The position numbers and the translations under genes were made by a program. Under the pieces are notes generated by a model. It was not told the DNA's origin and ran no database searches. It saw nothing but the letters and a program-made list of their open reading frames with translations. This document shows positions 1-39,119 of a stretch of 39,119 bases of DNA, piece after piece (the first letter of the stretch is position 1; each line of letters starts with the position of its first letter). The DNA is from a virus, in the IMG/VR virus record IMGVR_UViG_3300013122_000003, positions 1 through 39,119 of that record. One strand, written 5' to 3'.

Positions 1-123
1 CGGCGTGAACATGTTGATCAGTCCCTGACCGAAGCTGGCCTTGAAGCTGTCCCACTGGTTCGCCAGCATCCGCGTCTGGTTTGCCCATGATCCGGATGTC
101 CGGGCAAAGTCACCCTGGGCGTC
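1..123. repeat. terminal direct repeat marking circular closure
   Basis: Bases 1-123 are identical to 38997-39119. The repeat lies in the tape-measure gene, and the reading frame is continuous when the copies are merged (123 is a multiple of 3). This is what an assembler leaves when a circular or circularly permuted molecule closes on itself. The unique circle is therefore 38,996 bp. Confidence 0.93.
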
Positions 124-744
124 GGTAGACACAGCCAGCAGGTAGTTATACCGCAACTGCGCCTGTTCCATCTGCGACATGGCGCTATAAGCCTTAGTGA
201 TGCCTTTCGACATGGCAAAGGCTTCCAGGTTGGCCACATTCAAGTTGATGCCCAGCTGCTTCAGCGGCTCGGTTTCCCCGGAAATACCGCTGCGGATCTT
301 CGTGAAGGCGTCCTCAGCATCCAGATTGTAGAAGCTGGCAAAGTCGCCGGCCAGACCTGCCAGCGTGGTCGACATTTCTGCAGCGGCTTTCGTGCCGAAA
401 CCGGTTGATTTCAGCATGGCGCCCATGGTGCCGGAGTATTTTTTCCCCTGCAGTTCGTTCAGGCCATATGCGGCGCTTGCCGTTTTCGCCCAGTCAGAAA
501 CGCTGGCTGCCATCGATCCGAAAGTTACATCAACGACGTTTTGGACTTCGGCAAGGTTGGATCCCATTTCGATAGATGCTTTTGAAAAGCTGATGACGGC
601 TGCTGCAATGGCAGCACCGCCGATCATTTTACCCAGGGATCCGCCCATAGACGAAAAGGAAGGCGCCCAGGACTTGCCCAGCTTGCTGAAATTCGGTTGA
701 TTGACCGCAACATCCATGTATACGGTGCCAACATTATCAGACAT
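1..744 (-). CDS. tail tape measure protein, N-terminal part (continues at 38996)
   Basis: This gene sets tail length and is expelled at DNA injection. The ATG at 744 follows a GGAGGAAAG ribosome site and overlaps the chaperone gene stop. The frame is open for 248 codons to base 1 and continues on the other side of the junction down to 37689. Joined, it makes about 683 residues. The N-terminal part is rich in Ala/Gly/Ser with hydrophobic helices (around residues 35-45), as usual for tape measures. Its place after the Gp15-type chaperones fits. At about 0.15 nm per residue (known for siphophages) the joined length suggests a tail near 100 nm; this is inference. Confidence 0.88.
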   Translation of the reverse strand, partial: MSDNVGTVYMDVAVNQPNFSKLGKSWAPSFSSMGGSLGKMIGGAAIAAAVISFSKASIEMGSNLAEVQNVVDVTFGSMAASVSDWAKTASAAYGLNELQGKKYSGTMGAMLKSTGFGTKAAAEMSTTLAGLAGDFASFYNLDAEDAFTKIRSGISGETEPLKQLGINLNVANLEAFAMSKGITKAYSAMSQMEQAQLRYNYLLAVSTDAQGDFARTSGSWANQTRMLANQWDSFKASFGQGLINMFTP

Positions 745-1156
745 GCTTTTTCTTTCCTCCTTTTCCTCCACCGAATGCCGCGGCCAGTATCTTTTCCAGC
801 CGTTCTACTTGCTTCATTCCATCCTCGCCGGACTGCTTCCGGTTCATCCAGTCGCGCCGGATTCGTTTCTGGTCAGCGTTCCAGTGCTGTATCACGTTCT
901 GGTCCTGTTCGGACCGGATCGCAATAATACGGCCTATCGGTGTTTCCGCCGACAGGCCGCTAAATAGTTTGCAATATTCAGGCCAGGCAATGTCTTCACA
1001 CTCCAGCCGGATGCTATATTGTTCCGCGAAGCTGGCCACAATCAGCGGCCAATCTTCCTCGATGTCATACCATTTCGGTTTTTCAGGCTGCTTATTCGGG
1101 CAGTCGAAAGTAGGCTTTTTCTGCAGCCTCGTAGGTGATCCCCTCAATAGCCGCAC
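737..1156 (-). CDS. tail assembly chaperone, Gp15-like frameshift extension
   Basis: This is the second frame of the tail assembly chaperone. Its core (W-Y-D-I-E-x-D-W, then an S-F-x-x-Q-Y-x-I segment, W-x-E-Y and L-F-S-G-L) matches the Bacteriophage Gp15 family, which helps load tail tube protein around the tape measure. The frame is open from 1156 and overlaps the preceding chaperone gene by 65 nt. I see no plausible start codon and ribosome site close to that gene's stop. Expression is therefore most likely by programmed frameshifting from the 1092-1400 gene. The C-terminus is Gly/Lys-rich and overlaps the tape-measure start by 8 nt. The coordinates give the open frame, not a true start. 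Confidence 0.75.
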   Translation of the reverse strand: MRLLRGSPTRLQKKPTFDCPNKQPEKPKWYDIEEDWPLIVASFAEQYSIRLECEDIAWPEYCKLFSGLSAETPIGRIIAIRSEQDQNVIQHWNADQKRIRRDWMNRKQSGEDGMKQVERLEKILAAAFGGGKGGKKKHV

Positions 1157-1400
1157 GCAAGGTGATCAGCAGCGCCTTGACAGCCGGCATTGGCAGATCA
1201 AGCGCCTTGATCTCTTCAGCGGCTTTTTCGCCCAGGTGAATGCGGATCAGAATCTCGTCACCGTGCGCCTGGTCTTTTTCTACTTCCTCAGCGGCTCGAG
1301 TGACCGCGCTCTTGCGGTTGTCAACCTTGTAGATCTTGTCACCGATCCGGATCTCCGGTGTCTCGGAAAGCAGCGCACCATCAAGTGTATAAAGCTTCAT
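1092..1400 (-). CDS. tail assembly chaperone (short product)
   Basis: A small protein of 102 residues between the major tail protein and tape-measure genes, the standard place for the G-type tail chaperone. It begins with a beta-rich segment and carries a charged middle. The ATG at 1400 has the GGAGGAAAATCG ribosome site. The gene lies directly after a terminator, so it is probably made in lower amount than the tail tube. A fraction of ribosomes should shift into the 737-1156 frame before its TAA stop at 1092-1094. I assign it by position and by the linked Gp15 frame rather than by a strong motif. Confidence 0.8.
   Translation of the reverse strand: MKLYTLDGALLSETPEIRIGDKIYKVDNRKSAVTRAAEEVEKDQAHGDEILIRIHLGEKAAEEIKALDLPMPAVKALLITLRAAIEGITYEAAEKAYFRLPE
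1097..1121 (-). other. candidate programmed frameshift sites (+1 or -2)
   Basis: Within the 65-nt overlap the zero frame reads GCA-GAA-AAA-GCC, and near its end CTG-CCC-GAA-TAA. The downstream Gp15 frame is shifted by +1 (equivalent to -2), not by -1. A tRNA-Lys on AAA could step +1 onto AAG (1117-1115) or fall back two bases onto AAA. Alternatively tRNA-Pro on CCC (1100-1098) could step +1 onto CCG just before the stop. The first gives an EK|PTF junction, the -2 route EKK|PTF. The choice between sites is inference. Confidence 0.5.
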
Positions 1401-1420
1401 CGATTTTCCTCCATTTTTGA

Positions 1421-1451
1421 AAAAATAGCCCCGGCCAGTTACGACCGGGGC
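1421..1451 (-). terminator. intrinsic terminator after the major tail gene
   Basis: On the minus strand a 7-bp GC stem (GCCCCGG / CCGGGGC) with a 10-nt loop is followed by TATTTTTT. It lies between the major tail protein stop (1472) and the chaperone start (1400), where many siphophages have a partial terminator that lets tail tube protein be made in excess. Confidence 0.85.
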
Positions 1452-1471
1452 CTATCAGTTGACGGTCAAGA

Positions 1472-2170
1472 TCAGACGACCACTGCCGGAGCAGTGCCAC
1501 CCTTGACGACGATATCGCCAGTGGAGCATTCCACTAGGGTGACGGTCCAGCCATTGACAGCGGGGATGTCATTGCCCAGCGTGTATGCCGCCCAGTGATC
1601 GCTGGTAAGGTCTTCGCCCAGGGCAGGCAGATCAGCGTTCAGCTTGTACATGTAGTAGTTACCGCCTGTCAGGACAGGGCTGACAGCTGCGATCTTGGTC
1701 GTGTTGGCGGTAGCTCCATCAGAACACTCGAAGGTCAGCAGCGGCAGCGTGCCGGCCGAGACAAACGTCGGCTCGCCATCAACCAGGACTTCGAACTCCA
1801 TCGGATCGACATCATCGGACGCGCCGAGGGCTTTGGTCATGTTGATGTTGCAGTCCCCGGTCAGGGAGGCCCCGGACGGGAAAGTCAGTTCAAATGCAGA
1901 CTGCGCGGCGCTGCCAACAGCCAGCATCTTCGATTGGATGTATTCATTGCCGGCATCGTCGGCTGTGGTTTTCGCTGCGCACTTGAAGGTGATCTTTTTT
2001 GCAGTCACCAGGTTGCGGGCGAAGCCTGCGCCGTCCATCGCATACCAGTCAACAACCTTGCCATCAATCGCCATTTCAAACGATTCCAGATTGGCAATGG
2101 TCGAAAAACTGGGAGCGGTCCGGCCGGTGGTCGAGATCTTGAAAAGGGATTCCCAGACACATTTCGGCAT
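1472..2170 (-). CDS. major tail (tube) protein
   Basis: Builds the tail tube through which DNA leaves the head. The protein is about 232 residues, close to the family size, and its central part (S-L-T-G-D-C-N-I then E-F-E-V-L-V-D-G) resembles phage tail tube proteins of Gram-positive siphophages. The last 80 residues, from about T-L-P-L-L-T-F-E, form a separate beta-rich, Gly/Thr-rich segment that could be an exposed Ig-like or decoration domain. I prefer the ATG at 2170, preceded by GGAGTGA at good spacing. An in-frame ATG at 2191 lies inside the upstream gene. A terminator follows directly, consistent with high expression. Confidence 0.82.
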   Translation of the reverse strand: MPKCVWESLFKISTTGRTAPSFSTIANLESFEMAIDGKVVDWYAMDGAGFARNLVTAKKITFKCAAKTTADDAGNEYIQSKMLAVGSAAQSAFELTFPSGASLTGDCNINMTKALGASDDVDPMEFEVLVDGEPTFVSAGTLPLLTFECSDGATANTTKIAAVSPVLTGGNYYMYKLNADLPALGEDLTSDHWAAYTLGNDIPAVNGWTVTLVECSTGDIVVKGGTAPAVVV

Positions 2171-2177
2171 GAGATTA

Positions 2178-2546
2178 TCACTCCGTTTCATATATGATCG
2201 TGAATATCACGACCGCTTCAAATATTCCTCTGTTGTCCCGGCCAATCAGCACCGGCGGCCGATCCATCGTGATCCCGGCATATTGGCTGCGGTTGGCCAG
2301 GATCGTGTTGAAAACTGTATCCGCTTTTGCTTCGCAAACATCCGAAGCGGTGCCCCAGTGGACCAGGACCTTGCCATAGAACCGCTGATAGGTGCTGTTG
2401 CCGCCTATGGCCTGATTCCAGACGCCAGTATCGCGCTGATAGACTGCAAGGCATTGATTCAGGTTCGCGTCCAGAAAGCCGGCCAGGACGGTGTCAGACG
2501 GGAACAGCGTAGCCAGCCAGTCGCGAACAGCTTTGACTGTCAGCAT
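2178..2546 (-). CDS. tail terminator / Minor_capsid_3-like neck protein
   Basis: A 122-residue protein that most resembles the Minor_capsid_3 family of Gram-positive phages, taken to be the tail terminator joining tail to neck. The segment R-P-P-V-L-I-G-R-D followed by a beta strand ending I-I-Y-E-T-E is typical of its C-terminus. The ATG at 2546 has the GGGAAGGTGATTTG ribosome site, which covers the previous gene's stop. It lies between the gp10-like neck protein and the tail tube gene, the conserved order for head-tail joining proteins. Confidence 0.72.
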   Translation of the reverse strand: MLTVKAVRDWLATLFPSDTVLAGFLDANLNQCLAVYQRDTGVWNQAIGGNSTYQRFYGKVLVHWGTASDVCEAKADTVFNTILANRSQYAGITMDRPPVLIGRDNRGIFEAVVIFTIIYETE

Positions 2547-2550
2547 CAAA

Positions 2551-2919
2551 TCACCTTCCCATCTGCTTCCGCATCAGCTTCTTGAATGTTTCCCGGGCAA
2601 AATTCCGCTTTTCCCCGTTTATCCACGGCTCAAGCCATTCTCCGCGCGCGTTGGCGTTCTTGTCAGTCCGGAAGTTGTACTCCGGATGCCAGTACAGCCG
2701 CCGGGCATACGGCATGACGTAGACCAGGCTAAAGCGTCCCTTCGGCTTCTGGCTGCGATCAATGAAGCTGGTCCCTTCCAGGGTACCGACTTCTTTTGGT
2801 ACCACAGCGGCAGTCTCCACATCAGTCCGGACAGCGAAAGCGGTTTGCTCAGCCGCCAGTAAAACCTTGGCTTTGACCGAGGCAATACCGACCGGGTTCG
2901 GAACAAATCGTGCACCCAT
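2551..2919 (-). CDS. Minor_capsid_2-like neck protein (HK97 gp10 type)
   Basis: This 122-residue neck protein carries the pattern T-P/M-P-Y-A-R-R-L-Y-W-H-P-E-Y-N-F followed by G-E-W-L-E-P-W-I, the signature of the Minor_capsid_2 / HK97-gp10-like family. It acts at the head-tail interface during assembly. The ATG at 2919 is best placed after GAGGTG. Earlier in-frame GTG/ATG codons at 2928 and 2925 overlap the previous gene and have no separate ribosome site. It is tightly packed with the neighbouring neck genes. Confidence 0.78.
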   Translation of the reverse strand: MGARFVPNPVGIASVKAKVLLAAEQTAFAVRTDVETAAVVPKEVGTLEGTSFIDRSQKPKGRFSLVYVMPYARRLYWHPEYNFRTDKNANARGEWLEPWINGEKRNFARETFKKLMRKQMGR

Positions 2920-2924
2920 CGACA

Positions 2925-3254
2925 TCACCTCAGTGTCAACTTGGTATGATGAACTGTGCCGTCCGGGTTTTTTGGCCGTTCAGCCTGATCGATCTGCCAG
3001 GTCCTACCGCCGATCGTCACGTCGCCGCCCTCGATCGCCGGGAGCAAAGGCGCGATGTCGCCGGACATGTAGATGCAGCCGGCCAATGTGATCAACCTTT
3101 TTTCCGCATCCATGCGGTGCGTAACCTTTTCCTCGAAGCGACAAAGGCCCGTTACAGTCAGATCGGTTGTTCCGCCATAGACAGACTGTCCGGTCTTGAC
3201 AACGACAGTAACCGGCGTAGTCAAAGCTGCGACCGGTATCGGTGCGAACTTCAT
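2925..3254 (-). CDS. Minor_capsid_1-like head-closure protein
   Basis: A 109-residue beta-rich protein with G-G-R-T-W-Q-I-D-Q-A-E-R-P-K-N-P-D-G near its end, the pattern of the Minor_capsid_1 family of Gram-positive phages. It probably closes the portal channel between connector and neck. The ATG at 3254 overlaps the stop of the 126-residue connector gene (ATGA), suggesting translational coupling. Confidence 0.72.
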   Translation of the reverse strand: MKFAPIPVAALTTPVTVVVKTGQSVYGGTTDLTVTGLCRFEEKVTHRMDAEKRLITLAGCIYMSGDIAPLLPAIEGGDVTIGGRTWQIDQAERPKNPDGTVHHTKLTLR

Positions 3255-3631
3255 ACGTCAATCGCCGCCTTCATCAGCCCGGCCTGCCGAAGCAGGTTCA
3301 GCGCCCGGCAGCTGACCGGTACGCCATCGATCAGGTTCATTTCCGGCGTTTTTTGGACGGTCAGATCACCCAGGCTGAAGCCTGCAGCCAGGACAACGCC
3401 CGGCTGCAGGTACCCGCCAGAGTAGACATCATCGGCCAGCACACAACAGGCCTTTTGAACGTTGCCTTGCTGGAAGGTCGTCAGGCTGGATAAGCCCACA
3501 TCCTGGATGCGGCCGAATGTCGCCGTATCGATCAGCTCACTGGCACGTTCCAGCGCGACTGACAGCGAAGCATCTGGCACAGCAGTCCCGGCGTATGTGC
3601 CTTTGTAATAGGTCGAATCTGCGTATGCCAT
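3251..3631 (-). CDS. head-tail connector (gp15/gp6-like adaptor)
   Basis: A mainly helical protein of 126 residues in the position of the SPP1 gp15 / HK97 gp6 connector that docks under the portal. It opens with Y-A-D-S-T-Y-Y, a conserved-looking start for such adaptors, then S-V-A-L-E-R-A-S-E-L-I-D helices. The ATG at 3631 has a GGAGGA site. Its stop overlaps the next gene. The assignment rests on position, length and helix pattern. Confidence 0.7.
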   Translation of the reverse strand: MAYADSTYYKGTYAGTAVPDASLSVALERASELIDTATFGRIQDVGLSSLTTFQQGNVQKACCVLADDVYSGGYLQPGVVLAAGFSLGDLTVQKTPEMNLIDGVPVSCRALNLLRQAGLMKAAIDV

Positions 3632-3643
3632 ACGGTCCTCCTA

Positions 3644-4255
3644 TCAGCTGAGGCTGGCGTATTTCCAGTTGGCGTCAGCAATGGTATTGGCATCGGTGGC
3701 CACATAGATCTTGTCGACGTCAACCAAGATCGTTCCCTTTGCGGCTACAGTCCCGTCAACACCGCCCTCGAGCGTCGCGGCACCGAAGATATTTCCTTCC
3801 GCGGTGAGTACCTCGGTAGTAGCAATGCCGTTACCGGCAGTCCCCTTGACTCTCGCGGTGATCGTTGCGGCATTAGCGGCAAAATCCCCACAGGTGACAT
3901 CCGGGTGCGCTGTGCAGACCTGGCCTTCACCAATGCCGTTGATAGCAGCCTTGATGTTGGCCTGCGTTGCGGCAGCGTCCAAGCCGATCGCAATGTCTCC
4001 GTCTTCGGCCGGGGTCTCCACGAATGTGTAAACCTTCGTGCCGATCGTCATCGTATCGGCTGCAGTCGGATTCGTGGCAATGGTCAGCGTACCGGAAGCA
4101 GCGACAGCATTGACCGCAGTGCCGAAGCTGACCATTGCCGCAGCCAGTTTGGCGTCGATCAAGACCTGCTTGGCATCAATTAAGGCCAACAGACGAACCA
4201 TGTTGGCCTCGATCTCAGCTGCACTGCCGCAGTCTAAAAGCCTAGGATCAGTCAT
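3644..4255 (-). CDS. putative head fibre/decoration protein
   Basis: The gene lies directly after the major capsid gene. Residues 1-45 form a helix likely to trim or anchor. Residues 50-175 are a beta-rich domain with V-Y-T-F, N-I-K-A-A-I-N, and I-T-A-R-V-K-G-T-A-G-N-G blocks, a module often found in phage structural proteins that decorate capsids or tails. The last 25 residues (V-D-K-I-Y-V-A-T-D-A then W-K-Y-A-S-L-S) read like an appended tip. No enzymatic motif is visible. A head fibre or decoration role is inferred from position and composition. Confidence 0.55.
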   Translation of the reverse strand: MTDPRLLDCGSAAEIEANMVRLLALIDAKQVLIDAKLAAAMVSFGTAVNAVAASGTLTIATNPTAADTMTIGTKVYTFVETPAEDGDIAIGLDAAATQANIKAAINGIGEGQVCTAHPDVTCGDFAANAATITARVKGTAGNGIATTEVLTAEGNIFGAATLEGGVDGTVAAKGTILVDVDKIYVATDANTIADANWKYASLS

Positions 4256-4266
4256 ACGACATCACC

Positions 4267-5139
4267 TCAGGCTTTCTTGTGCAGGTAGATACCTTTGGTC
4301 TTGTTGTCGAAGACGTCCGCCAGACCGTACGCACGGTATGCGAACTTCCAGGCATCAGCGGTCTGATTCTGTTCCGGGGAGATGATCTTCGGGACCGCGT
4401 GTTTCGTGAACTGCAGCACAGCCGACGGATGAACACACAGGAAGTTGATATCCTTGCCGGTCGAGCTGTCTTTCTCGTAGCCGCCGTCTTCCTCACCGCT
4501 TGTCGTGCCATCCAGCAGGTTAATCACGGTGTAGAACCGGGTCTGTGGGACGCGGACGACCTTGGAGAAACGAGCGAGCACTTCACGGCTGGCCGTTGTC
4601 GCCATATCCTCGACCAGTCCGACCAAAGTCGGGGTGATGTACAGGATACGCCCCTCGTAAGGGACTTCGGACTCGTCCATCGCGGACGCAGCAACGCGCA
4701 GTGCAGCGACGACACCCGCACCATCAGACAGCGTAGCGCCTGCAGGTGTCGTTCCGGCGAGCGAAGCGTACTTCGCAAACCGGAAGGCGTCCAGTTCAGG
4801 GACGACCTTGACTCGCATGAATTCGCCGGCCAGACGGCCAAAAGCGACACCGATGGTCTCTTCATTGTCCATCGAGTCGATCACGAACATGCGGCCGCGA
4901 TCGTAGTTGAAAGCAAGCGTTTCCCAGGTGAGGGTCTGATCACCAGAGACATACCCAGTGTTGCGGGCATAATCCGCGAGGCCCTGCAGGACCATCTTCG
5001 GAACGATGATCTCGCTTGCGTTGGCACCTTCACGGGCCAGGCTGGAATCGGACTCAAGGTCCGCGGTCAGAGCGGCCAGCTTGTAGACTTCATCAAGCAG
5101 GGCGCTATACTTCTTGGCAAGGGCGATAGTGTTGGCCAT
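4267..5139 (-). CDS. major capsid protein
   Basis: Forms the icosahedral head shell. The 290 residues fit an HK97-fold coat protein without a long N-terminal scaffold domain. Y-V-S-G-D-Q-T-L-T-W-E-T and N-Y-D-R-G-R-M-F-V-I-D, followed by D-N-E-E-T-I and P-E-L-D-A-F-R, are typical of coat proteins in Gram-positive siphophages. The gene follows the scaffold gene and precedes the connectors. The ATG at 5139 has a GAGGTAAATCGAA ribosome site. Confidence 0.88.
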   Translation of the reverse strand: MANTIALAKKYSALLDEVYKLAALTADLESDSSLAREGANASEIIVPKMVLQGLADYARNTGYVSGDQTLTWETLAFNYDRGRMFVIDSMDNEETIGVAFGRLAGEFMRVKVVPELDAFRFAKYASLAGTTPAGATLSDGAGVVAALRVAASAMDESEVPYEGRILYITPTLVGLVEDMATTASREVLARFSKVVRVPQTRFYTVINLLDGTTSGEEDGGYEKDSSTGKDINFLCVHPSAVLQFTKHAVPKIISPEQNQTADAWKFAYRAYGLADVFDNKTKGIYLHKKA

Positions 5140-5150
5140 TTCGATTTACC

Positions 5151-5831
5151 TCATTTCCTTTCGATAGGCAGGCCGAATGCGCGGCGCATAGCGGCGTCAG
5201 TGGCTCCTGCCTGGTTGTCTCCGGCTCCGATTTTGAAGCCGGGCGTCTGCTGTTGCTGATTCGGGTCGGTTGTCGTTTTCCATTCAGGGAACTTGGTCAG
5301 AACAGCCTCAACTGCTGTTTTAACCGCGGCCGAGTCTACCTTGCCATCGGCCACCTTGACCGCCTTGAAGTCGGCCATGGATAACACAGTATCAAGCCTG
5401 TCAGTTCGGATCTGAAGTCCCGCGGCCTGGATCGTGGCATCAGCTTTGATCAGAATCGCATTGGCTGCAGCCATGGCCTGTTGGGCCTGCTGCTGGGCGG
5501 CATCAACCGCAGCCTGGGCTTCAGGTGTCATCTTTTTGGCTTGTTCCGATTTGTAGGCGGCGATCGCTGATGCTGCCTGCTCCTCGGTCATTCCCTGTTG
5601 CTGGAAATAGGATTTAAGCGCTGCCTGGCTCGCCCTGGTCGTCCGTTCCGTTGTGATGCGGTCGATCTCGGTAAGCTGGTCAGCTGTGAAGGTGACGCTG
5701 GCGGGGGGCGTCGCGGATGCCGCCGGTGGTGTTGCTGGCGCAGCCGCGGCCGGTGGAGTACCACCACTGCCCGAATTCGCGGCAGTGGGGGCGGGTTCGG
5801 CCAACAGTTGCAAATTGATTCGTTTCAGCAT
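5151..5831 (-). CDS. capsid scaffolding protein (DUF4355-like)
   Basis: A 226-residue protein directly upstream of the coat gene, where the scaffold is encoded. The first 50 residues are Ala/Pro-rich and flexible. Residues 55-135 are a charged, Gln/Ala-rich helix likely to be coiled coil (E-E-Q-A-A-S-A-I-A-A-Y-K and similar). The C-terminus is basic and short, as in coat-binding tails of scaffolds. It begins M-L-K-R-I-N-L-Q-L, a common start of this family. It probably guides coat assembly and then leaves the head. Its leader holds a tandem repeat and terminator hairpin. Confidence 0.82.
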   Translation of the reverse strand: MLKRINLQLLAEPAPTAANSGSGGTPPAAAAPATPPAASATPPASVTFTADQLTEIDRITTERTTRASQAALKSYFQQQGMTEEQAASAIAAYKSEQAKKMTPEAQAAVDAAQQQAQQAMAAANAILIKADATIQAAGLQIRTDRLDTVLSMADFKAVKVADGKVDSAAVKTAVEAVLTKFPEWKTTTDPNQQQQTPGFKIGAGDNQAGATDAAMRRAFGLPIERK

Positions 5832-5850
5832 TTCAATTCTCCCGTTTAAC

Positions 5851-5893
5851 GCCCGTCGGCAGATTTCCGTTTATAGCCCGTCGGCACATCCCC
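5851..5893 (-). repeat. 25-nt tandem repeat in the scaffold gene leader
   Basis: On the minus strand TGCCGACGGGC-NN-TAAACGG occurs twice, 25 nt apart, ending just before the scaffold ribosome site. The 11-bp core lies at 5851-5861 and 5876-5886. It may bind a protein or shape the leader of the highly expressed scaffold-coat mRNA; the function is unknown. Confidence 0.6.
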
Positions 5894-5918
5894 GCTGCCT
5901 CATGCGGCCGCAGAAATG

Positions 5919-5987
5919 AAAAGGGACGCCGCAGGAGGTGAACGGCGCCCGGTTCCTATGGCAGCGAAAGCCCTTGTCATGCTTTCG
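5919..5987 (-). terminator. two hairpins between portal-side and scaffold genes, the second terminator-like
   Basis: The minus strand first meets a 7-bp hairpin at 5987-5965 (CGAAAGC / GCTTTCG). A second stem follows at 5950-5923 (GGG-CGCCG with CGGCG-T-CCC, one bulge) and then TTTTC. The second could terminate or slow transcription from the portal genes, or be a processing site that uncouples scaffold and coat mRNA. Confidence 0.55.
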
Positions 5988-5997
5988 AGGATAGGTG

Positions 5998-7101
5998 TTA
6001 CGCTCCGATCTTTTCCCGTGCCGGCTGCCGGCGCAGTTGCGGGCTCTCTCGGATGTGATCCCGCATTTTGGCTTGTAAATCCTTCACTTTGGCTCCATAC
6101 TTGGCTTGATTGGCCGGATCCACGGATCCAGTCTCAAGGCGCTTGTTCTTGCGGATCTGTCGCTCGATCTCTCGCTGTCCGACCTCGGATTCATAGTTTT
6201 TTTTGACCTGTTCCTCGTCCGGCAGCTCCGGCAGCGAGTTGATGCCCTCGAAATACGGTGACCCGGGCAGGTGTCGGCAGTTCGGATGACCGAGTCCGGC
6301 GGCGATCGCCGTCGACAGCAGCGGGTAATTACCCTCTGCCGCTGTGCCTTTGGCGTAGACATCGTCGATCAGCACCCGGCCTTGCCACGGGCTGCACAGC
6401 TCACAGGTGGATCCAAGAGCAGACATGATGATCAGGTGCTGCCCCCAGTCGTCCATGACAGCACCCTGGGCTATGGCGCCGGTCCGGGCCTGCTGGGTTC
6501 GCAGCGCCATCTCCGAATAGCTGGAGATATTGACCAGGTTACCGTTCTTGTACTCGATACAGCGGATGCCCTGCGACAGAAAGTCATTACTGGCCAGATC
6601 GACTGCCTGCGGCAACGTAACGGATCCAGTCGCGAAATAGGTCTGCGACCGGTAGATGATTTTTCGGTACTGGTCATCCATCAGCCGCAGCGCACTGTAT
6701 TCCGCATTCGCGAAATCCTTCTCAATGGCGTTGATCAGGGCATTCAGCTTATCCTGGTTGACCCCGAAGAAATTACGGTCGTCCAGCCCGGGGATGTTCA
6801 CGAACAGACCGAACTCGGACGCTCGTGTGAAGATACCGTTTACCCGTTCAGCCGTTTTCGCAAATTCAGCGGTCAGCAGCTGCTCAGTTTCGGCCTTGAC
6901 GGACTTGGAATGCTCCGCAATGATGGCCGCATTGGCCTTCTGGTATTGCTGGATTGCTTCCAGCTTCCTGGTCTGCCACTGCTCCCACTCGAAGCCTTCT
7001 TCGCGCTCCCAGGCCATATGCAGCGCCAGGGTTCTCCGTTGGCTGGCTATCAGGTCCAGCTCCATCTGGCTGTAAATGGCCGCGATATCATAAGGCTCCA
7101 T
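5998..7101 (-). CDS. minor capsid protein 2 family (head morphogenesis)
   Basis: A 367-residue protein of the phage minor capsid 2 / Mu gpF-like group, present in few copies near the portal inside the head. Evidence is the C-terminal S-T-C-E-L-C-S-P-W-Q-G-R-V segment followed by G-L-G-H-P-N-C-R-H, the conserved Cys/His core of these proteins, after a long helical N-terminal half. The order portal, small gene, this gene, scaffold, coat is standard in Gram-positive siphophages. The ATG at 7101 lies just after the small upstream gene. Confidence 0.82.
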   Translation of the reverse strand: MEPYDIAAIYSQMELDLIASQRRTLALHMAWEREEGFEWEQWQTRKLEAIQQYQKANAAIIAEHSKSVKAETEQLLTAEFAKTAERVNGIFTRASEFGLFVNIPGLDDRNFFGVNQDKLNALINAIEKDFANAEYSALRLMDDQYRKIIYRSQTYFATGSVTLPQAVDLASNDFLSQGIRCIEYKNGNLVNISSYSEMALRTQQARTGAIAQGAVMDDWGQHLIIMSALGSTCELCSPWQGRVLIDDVYAKGTAAEGNYPLLSTAIAAGLGHPNCRHLPGSPYFEGINSLPELPDEEQVKKNYESEVGQREIERQIRKNKRLETGSVDPANQAKYGAKVKDLQAKMRDHIRESPQLRRQPAREKIGA

Positions 7102-7105
7102 TGAA

Positions 7106-7444
7106 TCACACCTTTACCGACCGCACCTGCGTCCCTCTGGCCTGCAGCGCGTGCACAGCCCGATCCAGGGAAGCGCGGTCTGTGAAGATCGTCTGCTCCA
7201 TGGTCCAGACATTGCCCTTGCCGACCGCGACTATAGCGCACTGCTTGAGCTTGCGATACTTTTCCTTGGCGGTCGCTATCATGCTGTCGAGGGTCTTCGG
7301 TCCGACCTTGTAGATCTTTGCGCCAAGGCTTACCGTGATCGTCGGCTGGTCATTTTGGGGCTCCGTTTTTGGCGCTACAGGGAACTGCTTTTCAGGAAAC
7401 GGCAGCGTCTGCAGCTGGCTCATCTGGTTTCTGTCCTGGTTCAT
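7106..7444 (-). CDS. hypothetical protein between portal and minor capsid genes
   Basis: I do not recognise this protein. It has 112 residues: a Pro/Gln-rich N-terminus (about 1-35), then a small alpha/beta segment beginning I-T-V-S-L-G-A-K-I-Y-K-V. Its ATG overlaps the portal stop (ATGA), so translation is coupled. The place between two head genes suggests a head or DNA-packaging accessory role, but no motif shows it. Confidence 0.7.
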   Translation of the reverse strand: MNQDRNQMSQLQTLPFPEKQFPVAPKTEPQNDQPTITVSLGAKIYKVGPKTLDSMIATAKEKYRKLKQCAIVAVGKGNVWTMEQTIFTDRASLDRAVHALQARGTQVRSVKV

Positions 7445-9150
7445 TTGGTTTTACCTCCCGTGCTCTCTTCGATGATTGCACCAGCCTGTTCTGCCGATAG
7501 CGGCAACGAACTGCTGATCAGGTTGATGGCCGCCGCTCTGGACAGGTCGCCGGCTTTCACCGACTTGACTATTGACAGCAGGCTGGACATCTGTGCGCCG
7601 TTCAGGTTGACCTTCTCCGGGATCGCTGCAGCTACTGCAGGATCAGACTCGGCGGTGGTCATCGGCTTGGCCGGGTTCGGTACTTCACCGACCGCTGGCT
7701 CGTTCATGGTCATGATGCCGCGCAGTTCCTTGATCCGCTGGACCTCGGTCGCTTTCCATTCGTCGTCCTTGGTGTCGCCCCAAAGCTCTTCAACCTGGGA
7801 CTCGATGGAAAGCAGATTCCACTGCGAGGCGGTACCGATGGACTGCAGCTGCTCATCGAATGACGGGCTGCTGTACTCGCCAAAATTGACGGTAACCTCG
7901 ATCTCCCGCGGCGTTCTGCTCGCCAGGTTATCGAGAGCCGTACAGGCTGCCTGGACCAGCTTTGGCCAGGCTTCGTTCAAAGCGTCAATGATCTTCTGCC
8001 GGGTCCAGAGGGTGGTCTTCTCTTTCTCCCGCTGTGCTTCGGCGTTGTCGGTCTTCTTCAGATCGATGCCCAGGGTTGACGGCGACATGATGCCCATCAG
8101 CGCCATGTCCAGCGCCTGGGCGTAGCCGGCAGCGTGCTCTGCAGCCAGAATTCCGGGCGAGAAAGTGGACATGGCCGGTTTACCTTCCTCAGTCATGATC
8201 GTTTTTACAGCCACGAACATATCATCAAACGGACTCGGCCGCTTGATCTTGCCCGTTTCAGTGTCCCGCTCGAACATGTCTTCGGGCAGGAACTGTTTGA
8301 CACGGCCCTTGCGGTAGGCGTCCCACCATTCGGATACAACCTCGTCCAGGGCGTCGAAGGCCGGCGTCTTGGATGCGATCAGCGAAGCGCCGCGACCAGC
8401 CCATTGCGGAGACTTGAAAATAATCAGCGGCACAGCCAGCATTTCACCCGTGAAAGTGACTTCCGGCTGGATATTTTCGGTTTCCGGAACAGCGCCGAGA
8501 AGGACTTCGCGATCCGTGCCACCGGGTGTTATCGCAAACATCTTGGATGTGATTTTTCCATCAGCATAGTGTTCGTCTAGTCTGTAACGCTGCGTACGAT
8601 GCGTATAGAGCGTATGAAAAACGATCTCTTGCAGCCTGCCGCGCTTGCGGACGAAAGACACACGATCAGCGCCATAGAACTCGATGATCGGCAGCTTCGA
8701 TACATCCGGATCCAGACTGATCTTGAAAGCACCGTCGCCGGTGACAAGGGCTTCGACCAGCGACTCATTCGCCAGTCGAGACCAGTCGTTATCCTCGGCG
8801 ATCTCTTCCCAATCCTTTTCGGCTTGACTGTCGTTGATCTCAAAACCGGTAAAGTCACTGACAATGATACCGGCCATGCGGTCGATGATCTGTCCTGGCA
8901 CATCAAGGTGAATCTTCCGGATCGGCAGCGACGGCACAGCGGCCCAAAACATATTGCTGTCCGGTTCCGCCGCCTTGAAGAACTGCTCAATCTCAGCCGG
9001 ATCGCCCCGGTACCAGATGCGGTTTCGCAGAACATGGGCGTCAAATGACAGCTTCTGCTCAATGTGGATAGCTCCGGTGTCGGTCCCAGGCTCAATTTCC
9101 AGCCATGTCCGCATGGCCGTTTTAATCTTATCCATCAGGCCCATCCTCAT
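7441..9150 (-). CDS. portal protein (SPP1 gp6-like)
   Basis: Forms the dodecameric ring through which terminase pumps DNA. The length of 569 residues and the N-terminal pattern (R-N-R-I-W-Y-R-G-D-P-A-E-I-E-Q-F-F, then D-R-M-A-G-I-I-V-S-D-F-T-G) are typical of SPP1-gp6-family portals. The C-terminal 80 residues hold an extra Ala/Pro-rich tail. The ATG at 9150 overlaps the terminase stop (ATGA). An in-frame ATG at 9144 has better spacing from AGGAG, so either could be used. Confidence 0.88.
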   Translation of the reverse strand: MRMGLMDKIKTAMRTWLEIEPGTDTGAIHIEQKLSFDAHVLRNRIWYRGDPAEIEQFFKAAEPDSNMFWAAVPSLPIRKIHLDVPGQIIDRMAGIIVSDFTGFEINDSQAEKDWEEIAEDNDWSRLANESLVEALVTGDGAFKISLDPDVSKLPIIEFYGADRVSFVRKRGRLQEIVFHTLYTHRTQRYRLDEHYADGKITSKMFAITPGGTDREVLLGAVPETENIQPEVTFTGEMLAVPLIIFKSPQWAGRGASLIASKTPAFDALDEVVSEWWDAYRKGRVKQFLPEDMFERDTETGKIKRPSPFDDMFVAVKTIMTEEGKPAMSTFSPGILAAEHAAGYAQALDMALMGIMSPSTLGIDLKKTDNAEAQREKEKTTLWTRQKIIDALNEAWPKLVQAACTALDNLASRTPREIEVTVNFGEYSSPSFDEQLQSIGTASQWNLLSIESQVEELWGDTKDDEWKATEVQRIKELRGIMTMNEPAVGEVPNPAKPMTTAESDPAVAAAIPEKVNLNGAQMSSLLSIVKSVKAGDLSRAAAINLISSSLPLSAEQAGAIIEESTGGKTK

Positions 9151-10493
9151 GCTCCTATCAGGTATTTCTTGAATGGCTGCGTGCTATACTCGTCAGAGTC
9201 CAGGCAGTCGACTGGATAACTCCCATCATCCACCCGGACCCACTCCTTGTCTGCATACTCGTCAGCATCCCAAACCGCATTTTCATAAGCCTCGAACCAC
9301 GGCAGCAGATGCTGGGCGATCTTCTTGCGACCTTGGTTAATCAGGATCCGCTCCAGGTCGATCCGGTCCAGGATTCCGTCCTTCTTGTAGCTGGGCGTAA
9401 CCTGCATGCTCCGTAGCCCGTGCTTGGCCAATGCCTTGACCAGCGCCTGCCGAAAAAGCTTATCAGCCGACTCAGCGAATATCGTCGTGGTAGCCAGTTG
9501 CGGATAAATGATCGTCCAGGGCTTCAGGAACTTGACTATGTCCTCGGCATACTCGGCGTGGTCTTTGCCGCTCTCTATGCCCTGCTTGTGGTAGTAGCCG
9601 TCAATCGTCACAACTTCCCGGTAGCCGGCAGTGAAGCCGGTCAGTGTGGCCACTGTGGCATCCGTGCCGCCAACATCGACGCCGACCGAGAAAGCGATAT
9701 ACCGGCGCAGCCGGCCGCGCTCCCGGTCTTCGTAGCGGATCCAGTCGCGGGTTACGGCAATGTCATTGTACCGGTACCCGGTGTAGATCCGGCCGGATGC
9801 CGCTGTGCGTTCGCCCTTGATATCCCGCTTGAACCATTGACTGTCCCGGTCGTAGGTAGCCAGCAGCTGCCTAAGATCCTTGTCCGAGACGGACAGGTTG
9901 TCGGCAATCGTGAAATGTCCGTAATTATAACCGTGCTCCGGATTCTGCTTCTGCCGGTCTTCATGAAAATCCAAGATGTCAGAATAGTACCAATGCCGCG
10001 GCGGTTTCGGGTTCAGGTCATGCAATATTCTGCGCCGCGAGCTGGCCAGCGTTCGGTCAAAGCACTCCTGTACAAAAGCCTGGCAGCACTCGTTTGCTTC
10101 GGACAGATACACAGACCCAAGCGAAAAGCCCTTGATCCGAGGCACATCATTGACCTTGGCGCCACCAGCGATGATGACTATTTTCTCGCCTGTTTGCGTC
10201 TGTAGGAAAAGTGCGTCCCGGTTTTCGTATTCGCCTTCACGGCAGCGCCCAGCGAAGATCCAACGTAAGCCAAAACCATTGCTGTCGATGATGTTCATCT
10301 TCGCGGAGTTGATGCTTACACCGCCAGCCAGGTGCAGCCGGTCAGGATGAGCTTCGAGAATGGCGGCCCAGGCGATCAGGTTGATGATGTTCTTGCCAGC
10401 GCGCTTCGATCCTTCTGCTACCGAGAACCAGCTTACCAGGGACCGACGGATGTAATTAGTCTGATTTATCGTCAGCGGTGCGTAAGGAATCAT
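9147..10493 (-). CDS. terminase large subunit
   Basis: The ATP-driven packaging motor and nuclease. Residues 28-35 (G-S-K-R-A-G-K-N) are a Walker-A-like loop of the PBSX/Terminase_6 type. I-A-F-S-V-G-V-D-V-G-G-T-D marks the start of the RNase-H-like nuclease domain with its first acidic residue, and W-D-A-D-E-Y-A-D-K-E lies near the end. The ATG at 10493 is preceded by AGGAGG at 8 nt; a GTG at 10502 is too close to that site. It overlaps the small subunit by 38 nt. Confidence 0.9.
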   Translation of the reverse strand: MIPYAPLTINQTNYIRRSLVSWFSVAEGSKRAGKNIINLIAWAAILEAHPDRLHLAGGVSINSAKMNIIDSNGFGLRWIFAGRCREGEYENRDALFLQTQTGEKIVIIAGGAKVNDVPRIKGFSLGSVYLSEANECCQAFVQECFDRTLASSRRRILHDLNPKPPRHWYYSDILDFHEDRQKQNPEHGYNYGHFTIADNLSVSDKDLRQLLATYDRDSQWFKRDIKGERTAASGRIYTGYRYNDIAVTRDWIRYEDRERGRLRRYIAFSVGVDVGGTDATVATLTGFTAGYREVVTIDGYYHKQGIESGKDHAEYAEDIVKFLKPWTIIYPQLATTTIFAESADKLFRQALVKALAKHGLRSMQVTPSYKKDGILDRIDLERILINQGRKKIAQHLLPWFEAYENAVWDADEYADKEWVRVDDGSYPVDCLDSDEYSTQPFKKYLIGA

Positions 10494-11295
10494 CAGAGGC
10501 ACCTCCTGGCATGAATGCGTTTATATCCCGGCTCGGCGCCGGTACGTTGATCAGGTCGGCTATCGCCTGGATCTGAGCCGCTGCTGCAGTCAGGCCTTCA
10601 GGATTGCCGTTCAGCTTCTTTTCCTCGATCGCCAGCTTCCGGTTCTCGTAATCGATCCGGTGCTTATCCATCGGATTCATGTTGAACCAGCCAGCAAGCC
10701 AGTCCAGCGCCTTCTGCCGGTCTTCCAGCTTGATCTTAAAGCCTTTATCAGATCTGGACACCTCGCAGACCAGCGAGCCGTCTACAAGCTCCGAGGGCAT
10801 TGCTGCGAGCCTGTTGTCGTTACCATCAAAACCCCAGGTGACGAAGTCAGACATGTCAGCGAATGCGATTCGCATGTACTTCTCTACCAGGTCGACCGGC
10901 GCCAGTCGAACAGCCTCCGCTTTTAAGTCACGCAGTTGGTCGATATAGGCGCGGATATTCGGCCGCTTCAGCGACTCGCAGCCTTGAGTCATGCAAGTCG
11001 TATACTTCGCATCCGGATGACTCTGCCGGTATGCCATTGTCGCATTGCGGTTCCGGACGAAGATCTCGCAGAACAGCTTCTGCGCTTCAGTCAGTGGGAT
11101 GTCCGGTACCGCCGCCTGCCGACACGGTTGCGCTTTCCCTGTTGCAGCGTTGCGGCGTTGCGTTGCAGCGCCCCAGTTGTCGCGGGCTTTCCACGATCGA
11201 ACAGTACCCGGGCTGATATCTAGCCGCTGAGCGATCTCGGTAGGCGACAGGTGCTCTTCCTGATACAGCCGTCGCGCTTCCTGTCTGGCATCCAT
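10456..11295 (-). CDS. terminase small subunit (PBSX XtmA-like)
   Basis: Recognises phage DNA for packaging. It has an N-terminal helix-turn-helix (L-S-P-T-E-I-A-Q-R-L-D-I-S-P-G-T-V-R-S-W, about residues 16-35) followed by the Terminase_2 core (L-T-E-A-Q-K-L-F-C-E-I-F-V, about 70-82, with A-T-M-A-Y-R-Q-S). The 279-residue length matches the two-domain PBSX type. It is the first late gene, lying about 30 nt after a strong hairpin. The ribosome site (GGTGGTGAC) is only moderate. Confidence 0.85.
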   Translation of the reverse strand: MDARQEARRLYQEEHLSPTEIAQRLDISPGTVRSWKARDNWGAATQRRNAATGKAQPCRQAAVPDIPLTEAQKLFCEIFVRNRNATMAYRQSHPDAKYTTCMTQGCESLKRPNIRAYIDQLRDLKAEAVRLAPVDLVEKYMRIAFADMSDFVTWGFDGNDNRLAAMPSELVDGSLVCEVSRSDKGFKIKLEDRQKALDWLAGWFNMNPMDKHRIDYENRKLAIEEKKLNGNPEGLTAAAAQIQAIADLINVPAPSRDINAFMPGGASDDSLRTADDKSD

Positions 11296-11326
11296 GTCAC
11301 CACCTTCCCGTCTTTCGGAAAATATA

Positions 11327-11350
11327 AAAGCACTTCTCGCGAAGTGCTTT
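11327..11350. terminator. bidirectional intrinsic terminator before the terminase genes
   Basis: A perfect 10-bp stem (AAAGCACTTC / GAAGTGCTTT) with a TCGC loop. On the minus strand it ends in CTTTTATATTTT. It closes the small cassette at 11373-11684 and stands at the head of the late operon. Confidence 0.85.
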
Positions 11351-11372
11351 ATGACCGCAAAAGCATTCGAAA

Positions 11373-11684
11373 TTAAAGCTTTTTTAAATCCTCAATGACC
11401 GAAAGAAAGTTCCTTTTCGTAGATTCTTCAGTCCCTTGCTCGTTCTCAATATCTGCTATGCTAAATCCGGACAATCCGACAATCTTGGTACAAATATTCT
11501 TGGCTATTTTGAATTGCTCACCATTCGATCTTGACAATATAAAGGCAGCACAAAAGCAAATGCTCACAGCAGGCTCTTTTTCAATAAAATCCGCTTCTAG
11601 TAAGCCAAAAAAATCAACATTATTTCCTCTGAGAATTCTTGCCAATTCGATGGAAATAGTATGCGCGTAACCAGATCCTGACAT
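11373..11684 (-). CDS. AT-rich hypothetical gene in its own promoter-terminator cassette
   Basis: I do not recognise this 103-residue protein. It is acidic, ends in a helical E-D-L-K-K-L segment and has no signal peptide. The ATG at 11684 follows GGAGGTG with 6-nt spacing; an upstream GTG at 11693 is less likely. The gene is clearly AT-richer than its neighbours, has its own extended -10 promoter, and is bracketed by two strong terminators. That is the layout of a moron, a recently gained gene that can be expressed from the prophage independently of lytic transcription. Possible roles are exclusion or host fitness, but nothing in the sequence decides. Confidence 0.7.
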   Translation of the reverse strand: MSGSGYAHTISIELARILRGNNVDFFGLLEADFIEKEPAVSICFCAAFILSRSNGEQFKIAKNICTKIVGLSGFSIADIENEQGTEESTKRNFLSVIEDLKKL

Positions 11685-11705
11685 GTCGATCACCTCCAGC
11701 GCCTA

Positions 11706-11714
11706 ATTATATCA
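11706..11714 (-). promoter_or_regulatory. extended -10 promoter of the 103-residue gene
   Basis: The minus strand reads TG-A-TATAAT (the -10 at 11711-11706), a full extended -10, about 22 nt before the ATG at 11684. No clear -35 is seen; extended -10 promoters often lack one. Confidence 0.6.
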
Positions 11715-11731
11715 AACTGCTGGAAATTATT

Positions 11732-11758
11732 AAAGGACCCCCGGCGTGGAGGTCCTTT
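11732..11758. terminator. bidirectional hairpin downstream of the late regulator
   Basis: An 8-bp stem AAAGGACC / GGTCCTTT with an 11-nt loop and short T runs on either side. For leftward transcription it falls about 13 nt after the predicted start from the -10 at 11783-11778, so it can act as a terminator of the early operon or as a leader hairpin. Confidence 0.7.
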
Positions 11759-11777
11759 CGATAATCGCTTTATTTTA

Positions 11778-11783
11778 ATTATA
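11778..11783 (-). promoter_or_regulatory. possible late promoter: perfect -10, no -35
   Basis: TATAAT occurs on the minus strand at 11783-11778, just after the late-regulator gene. No -35 hexamer is seen at 16-18 bp. Instead there are GTGCAC and TTGTGC motifs and a TGCAGAATTTTGCG stretch. This is the pattern expected for an activator-dependent promoter, perhaps served by the ArpU-like protein; that link is inference. Confidence 0.4.
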
Positions 11784-11833
11784 GCACGGGGCACAAGTGC
11801 ACGATTTCCGCAAAATTCTGCACCTTTTTCCGG

Positions 11834-12247
11834 TCAAACGCCGTTTATACCGAAAAACAAGATTCGCAGCTTGGCATATGTTTCGGACAGATCACGCTTG
11901 ATCGTGTCCTCGCTGCAGTCAAACAAGTCGGCCAGCTGCTCATTGGTGAAGGGCTTTCCGTGCCCGTCTGCCCCGCCTTCAGGATCCACGAACTTACGCA
12001 TGATGATGTTGTATGGCCTGGGATTGCCGTCTTGCTCACACAACAGCTTGTAGGTGCTCAGAGCCCTGTCCATGTGTGCCTTGAAGGTCATCGTGTCCAG
12101 CCGGCTCTCGGTGATCGCGCGGATCTGGCTGCTGACCTTATAGTCTTCCAGGTACCAGTCCATCGCATCCACCGCATTGCGGATGAAGGCATCCAGGTAC
12201 CGGTAGTGCTTCAGGGCTTCCTTGATGTTGTAACGTACTTCCGTCAT
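11834..12247 (-). CDS. ArpU-like late transcription regulator
   Basis: A 137-residue protein whose C-terminal third (F-T-N-E-Q-L-A-D-L-F-D-C-S-E-D-T-I-K-R-D-L) is a sigma-70 region-4-like helix-turn-helix, as in ArpU/RinA-type phage regulators that switch on late genes. The N-terminal two thirds are helical (Y-R-Y-L-D-A-F-I-R-N-A-V-D-A-M-D-W). Position supports this: it is the last early gene, directly before the promoter/terminator region and terminase. Its ATG overlaps the upstream stop (ATGA). Confidence 0.72.
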   Translation of the reverse strand: MTEVRYNIKEALKHYRYLDAFIRNAVDAMDWYLEDYKVSSQIRAITESRLDTMTFKAHMDRALSTYKLLCEQDGNPRPYNIIMRKFVDPEGGADGHGKPFTNEQLADLFDCSEDTIKRDLSETYAKLRILFFGINGV

Positions 12248-12582
12248 GTCTTATCCCCCTTCGGCTTGTTGTATGTTCCGTTTGTCCGCTTCAGGTCATC
12301 CACATATGCCAAGAGACTTTTTTCTGTAATCACAACCCCCGTAATGACGAAACCAGGATGGACCACTGGCATCGGCCAATCGACCGGCCGAGGCGGCTCG
12401 ATCTCTTCCGGCAGCGTGCGCTTATGGTTTCTTACCCGACGCACCAGGGCTAGCTTGCTGCGCTGCACACAGATGACCGCCGGCGTCCGGTGCAAGATCC
12501 TGGCCATCTTCGCATCAGTCATGATCTCGAAATTATCACGAATGAACTTCAGTTCGTCTGGCCTATACGGGGCGCGTTTCAT
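12244..12582 (-). CDS. small SANT/HTH-like hypothetical protein
   Basis: This 112-residue basic protein opens with Y-R-P-D-E-L-K-F-I-R-D-N-F and D-A-K-M-A-R-I-L-H-R-T-P-A-V-I. That resembles the first two helices plus recognition helix of Myb/SANT-like HTH domains found in phage regulatory proteins. The rest is Pro-rich with no motif. It is coupled on both sides by ATGA overlaps with the ArpU-like and Cys-rich genes. DNA binding is likely; its target is unknown. Confidence 0.55.
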   Translation of the reverse strand: MKRAPYRPDELKFIRDNFEIMTDAKMARILHRTPAVICVQRSKLALVRRVRNHKRTLPEEIEPPRPVDWPMPVVHPGFVITGVVITEKSLLAYVDDLKRTNGTYNKPKGDKT

Positions 12583-13097
12583 GGATGATCACCTGCTTTC
12601 ATGCGCTTCAAGGCCTTGATGACAAGGTCAAACAGCGGTTTTGTGTCCTTGCTCATTCCTATAGCAAAGCCGGGTTCGTAATCGAAAAGTGCTATCGCCT
12701 GATCTATCTCTGCCACTCCCTCCGCTGTCGGACGGTCTACCATCGGTGACAACGGGCAATTGCGTCTATCGCAATCACCGCACGTTTTTAAGTGTGGATG
12801 CGTACATTCCTCCGCTGTCGGACGGAGAAAGGCTCGAATGGCTGGCAGAACGATATCAATCACCTGACCGCTGCTGATTTGACATGGTTCGTAGCCGTCG
12901 TCAAATTTCTGGAAGGCGAATTCCTCCAAGACCGCAATCACATCTTGAATGTCTTCCGCTGCCACTTCCTTCTGCCTGGCCTCGTATTCATCGATCAGTG
13001 CGATGATGTCTTGGGCGTTTCCCCGGCCGAAGTATGCAGCATAATCGGCTGTCAATTGCTCCTGGGCGGTTTCCCGTAGATCAGCTAAATCGTTCAT
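12579..13097 (-). CDS. hypothetical protein with Cys/His cluster
   Basis: A 172-residue, mostly acidic helical protein. Its middle carries C-T-H-P-H-L-K-T-C-G-D-C-D-R-R-N-C, a cluster able to bind zinc. The cluster is flanked on both sides by R-P-T-A-E. These two R-P-T-A-E blocks are encoded by an identical 17-bp sequence repeated exactly 100 bp apart (12719-12735 and 12819-12835). I do not recognise the family. Position in the middle of the early operon suggests an early takeover or recombination accessory role, without direct proof. Confidence 0.6.
   Translation of the reverse strand: MNDLADLRETAQEQLTADYAAYFGRGNAQDIIALIDEYEARQKEVAAEDIQDVIAVLEEFAFQKFDDGYEPCQISSGQVIDIVLPAIRAFLRPTAEECTHPHLKTCGDCDRRNCPLSPMVDRPTAEGVAEIDQAIALFDYEPGFAIGMSKDTKPLFDLVIKALKRMKAGDHP
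12719..12835. repeat. 17-bp direct repeat, copies 100 bp apart, inside a gene
   Basis: CCTCCGCTGTCGGACGG occurs at 12719-12735 and 12819-12835 in the same frame, flanking the Cys/His cluster of the 172-residue protein. It may be the trace of a module insertion or duplication. Confidence 0.75.
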
Positions 13098-13729
13098 TGC
13101 TCATCCCCCGGTTTCTCGCACCGCTCGAAGCTGATGACCCATACCCAGGGGTTCGTATCCCACCCGTACCCGCGTTTGGCGTTCAATGAATCCCAAAGAT
13201 TCGAAAAATTCTCACGTGCCGAATGATATCCGCCCTTTAAATGATGCACGGCCGATATACCTTCGTTCTCGGCATCTTCTTCCGTGATATCCTGCACCCG
13301 CTCGACGCGCACATCGTTCACGCGCAGCCAGATCCGGGCAGCGGTTTTGGGCATGAAAATGGATGGACGCCACTTGATTGTGATATCTGTCGGATTGGTC
13401 ATGTCTGCTTTCATTAAATGTTCGCCCGGTTTTAATTCTGGGTCGAAATGGTAATTGGCAACATCTTCCGGTTTCGCCCACGTTTCGCGCACCCACAGAA
13501 CGTCGCCGGGCTGGTATTTGGGCCTTGCATAGTCATGATCTGAAATGGCCAGGGCGCTTCTACAAAAACCAACACAACCAATCAGGTTTTTGTCGGTTGA
13601 AGATATTACTTCTCCACCAAAATATGAATTTTCAGGGCGCGGCTGTGGCTTCACGACTCGCCGCGTCATGTTCTTCCGCCCGTCCAGAATAGCCTGAACC
13701 ATCGGCGTACTGAATAAAATTGGCTTCAT
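13094..13729 (-). CDS. ASCH/PUA-like domain protein
   Basis: The 211-residue protein begins with a phage-type ASCH module: M-K-P-I-L-F-S-T-P-M-V-Q-A-I-L-D-G-R-K-N-M-T-R-R, then Y-Q-P-G-D-V-L-W-V-R-E-T-W and a late A-R-I-W-L-R-V-N-D-V-R-V-E-R strand. ASCH domains have a PUA-like fold and are thought to bind RNA or modified nucleotides; the precise job in phages is unknown. It lies between RusA and the Cys-rich gene, coupled by short overlaps. Confidence 0.8.
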   Translation of the reverse strand: MKPILFSTPMVQAILDGRKNMTRRVVKPQPRPENSYFGGEVISSTDKNLIGCVGFCRSALAISDHDYARPKYQPGDVLWVRETWAKPEDVANYHFDPELKPGEHLMKADMTNPTDITIKWRPSIFMPKTAARIWLRVNDVRVERVQDITEEDAENEGISAVHHLKGGYHSARENFSNLWDSLNAKRGYGWDTNPWVWVISFERCEKPGDEQ

Positions 13730-14145
13730 GTGTGTTCCTCCTGTTCCTCCAATTCCTCGACCAGGATGTAAATCCCTGGTACCTCAGCCCAAAACTTTTC
13801 TATGATCTCACTGGCTACCTGGGCGTCGTCCTTCCAGTACGCCAATCTGGTCATGCAATCCTTCAGCGTCTTCTGCAGGTTGTCCGTATCCGGCTTGCTG
13901 GTCTTATATTCGCCGTTGTGATGCTTGCCAGTAATCGGGAAGCACCACTTGACCATGAGCCTCACGGCGCCACTGTACGGGCAGCCAGGCACGTGCTTGG
14001 CCAGGTGTGCCGTCAGCATTGAACTTGCTTCCAAAAGCTCCTGCTGCTTGTAGGTAAATGGCTTGCCTTCCTTTGAAACTCCCATCCGCTTTTTCTGATC
14101 CGTGATAGTGGGCGGCTTCATCGGCATGAAAAACGATGTTGTCAT
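13726..14145 (-). CDS. rusA: RusA-family Holliday junction resolvase
   Basis: Cuts four-way junctions formed during replication and recombination. K-P-D-T-D-N-L-Q-K-T-L-K-D (about residues 84-96) and W-K-D-D-A-Q-V (about 103-109) are the conserved acidic motifs of RusA. The length of 139 residues is normal once the ATG at 14145 is used; it is preceded by GAGGTGAAGG. The frame is open further upstream into the repeat region, but that extension has no ribosome site and reads as repeat-derived sequence. The gene closes the recombination block. Confidence 0.88.
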   Translation of the reverse strand: MTTSFFMPMKPPTITDQKKRMGVSKEGKPFTYKQQELLEASSMLTAHLAKHVPGCPYSGAVRLMVKWCFPITGKHHNGEYKTSKPDTDNLQKTLKDCMTRLAYWKDDAQVASEIIEKFWAEVPGIYILVEELEEQEEHT

Positions 14146-14260
14146 TATGATACCTTCACCTCTTTTCATTTTTGACTTTAGTCTCTGGGATGACGGGACA
14201 CTCCGCATGGGGGGCGCTATCTTGTCGCCCCCATGTGGTGTACCCATCCGAGACGGGGGA

Positions 14261-14488
14261 ACCCGCGACAGACAAAATATGTATATTTATATAGTGTTTT
14301 TGTCGCGGGTTCCTGACGCGCGACAGACCACCCGCGTCAAAAACGTATTTCATGTATTTGTCGCGGGTATTTTTGACTCGCGTCACGCATAGGCGCGTCA
14401 AAAACTTATTTTCTGTTTCTGTCGCGGGTCTGTGTCGCGGGTTCGTGCTTCTACCCGCAACAGTGATTTTCATGTTTCTGTCGCGGGT
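14261..14488. repeat. four-unit inverted-repeat array, candidate replication origin
   Basis: The region between RusA and the primase-helicase stop (14146-14469) is non-coding apart from this array. Four units each have an ACCCGCGACA-type left arm, an AT-rich middle and a TGTCGCGGGT right arm. They start near 14261, 14331, 14392 and 14453, so the last three are about 61 bp apart. Right arms lie at 14301-14310, 14359-14368, 14420-14429 and 14479-14488, with an extra TGTCGCGGGT at 14433-14442. The middles share TTTCATGTTTCTG-like sequence. The last unit runs into the 3' end of the primase-helicase gene. Iteron-like binding sites with AT-rich DNA beside an initiator-type gene suggest an origin. 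Confidence 0.6.
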
Positions 14489-16725
14489 TCCGAGCATTTG
14501 ACTTTCCTCCTGACGATTGAAGGCAAACCATCATTTTGTTTTTCTGCCTCGAATCCTTCATGATCTTTGATGCGGCGCCATACCGATCGGACAGAAATAC
14601 CCATGTATTCCGCCAGTGCATCTGTCGTGACATCGCCATCAATCGAACATGCTTCAAAGGCATTCTCTAGCGCAATTCGTCGGTCGTTCGCCTTTACTTC
14701 CGGATCCTTCCGCTTTTCAATTGCCTTCTGCCAAGGCGGCCGCTCGCTTTCCGGATCGATGTCAGAAAGGCTGCCGACAGTGTCCACATGATGGACTGGG
14801 TAGTCAAACCACAGATTGACCGGCGCGAACTTCGGGAACTCACGCAGCGTGCCCTCGATACGCCATGCTGTGCGGCTCCTGACCTGATCCTTGGCTGCGG
14901 AGATATCCGCGTCCAATTCCTTCAACTGCACCTTGTTCAGGGCGCTCTGGCAGTGCTTGTTCATCACGGATGAGCTGCACAGGTCATCCTGGCCTACTCG
15001 GTCTTCCAGGAAGGTCGGAAGGTACTTCTCCAGGATCCGGACGCAGGCAGCGCAAACCGCTTTGTTTTCTTCCTGCTTGAAGATCGCCTCAGTCAGTTCC
15101 AACTCCGTCAGGTCAATGAGCACGTCCGGATCCCGGGCAAAGACACCCGATCCTGAAGCGCGATCCATTGACTTTTTTCCGCCCTGGTAGCCTTTTGAAT
15201 GGTGATGGCAGTAGATCACGGCCGCGCCCAGGTCAGTACATACCCGGTCGAACTGATTGCAGAAGTGTGCCATCTGGTCCGCGCTGTTTTCGTCGCCGGT
15301 GATGACCTTATAGATAGGATCGATGACAATTGCGATATAGTTCTTCTTCGCGGCCCGCCGGATCAGCTTAGGCGCCAGCTTGTCCATTGGCACAGACTTG
15401 CCACGCAGGTTCCAGATGTCGATATTGCCGAGATTATCCGGCGACCAGCCCAATGCCTGGTAGACATCCCGGAACCGATGTAGGCAGCTGGCCCGGTCCA
15501 GCTCGAGGTTCACATACATTACTCGGCCCTTGGCGCAGGTCCAGTTCAGCCACCGCTTGCCTTCGGCGATAGCGCTGCAGAGCTCGATCAGGGCGTATGA
15601 CTTGCCTGCCTTCGACGGACCGGCCAGCAGCATTTTATGGCCTTGACGCAAGACATTATTGATCAGCGGCGGCGACAGTTCAGGCATGTTGTTCCAGACT
15701 GATGTCAGATTTTCCGGCTCTGGCAGGTCGTCATTCACGCCCTCGATCCATTCATGCCATTCGGCCCAGGAAGTCTTGCCGATATTAGTATCAACCAGGA
15801 ATTGCTTTTGTCCGTTGCGAATGATGCCGGGCATCCTGGACAGCCTGGATGGGTTCCTGTTCTGTTGGTCGATCTGCAGGCCGTTTTTCTGGCAGACATT
15901 ATAAAGGTAGTCCACCCGCTTCCGATACTCGTCATAATTGGCAGCATCTACTCGGACTATGGCATGCAGCGACTTTTTTCCAGAATGCACCAGGCAGGCT
16001 ACTGGCAGCTCCAGTTCTCGGATAATTGCGTTCTGGTGCTCAATGTCCATCGCGTCCGACTCGACCAGTGCATAACGGAACTCGGTCACATTCTCGTTTT
16101 TACAGCCTTTACCATCCAGCGGATTGAAGCGGATCCACGCTCCCGCCGCCGCATTACAGTCGCCGATTACGGACCCGATGTCACCATTACACTTGTTCAG
16201 CCGCTCGATAAGTTCTCCGGCCGTGCGGTCCCAGTTGCCCTTTGATGGCAAATGCTTGCCGTCCTTCTCCCACGATTCGGTCACATACCCGACATTCTCA
16301 GACGCCTCGAACAGGATTTCCAGGTATCTGACCAGATCGGAGACAGGATTCCAGACCTTCGGCTCAACAATTTCACGGCCCTCAATCCAGTTCTTGTCTA
16401 TCACGACATGGTCATCCTTGGCGCCTATGACGGCGTCCCAGTCAAGTTCGTGGCTGTCTTCATGATCAGACTCCCAGCCATTGTCACGCGCCATCTGAAC
16501 GATCGTGCCGCCGGTGACCGGCGTGCCGGTCCCCTGGAATGAGCCCCATTTCTTGAAGCACTCTCCCGGATGATACCGGCCGGCGTCGCGTCTGCTCCAG
16601 TTGTCCCAGTCGGCCGCGGTGTAACCCTCATGCTTCAGAGCCATTCCTACAGCCGTCCAATCAGAGTAATCCAGCATGGACGGATCAATATATGGCAACA
16701 GCTCGAGTAAATTCTGCTTTTCCAT
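14470..16725 (-). CDS. primase-helicase fusion (PriCT-2, primase-like core, RecA-like helicase)
   Basis: A 751-residue replication protein. Residues about 10-85 are a PriCT-2-like domain (S-D-W-T-A-V-G-M-A-L-K-H-E-G-Y then G-G-T-I-V-Q-M-A-R). Residues about 180-310 look like an archaeo-eukaryotic-type primase core (W-I-R-F-N-P-L-D-G-K-G; H-S-G-K-K-S-L-H-A-I-V-R-V). Residues 369-376 (G-P-S-K-A-G-K-S) are the Walker A of an AAA_25/RecA-like helicase, with I-A-I-V-I-D-P as Walker B and C-H-H-H-S-K-G downstream. A winged-helix segment (T-D-A-L-A-E-Y-M-G-I-S-V-R-S-V-W-R-R-I) lies at the C-terminus. The last codons overlap the repeat array, consistent with an initiator acting at a nearby origin. 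Confidence 0.88.
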   Translation of the reverse strand: MEKQNLLELLPYIDPSMLDYSDWTAVGMALKHEGYTAADWDNWSRRDAGRYHPGECFKKWGSFQGTGTPVTGGTIVQMARDNGWESDHEDSHELDWDAVIGAKDDHVVIDKNWIEGREIVEPKVWNPVSDLVRYLEILFEASENVGYVTESWEKDGKHLPSKGNWDRTAGELIERLNKCNGDIGSVIGDCNAAAGAWIRFNPLDGKGCKNENVTEFRYALVESDAMDIEHQNAIIRELELPVACLVHSGKKSLHAIVRVDAANYDEYRKRVDYLYNVCQKNGLQIDQQNRNPSRLSRMPGIIRNGQKQFLVDTNIGKTSWAEWHEWIEGVNDDLPEPENLTSVWNNMPELSPPLINNVLRQGHKMLLAGPSKAGKSYALIELCSAIAEGKRWLNWTCAKGRVMYVNLELDRASCLHRFRDVYQALGWSPDNLGNIDIWNLRGKSVPMDKLAPKLIRRAAKKNYIAIVIDPIYKVITGDENSADQMAHFCNQFDRVCTDLGAAVIYCHHHSKGYQGGKKSMDRASGSGVFARDPDVLIDLTELELTEAIFKQEENKAVCAACVRILEKYLPTFLEDRVGQDDLCSSSVMNKHCQSALNKVQLKELDADISAAKDQVRSRTAWRIEGTLREFPKFAPVNLWFDYPVHHVDTVGSLSDIDPESERPPWQKAIEKRKDPEVKANDRRIALENAFEACSIDGDVTTDALAEYMGISVRSVWRRIKDHEGFEAEKQNDGLPSIVRRKVKCSEPATET

Positions 16726-16727
16726 GC

Positions 16728-18308
16728 TTACGCTCCTTTGTACTCTACCGGGTTGATGTCGTGCGGGACATGCCAGTCATTGGCTGCAATGCGGTCTATC
16801 AGCTTCCTGGCGTGATCAAACTGCCATGTTCCCACATGCTGGAAGCCGCGGCCTTCCAGGAACCGGATCTGCTTGGGTGTGGTAAGCCCTTCTTCGCGGC
16901 GGGCATCCAGCCGGTCCAGTATCTTGGCCGCTTTGCCAGCACAATCAATCTCATCAGGCAGGATGCCCATTTTCTCCAGTGTCTGCCGCTGTTTCTCTGA
17001 CGGAGGGCCCATTTCCCAACCGAAAACGGGCGTGTATCCAGCCAGGTCTTCCGCCTGGATAGACATTTCAAACTGCAGCGGATCAACCAGCTTGCGCTTC
17101 CGATTTTTCATTTCCTGCAGCTTCTTGGCCAGGGCTTCCTCCCGGGCAGATACAACATCCTCTGTAGCCTGCTTTTCAGCAGCTTCAATATCGACCGGGC
17201 ATCCGGCCGCCTCGATGTTCTCGGTCATCTTCTGGGCTACTTCTTCCGACTCGCAGATCAGATGCGCAGGATGGCACAGTTCATGCCGTTCGGTATGCCA
17301 TAAGAAATCCAGCAGTAGCAGGTGGTCCTTGCCGGGAAAAAGCCGGGTGCCGCGCCCTACCATTTGGCTGTACAGGCTGCGAATCTTTGTCGGCCGAAGT
17401 ACGACGATGCAGTCCACCGAAGGGCAGTCCCAGCCCTCAGTCAATAGCATGGAGTTGCACAGGACGTTATATCGGCCGGCGTCAAAGCCTGCCAGGACCT
17501 GGGCCCGATCTCCGCTGTCGCCGTTCACTTCCGCAGCGGCGAAGCCTTTCGACAGCAAAATATCACGGAATTTCTGACTGGTAGCAATCAGCGGCAGGAA
17601 TACGACTGTTTTCCTGTCCATGCAATATTTGACCATTTCATCGGCGATCTGGTACAGATATGGATCAAGGGCAGATCCCAGGTCAGCCGCTTTAAAGTCT
17701 CCGGCCTGCTGGCCAACGCCAGTCAGGTCCAGCTTCAGGGGAATGGTGATAGCCTTGATCGGCGACAGATACCCTTCCTTGATCGCTTTGGGCAGAGAAT
17801 ATTCATAGGCCAGCGACTCGAAATAGCTGCCCAAGTTGCGCATGTCGCCGCGGTCCGGCGTAGCCGTGACACCAAGGATATTCGCCTGGTCGAAATACTG
17901 CAGTACGCGCTGGTAGCTGTCAGAAATGCAGTGATGTGCTTCGTCCACGATAATGCTGCCGAAATATGAAGGATCGAACTGGTTCAAGCGTTTTTCGCGC
18001 ATCAATGTCTGGACGGAACCTACCACGACCCTGAACCAACTGCCGATGCAAGATGATTCTGCTTTTTCTGTTGCTGTCAGCAGGCCTGTTGATTTTGCCA
18101 GCTTATCGGCGGCTTGGTCCAAGAGCTCGGACCGATGCGCCAGGACAAGCACTCTTTCACCCTGGCGCACCCGGTCTTCAATCACCTTAGAGAAGACAAT
18201 GGTCTTGCCGGTTCCCGTCGGCAAGACCAGTAATGTCTTCTTGATGCCCTTGTCCCACTCAGCCAGGATAGCGTCTTTCGCCTGCTGCTGATATGGTCTC
18301 AGGTCCAT
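16728..18308 (-). CDS. DEAD/DEAH-box helicase
   Basis: A superfamily 2 helicase of 526 residues. Motif I is L-P-T-G-T-G-K-T (29-36), Ia A-H-R-S-E-L-L, II D-E-A-H (122-125), III T-A-T-P (about 148-151), and VI Q-M-V-G-R-G-T-R-L. It resembles the UvsW/SSL2-like helicases common in phage replication modules, which act on forks and recombination intermediates. The C-terminal 120 residues (from P-S-E-K-Q-R-Q-T-L) are a family-specific tail with two short repeats of the type P-S-E-K-Q / T-P-K-Q-I. The gene sits between the DUF669 gene and the primase-helicase. Confidence 0.9.
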   Translation of the reverse strand: MDLRPYQQQAKDAILAEWDKGIKKTLLVLPTGTGKTIVFSKVIEDRVRQGERVLVLAHRSELLDQAADKLAKSTGLLTATEKAESSCIGSWFRVVVGSVQTLMREKRLNQFDPSYFGSIIVDEAHHCISDSYQRVLQYFDQANILGVTATPDRGDMRNLGSYFESLAYEYSLPKAIKEGYLSPIKAITIPLKLDLTGVGQQAGDFKAADLGSALDPYLYQIADEMVKYCMDRKTVVFLPLIATSQKFRDILLSKGFAAAEVNGDSGDRAQVLAGFDAGRYNVLCNSMLLTEGWDCPSVDCIVVLRPTKIRSLYSQMVGRGTRLFPGKDHLLLLDFLWHTERHELCHPAHLICESEEVAQKMTENIEAAGCPVDIEAAEKQATEDVVSAREEALAKKLQEMKNRKRKLVDPLQFEMSIQAEDLAGYTPVFGWEMGPPSEKQRQTLEKMGILPDEIDCAGKAAKILDRLDARREEGLTTPKQIRFLEGRGFQHVGTWQFDHARKLIDRIAANDWHVPHDINPVEYKGA

Positions 18309-18310
18309 TG

Positions 18311-18775
18311 TCAGAACCTCCCCGCCTGGAACGGCTGCGCCGCCGGCTGCTCACGAGGATAAAACTTTTTGATCTCGTTCGACTGTCTTTCCTCGCCATC
18401 ATTCCCAGTCCATGGGCGAACCCCGATTTTGCATCGGCCAGTGGCGCCAATGACACGGTTCCAATCCATTTGAATCTTCTCGCCCTTCTTTTTCTGACCG
18501 ATAGAGGCGAAGAAGGCGGACAGAATTCCTTCCGTCGATGTGTGAAGGAAAAGGTTATGCTTCATTTCAACAGTGCCTTGCGGTGCCTGAATCTCGATAT
18601 GCAGCACAGCTTTATTGCACGGCGGCAGTTTTTCGCTGCCCGGATGCCGGCCGCGCTCGAAAGTGCTCACCAGGAAATCATAGTCACCTTCCGGCAGGAG
18701 GATAAAATCACTGCCATCGCGTTCGATTGAGTCGTTCCACCCGAGTTCTCTGCCCTGATCGTTATTGGTTGCCAT
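18311..18775 (-). CDS. DUF669 protein, likely ssDNA-binding
   Basis: A 154-residue protein with the DUF669 features: L-L-P-E-G-D-Y-D-F-L-V near residue 26, F-L-H-T-S-T-E-G-I-L-S-A-F-F centrally, then G-A-T-G-R-C-K-I-G-V and the N-E-I-K-K-F-Y-P end. DUF669 proteins sit in phage recombination/replication operons beside Sak4-type ATPases and are thought to bind single-stranded DNA. The neighbours here fit: ATPase upstream, helicase downstream. Confidence 0.85.
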   Translation of the reverse strand: MATNNDQGRELGWNDSIERDGSDFILLPEGDYDFLVSTFERGRHPGSEKLPPCNKAVLHIEIQAPQGTVEMKHNLFLHTSTEGILSAFFASIGQKKKGEKIQMDWNRVIGATGRCKIGVRPWTGNDGEERQSNEIKKFYPREQPAAQPFQAGRF

Positions 18776-18794
18776 TGTTCATGTCCTTCCTTTC

Positions 18795-19907
18795 TTATGC
18801 GTCAAATGGCATGCCGCCATCATTGCGCCGCTTCTGAATCATTTCATACACCTGCACCCAGGCCCCAACCAGGACGCCGGCGATGAAATCCGGGTCGTAG
18901 TTCTTGATCGGAGTGCCTTTCGGGTAGTACCCGCGATCCGCAACCACCGCCTGAATCTCTTCCGCGGCGACGTGGTTAGCCTGCATCAGGTCGATCAATG
19001 CCTTCGGGATTCCGGAGTAGCTTGTTGCAGCCATGTCCGGCTGAGGCTGCTCCGCTGGCTTCTGGGCGGGCTGCTGGGCTACCGGCTCAGGCGCGGGCTC
19101 CTGGACGATTCTGGGCGGCTCTGGCGCCGGGTCTGTCTTCACAACCGCCGGAGCAGTAGTCTGAACAGGTGCGCCCGGCTCAGTTCCGATCAGATGTGCG
19201 ATACTGGAAAACTCGAATGGCAGTTCCGGCGGAAGATTATGCCGGTTCTTGGCATCCCAGCACGGATGATGAGTGGTATACATGACCCGGCTGCCTCCCT
19301 GGGCCTTGTTCTTGCCCTTGGCCGCGCCCTGGTTGTCCACGTTGACCACATAGGTCTTATAGTTGGCAAACAGGACCATATCCGCCCATTCCTTAACCAG
19401 GGCCGCTGTCTTTTTCTCGAGCTTCAGCTCGAATCGGTCATATGCACCCATCTCGTCCGGCTGCTCGAATTTCCGCATCTGGGCATGTGCCGTGATGACC
19501 ACATTGATCCCCACGCCGATCAGTTCAGTCAGAAGGTTCAGCAGCTTTCCAAACTCCTCTTCCAGATAGGTGTATCCCTTTCCATAGCCGAAATCTTCAA
19601 TGCCCTTCACCTGGGCCCGAGCGCAGAGGAAGTTCGTGCAAAGGATCTCGGCCCAGTCAGCAGTATCCAGCACTACCGTACGGCACAGGCTTGGCGCTAC
19701 CTTGATATCCTTGATCAGCTCGAACAGCATCGCCCAGCTGGTAGGCGTCTGAGTCCTTGCCACATTCATATGCGTCGTACTGCCTTCGGTGTCTATGAAA
19801 AGCGCTTCCGGGAAAGATGCGGCGAAGGTGGATTTTCCGATACCTTCAGGCCCATAAATGACTACTTTCTGGGCTGACTTGATTTTTCCGGCAATAATCT
19901 GGATCAT
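18795..19907 (-). CDS. Sak4-like RecA-type ATPase (AAA_24)
   Basis: A single-strand annealing or strand-exchange ATPase of the phage Sak4/AAA_24 type. Walker A is G-P-E-G-I-G-K-S (19-26), followed by L-F-I-D-T-E-G-S-T; V-V-L-D-T-A-D-W is the Walker-B strand, and N-V-V-I-T-A-H-A-Q a sensor-like motif. Beyond the ATPase core (about 230 residues) a Pro/Ala/Glu-rich linker leads to a separate C-terminal domain of about 70 residues (I-P-K-A-L-I-D-L-M to W-V-Q-V-Y-E-M-I). The ATG at 19907 overlaps the previous stop. Confidence 0.85.
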   Translation of the reverse strand: MIQIIAGKIKSAQKVVIYGPEGIGKSTFAASFPEALFIDTEGSTTHMNVARTQTPTSWAMLFELIKDIKVAPSLCRTVVLDTADWAEILCTNFLCARAQVKGIEDFGYGKGYTYLEEEFGKLLNLLTELIGVGINVVITAHAQMRKFEQPDEMGAYDRFELKLEKKTAALVKEWADMVLFANYKTYVVNVDNQGAAKGKNKAQGGSRVMYTTHHPCWDAKNRHNLPPELPFEFSSIAHLIGTEPGAPVQTTAPAVVKTDPAPEPPRIVQEPAPEPVAQQPAQKPAEQPQPDMAATSYSGIPKALIDLMQANHVAAEEIQAVVADRGYYPKGTPIKNYDPDFIAGVLVGAWVQVYEMIQKRRNDGGMPFDA

Positions 19908-21223
19908 CAAAAGCTACCTGCCTTCCATGTTGGTTTTGATTCCGGCTCAGCCGGCTGCTCTGCGCCGGCGACATAGCCGTCTTCGATGATGATGGAGCAC
20001 TCGTCGCCAGTGCTAACCCTGGTTGCAATCGCCTGCAAGCCCTCGGCTTCAAGCCAGGCGCCGAATTTGTGCAGCTCATCAATGTCCATCTGCTCCAGCT
20101 TGTCCATCAGGACGAAACCGCATTCCGGATTCAGCTTGCGGACAATGGCAGTTGATACGATCAGCTGGTCCGCTCCGGACATGTTGTCCCACTTGAAGCC
20201 GTTATATGAGAGTTCGCCATCTACAACAGACAAACCAGGCAGCGGAAGATTGGCGCCCTGCAACAGATCGATTTTGGACTGACGAACAGCATTGATCTGG
20301 GCAGTAAGCTCGGTATACTGGTCGGCATACGCATTCGCGTCTTCCTCTGCTTTGTCCTTATCCAGATTTTTACGGACCTTGGCGTTAATTTCCTCGACCT
20401 GACGAATATTGTCTTCCAGCTCGAGGGTAGACTCGTCATGCAGGTCAAGCGCAGATTTCTTTGCCGTTTCCAGATCAGCCAGGATCTCGTTCAGTTCGAT
20501 GGTCTGAGCATTCAGCCGGTTTTTCAGGATCTCAATCTCGCGCTGCGTGTTGGCGATCTGGCTCAGGCATGTCGAATGCTTGCTTTCGATGAAAGAAACA
20601 TTCCGGCGCTTGCGCTCGTTCTCGCCATTTCTGGCCAGTATGTCCTGCTGCTGTTTGATCAGTTCCGACGCCGATATCGGTGCTTTTGGTGCGTCCGGAT
20701 AATAAGGCTGTTCTGCAGCGAATTTCTTCTTCTGGTCCGCGATCTGGCCGATAGCTGTGCGCTTGTTGTACAGTTCGGACTCCTGGCGTTCCAGTGCAAA
20801 AAGCTTGTCTCCGACACCGATGATCCGCAGCAGGGTCATGGCTTTTTCTTTGCCGCTGGACTGGATGAACTTGGGCAGATCCAGCGCCAGCTGCTCGACA
20901 AAGCTGTCCAGCAGCCGCTGGCCGGCCTTCTGGCCGTTCGGATCGATAACCTTCAGGTCAGAGTTTTTGCCCTTGCGCTCGATCACCAGGCCGTTGCTCA
21001 TGACGATGTGCAGGCTCGGTGGAAGCACAGATCCATCCCGCTGCGGGTCGCTGGGCCTGTACTTATCTCCGCCCAGTGCCCAGGCAATAGCATCCAGGAT
21101 GCTTGTCTTGCCCTGGCGGTTCTTCCCGCCGACAATGGTCAGGCCGTTAGCCGTGGGTTCGATCTTGACGGCTTTGACCCGCTTCACGTTCTCGATTTCC
21201 AGTTTGTTGATTTTGATGCTCAT
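19907..21223 (-). CDS. SbcC/RecN-like AAA ATPase with coiled coil
   Basis: A short SMC-type ATPase (438 residues). The N-terminus (L-E-I-E-N-V-K-R-V-K-A then G-G-K-N-R-Q-G-K-T, 32-40) is a RecF/SbcC-like Walker-A domain. Residues about 170-330 form a coiled coil. The C-terminal half-domain has D-N-M-S-G-A-D-Q-L-I (signature) and C-G-F-V-L-M-D-K-L-E-Q (Walker B). Such proteins accompany Sak4-like ATPases in phage recombination operons and probably act on DNA ends. Its ATG overlaps the CopG-like gene stop (ATGA). Confidence 0.85.
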   Translation of the reverse strand: MSIKINKLEIENVKRVKAVKIEPTANGLTIVGGKNRQGKTSILDAIAWALGGDKYRPSDPQRDGSVLPPSLHIVMSNGLVIERKGKNSDLKVIDPNGQKAGQRLLDSFVEQLALDLPKFIQSSGKEKAMTLLRIIGVGDKLFALERQESELYNKRTAIGQIADQKKKFAAEQPYYPDAPKAPISASELIKQQQDILARNGENERKRRNVSFIESKHSTCLSQIANTQREIEILKNRLNAQTIELNEILADLETAKKSALDLHDESTLELEDNIRQVEEINAKVRKNLDKDKAEEDANAYADQYTELTAQINAVRQSKIDLLQGANLPLPGLSVVDGELSYNGFKWDNMSGADQLIVSTAIVRKLNPECGFVLMDKLEQMDIDELHKFGAWLEAEGLQAIATRVSTGDECSIIIEDGYVAGAEQPAEPESKPTWKAGSF

Positions 21224-21450
21224 TCTTCGTCTTCCTCCTGATCATCTTCGTTCCCGATAAATGGCGATTCCTGCAGCTCGACATACGGCAGAGCAGCCTT
21301 GAAAATCTTGCTTGTCACCTTGCAAAGCGTCAGGCCAGTCTCCTCGCAGATCCTGACCAGCTGGTCGTAAACCTCGGTTGTGACGCGGATCTGCTGCGAC
21401 TTCTTTTCACGCATAACCTTCGGAATCTTCTTAAACACGATCTTTTCCAT
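21220..21450 (-). CDS. ribbon-helix-helix (CopG-like) small protein
   Basis: A 76-residue protein with Q-Q-I-R-V-T-T-E-V-Y-D-Q-L-V-R-I-C-E-E-T-G, the strand-helix-helix pattern of ribbon-helix-helix DNA-binding proteins, preceded by a basic arm and followed by a very acidic tail (E-D-D-Q-E-E-D-E-E). It probably regulates transcription of the early operon. It overlaps the zinc-ribbon gene by 20 nt and the SbcC-like gene by 4 nt, so it belongs to one coupled translation unit. Confidence 0.72.
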   Translation of the reverse strand: MEKIVFKKIPKVMREKKSQQIRVTTEVYDQLVRICEETGLTLCKVTSKIFKAALPYVELQESPFIGNEDDQEEDEE

Positions 21451-21616
21451 GGGGACCTCCTATGTTTTTGGATATCATCTCCGCAGTCTGGCGGTCTGGC
21501 GCCATGGGCTGTTTTTTTATGGCGCCGCACTTCATGCACCGGCGCCGGGCAGAAAAGGTATTGTCCGGCCATTCTGCAATGGCACCGCAATCCGGACAGA
21601 TTGAGAATCTTGGCAT
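21431..21616 (-). CDS. zinc-ribbon hypothetical protein
   Basis: A 61-residue protein with C-P-D-C-G near residue 7 and C-M-K-C-G near residue 28, two CxxC knuckles of a zinc ribbon. The frame is open further upstream, but the ATG at 21616 has a strong site (GGAGGTAAGTCA) and I choose it. The first 85 nt overlap the upstream gene in another frame. It may bind DNA, RNA or a host protein; the role is unknown. Confidence 0.68.
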   Translation of the reverse strand: MPRFSICPDCGAIAEWPDNTFSARRRCMKCGAIKKQPMAPDRQTAEMISKNIGGPHGKDRV

Positions 21617-21795
21617 TGACTTACCTCCATCGCCGGCCTCATCTTCTGCAGCCGGTCCAGTTCGCGCCGATAGATCTCCGGCGGAATCGATGCGCAACGC
21701 TGGACCAGACTGATCAGACGATCCATGTATTGCGCTTGCGTGATAGTAAATTGCTCAAGGCCAGGAATGACCATTTGGTCGGATAGTTTAGGCAT
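21532..21795 (-). CDS. hypothetical protein overlapping the zinc-ribbon gene
   Basis: An 87-residue protein that I do not recognise. It begins with a helical segment (I-T-Q-A-Q-Y-M-D-R-L-I-S-L-V-Q-R). The ATG at 21795 has a good GGAGGTGAC site and shares one base with the previous stop, which supports the start. Its last 28 codons overlap the zinc-ribbon gene. The N-terminal two thirds alone cover DNA that would otherwise be an unexplained gap in a tightly packed operon. Confidence 0.6.
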   Translation of the reverse strand: MPKLSDQMVIPGLEQFTITQAQYMDRLISLVQRCASIPPEIYRRELDRLQKMRPAMEVSQCQDSQSVRIAVPLQNGRTIPFLPGAGA

Positions 21796-22130
21796 CAGTC
21801 ACCTCCATCAGTTTTTAGGTGTTGCCGCTGGCACTCTTCGCAGCCGATCGTGTCGATCGCGCCGCAGTCGATGCCCCAGTCACGCACATGTGACCAGCCG
21901 GTGAAGCACCAGGTCAGCGGCGAATGGATGTACAGCCCGCAGCAGCCGCAGCCTGTCGGTAGCTGGCCGTGAATCGTGCAACTGTAGTCGACCTGGCGCC
22001 AGTGCAGACAGTGGTAGCACTCCGGCTGAGTAAGTATGTGGTCATTGCACCAGCCGCCTCGTCGGGCATTAGGGCATGTTTTGCCGGTATAGGCGTCGCT
22101 GCAGCGGGTGTATTCCAGTGTGCCGATCAT
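21795..22130 (-). CDS. cysteine-rich hypothetical protein
   Basis: The 111-residue protein holds about 16 cysteines, in pairs such as C-Y-H-C, C-G-C-C-G and C-E-E-C, with several histidines. This suggests two or three zinc-binding knuckles. There is no signal peptide. The ATG at 22130 overlaps the upstream stop (ATGA), so I choose it over the open frame starting at 22160. Small Cys-rich early proteins are frequent in phages, but I cannot name a family. Confidence 0.65.
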   Translation of the reverse strand: MIGTLEYTRCSDAYTGKTCPNARRGGWCNDHILTQPECYHCLHWRQVDYSCTIHGQLPTGCGCCGLYIHSPLTWCFTGWSHVRDWGIDCGAIDTIGCEECQRQHLKTDGGD

Positions 22131-22396
22131 TCTGGCGGTTCTCCCGGCGTCCGGGTCCACATGGTATAAGTGTCCGGATAATTGACTGCAGCTATCCAGG
22201 CGATGCTACCGGTCGATTTTGATACGATGTTGTAAGCCCAGATCCGCCCCCACCGGTCACCATCCTCTGCGGTCGGAGGCCGGTCGGCTGTGCGGTGCCA
22301 TATCGGCCCAGCTGGCCGGTGGTTGATCTGGACCAGCGCCATCACGAAGACACCAGCCAATGTTCCGACGATGGAGCCGAGAATAAATTCAATCAT
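22127..22396 (-). CDS. small membrane-anchored hypothetical protein
   Basis: An 89-residue protein. An N-terminal hydrophobic helix (residues about 3-22, F-I-L-G-S-I-V-G-T-L-A-G) should anchor it in the membrane. The rest has R-P-P-T-A-E-D-G-D-R-W-G-R-I-W, a pattern known from small phage proteins of unknown role, often called DUF551-like. It is coupled to the Cys-rich gene by an ATGA overlap. Confidence 0.62.
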   Translation of the reverse strand: MIEFILGSIVGTLAGVFVMALVQINHRPAGPIWHRTADRPPTAEDGDRWGRIWAYNIVSKSTGSIAWIAAVNYPDTYTMWTRTPGEPPE

Positions 22397-22403
22397 GCGG
22401 CAC

Positions 22404-22628
22404 CTACCTATCCAGCCAGCGCATAAACGCGGCCTGGTACTGTTTGTTGCCTGGTATCTCCGCCCATCCAGTCAACGCACGGAATTGTGTGTGCTTGGCG
22501 TGGATCCACAGCATGAAATCCATCGTGTCGAAATGTTCGCCGATCCGGATACCTTTGTGCGCGCAGTAAGCAACATAATAGGGGTTGACGGGAGCGATCT
22601 CCGCGAGCGTGATTTGCCGGTTGATCAT
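22404..22628 (-). CDS. hypothetical protein
   Basis: A 74-residue protein with no motif I recognise. It is helical with aromatic residues (Y-Y-V-A-Y-C-A-H-K-G, M-D-F-M-L-W-I-H-A) and ends in W-L-D-R. Its ATG overlaps the upstream stop (ATGA), so it belongs to the early operon. Confidence 0.6.
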   Translation of the reverse strand: MINRQITLAEIAPVNPYYVAYCAHKGIRIGEHFDTMDFMLWIHAKHTQFRALTGWAEIPGNKQYQAAFMRWLDR

Positions 22629-22966
22629 GACTGCACCTCCAACTTCACAATTCGGATATCGGACCCGCAGCCCTTGAACGGATTGACGTTCAGCAGGCAG
22701 CCCGGATCGATGTAGTGAAGCGCGACATACCAGGGATACTTATCGCCATCGACCACGAATTGGAACAGAAGCGCATTTTCGAACTTGCCGATAAACCGAA
22801 CTGGGCCGTCTGGTATGAATGCGGATCTATTTTTCTCTCCTAGCCTTGAAACAACGTCTCCGGGCATAATCATCCGGTCACCGACAAACACGGGAGCTTT
22901 ATCGATCGCGGAACTATCTTCCAACTTGATCCAGTTCAGACCGTTGTGATAACAGCACTCGGTCAT
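22625..22966 (-). CDS. hypothetical protein
   Basis: A 113-residue, beta-rich protein that I do not recognise. It contains V-G-D-R-M-I-M-P-G-D-V-V-S-R-L-G, a turn-rich segment typical of small barrel folds. Start and stop overlap both neighbours by ATGA, indicating a coupled early transcript. No membrane segment is visible. Confidence 0.6.
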   Translation of the reverse strand: MTECCYHNGLNWIKLEDSSAIDKAPVFVGDRMIMPGDVVSRLGEKNRSAFIPDGPVRFIGKFENALLFQFVVDGDKYPWYVALHYIDPGCLLNVNPFKGCGSDIRIVKLEVQS

Positions 22967-23136
22967 GGCTGCACCTCCACCTGCTCTACCCAGTAGATCG
23001 CCGACAGAAGCGCGTCAGACTTGCCGGCTTCGTATTTTTCTGACAACTGGTCATGACGCTTTCTGGCCAACTTAGCGCTTATCCTGGTGTCATCCAGCTC
23101 GCGCCTGAGCTGCTTGATTACTTCTTCTCGTGTCAT
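22963..23136 (-). CDS. small coiled-coil hypothetical protein
   Basis: This 57-residue gene is short but well supported. The ATG at 23136 has a CAGGAGGTGCAGCC site and overlaps the upstream stop, and its own stop overlaps the next ATG. The protein starts M-T-R-E-E-V-I-K-Q-L-R-R-E-L and is a highly charged helix for about 40 residues, likely coiled coil. No known function. Confidence 0.68.
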   Translation of the reverse strand: MTREEVIKQLRRELDDTRISAKLARKRHDQLSEKYEAGKSDALLSAIYWVEQVEVQP

Positions 23137-23945
23137 GGCTGCACCTCCTGAATTTGGTTTCCATCGGCTATCAGCAACGGTGAATCAGGCAGTCGGAGTA
23201 CAATTCCCTGTTTTTGCGCTTCTGAAAGCAGGTAACGCTTTGCAACCTCATATTTTTCCTGTAACAAAGCCACTTTGTTGCGATATAACCTTTCCTGTTC
23301 CGTAAAAAGCGCTTGGTTTGAACGGAGGCCGAACATAAAATCATCGTAACCGGTCAGCATGGCGCGACTCTCAACAATAAGCCTTCGTTCTTCTTCCAGC
23401 CGCAGCCCCTTCAATTTCGAGTAAACAGCTGAACAGAGATTGCCGTATCGGTATCTGATGACATCCCAAGCGACTGACGGAATTAATACAGCAAGCGCTC
23501 TTGAATTCGCGTAAAAATCATTTCGATCCAGCTCACCAAGCGCATCGCCAAATGCCTCCATGAATTCCTTGCTCTGCCTTGGCATACCGCCCAGAGCAGT
23601 CTCGATAAAAATCTTCTTGAATCCGATTCGCTTTGAAAGATCGTCGTTGCAAAGTATCTGGTATATCCATTCATTGGCATCTTCTTCGGATAGTTGCCAG
23701 ACCGCCACGTCCATGAGCCACATGCTATTTCCGAAGTCGGTCATCTCTTCCCACCGTTCGACGAGCTTGCTGCCGTTATCGGTGTAGTAATAATCCTGTC
23801 CGTCCCAGCTGATGTCTGAAAACATTTCTGACAAGATGCCTATTTCTTCGCCCCTTGCCATATCACGTAAAGAGTCGTAGATATCTGTAGCGGAGTAGTA
23901 CTTCGGTGTACCGTTGTCATATGGATCTCCATCAATACGACTCAT
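23133..23945 (-). CDS. large early protein of unknown function
   Basis: A 270-residue acidic protein, the largest unassigned protein in the early region. The N-terminal half is aromatic and acidic (Y-Y-S-A-T-D-I-Y-D-S-L, W-D-G-Q-D-Y-Y-Y). Residues about 195-250 form a charged helix (E-E-E-R-R-L-I-V-E-S and Q-E-R-L-Y-R-N-K-V-A-L-L-Q-E-K-Y-E). No membrane segment or catalytic motif is visible. The DNA looks slightly AT-richer than its neighbours. Early takeover, anti-defence or exclusion roles are possible; none is shown by sequence. Confidence 0.65.
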   Translation of the reverse strand: MSRIDGDPYDNGTPKYYSATDIYDSLRDMARGEEIGILSEMFSDISWDGQDYYYTDNGSKLVERWEEMTDFGNSMWLMDVAVWQLSEEDANEWIYQILCNDDLSKRIGFKKIFIETALGGMPRQSKEFMEAFGDALGELDRNDFYANSRALAVLIPSVAWDVIRYRYGNLCSAVYSKLKGLRLEEERRLIVESRAMLTGYDDFMFGLRSNQALFTEQERLYRNKVALLQEKYEVAKRYLLSEAQKQGIVLRLPDSPLLIADGNQIQEVQP

Positions 23946-24562
23946 TCCTCAATCACCCACACTTCCCGGTATTGCTTGCCCCACTGGATGCAAGCTGCCT
24001 TGTCTGCCATGAACAGATCCAGCGTCTGACCAGATACGCCGCAGTCTTCAACCGTTCGCTCCCCGACATCTTCGATATAGATCCGCGTGCCGGCCGGCAG
24101 GACGCCGAAGTCAGCGGCAACAGTCCGGCCCTCGCTGCAGGTGGTGCCCGTGGCTGTGAGTTGGCCGTTCGGGCCGCGGTAGTACGCATAGACCTTGAAC
24201 TCACCCAAAGATCGCATTCTGATAGTTGTCTCTGCCGTTGTCGGCGTCGGATCGGCCAGCGGTGGGATCAACGTTTCCTGGATGACCACCGGCATGGCTT
24301 CGACCGCTTCGGATACCTGGATCAGCTGCGACTCGATGGCTGCGCACCGGCTGTCCATTTCTGATTGTTTGGCCCTGATCGCGGCCGCCTGAGGCGCGAA
24401 GCTTGTCAGCGTGTGCCAGTAAGCAGCAGCGACCAGCGCCATCAGGATCAGGCCGATGATGAATACGCGATGACGGCGGATGAAGCCGCGAATGCGTGAT
24501 ATTCGGGACCGGCGGCGGAAGCCGTTGTGTTCGATCATGCGGGGGTAATCATCGATTCTCAT
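23942..24562 (-). CDS. membrane-anchored 3D-domain protein (MltA/YocH-like)
   Basis: A 206-residue protein with a basic N-terminus, one membrane helix (about residues 33-50, V-F-I-I-G-L-I-L-M-A-L-V-A-A-A) and a short coiled segment. Its C-terminal 3D domain runs from V-A-A-D-F-G-V-L-P-A-G-T-R-I-Y-I to V-E-D-C-G-V-S-G then L-D-L-F-M-A-D. The 3D domain, named for three conserved Asp residues, is the catalytic core of MltA-type lytic transglycosylases and of Firmicutes Sps proteins. It is exported and membrane-tethered, so it probably acts on peptidoglycan. Being encoded in the early operon rather than with lysis genes is unusual. Confidence 0.75.
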   Translation of the reverse strand: MRIDDYPRMIEHNGFRRRSRISRIRGFIRRHRVFIIGLILMALVAAAYWHTLTSFAPQAAAIRAKQSEMDSRCAAIESQLIQVSEAVEAMPVVIQETLIPPLADPTPTTAETTIRMRSLGEFKVYAYYRGPNGQLTATGTTCSEGRTVAADFGVLPAGTRIYIEDVGERTVEDCGVSGQTLDLFMADKAACIQWGKQYREVWVIEE

Positions 24563-24774
24563 TCAATTTTTGCCCCCTTGTTTAGCCACTGCCTGAGGGC
24601 GAATTTGCCGACATGCTTTCCGCGTCGCTTACCGGGTACCATCAGCGGAAAATCCTTCATGTTGAACATGGTCCAGACATCGCGCTCCGGCAGCCCGGTA
24701 TACGTGATAACTTCAGTCGGTGTCATGATTTCCGGCCATTGTTCAAATGGTCTTAATTGTGATATACTTGGCAT
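24559..24774 (-). CDS. AlpA/excisionase-like HTH protein
   Basis: A 71-residue protein with a winged-HTH of the HTH_17/AlpA type: M-T-P-T-E-V-I-T-Y-T-G-L-P-E-R-D-V-W, then F-P-L-M-V-P-G-K-R-R-G-K-H, and F-A-L-R-Q-W-L at the end. Such proteins act as excisionase or as helix-based regulators. It is 4 kb from the integrase but is an early lytic gene, as needed for excision. The ATG at 24774 follows GAGGTGAACTTAC. A possible antisense RNA covers this start. Confidence 0.7.
   Translation of the reverse strand: MPSISQLRPFEQWPEIMTPTEVITYTGLPERDVWTMFNMKDFPLMVPGKRRGKHVGKFALRQWLNKGAKIE
24739..24768 (+). promoter_or_regulatory. candidate antisense promoter at the AlpA-like gene start
   Basis: The plus strand has TTGTTC (24739-24744), an 18-bp spacer and an extended -10 TG-A-TATACT (24760-24768). 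Transcription would start near 24775, at the start codon of the AlpA-like gene, and end at the plus-strand terminator by 24829. Confidence 0.35.
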
Positions 24775-24829
24775 GTAAGTTCACCTCTTTTAGGGTTGGC
24801 CGTCCTGTTCCACCAGGGCGGTCTTTTTT
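24775..24829 (+). ncRNA. possible ~55-nt antisense RNA covering the AlpA-like ribosome site
   Basis: This is inferred from a plus-strand promoter (24739-24768) and terminator (24798-24829) with nothing between that could code. The RNA would contain CACCTC, complementary to the GAGGTG ribosome site of the AlpA-like gene, and could block its translation. Antisense control of early phage regulators is known (lambda OOP, P22 sar). Expression is unproven. Confidence 0.3.
24798..24829 (+). terminator. plus-strand intrinsic terminator between XRE and AlpA-like genes
   Basis: A 10-bp stem GGCCGTCCTG / CAGGGCGGTC with two G-U pairs and a six-base loop is followed by six T on the plus strand (24824-24829). 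The minus strand has no T run, so it cannot end the early operon. It points at plus-strand RNA, which otherwise has no known source here. Confidence 0.72.
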
Positions 24830-25166
24830 ACTGTCTTCCGATCGTGATCGATATACCCAGGGCCTTAAGAAAAGCGTCTAACTTATCAACCGGCGGGAAG
24901 TTCTCTCCACGCTCAAGACGGCTAAGCGTTGATCTTGAAATCCCGGTTTCAGCGGCGATATCTTTCAAGCAAAGCTTTTTCTCTTTTCGCGTTTGACGTA
25001 TTAAATCCCCGCAATCATGCAAGTCGTGAATCTCCGTCTCTATTGGTTCTGTCATTTCCCTAAGCGAACCGGCGATTCTTTCTAAAGCATTGGCGATACG
25101 ATCGATTGATTCTGCCTCGATGATTTCAGCTCTGAGCGGTACAACTATTTCTCCAATATTTGACAT
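24828..25166 (-). CDS. XRE-family HTH regulator
   Basis: A 112-residue protein. The N-terminal 50 residues are helical and acidic ([13 protein letters not shown]). The C-terminal 60 are a Cro/CI-type HTH ([21 protein letters not shown] then [11 protein letters not shown]). The order is reversed compared with usual repressors and resembles HTH partners of small regulatory systems. The ATG at 25166 follows GAGGTGAGAAGAAA. It is divergent from the KTSC gene and may control the shared intergenic region, where an inverted repeat lies. Confidence 0.75.
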
Positions 25167-25204
25167 TTTCTTCTCACCTCACTTTTTCATGAATTCCAGG
25201 CATT

Positions 25205-25240
25205 CGCGATATGATATAATTTTGTTCAGCTGTTATCGCG
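25205..25240 (+). promoter_or_regulatory. promoter with flanking inverted repeat, KTSC gene
   Basis: The plus strand has an extended -10 TG-A-TATAAT (-10 at 25215-25220) with a weak -35. A perfect 7-bp inverted repeat, CGCGATA (25205-25211) and TATCGCG (25234-25240), brackets the -10 and start point. It is a likely operator for the divergent XRE protein, or a leader hairpin. Confidence 0.5.
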
Positions 25241-25257
25241 GGAAGGGGGTGATAGGT

Positions 25258-25464
25258 ATGATAAGAAAACCAGTTCGTTCAAGTAATCTAAGCTCTGTTG
25301 GTTATGAAAATGGTACTTTGGAAGTTCAATTTCACTCAGGCGGAATATATCGGTATTCCGGAGTTCCTGAGAATGTTTATCGAAATCTGATGTCGGCGGC
25401 GTCTCTTGGATCGTATTTTGCTGCTTTTATCAAAGATCGATATCCAACAAAGCAAATATGCTAA
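25258..25464 (+). CDS. KTSC-domain protein
   Basis: A 68-residue protein matching the KTSC family through most of its length: [34 protein letters not shown] then S-L-G-S-Y-F. KTSC domains occur alone or fused to lysyl-tRNA synthetase and are common in phages; their role is unclear, perhaps nucleic-acid binding. It is the only plus-strand gene inside the early minus-strand operon. The ATG at 25258 follows AAGGGGGTGA. Its stop overlaps the stop of the convergent BC1881 gene. Confidence 0.85.
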
Positions 25465-25622
25465 TCCGTCACTACTAGAATAATTGCGGGCCCTGTACCT
25501 TCTATAATCTTGCCATCGACAGCTACTTTATATTCGGCATAGGGCTTGACAATTATTTCGTCAACACCTTCGCGCTTGATCACTTCCTCAAGCAGATCAC
25601 ACGTTTTAATGCTTCCAAGCAT
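25461..25622 (-). CDS. BC1881-family small protein
   Basis: A 53-residue protein with the BC1881 pattern: [14 protein letters not shown], then V-K-P-Y-A-E-Y-K-V, and the conserved end [12 protein letters not shown]. The family is frequent in Bacillota phages beside early regulators; function unknown. The ATG at 25622 follows AGGAGGTGAG at ideal spacing. The 159 nt upstream hold an open minus-strand frame with no usable start and nothing else that I can name. Confidence 0.82.
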
Positions 25623-25780
25623 TCTTCTCACCTCCTCTCATCCTTCACGGCCCGGGATCTGTTCTGCAGCGGTTTCTCTCCGCTGCTCCCGGTACTCGCT
25701 ATGTTCCGTCAGTTGCCTGGCTCCGATTCTGCTATCAGGCGGTCGCGTTGGTGTGTGGGGATGATTTTTAATAAACCAGG

Positions 25781-26023
25781 TTATGGTGTTGATTTCGGAA
25801 CATCGCGGGTAAAAAAAATGTAATCCTGTGATTCTCCCAGAATGTCAGAAACAGCTTGTGCCTCCAGCGGTTTGAAATCCAGCCATCCTGAAACCTTGTC
25901 CTGATAAGTACGAACGGCGCAGCCAAGGCGTTTTGCCATCTCAGAATCGCTGATTTCAGCCAATATCTGAAGTGCTGGAATCCTGAAGAAAGGTTGATGG
26001 ATCTTTTTTCGAGTATTCGACAT
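25781..26023 (-). CDS. Cro-like HTH regulator
   Basis: The first gene of the leftward lytic transcript, divergent from the repressor. It has 80 residues with a degenerate HTH (L-A-E-I-S-D-S-E-M-A-K-R-L-G-C-A-V-R-T-Y-Q-D-K-V) in the usual place for Cro. The ATG at 26023 follows AAAGGGGG. It should bind the operators at 26080-26129 and switch the phage to lysis, by analogy with Cro. Its 3' end carries an 11-bp match to one operator (25787-25797). Confidence 0.68.
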   Translation of the reverse strand: MSNTRKKIHQPFFRIPALQILAEISDSEMAKRLGCAVRTYQDKVSGWLDFKPLEAQAVSDILGESQDYIFFTRDVPKSTP

Positions 26024-26079
26024 TAATATATACCCCCTTTCTATGGTGTAGGTCTGATCTAATCACACAACAGCTTGTG

Positions 26080-26129
26080 TGTTGATTTCGACACGGTTAT
26101 GATAACACCCGCTTTTGTCGATGTCAACA
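26080..26129. promoter_or_regulatory. two repressor operators in the divergent control region
   Basis: Two 14-bp imperfect palindromes lie 36 bp apart centre to centre: TGTTGATTTCGACA (26080-26093) and TGTCGATGTCAACA (26116-26129). On opposite strands they share TGTTGA-NN-TCGACA. They sit between the cro-like and repressor genes, where both promoters must lie. A second palindrome, CACACAA-CAGC-TTGTGTG (26064-26081), overlaps the first site. Confidence 0.75.
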
Positions 26130-26187
26130 CATATTTCGCATATATTTCGAGAAATTTGTTGTTTTATCGGCACAAAAGGAGTATCAT

Positions 26188-26589
26188 ATGGATCGTGGGG
26201 GTGTTAATATGACCGCGAAGGAAACGGCTATAGGCAGGCGAATCAAAGAGTGCCGCCAAAAGATGAATTTGACGCAGGAGCATCTTGCGGAAATACTCCA
26301 GAATAAATACGGCTTGTCAACCGATCGGCCGACTATATCAAAGTGGGAAACAGGATTCCAAGAACCGACAATCACACCCTTAAAATATATGGCTGAAGTA
26401 TTTGGTGTATCTCTCGATTATTTGAATGGAAAAGACGACTTTGTTCAAAGCGAGCAAAAGGTTGAACATAATAAATTAGGCGATGACCATCAATGGTTAT
26501 TTGACAAAATTGCCAAAGCCGATTCGGCTAAGGCGAAGAAAATGAGACAGCTGATGGAGTTAGTTGATGGAGAGGATAAAAACAGTTGA
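26188..26589 (+). CDS. CI-like lysogeny repressor (HTH only)
   Basis: A 133-residue repressor with an N-terminal XRE HTH (I-G-R-R-I-K-E-C-R-Q-K-M-N-L-T-Q-E-H-L-A, then R-P-T-I-S-K-W-E-T-G) and G-V-S-L-D-Y-L-N-G, followed by a short acidic helix. It has no S24 self-cleavage domain. Inactivation therefore probably depends on the ImmA-like protease encoded next, as in ICEBs1 and related phages. The ATG at 26188 has AAAGGAG; an ATG at 26209 with GGGGGTG is an alternative. Confidence 0.85.
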   Translation: MDRGGVNMTAKETAIGRRIKECRQKMNLTQEHLAEILQNKYGLSTDRPTISKWETGFQEPTITPLKYMAEVFGVSLDYLNGKDDFVQSEQKVEHNKLGDDHQWLFDKIAKADSAKAKKMRQLMELVDGEDKNS

Positions 26590-26884
26590 TGGCATTGTAG
26601 CGCTTCTTCAAGATAAAAACATAAGAGTCGAAAAAGCTGATCTGTTTGGTTATTGTAAAGCCACGGTAAAAAAACAGGGGGAAGGGTACTTGATTCTTGT
26701 CGAAGAAACGTTATCATTCGATGCTATGCTGAAAGCACTTCAACACGAACTATGCCACATTATATTAGGCCATCTAGATGACGACACAAAGACCGAAAGT
26801 CAGATGGAAAAGGAAGTTACATCTGTACTGCCCGCCTTACGGCACGAACTAAAGCGAGTAGGCCAACCGGCCACGCAATATTAG
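26567..26884 (+). CDS. ImmA/IrrE-family metallopeptidase
   Basis: A short (105-residue) zinc protease with H-E-L-C-H at residues 60-64, the HExxH motif, followed by I-I-L-G-H-L. ImmA-type proteins cleave the partner repressor to start induction. The gene overlaps the repressor by 23 nt, the usual coupling for this pair. TTG at 26564 lies directly before the ATG and could also start translation. It is shorter than classical ImmA, but the active-site region is intact. Confidence 0.85.
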   Translation: MERIKTVDGIVALLQDKNIRVEKADLFGYCKATVKKQGEGYLILVEETLSFDAMLKALQHELCHIILGHLDDDTKTESQMEKEVTSVLPALRHELKRVGQPATQY

Positions 26885-26901
26885 TTTTCGAGGAGGACAA
26901 C

Positions 26902-27258
26902 ATGGAAAATCAAGAGGTTCTTCAGGCTAATCAGGCGGTGTACACACCTGATCGAACGGATTCGTACTTTGACGGTGGTCTTCTGCAGCTTATCGGCTGG
27001 AGAATACTCGGATCACTTGTCACGATGATTACACTCGGTCTATGCTTCCCCTGGGCGTATTGCATGATCTACCGCTGGGAAGCGAGACACACCGTTATCA
27101 ACGGCCGGCGGTTGATTTTCGATGGTACCGCGGTTCAGCTTTTTGGGAACTGGATCAAGTGGCTGCTACTGACTCTTATTACGATCGGCATCTACGGTTT
27201 TTGGTTAAGTATTAAGCTGAAAAAATGGCAAGTTAAACATACACACTTCGCCGCATAA
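26902..27258 (+). CDS. DUF898-like membrane protein
   Basis: A 118-residue protein with two hydrophobic segments (about residues 33-57 and 82-102). The patterns Y-F-D-G-G-L-L-Q-L-I-G-W, C-F-P-W-A-Y-C-M-I-Y-R-W-E and F-D-G-T-A-V-Q-L-F-G-N-W-I match the DUF898 family. The ATG follows GGAGGACAAC. Lying in the lysogeny operon between ImmA and integrase, it should be made in the prophage. Superinfection exclusion is a plausible role but is inference. Confidence 0.75.
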   Translation: MENQEVLQANQAVYTPDRTDSYFDGGLLQLIGWRILGSLVTMITLGLCFPWAYCMIYRWEARHTVINGRRLIFDGTAVQLFGNWIKWLLLTLITIGIYGFWLSIKLKKWQVKHTHFAA

Positions 27259-27300
27259 AAAAAGGACCCGGTCACCGCCAGGCAGCAGATACCGGATCCC
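27257..27300 (-). terminator. minus-strand terminator between DUF898 and integrase
   Basis: On the minus strand GGATCCGGT pairs with ACCGGGTCC (one G-U) and is followed by seven T. The plus strand has no T run, so rightward repressor-operon RNA can pass into the integrase, while leftward RNA entering from the integrase side is stopped. Confidence 0.65.
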
Positions 27301-27367
27301 TTGATGCAACCAACCCTTTGCAGGGCGGCTTTACGTTGCCCATTATACCACGAATGGAGGCGAGCGT

Positions 27368-28501
27368 ATGCCGAAAAGAGGTAAACCGCGTAGCAGAGCA
27401 AACGGCGAAGGTACAATATATCAGAACGCCAACGAAACATGGACAGCGCAATATAAAGCGCCGCCGGGCAGCAAACCAGCCAGGCCGAGTATGACGTTCA
27501 CCACGCAGCGCAAGGCGAAACAGTGGCTTACTAGCCAGCTGCGTGACCTTGATACTGGCGATTATGTCGAGCTGTCCATCCAGTCGCTTGGCAGTTGGTG
27601 GGACGTATGGGTGGAAACATACAAGCGCCGGACGGTTACAGAAGACACGCTGGCATCGTATAAGTATGCTAAAGCCAGATTGTCTGCGGCTATCCTAAAA
27701 ACGCAGTTGGCTGACCTGAAAACAGAAAATATTCAAGCCGAGTGGAACCGCCTGAGTGATCTCGATCTTACCAGACGAACGGTTGAACTGACTCGCACAC
27801 CGCTGGTCATGTGCCTGGACAAGGCTGTAGACTTGAAGAAGCTACGAAGCAACCCGGCTAAGGCTACGACGCTGCCGGACGACGACAGCACGCCGTCTGT
27901 ACCGCTTACGATCGACGAGGAGCGTGACCTGGTGGCATACTGTCTCTCACTACCACGTACACTTGCAAACGGCCGAATCGACAAGCATGACGTTAGGCGG
28001 CAGGTGTATAAGGATGCGTTGCTTTTCATCCTGCGGACTGGCGTGCGCCGGGCCGAGTGCCTTAATCTGACATGGGATGACTGGACAGATCTGGTCATTC
28101 ATGTCCGTGGCACCAAGACGGACGCTTCTGATCGCATGATACCGCTGACTGAGGATGTCCTTGCGATGCTTCGCCGCCGCCGACAGGCTACCGCTACCGG
28201 GTATGTTTTCGTTACGACGAACGGCCATGTTCTCAGCGGGCGAAACCTACTTCGGCACCTGGTCGACCTAAATGGCCATAAAATACACGACCTAAGGCAC
28301 ACCTACTGCACCCGCGCTGCTCAGGCCGGAATTAACCCCAAGGTGCTGCAGACGATCACCGGACACAGCAAGATCGAAACCCTGCTGAAGATATACACGC
28401 ATGTATCAGATCAGGACCGCGCTGACGCTGCTGCAAAGATTTTTGCCTACTGCAAATTTACTGCAAATCCCGCCCCAAACGCGGATGCCGTTTCAAAATG
28501 A
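27368..28501 (+). CDS. int: tyrosine-type site-specific integrase
   Basis: A 377-residue integrase. It has an N-terminal arm-binding segment (about 1-60, basic, E-G-T-I-Y-Q-N then W-T-A-Q-Y), a core-binding domain (about 70-175), and a catalytic domain with R227 in T-G-V-R-R-A-E, H307-x-x-R310-H in H-D-L-R-H-T-Y, G-H at 332-333 and nucleophile Y343 in K-I-Y-T-H-V. The ATG follows GGAGGCGAGCGT. The tRNA-derived attP core is 38 bp downstream, so int will lie at one prophage end. Confidence 0.92.
   Translation: MPKRGKPRSRANGEGTIYQNANETWTAQYKAPPGSKPARPSMTFTTQRKAKQWLTSQLRDLDTGDYVELSIQSLGSWWDVWVETYKRRTVTEDTLASYKYAKARLSAAILKTQLADLKTENIQAEWNRLSDLDLTRRTVELTRTPLVMCLDKAVDLKKLRSNPAKATTLPDDDSTPSVPLTIDEERDLVAYCLSLPRTLANGRIDKHDVRRQVYKDALLFILRTGVRRAECLNLTWDDWTDLVIHVRGTKTDASDRMIPLTEDVLAMLRRRRQATATGYVFVTTNGHVLSGRNLLRHLVDLNGHKIHDLRHTYCTRAAQAGINPKVLQTITGHSKIETLLKIYTHVSDQDRADAAAKIFAYCKFTANPAPNADAVSK
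28449..28468 (+). other. left arm-type integrase sites (putative)
   Basis: ACTGCAAAT occurs at 28449-28457 and 28460-28468, 11 bp apart, inside the 3' end of int. Related pairs lie on the other side of the core. Paired direct repeats on both sides of a tRNA core are the usual arm-site layout for tyrosine integrases. Confidence 0.5.
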
Positions 28502-28531
28502 AAAAGCCTAGAAACCTTACAGTCTCTAGGC
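28501..28531 (-). terminator. minus-strand terminator between tRNA fragment and int
   Basis: The minus strand forms a 7-bp stem GCCTAGA / TCTAGGC followed by five T. After integration the host tRNA-Val promoter would read leftward through attP. This hairpin then serves as the tRNA terminator and stops antisense RNA over int. Confidence 0.75.
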
Positions 28532-28538
28532 AAATCTT

Positions 28539-28588
28539 TGGTGGGTAGTATAGGACTCGAACCTACGACCCCTTGCATGTCAAGCAAA
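28539..28588 (-). other. attP core: 3' part of a tRNA-Val(GAC) gene
   Basis: On the minus strand these 50 bp read as the 3' half of a tRNA. There is an anticodon arm with loop TTGACAT (anticodon GAC, valine), a variable region GGGTC, a T arm with loop TTCGAGT between GTAGG and CCTAT, the acceptor strand ACTACCC, and A-CCA. The D arm and 5' acceptor are absent, so this is not a working gene. It is the standard identity segment by which a phage restores the tRNA it integrates into. Confidence 0.9.
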
Positions 28589-28605
28589 CGTATAATTAAT
28601 ATTAT

Positions 28606-28718
28606 TGCATTTATCTGCATTTCATGCGCCATTAACAGCAAACAATAACCAGTCTGGAATTAATATTCTTTATTGTTTGCAGTTGTTTTTATGGGCGTTG
28701 CAAATTCTATTGCAAATT
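28606..28718. repeat. right arm-type repeats and inverted repeat beside attP
   Basis: TGCATTT occurs at 28606-28612 and 28616-28622. TTGCAAATT occurs at 28698-28706 and 28710-28718 (12 bp apart), echoing ACTGCAAAT in the int 3' end. Between them lies a perfect 11-bp inverted repeat, GCAAACAATAA (28638-28648) and TTATTGTTTGC (28670-28680). Likely integrase and excisionase binding DNA. Confidence 0.5.
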
Positions 28719-28729
28719 GGAGGCATACC

Positions 28730-28918
28730 ATGACTGAGAAAATGATCAAGACAATCCTGAAGGCCATAACCAGCAGCGGCCGGTATGATGACGGCGTGCT
28801 GCGGATCGAACGCGACCCTGTAACCAGGATGATCGACGTCTACCTGGGCGGGTACTTCACAACCAGCTGCAACACCAAGACGGAGCTGGCCGACTGGCTG
28901 CGTGACCTGCCTGATTGA
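28730..28918 (+). CDS. small hypothetical protein next to attP
   Basis: A 62-residue protein starting at the ATG after TTGGAGG. It has a helix (K-M-I-K-T-I-L-K-A-I) and a beta pair (G-V-L-R-I-E-R-D-P, M-I-D-V-Y-L-G-G-Y-F). I do not recognise it. Its stop codon lies in the -35 element of the SOS promoter of the next gene. It belongs to the plus-strand accessory strip between attP and the lysis genes. Confidence 0.62.
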   Translation: MTEKMIKTILKAITSSGRYDDGVLRIERDPVTRMIDVYLGGYFTTSCNTKTELADWLRDLPD

Positions 28919-28942
28919 CAATCCGAACAATCGTTCTATAAT
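28915..28942 (+). promoter_or_regulatory. consensus promoter with LexA (SOS) box
   Basis: TTGACA (28915-28920), 16-bp spacer, TATAAT (28937-28942): both hexamers are perfect. The spacer contains CGAAC-AATC-GTTC (28924-28936), a close match to the Gram-positive LexA/DinR operator (CGAAC-N4-GTTC). Bound LexA would cover the space between -35 and -10. Confidence 0.82.
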
Positions 28943-28948
28943 GTAGCC

Positions 28949-29200
28949 ATGAAGCGGATAATTGTAAAAGTATTAGTGGACTTCAGCCCTGACGGCGAAA
29001 TGACGCCGGTCCGGATCACCTGGCCAGATGGCCGGGTCTTCCCCATTGACAAGGTACTGGATGTACGCCAGGCGGCTGACATCGCGTGCGGAGGGAACGG
29101 CCTGCGGTACCTGTGCCGGATAGCCGGCCGTGAGGTTCCGTTGTGGTACGGGTATCTTCCGGAGATCAAGCGAGATGGTTGGTGGATGAACGGGAAATAG
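28949..29200 (+). CDS. SOS-regulated, apparently leaderless small protein
   Basis: An 83-residue protein (M-K-R-I-I-V-K-V-L-V-D-F, D-G-R-V-F-P-I-D-K-V-L-D-V-R-Q-A, then L-R-Y-L-C-R-I-A-G-R). The ATG starts 6 nt after the -10 element, at the expected transcription start. There is no ribosome site, so the mRNA should be leaderless. From memory, similar small proteins occur beside dinB-type genes in Bacillota; I could not check this. The W-P-D-G-R-V-F and G-G-N-G-L-R-Y blocks look like a compact beta fold. DNA damage is the likely inducer. Confidence 0.75.
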   Translation: MKRIIVKVLVDFSPDGEMTPVRITWPDGRVFPIDKVLDVRQAADIACGGNGLRYLCRIAGREVPLWYGYLPEIKRDGWWMNGK

Positions 29201-29381
29201 TGCAAGATTGGCAACGCGCACTTGCACGCCACAATACAGTAATATGCTCTAAGTTGTTGCACGTATTGTTAAGCAATACTACGTGCAAGTTGGGAAAAAT
29301 TTCTCTATATTTCTTGCATTTTTCTCTTGAAATACGTACCGGGTGTGGTATAGTAAGGGTGCAAGCCATATTGGTTTGCAC
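29200..29381 (+). promoter_or_regulatory. GTGCAA inverted-repeat cluster around the NYN gene promoter
   Basis: Three inverted pairs of the GTGCAA half-site occur: 29200-29206/29221-29227, 29257-29262/29283-29288 and 29359-29365/29376-29381, with a near half-site CTTGCAT at 29313-29319. The promoter TTGAAA (29327-29332), 16-bp spacer, TATAGT (29349-29354) lies inside. The third pair begins at the expected start point. This looks like an operator array for a dimeric regulator. Confidence 0.6.
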
Positions 29382-29391
29382 AGATGTGAAT

Positions 29392-29423
29392 GGGATAACA
29401 TGACCCTTGTGGCGTGTTATCCC
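29392..29423 (+). other. leader hairpin of the NYN gene
   Basis: A perfect 9-bp inverted repeat, GGGATAACA (29392-29400) and TGTTATCCC (29415-29423), forms a hairpin in the mRNA leader about 22 nt before the start codon, followed by TTTAGATTTA. It may be an attenuator, an RNA-binding site or a further operator. Confidence 0.6.
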
Positions 29424-29444
29424 TTTAGATTTATGGAGGACTTC

Positions 29445-30044
29445 ATGCTGCGCGGAATGGTTTTCATAGATCACATGAATTTTGAAATCGCCGTAAATGA
29501 TCTATATCGACGACAAGGCCTTTTTGGACCAAAGCTTGACTATTCAGTATTACCTCAACAGGTAGCCAAACTGATGCCCTGCGTTGAACTAGTAAAAACC
29601 TTTTTATTTGTACCCAAGCCTGATGATTTTTTAATGCGAAGTCCATCACTTAAGCAAACATATGAGTGGGCTGTGAGCTTGAAAAACATGCCCTTTTTTG
29701 ACGTTATTGAGGGCTCCTATTTATCTAGACCAATGGATGGTAGAGTAAAAGACCTCGCAGATAAAACTTCGTATTATAAGGTCGAGAAAGGCACTGACAT
29801 CAATATGGCTGCACATGCGTTATCTAAGGCATATTACAACGCTTATGATGTAGCCTTTTTCTTAAGCGCGGACTCCGATTATATTAGCATCTATTCCATT
29901 CTGAAGAACATTGGTAAACTGTCTGTGGTTGTAGCAGTAGAAGGACAGTTTATTGATCGTATAAAACCGCATGTTGATAGTTTTTATCATATAGATCAAA
30001 ATTTTCTCGAACTATGCAGGCGACAAATTCCAATAAAGCCGTAG
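29445..30044 (+). CDS. NYN-domain (PIN-like) ribonuclease-type protein
   Basis: A 199-residue LabA/DUF88-like NYN protein. The first acidic motif lies in M-V-F-I-D-H-M-N-F-E (D9, N12). E-K-G-T-D-I-N-M-A-A-H-A-L is the central Asp motif, and F-F-L-S-A-D-S-D-Y the third acidic cluster, as in PIN-like RNases. The ATG at 29445 follows GGAGG; an upstream in-frame extension lacks a ribosome site. The gene is AT-rich compared with the phage backbone and has its own promoter, operator cluster and terminator, so it is probably moron cargo. Abortive infection or other defence is a plausible but unproven role. Confidence 0.82.
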   Translation: MLRGMVFIDHMNFEIAVNDLYRRQGLFGPKLDYSVLPQQVAKLMPCVELVKTFLFVPKPDDFLMRSPSLKQTYEWAVSLKNMPFFDVIEGSYLSRPMDGRVKDLADKTSYYKVEKGTDINMAAHALSKAYYNAYDVAFFLSADSDYISIYSILKNIGKLSVVVAVEGQFIDRIKPHVDSFYHIDQNFLELCRRQIPIKP

Positions 30045-30052
30045 ATAACCAA

Positions 30053-30084
30053 AAGCCCCGGCCGGATCTCTCCAGTCGGGGCTT
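30053..30084. terminator. bidirectional terminator between NYN and endolysin genes
   Basis: An 8-bp stem AAGCCCCG / CGGGGCTT whose 16-nt loop may pair further. It is followed by CGCTTT on the plus strand and by TTTTGG on the minus strand. It ends both the convergent NYN transcript and the leftward late transcript. Confidence 0.8.
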
Positions 30085-30181
30085 CGCTTTGCCGGGCGTC
30101 CCCGGCGATCGTGGGCTTATTTCATCCCAGTTAAAGACCTGGCTTGGTCCGCTGCTGTCGCTCGCGTGCCGGGTACTGTTC

Positions 30182-30868
30182 TTACCAGGTCTTCACCGTC
30201 CGGAACAGCGCCGCCCAGGTCTTCGGACCGCAGATCCCGTCCACCGTCAGCTTGTGAGCTGCCTGGAACTTGGCTACGGCTGCGGCGGATGCCTTGCCAT
30301 ACTTGCCGTCGACCTTAGCCTTATACAGTCCCAGCTTGGCCAGCATGGTCTGGCAGATCGTCGCCTCATACCGATTGGTATAAATCAGCGACTGCTTGCG
30401 CAGGACCGGCAGGAAGCTGTCGACGTACTTGTAGGCAGCACCTTTGACCGTCGAGGTCCAATACTTGCCAGCAGTACCGGTGTCGATATGGACCCAGCTG
30501 GTGCCGTCAGCATAGACGTACAGCCCCAGGCCGCCAGGACGCGGCGCCAGCGTCTCGGCGAACATGCAGACCAGCCGCGGATCGATCTGATCTTTGACCG
30601 ACCCGACATCGATATCAGCTGCGCGACCCCTGGTATGCCAGGACCCATCCGCGCCATTGATCCTGGTATTGTACGACTCTGTACGATACCCGGAGCCGAT
30701 CAGGACCGGCCGGCCGAAGAAGTCCCGGATCTGCTGCAGCTGCAAGACCAGGGTATCATCGATCAGAACCTTGTCGCTGCCATCGGGGCAGCGGAATTCC
30801 GCGACTGTGAAATTGGTGCCAACCTGCAGCGCACGCTGCGTGGCCAGCGAGTATATCTGAACGCTCAT
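30182..30868 (-). CDS. endolysin: M15 peptidase plus peptidoglycan-binding domain
   Basis: Degrades host wall at lysis. Residues about 20-130 form an M15-type zinc peptidase: S-G-Y-R-T-E-S-Y-N, W-H-T-R-G-R-A-A-D-I-D (metal His and Asp) and S-W-V-H-I-D (second metal His). The C-terminal 70 residues form a PG_binding_1 domain (Y-G-K-A-S-A-A-A-V-A-K-F-Q, V-D-G-I-C-G-P-K-T-W-A-A-L-F). There is no signal peptide, so it needs the holin. Its ATG overlaps the holin stop. It is the last gene of the late transcript. Confidence 0.9.
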   Translation of the reverse strand: MSVQIYSLATQRALQVGTNFTVAEFRCPDGSDKVLIDDTLVLQLQQIRDFFGRPVLIGSGYRTESYNTRINGADGSWHTRGRAADIDVGSVKDQIDPRLVCMFAETLAPRPGGLGLYVYADGTSWVHIDTGTAGKYWTSTVKGAAYKYVDSFLPVLRKQSLIYTNRYEATICQTMLAKLGLYKAKVDGKYGKASAAAVAKFQAAHKLTVDGICGPKTWAALFRTVKTW

Positions 30869-31323
30869 TGTGCTGCACCTCCATCAATCTGCACATCCTG
30901 GCCACAGGGCAGCGGCGTGAGTACGGTCACCTTGGTGCCCCTCACAGAGGCCTCAATTTGTGCAGTAATCCATTCGTTCACGTCACCGACCGCTTCGGTC
31001 AATCCATCGTATACGGCAGTACCCATGATAGCCTTAGCCCGCTCCATGGACCGCGCAAACGCTGCAGACATCGTAGCCTTGTCCCAGCCCTCTGTGCCCT
31101 TGATGCTGTCGACGAATGTCTGTTGCGTCTCGATCACGGCGGTCTCGATCGCAGCGGCGGCCATGTTGAGATAATACTGCAGACGCTCCCTGGTCTCCGT
31201 GTTCTGCACGGCCAGTGCCCTGGTCTGCAGAAACGTGACTCCGGCTTTGATCCCCCACAGGATCGCGGGTACCAGCAGCAGCTGGATCAATGTGATGATG
31301 ATCTGTGTCCAATCGATTTCCAT
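30865..31323 (-). CDS. holin, LLH family
   Basis: A 152-residue protein with an N-terminal membrane helix (I-I-I-T-L-I-Q-L-L-L-V-P-A-I-L-W) followed by a long helix rich in Ala/Glu/Gln, matching the phage holin LL-H family. It would permeabilise the membrane to release the endolysin. The ATG at 31323 has GGAGGACACTTTC; the earlier ATG at 31338 lacks such a site. Directly upstream of the endolysin gene and overlapping it. Confidence 0.8.
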   Translation of the reverse strand: MEIDWTQIIITLIQLLLVPAILWGIKAGVTFLQTRALAVQNTETRERLQYYLNMAAAAIETAVIETQQTFVDSIKGTEGWDKATMSAAFARSMERAKAIMGTAVYDGLTEAVGDVNEWITAQIEASVRGTKVTVLTPLPCGQDVQIDGGAAQ

Positions 31324-31340
31324 GAAAGTGTCCTCCATTT

Positions 31341-31655
31341 CTATAGCAGGCTTATGACGCCTTGCTTTTGCAAAAATAGCTCCTGTTCACTTTTGATTGC
31401 GTCGGCGGCTTGCAGTGCTTTCGAAACATTGCCGTTGCAGTGCCCATCTCTGACCGCCTCAGCTGTGGCTATACCCAGTTTCAGCGATACACAAGATGAT
31501 CGCAGCATCAGCAGCTGGTGCTCTTCTCTCGCGTTCTCACGAGCTTCGCGAACGGCGTCTGACTTTGCGATCTGCCGCTTTATCATCCACATTCCGAATC
31601 CGACAGCGGCCGATGGTACTCCGATGGCTACCAGAAAAAGCCAAGTATCTGTCAT
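31341..31655 (-). CDS. small membrane protein of the lysis module
   Basis: A 104-residue protein with one N-terminal membrane helix (W-L-F-L-V-A-I-G-V-P-S-A-A-V-G-F-G-M) and then a charged helix (K-R-Q-I-A-K-S-D-A-V-R-E-A-R-E-N-A). It could be a second holin, an antiholin or a pinholin-like partner. The strong AAAGGAGAAG ribosome site and position before the LLH holin support a lysis role. There is no named family that I can assert. Confidence 0.62.
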   Translation of the reverse strand: MTDTWLFLVAIGVPSAAVGFGMWMIKRQIAKSDAVREARENAREEHQLLMLRSSCVSLKLGIATAEAVRDGHCNGNVSKALQAADAIKSEQELFLQKQGVISLL

Positions 31656-31688
31656 GCTTCTTCTCCTTTCCGTCGTATTTCGGGTATG

Positions 31689-31710
31689 AAAAAGCCCGGT
31701 CAGGCCGGGC
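31689..31710 (-). terminator. terminator inside the tail-lysis region
   Basis: On the minus strand a 6-bp stem GCCCGG / CCGGGC with loop CCTGA is followed by TTTTT. It lies between the 52-residue gene and the lysis genes, so it may lower or delay lysis gene expression relative to tail genes. Confidence 0.85.
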
Positions 31711-31723
31711 GGGAAGCGGGAGG

Positions 31724-31882
31724 TTATTCGGGGTTCGCTGCGGGTTTTTCGGTCTCTTCCAGTGGCTTTATATCCCGCTGGATATTGGCGATGATCACGG
31801 CGACTTCCTGGTAAGGCCTTGTGATCAGGTAGTCGACAGCCTTTTGCAGGACGACCTGGCTGACAATGAATTTATCCGGCAT
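31724..31882 (-). CDS. small hypothetical protein between fibre and lysis genes
   Basis: A 52-residue protein (M-P-D-K-F-I-V-S-Q-V-V-L-Q-K-A-V-D-Y-L), predicted helix, with an acidic Pro/Glu/Ala tail. The AGGAGGTAACTACT site before the ATG is near perfect. It has the look of the small XkdX-like or tail-to-lysis spacer proteins, but I do not recognise it with confidence. Confidence 0.72.
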   Translation of the reverse strand: MPDKFIVSQVVLQKAVDYLITRPYQEVAVIIANIQRDIKPLEETEKPAANPE

Positions 31883-31900
31883 AGTAGTTACCTCCTTTTT

Positions 31901-32209
31901 TTATTGTCGGAATATGGCGATTATCCAGTAAAGATGCATGATTGCCACAGCCGACTTGAACCCTGATAAGAATATGCACGCACGATATAGCCATGCATAT
32001 TTGTGGATGTTCGCGGCAATCAACCCTATGAAAAGCGTCTGAGACGCGATGATTACCGCCCATCCGCCAACCCATGACCAGTTAAAAAGCGCAGAAGCCA
32101 GCGGATTAATTTCGGTTACGAAATTGCAAGTCACACCGATAAAGGTACAGAAGTAGTCATACGCGGTTAGTGCAATAATCCAAAGGATAATTTTTGTTTG
32201 TCTGGTCAT
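31901..32209 (-). CDS. DUF5658-like small membrane protein
   Basis: A 102-residue protein with three to four membrane helices (residues about 7-25, 44-66, 75-97). The pattern A-Y-D-Y-F-C-T-F followed by E-I-N-P-L-A-S-A-L-F resembles DUF5658 membrane proteins. It lies between the fibre gene and lysis genes. A holin-like or exclusion role is possible; the sequence shows only that it is a membrane protein. Confidence 0.7.
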   Translation of the reverse strand: MTRQTKIILWIIALTAYDYFCTFIGVTCNFVTEINPLASALFNWSWVGGWAVIIASQTLFIGLIAANIHKYAWLYRACIFLSGFKSAVAIMHLYWIIAIFRQ

Positions 32210-32227
32210 GTCATCATTCCTTTCTAT

Positions 32228-35200
32228 TTAGCTGAAATCCGCAACCACCAAAATCCCACCGACAAATGACATCGTCACATATCTGCTGCCTAAGGAATCA
32301 TAGACCCGCATTGAACCGATATCCTTGCCTATAGATGCCCCGTTGCGGTATGGCTGATTGGCATAGACCGCGCCGCATCTGATCGAGTTTGATGTCCCAC
32401 AGTCCAGCGTATAAGTGCTATTCGCAGCTACTCCAAGCCCTATACGACGAGCCGTAATCTCACAGTCTGTCGTACTGCCAACAATGTCGTTGCTACCCAT
32501 ATTGATGTTTCCAGACATTGTTCCACCAGCTAAAGGCAAATAATTACTAGGAGTCAAGTTTCCAGCATGCCAGATGGAATAACCATCCACACGGATATCC
32601 CCGCCGTTTGATCCAATCGGAACCTGAAAACGGACAGTTCCCAAATAATTATCGATGTGCCAGATACTATCTGCGGCGGTTCCAGACTTTGCGTGGAAAT
32701 TGAAGTACGCATCCGCATATATACCGTTTGCATTTGCAGTATTTAACGATATTGCCGCATCTGGAGCTATAATCGGTACGCTTAATGTAAGTCCATTTGA
32801 TCTCGTCAGCTTCAGCAAGTCTCCTGATTCGTCAAGAACAGAAAATTCGTTGAATTTAGTCGTTACATTAATATAATCCGATCCGTCAGAGTTATTGGCA
32901 ATAATTTCGGCTATACCTGCGTTCAAATCCGCGTCACTCGTGAACCGCGCAAAAGCGGACTGTCCGTCACCTGCCGCAAACGGGATATTTGCGCCAACTT
33001 CGAGTATCCGTGAATAGTCGAGAAGCATACCGGCCTTATTCACGGATGTCGCATTCAGGTATGTACGTGTTTCGGCATTTGTGGCACTAGCGTCGCCGAA
33101 CAGCTGTAGATGCATGACATCCGCAGGAGTGGCCGCAGCATCGTCAGTCCAGTGCCGCATAGCCGACAGTGTCTGGCCTTTCCACAGGTACGCAGGATCA
33201 AAGTCGATGTAGTTTTTAACATCGCTGTCAGCTCTGATTGTTTTTACCCATAGGGTGTCGGTGTCGATCATGTCAGCGAGGATAGACTTTGCTTCGATCA
33301 GGCTTGTACGCAGATATCCGCCTTCGATGATCGTCTGCCCAGCCCTTGCCAGCGCCCGCAGTTCCTCGGCATCACCCAACGCGCCGAATACGGATGTCAG
33401 TGCGTCTTGCGATGGCATTGTGCCGTTGAACCATGCTATATCTGGGAATAGGATATCAAGGATAATGTCCATCTGCGCCGCAGTCGGCTTCGATGATAGA
33501 TTTGAAAGGTCTATTGCAAGAGCGTACTGGACTTCCATGATCTTGCCGTTGGCGGTTGCCGCATCAGCATAGTTCTGGTAGATCATGAACTTGAAATTTC
33601 CTGTTGCATCAGATGGCAGGGTGTCTATTACTGACAAGTCATACCATGTATTGCTTGTGGGTGATGTATACGTTTTTACTAACTTATTGGCGCCAGCCGT
33701 TGTACCGTCATAGTAGATGGTGAGCATCGTACAAGCTGAATTTGTAACCCGAACTTTAGCCTTCAAGAAATAATCATGCAGGGTATTAACTGGAGCATCC
33801 GTGTATTGAGCAATTCCGGCATATGCGTTAGTACCGTTTCCGGTATCAGTCATGGTATTTGATGATGCAGATATTGTGCTATATCCTGCCGTCCAACCCG
33901 TCGTATCTTCAAAGTCGCCATTCTGGATAATGTTAATGCCGCCTCTGGCCTTGAATTCTTCCAGCAATCGAATCGTGGATGTTGACAATGAGTACTTATT
34001 GAACCAGCTATTCGGTAAAGTGGAAAGCATTTCATCAATTTCGGTTGCAGTCATGGTATCGATGCCGAGAGCGGTGAGATCCATAGCTGTCACATACTGG
34101 ACTTCCGCAACTTTCCCATTGGCGGTCGCGACATCTGCATAACGATGATAGATAAGAACGCGTAGATTGCCATCTTGTGTTTGGATAAATATTTTACTCA
34201 AATCAATGTCATACCATGTATTTATTGTAGGATTATTTACTGTTATTGATATTGAAGTTCCGCCATATTTATAAACCTGCAATGTTATGCTTAGGCAGAC
34301 CGAATTAGTCACCCTTACACGAGCTTTGCCATATACCAAATGGCCAGATATGGCAGCGCCAATAACATGTTGAAAAGCTTGTGGATATGAACTGTTTCCA
34401 GCACCAGTTATCAATAGTGTTTTTGCAGTTGCTGATAGGGTAGCACCAGAAGCGGTCCATCCTGTCGTACCATCTGAAAAATCGCCGTTCGTCACAAGGT
34501 TCTTCAGATCGTACAAGGATAGCTTCGTCGTATTCGCCGTTGTCTGTGCCGCATCTGCCAGCGTCTTTGCCTTCGCCGCAATCGCATTCAGCAAAGCAGT
34601 ACGGGCATCATAGTATTCCTTGAACTTCAGCCGCAGCGTAGCACCATCATCAATCGTAGTTGTAGTGGTCAGACTGGTAAACAGCGGGTAGGTCGTGTTG
34701 ATGTAAGTATTCAGCACCGTGTACTTCGTGCCGTAGGTTGTCTTTTCGGTTGTGATCGTAAAAAGGTCCGCTTGCGTATCATTCACGGTCTTCTCGGCTA
34801 CGATCGCGTCCCATTCTTTTTTCAACAACTGCTTTTCTACCGCGGTTATTTTATTGTCCGCGGAAATGTCGGTCAGCTGTGAAAGGGCGCTGGTGGCGTT
34901 CGATGAAGCGGTGTCTGCTGTTGATTGGGCGGCACTCGCAGCAGCTTGAGCAATAGCAATCGTAGCGTCCCTTGCTGTCTGCCAAGCGCTGCCAGACCAC
35001 CGGTATAGCTTGTTATTATCGTCCGTATCAACCCAAAGATCACCGACCGCTGAGGCCGTTGGCTGGGCAGCCTGATAGAAGGTGACAATTTTCCCGTCAG
35101 CTGTTGCCTGTGCGTCGGCGGCATCGGATATGGCCTGTGCTATACCGGCATCTTTGATCGACACCCATGCCGTGCCGGACCAGCGATATAGCTTATTGCC

Positions 35201-37309
35201 GTCGTCGCTGTCGATCCACAGATCGCCTACGCCTTCCGCTGTGGGGGCTGTAGCCTGGACAAAAGTCGTCACCTTGCCGTCTGCTGTGCCTTGCGCAGTG
35301 GCTGCATTTGCGATCGCGGTAGCAGCGTCTGATAACGCTTGTGTAGCGTCGTCCTGAGCCGCGTTTGCAGTCGTATCATCGGTGTATTTACTGGCCAACG
35401 TCCAGTCACCGGCGACATAAGCCCCGGACGCACGAGCGGTTGAACACCTTTTCAGATCTCCTGCAGGTCCTCCAGCCCACAAGTCACCCACGTCATAGGG
35501 TGTCGTAGGCGTAGCGGTAAATACCCGGCGCTTGCTGTCTGCGGTGTCCTGCGCAGCTGCTGCATCGGATAAAGCCTTTGTCACGTCAGTATCGGTGATT
35601 TTTGCCCATGAATACGTGCCTGTAACCAGCTGAAAGCGATATGAATAGCCAGTTGCCGTATCGTAAAACAGGTCACCCAAGTGCTGATTTTTCAGCTCTG
35701 TCGTTGTCCAGGCATTTGCCGGTGCATTTACTAAACTCGGGACATAGGCATAAAACCATGTCGTGATAGATCCATCAATCTGATTTTGCAGGTCAGACGC
35801 CACACCGTTTACGAAAGATTGCGCGGCTGCATAGGCGGCGTCCGCTTTCGCTTGCGCTCCTGCTGGCGTCTCTTTGGTTGACGGATCGTAGCCGGATTCA
35901 AAAGTCGTACCAGGGCCGATGGTTACCCATTCGGCGTTGATGCCCATGACAGAAAGAGTCCGCAATAGCATGTTTCCGTCAGCTGATAATCCGCCGTTCC
36001 ATGTTTCTCCACCATCGCTAGACCATGCGAACACGCTCCCTGCAATCCTCCAGATATAGGTTGATTCATTGAGCAACGCGTTGTCATGGATGTACGCGAT
36101 AATTGACCCGTCTTCCTGAGGAACATTCGTCCGATAAAAGCCCCCAGCTTGTGAGATCAAGTCGGCAAATTGCGCACTCACCTGCTGATAGGTAGTTAAT
36201 TGGCTAGACTGTTCCCGAATCTTTGATGTCAGTGAAGATAGTCGTTTAGCATTCTGCGACTTGTACCGGTTCTCGACCGCACTCTTGCCTTCGGCCTCCA
36301 TGAATGAACGCCCAGCATGCTTAAACCGGTGGGTCGTAATAAAGCTTGTTATATCCCTACCGTCCTGTGCGAGATGCCGGATCTTATCTCCTGGATCCAG
36401 AGCAGGATTGCCCGGATAGTTCGCTTCAAAGGCGGTATAAACAAAACCATTTACTCTGTTGAAAATCCCCTGGATGACCGAAGAGGAGTTTGCCTGAATG
36501 AATGGATTGTTATCAAGATTGAGGACGTATGTTCCAGATCCGAGTTGAATTGCGCCGTTTTCGCCGTCGTCATATTCAAGTCCCGTGATCGTGATAAGAT
36601 CCGAGGTCTGCTTAAAGTTAAATCGGCTTCCGGCGGGCATTTCAAAAGCGGCTTGAGCCGTCATGTCCGAGACGGAAATTATCGCCATCTCGCCGATCCT
36701 GGACATTCTGGCGAACCCTGCCGCCATCATAGCAATCATGCCAACAACATCACGGCAGGATAGATCGTCCGCTGGCCGCGCTGAAACCGAATATGATGCG
36801 TTATCGATCCCAGAGATGGACGATGCTAAAGGAACATTGCAATGCAGGGCAATGGCCTGCAGAATTTGGAGATTGGTCGCCGGAAAAGTTATTGAGACGT
36901 CTGCGAAAGGTTCGTCAAGTAGAATTAACCGGTCCGAAGCCCCGAGCTGCACAGTCGAATATGGACGCCCAGGATCATCAATGATGAACGTTCCAAGCAG
37001 AACATATTCAATAGTATTGTCTGGCAGTTTGAAGCCGCTATATGGCCACAGAGTGGCGCCATCAAGATCTATGCCATCCCACTGTCCCTGTTGATTGTTC
37101 AAGGCGATAGAACAGTCTGCTGCTATGACAGCGCCAAGTTCAAAGCTGTCTTTCATGCAGGATGCTTTTACTCCCAGGGACCCGCTCGCGATATCTTCTG
37201 GTCCAAGTTCATATGTCGACAAATCAGCCGTTTGCAGAGTCGCCTTTGCATATGGTTCGCGGGCTTTTGCCGCTGCGGCGTTGAAAAAAGCTGAACTTGG
37301 ATTTTGCAT
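32228..37309 (-). CDS. tail tip / receptor-binding fibre, 1693 residues
   Basis: The largest gene. Residues about 1-350 resemble tail-tip proteins of Gram-positive siphophages (the SPP1 gp21 / endopeptidase-tail group). A coiled coil (about 345-390) and an S-V-M-G-I-N-A-E-W-V segment follow. From about 490 to 800 there are Ala-rich helices and repeats of the type V-G-D-L-W-x-D-x-D-x-N-K-L-Y-R-W-S-G. About 935-1095 and 1125-1290 are two copies of a jelly-roll-like domain starting N-G-D-F-x-D-x-T-x-G-W-T-A, probably carbohydrate-binding. The C-terminus has Y-L-P-L-A-G-G-T-M-S-G. It most likely binds the host receptor. The ATG follows GAGGTAACTGACA. Confidence 0.82.
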   Translation of the reverse strand: MQNPSSAFFNAAAAKAREPYAKATLQTADLSTYELGPEDIASGSLGVKASCMKDSFELGAVIAADCSIALNNQQGQWDGIDLDGATLWPYSGFKLPDNTIEYVLLGTFIIDDPGRPYSTVQLGASDRLILLDEPFADVSITFPATNLQILQAIALHCNVPLASSISGIDNASYSVSARPADDLSCRDVVGMIAMMAAGFARMSRIGEMAIISVSDMTAQAAFEMPAGSRFNFKQTSDLITITGLEYDDGENGAIQLGSGTYVLNLDNNPFIQANSSSVIQGIFNRVNGFVYTAFEANYPGNPALDPGDKIRHLAQDGRDITSFITTHRFKHAGRSFMEAEGKSAVENRYKSQNAKRLSSLTSKIREQSSQLTTYQQVSAQFADLISQAGGFYRTNVPQEDGSIIAYIHDNALLNESTYIWRIAGSVFAWSSDGGETWNGGLSADGNMLLRTLSVMGINAEWVTIGPGTTFESGYDPSTKETPAGAQAKADAAYAAAQSFVNGVASDLQNQIDGSITTWFYAYVPSLVNAPANAWTTTELKNQHLGDLFYDTATGYSYRFQLVTGTYSWAKITDTDVTKALSDAAAAQDTADSKRRVFTATPTTPYDVGDLWAGGPAGDLKRCSTARASGAYVAGDWTLASKYTDDTTANAAQDDATQALSDAATAIANAATAQGTADGKVTTFVQATAPTAEGVGDLWIDSDDGNKLYRWSGTAWVSIKDAGIAQAISDAADAQATADGKIVTFYQAAQPTASAVGDLWVDTDDNNKLYRWSGSAWQTARDATIAIAQAAASAAQSTADTASSNATSALSQLTDISADNKITAVEKQLLKKEWDAIVAEKTVNDTQADLFTITTEKTTYGTKYTVLNTYINTTYPLFTSLTTTTTIDDGATLRLKFKEYYDARTALLNAIAAKAKTLADAAQTTANTTKLSLYDLKNLVTNGDFSDGTTGWTASGATLSATAKTLLITGAGNSSYPQAFQHVIGAAISGHLVYGKARVRVTNSVCLSITLQVYKYGGTSISITVNNPTINTWYDIDLSKIFIQTQDGNLRVLIYHRYADVATANGKVAEVQYVTAMDLTALGIDTMTATEIDEMLSTLPNSWFNKYSLSTSTIRLLEEFKARGGINIIQNGDFEDTTGWTAGYSTISASSNTMTDTGNGTNAYAGIAQYTDAPVNTLHDYFLKAKVRVTNSACTMLTIYYDGTTAGANKLVKTYTSPTSNTWYDLSVIDTLPSDATGNFKFMIYQNYADAATANGKIMEVQYALAIDLSNLSSKPTAAQMDIILDILFPDIAWFNGTMPSQDALTSVFGALGDAEELRALARAGQTIIEGGYLRTSLIEAKSILADMIDTDTLWVKTIRADSDVKNYIDFDPAYLWKGQTLSAMRHWTDDAAATPADVMHLQLFGDASATNAETRTYLNATSVNKAGMLLDYSRILEVGANIPFAAGDGQSAFARFTSDADLNAGIAEIIANNSDGSDYINVTTKFNEFSVLDESGDLLKLTRSNGLTLSVPIIAPDAAISLNTANANGIYADAYFNFHAKSGTAADSIWHIDNYLGTVRFQVPIGSNGGDIRVDGYSIWHAGNLTPSNYLPLAGGTMSGNINMGSNDIVGSTTDCEITARRIGLGVAANSTYTLDCGTSNSIRCGAVYANQPYRNGASIGKDIGSMRVYDSLGSRYVTMSFVGGILVVADFS
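34445..35560 (-). repeat. internal V-G-D-L-W repeats in the fibre gene
   Basis: Three units near 35560-35380, 35290-35130 and 35110-34950 encode V-G-D-L-W-x(4-5) blocks; the last two also share N-K-L-Y-R-W-S-G-x-A-W. Each is followed by an Ala/Asp helix with A-T-A-D-G-K. They probably form a stalk of small beta modules and coiled segments. Confidence 0.7.
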
Positions 37310-37320
37310 TGTCAGTTACC

Positions 37321-37677
37321 TCAATTCTGCACGATAGTAAAAGACAGATTCCACCAACTCCCGTCAGTAGAATCATCCTCATAAAAGACCAGTTTCTTCT
37401 TGAATTTACTCGCGTATGCGCTTTTTGTTACTCGGCCACTGCTGTCCAGGTACTCAACCGAAAAACTCACCGGAGTCGCCGCAGTTATAATTTGATCAAG
37501 CTCTCCGCGTGTCAGCATTTCATGTTCAACTTTAATATTTGACACACCCGCTCTTATTCGGTCGCGGTTCATGACGCCATCTTCTCCGCGTGCAGAATTC
37601 TCACCGTCAAGATCATCCGCATCCGGTTCGAAGACGGTGGCAGCAGGCATTTCAACGCCATTGATTTTATATTTCAT
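37321..37677 (-). CDS. DUF6711-like tail protein
   Basis: A 118-residue beta-rich protein between the tape measure and the tail tip gene, resembling the DUF6711 family by its start (M-K-Y-K-I-N-G-V-E-M-P) and by W-W-N-L-S-F-T-I-V-Q-N at the end. No separate larger distal tail protein is encoded here, so this protein may do that job, joining tube to tip. The ATG follows AAAGGAGGCGCAA. Confidence 0.7.
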   Translation of the reverse strand: MKYKINGVEMPAATVFEPDADDLDGENSARGEDGVMNRDRIRAGVSNIKVEHEMLTRGELDQIITAATPVSFSVEYLDSSGRVTKSAYASKFKKKLVFYEDDSTDGSWWNLSFTIVQN

Positions 37678-37688
37678 TTGCGCCTCCT

Positions 37689-39119
37689 TTAACCCGTTTC
37701 CACCGCAGGTCGGTTCGCTTGCCGGCTATTTCTGTTGATTTTTCTTGTGATCGTATCAACTAACTCGCCGCTATCAAGGTAAATGTTTTCCGTAAGATAA
37801 ATATCCCCGCTGCCGGTCCCGCCAGCAGCAGAGATTTTTGATGCCAGTTGGTCTATCCATCCGGTGTTTCTTTCAAGCGGCATGACCGCTTCTTTGCCTG
37901 CCTCACCGACCATTGCCAGTGTCGGTTGATCAACAACAGCACCAGCCGCCATTTGTGGGATAGTTGATAGCGGCCTTGTGTATGATTGTCCACCGTATGC
38001 GTACGTCTTCGGCTTGGATTTACCCGTGATATCGTAGTACCAGTCTGGCAGCGAGAAGTTGAAGAGTTTAGCTATTCCCTCCGCAGCGCTTCTCATCAGA
38101 TTGATTATTCCGTTACCTATTGAAGCAAAGAAATTGTATATCCCGCTCCCCAGTGACATCATACCGTTCCAACTGTCCGCTCCAAGTTGCATTACTTGCT
38201 TTCCCAGATTAGGAAGAGCGACAGAAAACCTTCGGAAAATCTCAGCGGCTAAAACATATACCCCTGTAATCGGATTCTGAAGCAAATACAACGCCATTTG
38301 AAATCCGTTCATTTTCTGCACAGCAGGGTCTGTCCAATTGGTAAGCATCTGCTTCGCACGATCCAATGCTCCGAAGAAGTCACCTTTGAAAATACTGTCG
38401 ACCAATCCGGTAACTGTTTCAATTGTTTTTCCCCACGCAGCAAACTTTACGCCCGCATTTTCAGCGGAAAAACCGAGATAAAACTCGTTGTCCTCCGCCC
38501 ACGTTGTTAAGCCATCTAGCCCCTTTTGTAGACTATCCACAATCCCAAAAACATTAGTAAAGGCGCCGCCCAGGCTTGATATAGCACTGCTTATACCGTT
38601 ATTCCAGATGCTGGATGCGTAGGTTTTAAGGCTATCAAGAATATTCGAAATCGGTACTGTTATTTCCTCGAATTTGTCCCTTAGAACATTTGCATTATCA
38701 GCGGCTTTTTTTGTTGAAGTTAATGCGGACGTCGTATTTTGAGCTGCACCAGATGATCCATTCGAGCGGCTCGATGATAGAATATTCAACTGGTCGAAAC
38801 TGGCCAGTGATCCCTTGGCTGCTTTTCCGGCCGCATTTGTCCGCTCTGCTAAATCAGACATGCTGTTGGACGCGTTTTCTGCATCAAGAGATATAGTGGA
38901 TACCGATTGAGAACCGAAAAGCTCAGCGGTTATTTCTGCAAAAGCGTTGCCCATATTAACAAGACCCGCCATAACCGCGTTAATTCCACGCAGGATCGGC
39001 GTGAACATGTTGATCAGTCCCTGACCGAAGCTGGCCTTGAAGCTGTCCCACTGGTTCGCCAGCATCCGCGTCTGGTTTGCCCATGATCCGGATGTCCGGG
39101 CAAAGTCACCCTGGGCGTC
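37689..39119 (-). CDS. tail tape measure protein, C-terminal part (continues from base 1)
   Basis: The remainder of the tape-measure gene. The frame is open from 39119 to the TAA at 37689, in phase with bases 1-744 when the 123-bp overlap is merged. Helical segments with hydrophobic patches (G-I-I-N-L-M-R-S-A-A-E-G-I-A-K-L-F) and Gly-rich loops continue. The C-terminus has A-G-A-V-V-D-Q-P-T-L-A-M-V-G-E-A-G-K-E-A-V-M-P-L-E, the well-known ending of Gram-positive siphophage tape measures. The whole protein has about 683 residues. Confidence 0.9.
   Translation of the reverse strand, partial: DAQGDFARTSGSWANQTRMLANQWDSFKASFGQGLINMFTPILRGINAVMAGLVNMGNAFAEITAELFGSQSVSTISLDAENASNSMSDLAERTNAAGKAAKGSLASFDQLNILSSSRSNGSSGAAQNTTSALTSTKKAADNANVLRDKFEEITVPISNILDSLKTYASSIWNNGISSAISSLGGAFTNVFGIVDSLQKGLDGLTTWAEDNEFYLGFSAENAGVKFAAWGKTIETVTGLVDSIFKGDFFGALDRAKQMLTNWTDPAVQKMNGFQMALYLLQNPITGVYVLAAEIFRRFSVALPNLGKQVMQLGADSWNGMMSLGSGIYNFFASIGNGIINLMRSAAEGIAKLFNFSLPDWYYDITGKSKPKTYAYGGQSYTRPLSTIPQMAAGAVVDQPTLAMVGEAGKEAVMPLERNTGWIDQLASKISAAGGTGSGDIYLTENIYLDSGELVDTITRKINRNSRQANRPAVETG
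38997..39119. repeat. second copy of the circular-closure repeat
   Basis: This is the exact copy of bases 1-123 and should be counted once. It holds codons of the tape-measure gene only, with no sign of a cos or pac site. Confidence 0.93.

Follow-up and report, generated by a model that had tools for sequence, protein, structure and literature searches.

A LexA-boxed prophage gene with a predicted leaderless mRNA probably encodes a distant stand-alone relative of ImuB-C

Introduction

What does a small phage gene do when it stands beside a presumed attachment site, carries a LexA-type box inside its promoter and seems to begin its mRNA with its own start codon? This is the question raised by an 83-codon gene of IMG/VR virus record IMGVR_UViG_3300013122_000003, in which the window, as the term is used here, is the whole stretch of 39,119 nucleotides that was analysed. 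The original prediction described the gene as SOS-controlled, leaderless and a link between host SOS and the phage separate from ImmA-based induction, and it gave the function of the product as unknown. We consider it probable that the phage carries an orphan gene of the stand-alone ImuB-C type, repressed by LexA in the prophage and read from a leaderless mRNA, and that the product of this gene aids a Y-family polymerase of the host in trans.

Results

Promoter, SOS box and start codon

The control region and the gene were read as follows.

28915..28920, plus strand: -35 hexamer TTGACA, whose TGA is the stop codon of a 62-residue open reading frame
28924..28936, plus strand: LexA-type SOS box CGAACAATCGTTC, within the promoter spacer and abutting the -10 hexamer; the motif recurs in the control regions of cellular relatives
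28937..28942, plus strand: -10 hexamer TATAAT
28949, plus strand: predicted first transcribed base, the A of the ATG, 7 nt past the last -10 base, with C at -1
28949..29200, plus strand: gene of the 83-residue protein, a putative member of the ImuB-C/DUF6504 superfamily, without a Shine-Dalgarno (SD) sequence

A perfect TTGACA/16 bp/TATAAT promoter with a LexA-type box in its spacer had been predicted, and both are present (promoter at 28915-28942, box at 28924-28936). This promoter is the sole 12/12 match among 22 promoter-like sites between 25 and 33 kb, and 300 Markov simulations of the window gave an expectation of 0.013 per whole window for an exact TTGACA-N16-18-TATAAT and of 0.0 for the promoter combined either with the box or with an ATG 5-8 nt downstream. 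Taken alone, the GAAC-N4-GTTC box is weak evidence, since the motif is found twice in the 39 kb against a chance mean of 0.47 and 7 of 100 shuffles reach 2; it is the placement inside a perfect promoter that counts. The box, which overlaps the promoter and has a motif of the Gram-positive type, keeps the GAAC/GTTC core in full and differs from CGAACATATGTTCG at four positions. LexA binds SP-beta sites at 3.9-12 nM, and the core-perfect box of the window is similar to these (PMC8270828).

The ATG begins 6 nt past the -10 hexamer, and standard numbering places +1 on its A (28949), with a C before it. Every other one of the 33 likely gene starts in the window has an SD match of at least 3 nt in the 20 nt upstream, and this ATG has none, which bears out the claim of an ATG at the expected transcription start with no ribosome site. 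Folding of the first 60 nt of the mRNA showed nothing unusual (z -0.9). That the mRNA is not leaderless, with the gene read together with the 62-residue frame from an upstream transcript or from an SD-free start a few bases upstream and the perfect promoter only secondary, is in our judgement unlikely. The 62-residue frame has a good SD and terminates 30 nt upstream, and a weak promoter-like site is located at 28577-28605, but the ATG would lack an SD on any transcript, the 12/12 promoter sets +1 on it, and direct reading from the stop at 28916-28918 down to 28949 found no other in-frame start codon. Promoter geometry and the absent SD make leaderlessness a good prediction, apparently specific to this copy. 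An exact-match scan of viral contigs for the box, TATAAT and an ATG at 5-8 nt returned 17 stretches, only 2 of which open reading frames of at least 60 residues (70 and 64 residues), neither recognised by eye as a relative of the 83-residue protein; as far as exact matches go, the arrangement is therefore not a widespread viral pattern.

Phage genome around the gene

The phage is temperate. Its record ends share an exact 123-bp direct repeat (1-123 and 38997-39119), and so the genome is most likely a complete circle of about 39.0 kb. The neighbourhood of the gene contains the following features.

26209..26589, plus strand: CI-like repressor, helix-turn-helix only
26567..26884, plus strand: ImmA-like metallopeptidase with an HELCH motif; PF06114 (Peptidase_M78) matches at E 0.0014, below the curated cut-off
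27368..28501, plus strand: tyrosine integrase
28539..28584, minus strand: 3' half of tRNA-Val(GAC), presumed att core, adjoining the integrase gene
28730..28918, plus strand: 62-residue open reading frame with GGAGG upstream (good SD), terminating in the -35 hexamer of the SOS promoter
29445-30044, plus strand: NYN-domain gene

Along the plus strand the order is CI-like repressor, ImmA-like gene, DUF898 gene, integrase, tRNA-Val 3' half (minus strand), 62-residue frame, 83-codon gene and NYN-domain gene, and in an integrated prophage the last three would come to lie at the end opposite the integrase. The DUF898-domain gene (26902-27258), between the ImmA-like gene and the integrase, encodes a small membrane protein. 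The ImmA-like assignment is a reasonable one from the HELCH motif and the sub-threshold Peptidase_M78 match. A self-cleaving domain was not found in the CI-like repressor, where helix-turn-helix was the sole domain detected, in agreement with the claim that the repressor lacks a RecA-cleavable domain. The position of the gene beside attP is supported by the tRNA-Val(GAC) half next to the integrase, but no host junction was found, and the tRNA-Val core is absent, allowing up to 2 mismatches, from the 398 genomes searched in the phylum to which the Oscillospiraceae relative described below belongs. Searches of viral contigs by integrase, lysin or exact tRNA core gave no sister phages, and none of the phage records contains a relative of the 62-residue frame at E up to 1.

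Upstream of the NYN-domain gene are two inverted repeats (29257-29288 and 29389-29426), the second of which is followed by a short T-rich stretch and resembles an attenuator, and a promoter-like TTGAAA-16-TATAGT with TG (29327-29354). The phage genome has no Y-family polymerase (PF00817, E up to 10), so its 83-codon gene is an orphan copy.

The 83-residue protein and its probable link to ImuB-C

The AF2 model of the protein is all-beta and confident over nearly the whole length (pLDDT 91). Among aligned relatives W78 is invariant or nearly so and core residues are kept, and the protein shows the size and build of ImuB-C (about 80 residues, mainly beta, a conserved C-terminal Trp), while its C-terminus deviates from the family in missing YLFxE..RWFVE. 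Searched alone against Pfam, NCBIfam and PHROGs, the protein gave no family match, PF20114 included, and neither sequence nor fold found a significant match in the PDB; its sole significant viral fold match is an unnamed siphovirus protein. ImuB-C has been modelled as a beta-barrel without PDB neighbours (PMC12926913), and the absent fold match would be in line with that literature, though not proof. Membership in the YolD family was rejected, as nine family members gave no YolD match (E <= 1) and the model starts with a strand at residue 2, with no N-terminal arm.

The protein is probably a distant stand-alone homologue of ImuB-C, in a superfamily of accessory domains of the SOS mutasome (ImuB-C/DUF6504), to judge by profile searches in both directions, a paralogue that bridges the two families and the gene neighbourhoods. 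The DUF6504 link was made through Actinomycetota members, after a PF20114 search in six genomes of the 83-residue family had given sub-threshold matches only. With a profile of 76 family members, DUF6504 proteins were the 18 best of 894 open reading frames from their loci; the reverse DUF6504 profile returned members of the 83-residue family as the 10 best of 6,936; and hhalign of the two profiles gave P 8e-6 and a probability of 83%. One locus encodes a tandem second ImuB-C-type paralogue (L043:1108-1446) that matches both the 83-residue family and Pfam DUF6504.

DUF6504 genes adjoin DnaE-type polymerase genes in 5 of 8 Actinomycetota loci tested, and among the control genomes DUF6504 (PF20114) was detected in Caulobacter only, which has ImuB. 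From these two observations we infer that DUF6504 is the ImuB-C domain, although no database says so. The neighbourhood pattern agrees with published ImuB-C genes, which are neighbours of DnaE-type polymerase genes (PMC12926913). The superfamily has been described as made up of mainly beta members that have a conserved C-terminal Trp, occur either as small stand-alone proteins or as the C-terminus of ImuB, and show links to DinB, LexA, DnaE2 and DUF955 peptidases (PMC3765255), and as coupled with Y-family polymerases of Clostridia (PMC6511836). In the literature on the family we found no measurement of ImuB-C biochemical activity (PMC3765255, PMC6511836, PMC12926913).

Relatives and their control regions

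Searches with tblastn and profiles identified relatives in an Oscillospiraceae MAG (L003), in Olsenella (L004) and in human-gut phages, and the profile finds the family in 64 of the 391 genomes searched from the class Clostridia and in 52 of the 149 from the class Coriobacteriia. These proteins are 30-49% identical to that of the window, and their start positions align closely, those with 39-49% identity beginning at nearly the same residue. The 60 cellular loci compared are the best-scoring ones, mostly with about 1.5 kb on each side and partly related to one another. A Y-family (translesion) polymerase gene stands directly upstream on the same strand in 32 of them and nearby in another arrangement in 7 more. 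The view of the product as having no known function is superseded by this family link to translesion polymerases, although the window copy is not itself next to one. In the Oscillospiraceae locus a Y-family polymerase gene (IMS domains), preceded by the box CGAACATTTGTTC, shares 4 nt at its end with the gene of the relative.

A GAAC-N4-GTTC box stands in the control region in half of the cellular loci (30/60), and these regions have 33 boxes in all, whereas the density in the other 198 kb of the loci, which contain 2, would give 0.23. Given how the loci were chosen and that some are related, a Poisson value for this excess is not a formal P. With boxes in half of the control regions, the predicted SOS control of the gene is strongly supported by sequence comparison. 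Stand-alone copies of Coriobacteriia (L004, L046, L048, L049, L056) resemble the window copy in having a box of their own that abuts a -10-like hexamer (GTTCTATACT and the like). Their leaders are some 20-70 nt long, mostly with an SD-like match, and nearly all boxed polymerase operons compared also have leaders, most of them with an SD-like match. Besides the window copy, apparently none of the boxed stand-alone relatives examined has an mRNA that begins with the start codon. All 10 genomes with stand-alone copies that were tested encode Y-family polymerases, mostly elsewhere in the genome, and action of the family in trans with a polymerase is therefore plausible.

Among 18 viral loci the window copy is the only boxed one (0/17 in the others). 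In gut Heliusvirales-type loci (L005, L006, L007, L009) a Y-family polymerase gene is divergent from the ImuB-C relative, and in some loci of this type a repressor or an annotated ImmA-like metalloprotease is near the relative.

Discussion

The proposed working of the gene can be set out as a short series of steps. In a lysogen, host LexA on the spacer box would block RNA polymerase, and DNA damage would activate RecA, lead to LexA cleavage and allow the consensus promoter to fire. The resulting mRNA would begin at the AUG and be translated as a leaderless message, and its product, a partner of the small beta-barrel type, would work in trans with a host Y-family polymerase, together with RecA or damaged DNA. 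This may help lesions to be bypassed, or mutations to arise, in host and phage DNA. A bolder version, in which a leaderless LexA-repressed phage mRNA delivers an orphan ImuB-C-type subunit that commandeers the host Y-family polymerase during SOS, and leaderless initiation sustains translation under damage or antibiotics, is offered tentatively and appears doubtful to us.

The closest known systems are the stand-alone ImuB-C proteins, namely GSU0042 of Geobacter and the Clostridial ImuB-C with YqjH-subgroup polymerases (PMC3765255, PMC6511836, PMC12926913). The window protein shares with them a length of about 80 residues, an all-beta build, a conserved C-terminal Trp and no close solved fold, and its relatives share LexA boxes and linkage to SOS and Y-family polymerases. 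Unlike them, the window copy is phage-borne, has no polymerase in its genome, has its own promoter and apparently no leader, and has an altered C-terminus, while its family is tied to Pfam DUF6504 through family profiles only. The yolD gene of SP-beta is likewise prophage-borne and SOS-boxed and encodes a small Y-family polymerase partner, with the same GAAC-N4-GTTC box type, bound by LexA in SP-beta; however, YolD combines an SH3-like barrel with an N-terminal arm, and yolD is typically in an operon with its polymerase gene (PMC8270828, PMC6511836). A precedent for a phage that supplies an accessory subunit to a host translesion polymerase, as proposed here, is P1 HumD, mentioned in PMC4713147 (through its reference 78) as a phage-encoded UmuD'-like protein that facilitates SOS mutagenesis. 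HumD differs in belonging to the UmuD' family, unrelated to the 83-residue protein, in its Gram-negative host and in a function that, going by that mention, was shown experimentally (PMC4713147).

The orphan state of the window copy and its divergent C-terminus could also point to an inhibitor or decoy, which would bind the host polymerase or RecA and benefit the phage by damping the host's SOS mutagenesis or replication arrest. We regard this as improbable, as the model is confident over nearly its whole length with core residues kept, and no sign of inhibition was seen.

For a small SOS-boxed phage gene the main alternative is a LexA-controlled antirepressor, which would bind the non-cleavable CI-like repressor or stimulate ImmA and so let SOS induce the prophage. 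Tum of 186, AntC of N15 and GfoA/GftA of Gifsy are small LexA-regulated phage genes of this kind outside the immunity region, in phages whose repressor is not self-cleaving (PMC3121763), and the CI-like repressor here has no recognisable self-cleaving domain. Heliusvirales phages have a relative close to repressor and metalloprotease genes, and ImuB-C has been reported beside DUF955 peptidases (PMC3765255). However, no homology or other sequence link was seen between the 83-residue protein and any antirepressor, most of its relatives are chromosomal and many of them polymerase-linked, and the ImmA-like protease already gives an induction route, which makes an antirepressor quite improbable. 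The claim that host SOS is tied to the phage separately from ImmA would hold for expression of this one gene; a direct role in acting on the repressor or in induction has no support beyond precedent. Lastly, that promoter and box arose by chance around a passive remnant is extremely improbable. A single GAAC-N4-GTTC site in 39 kb would be unremarkable, but promoter, box and start codon are jointly not expected at random, and every second cellular locus of the family has the box.

Few parts of bacterial mutasomes are as poorly understood as the stand-alone ImuB-C proteins, and their Clostridia/Coriobacteriia branch is recognised by none of the profile libraries searched (Pfam, NCBIfam, PHROG). 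A copy that has a separate SOS switch and lies in a phage without a Y-family polymerase would offer a compact system for probing action in trans on a host polymerase, and the 83-codon gene would be a clean test case for a leaderless mRNA induced by DNA damage.
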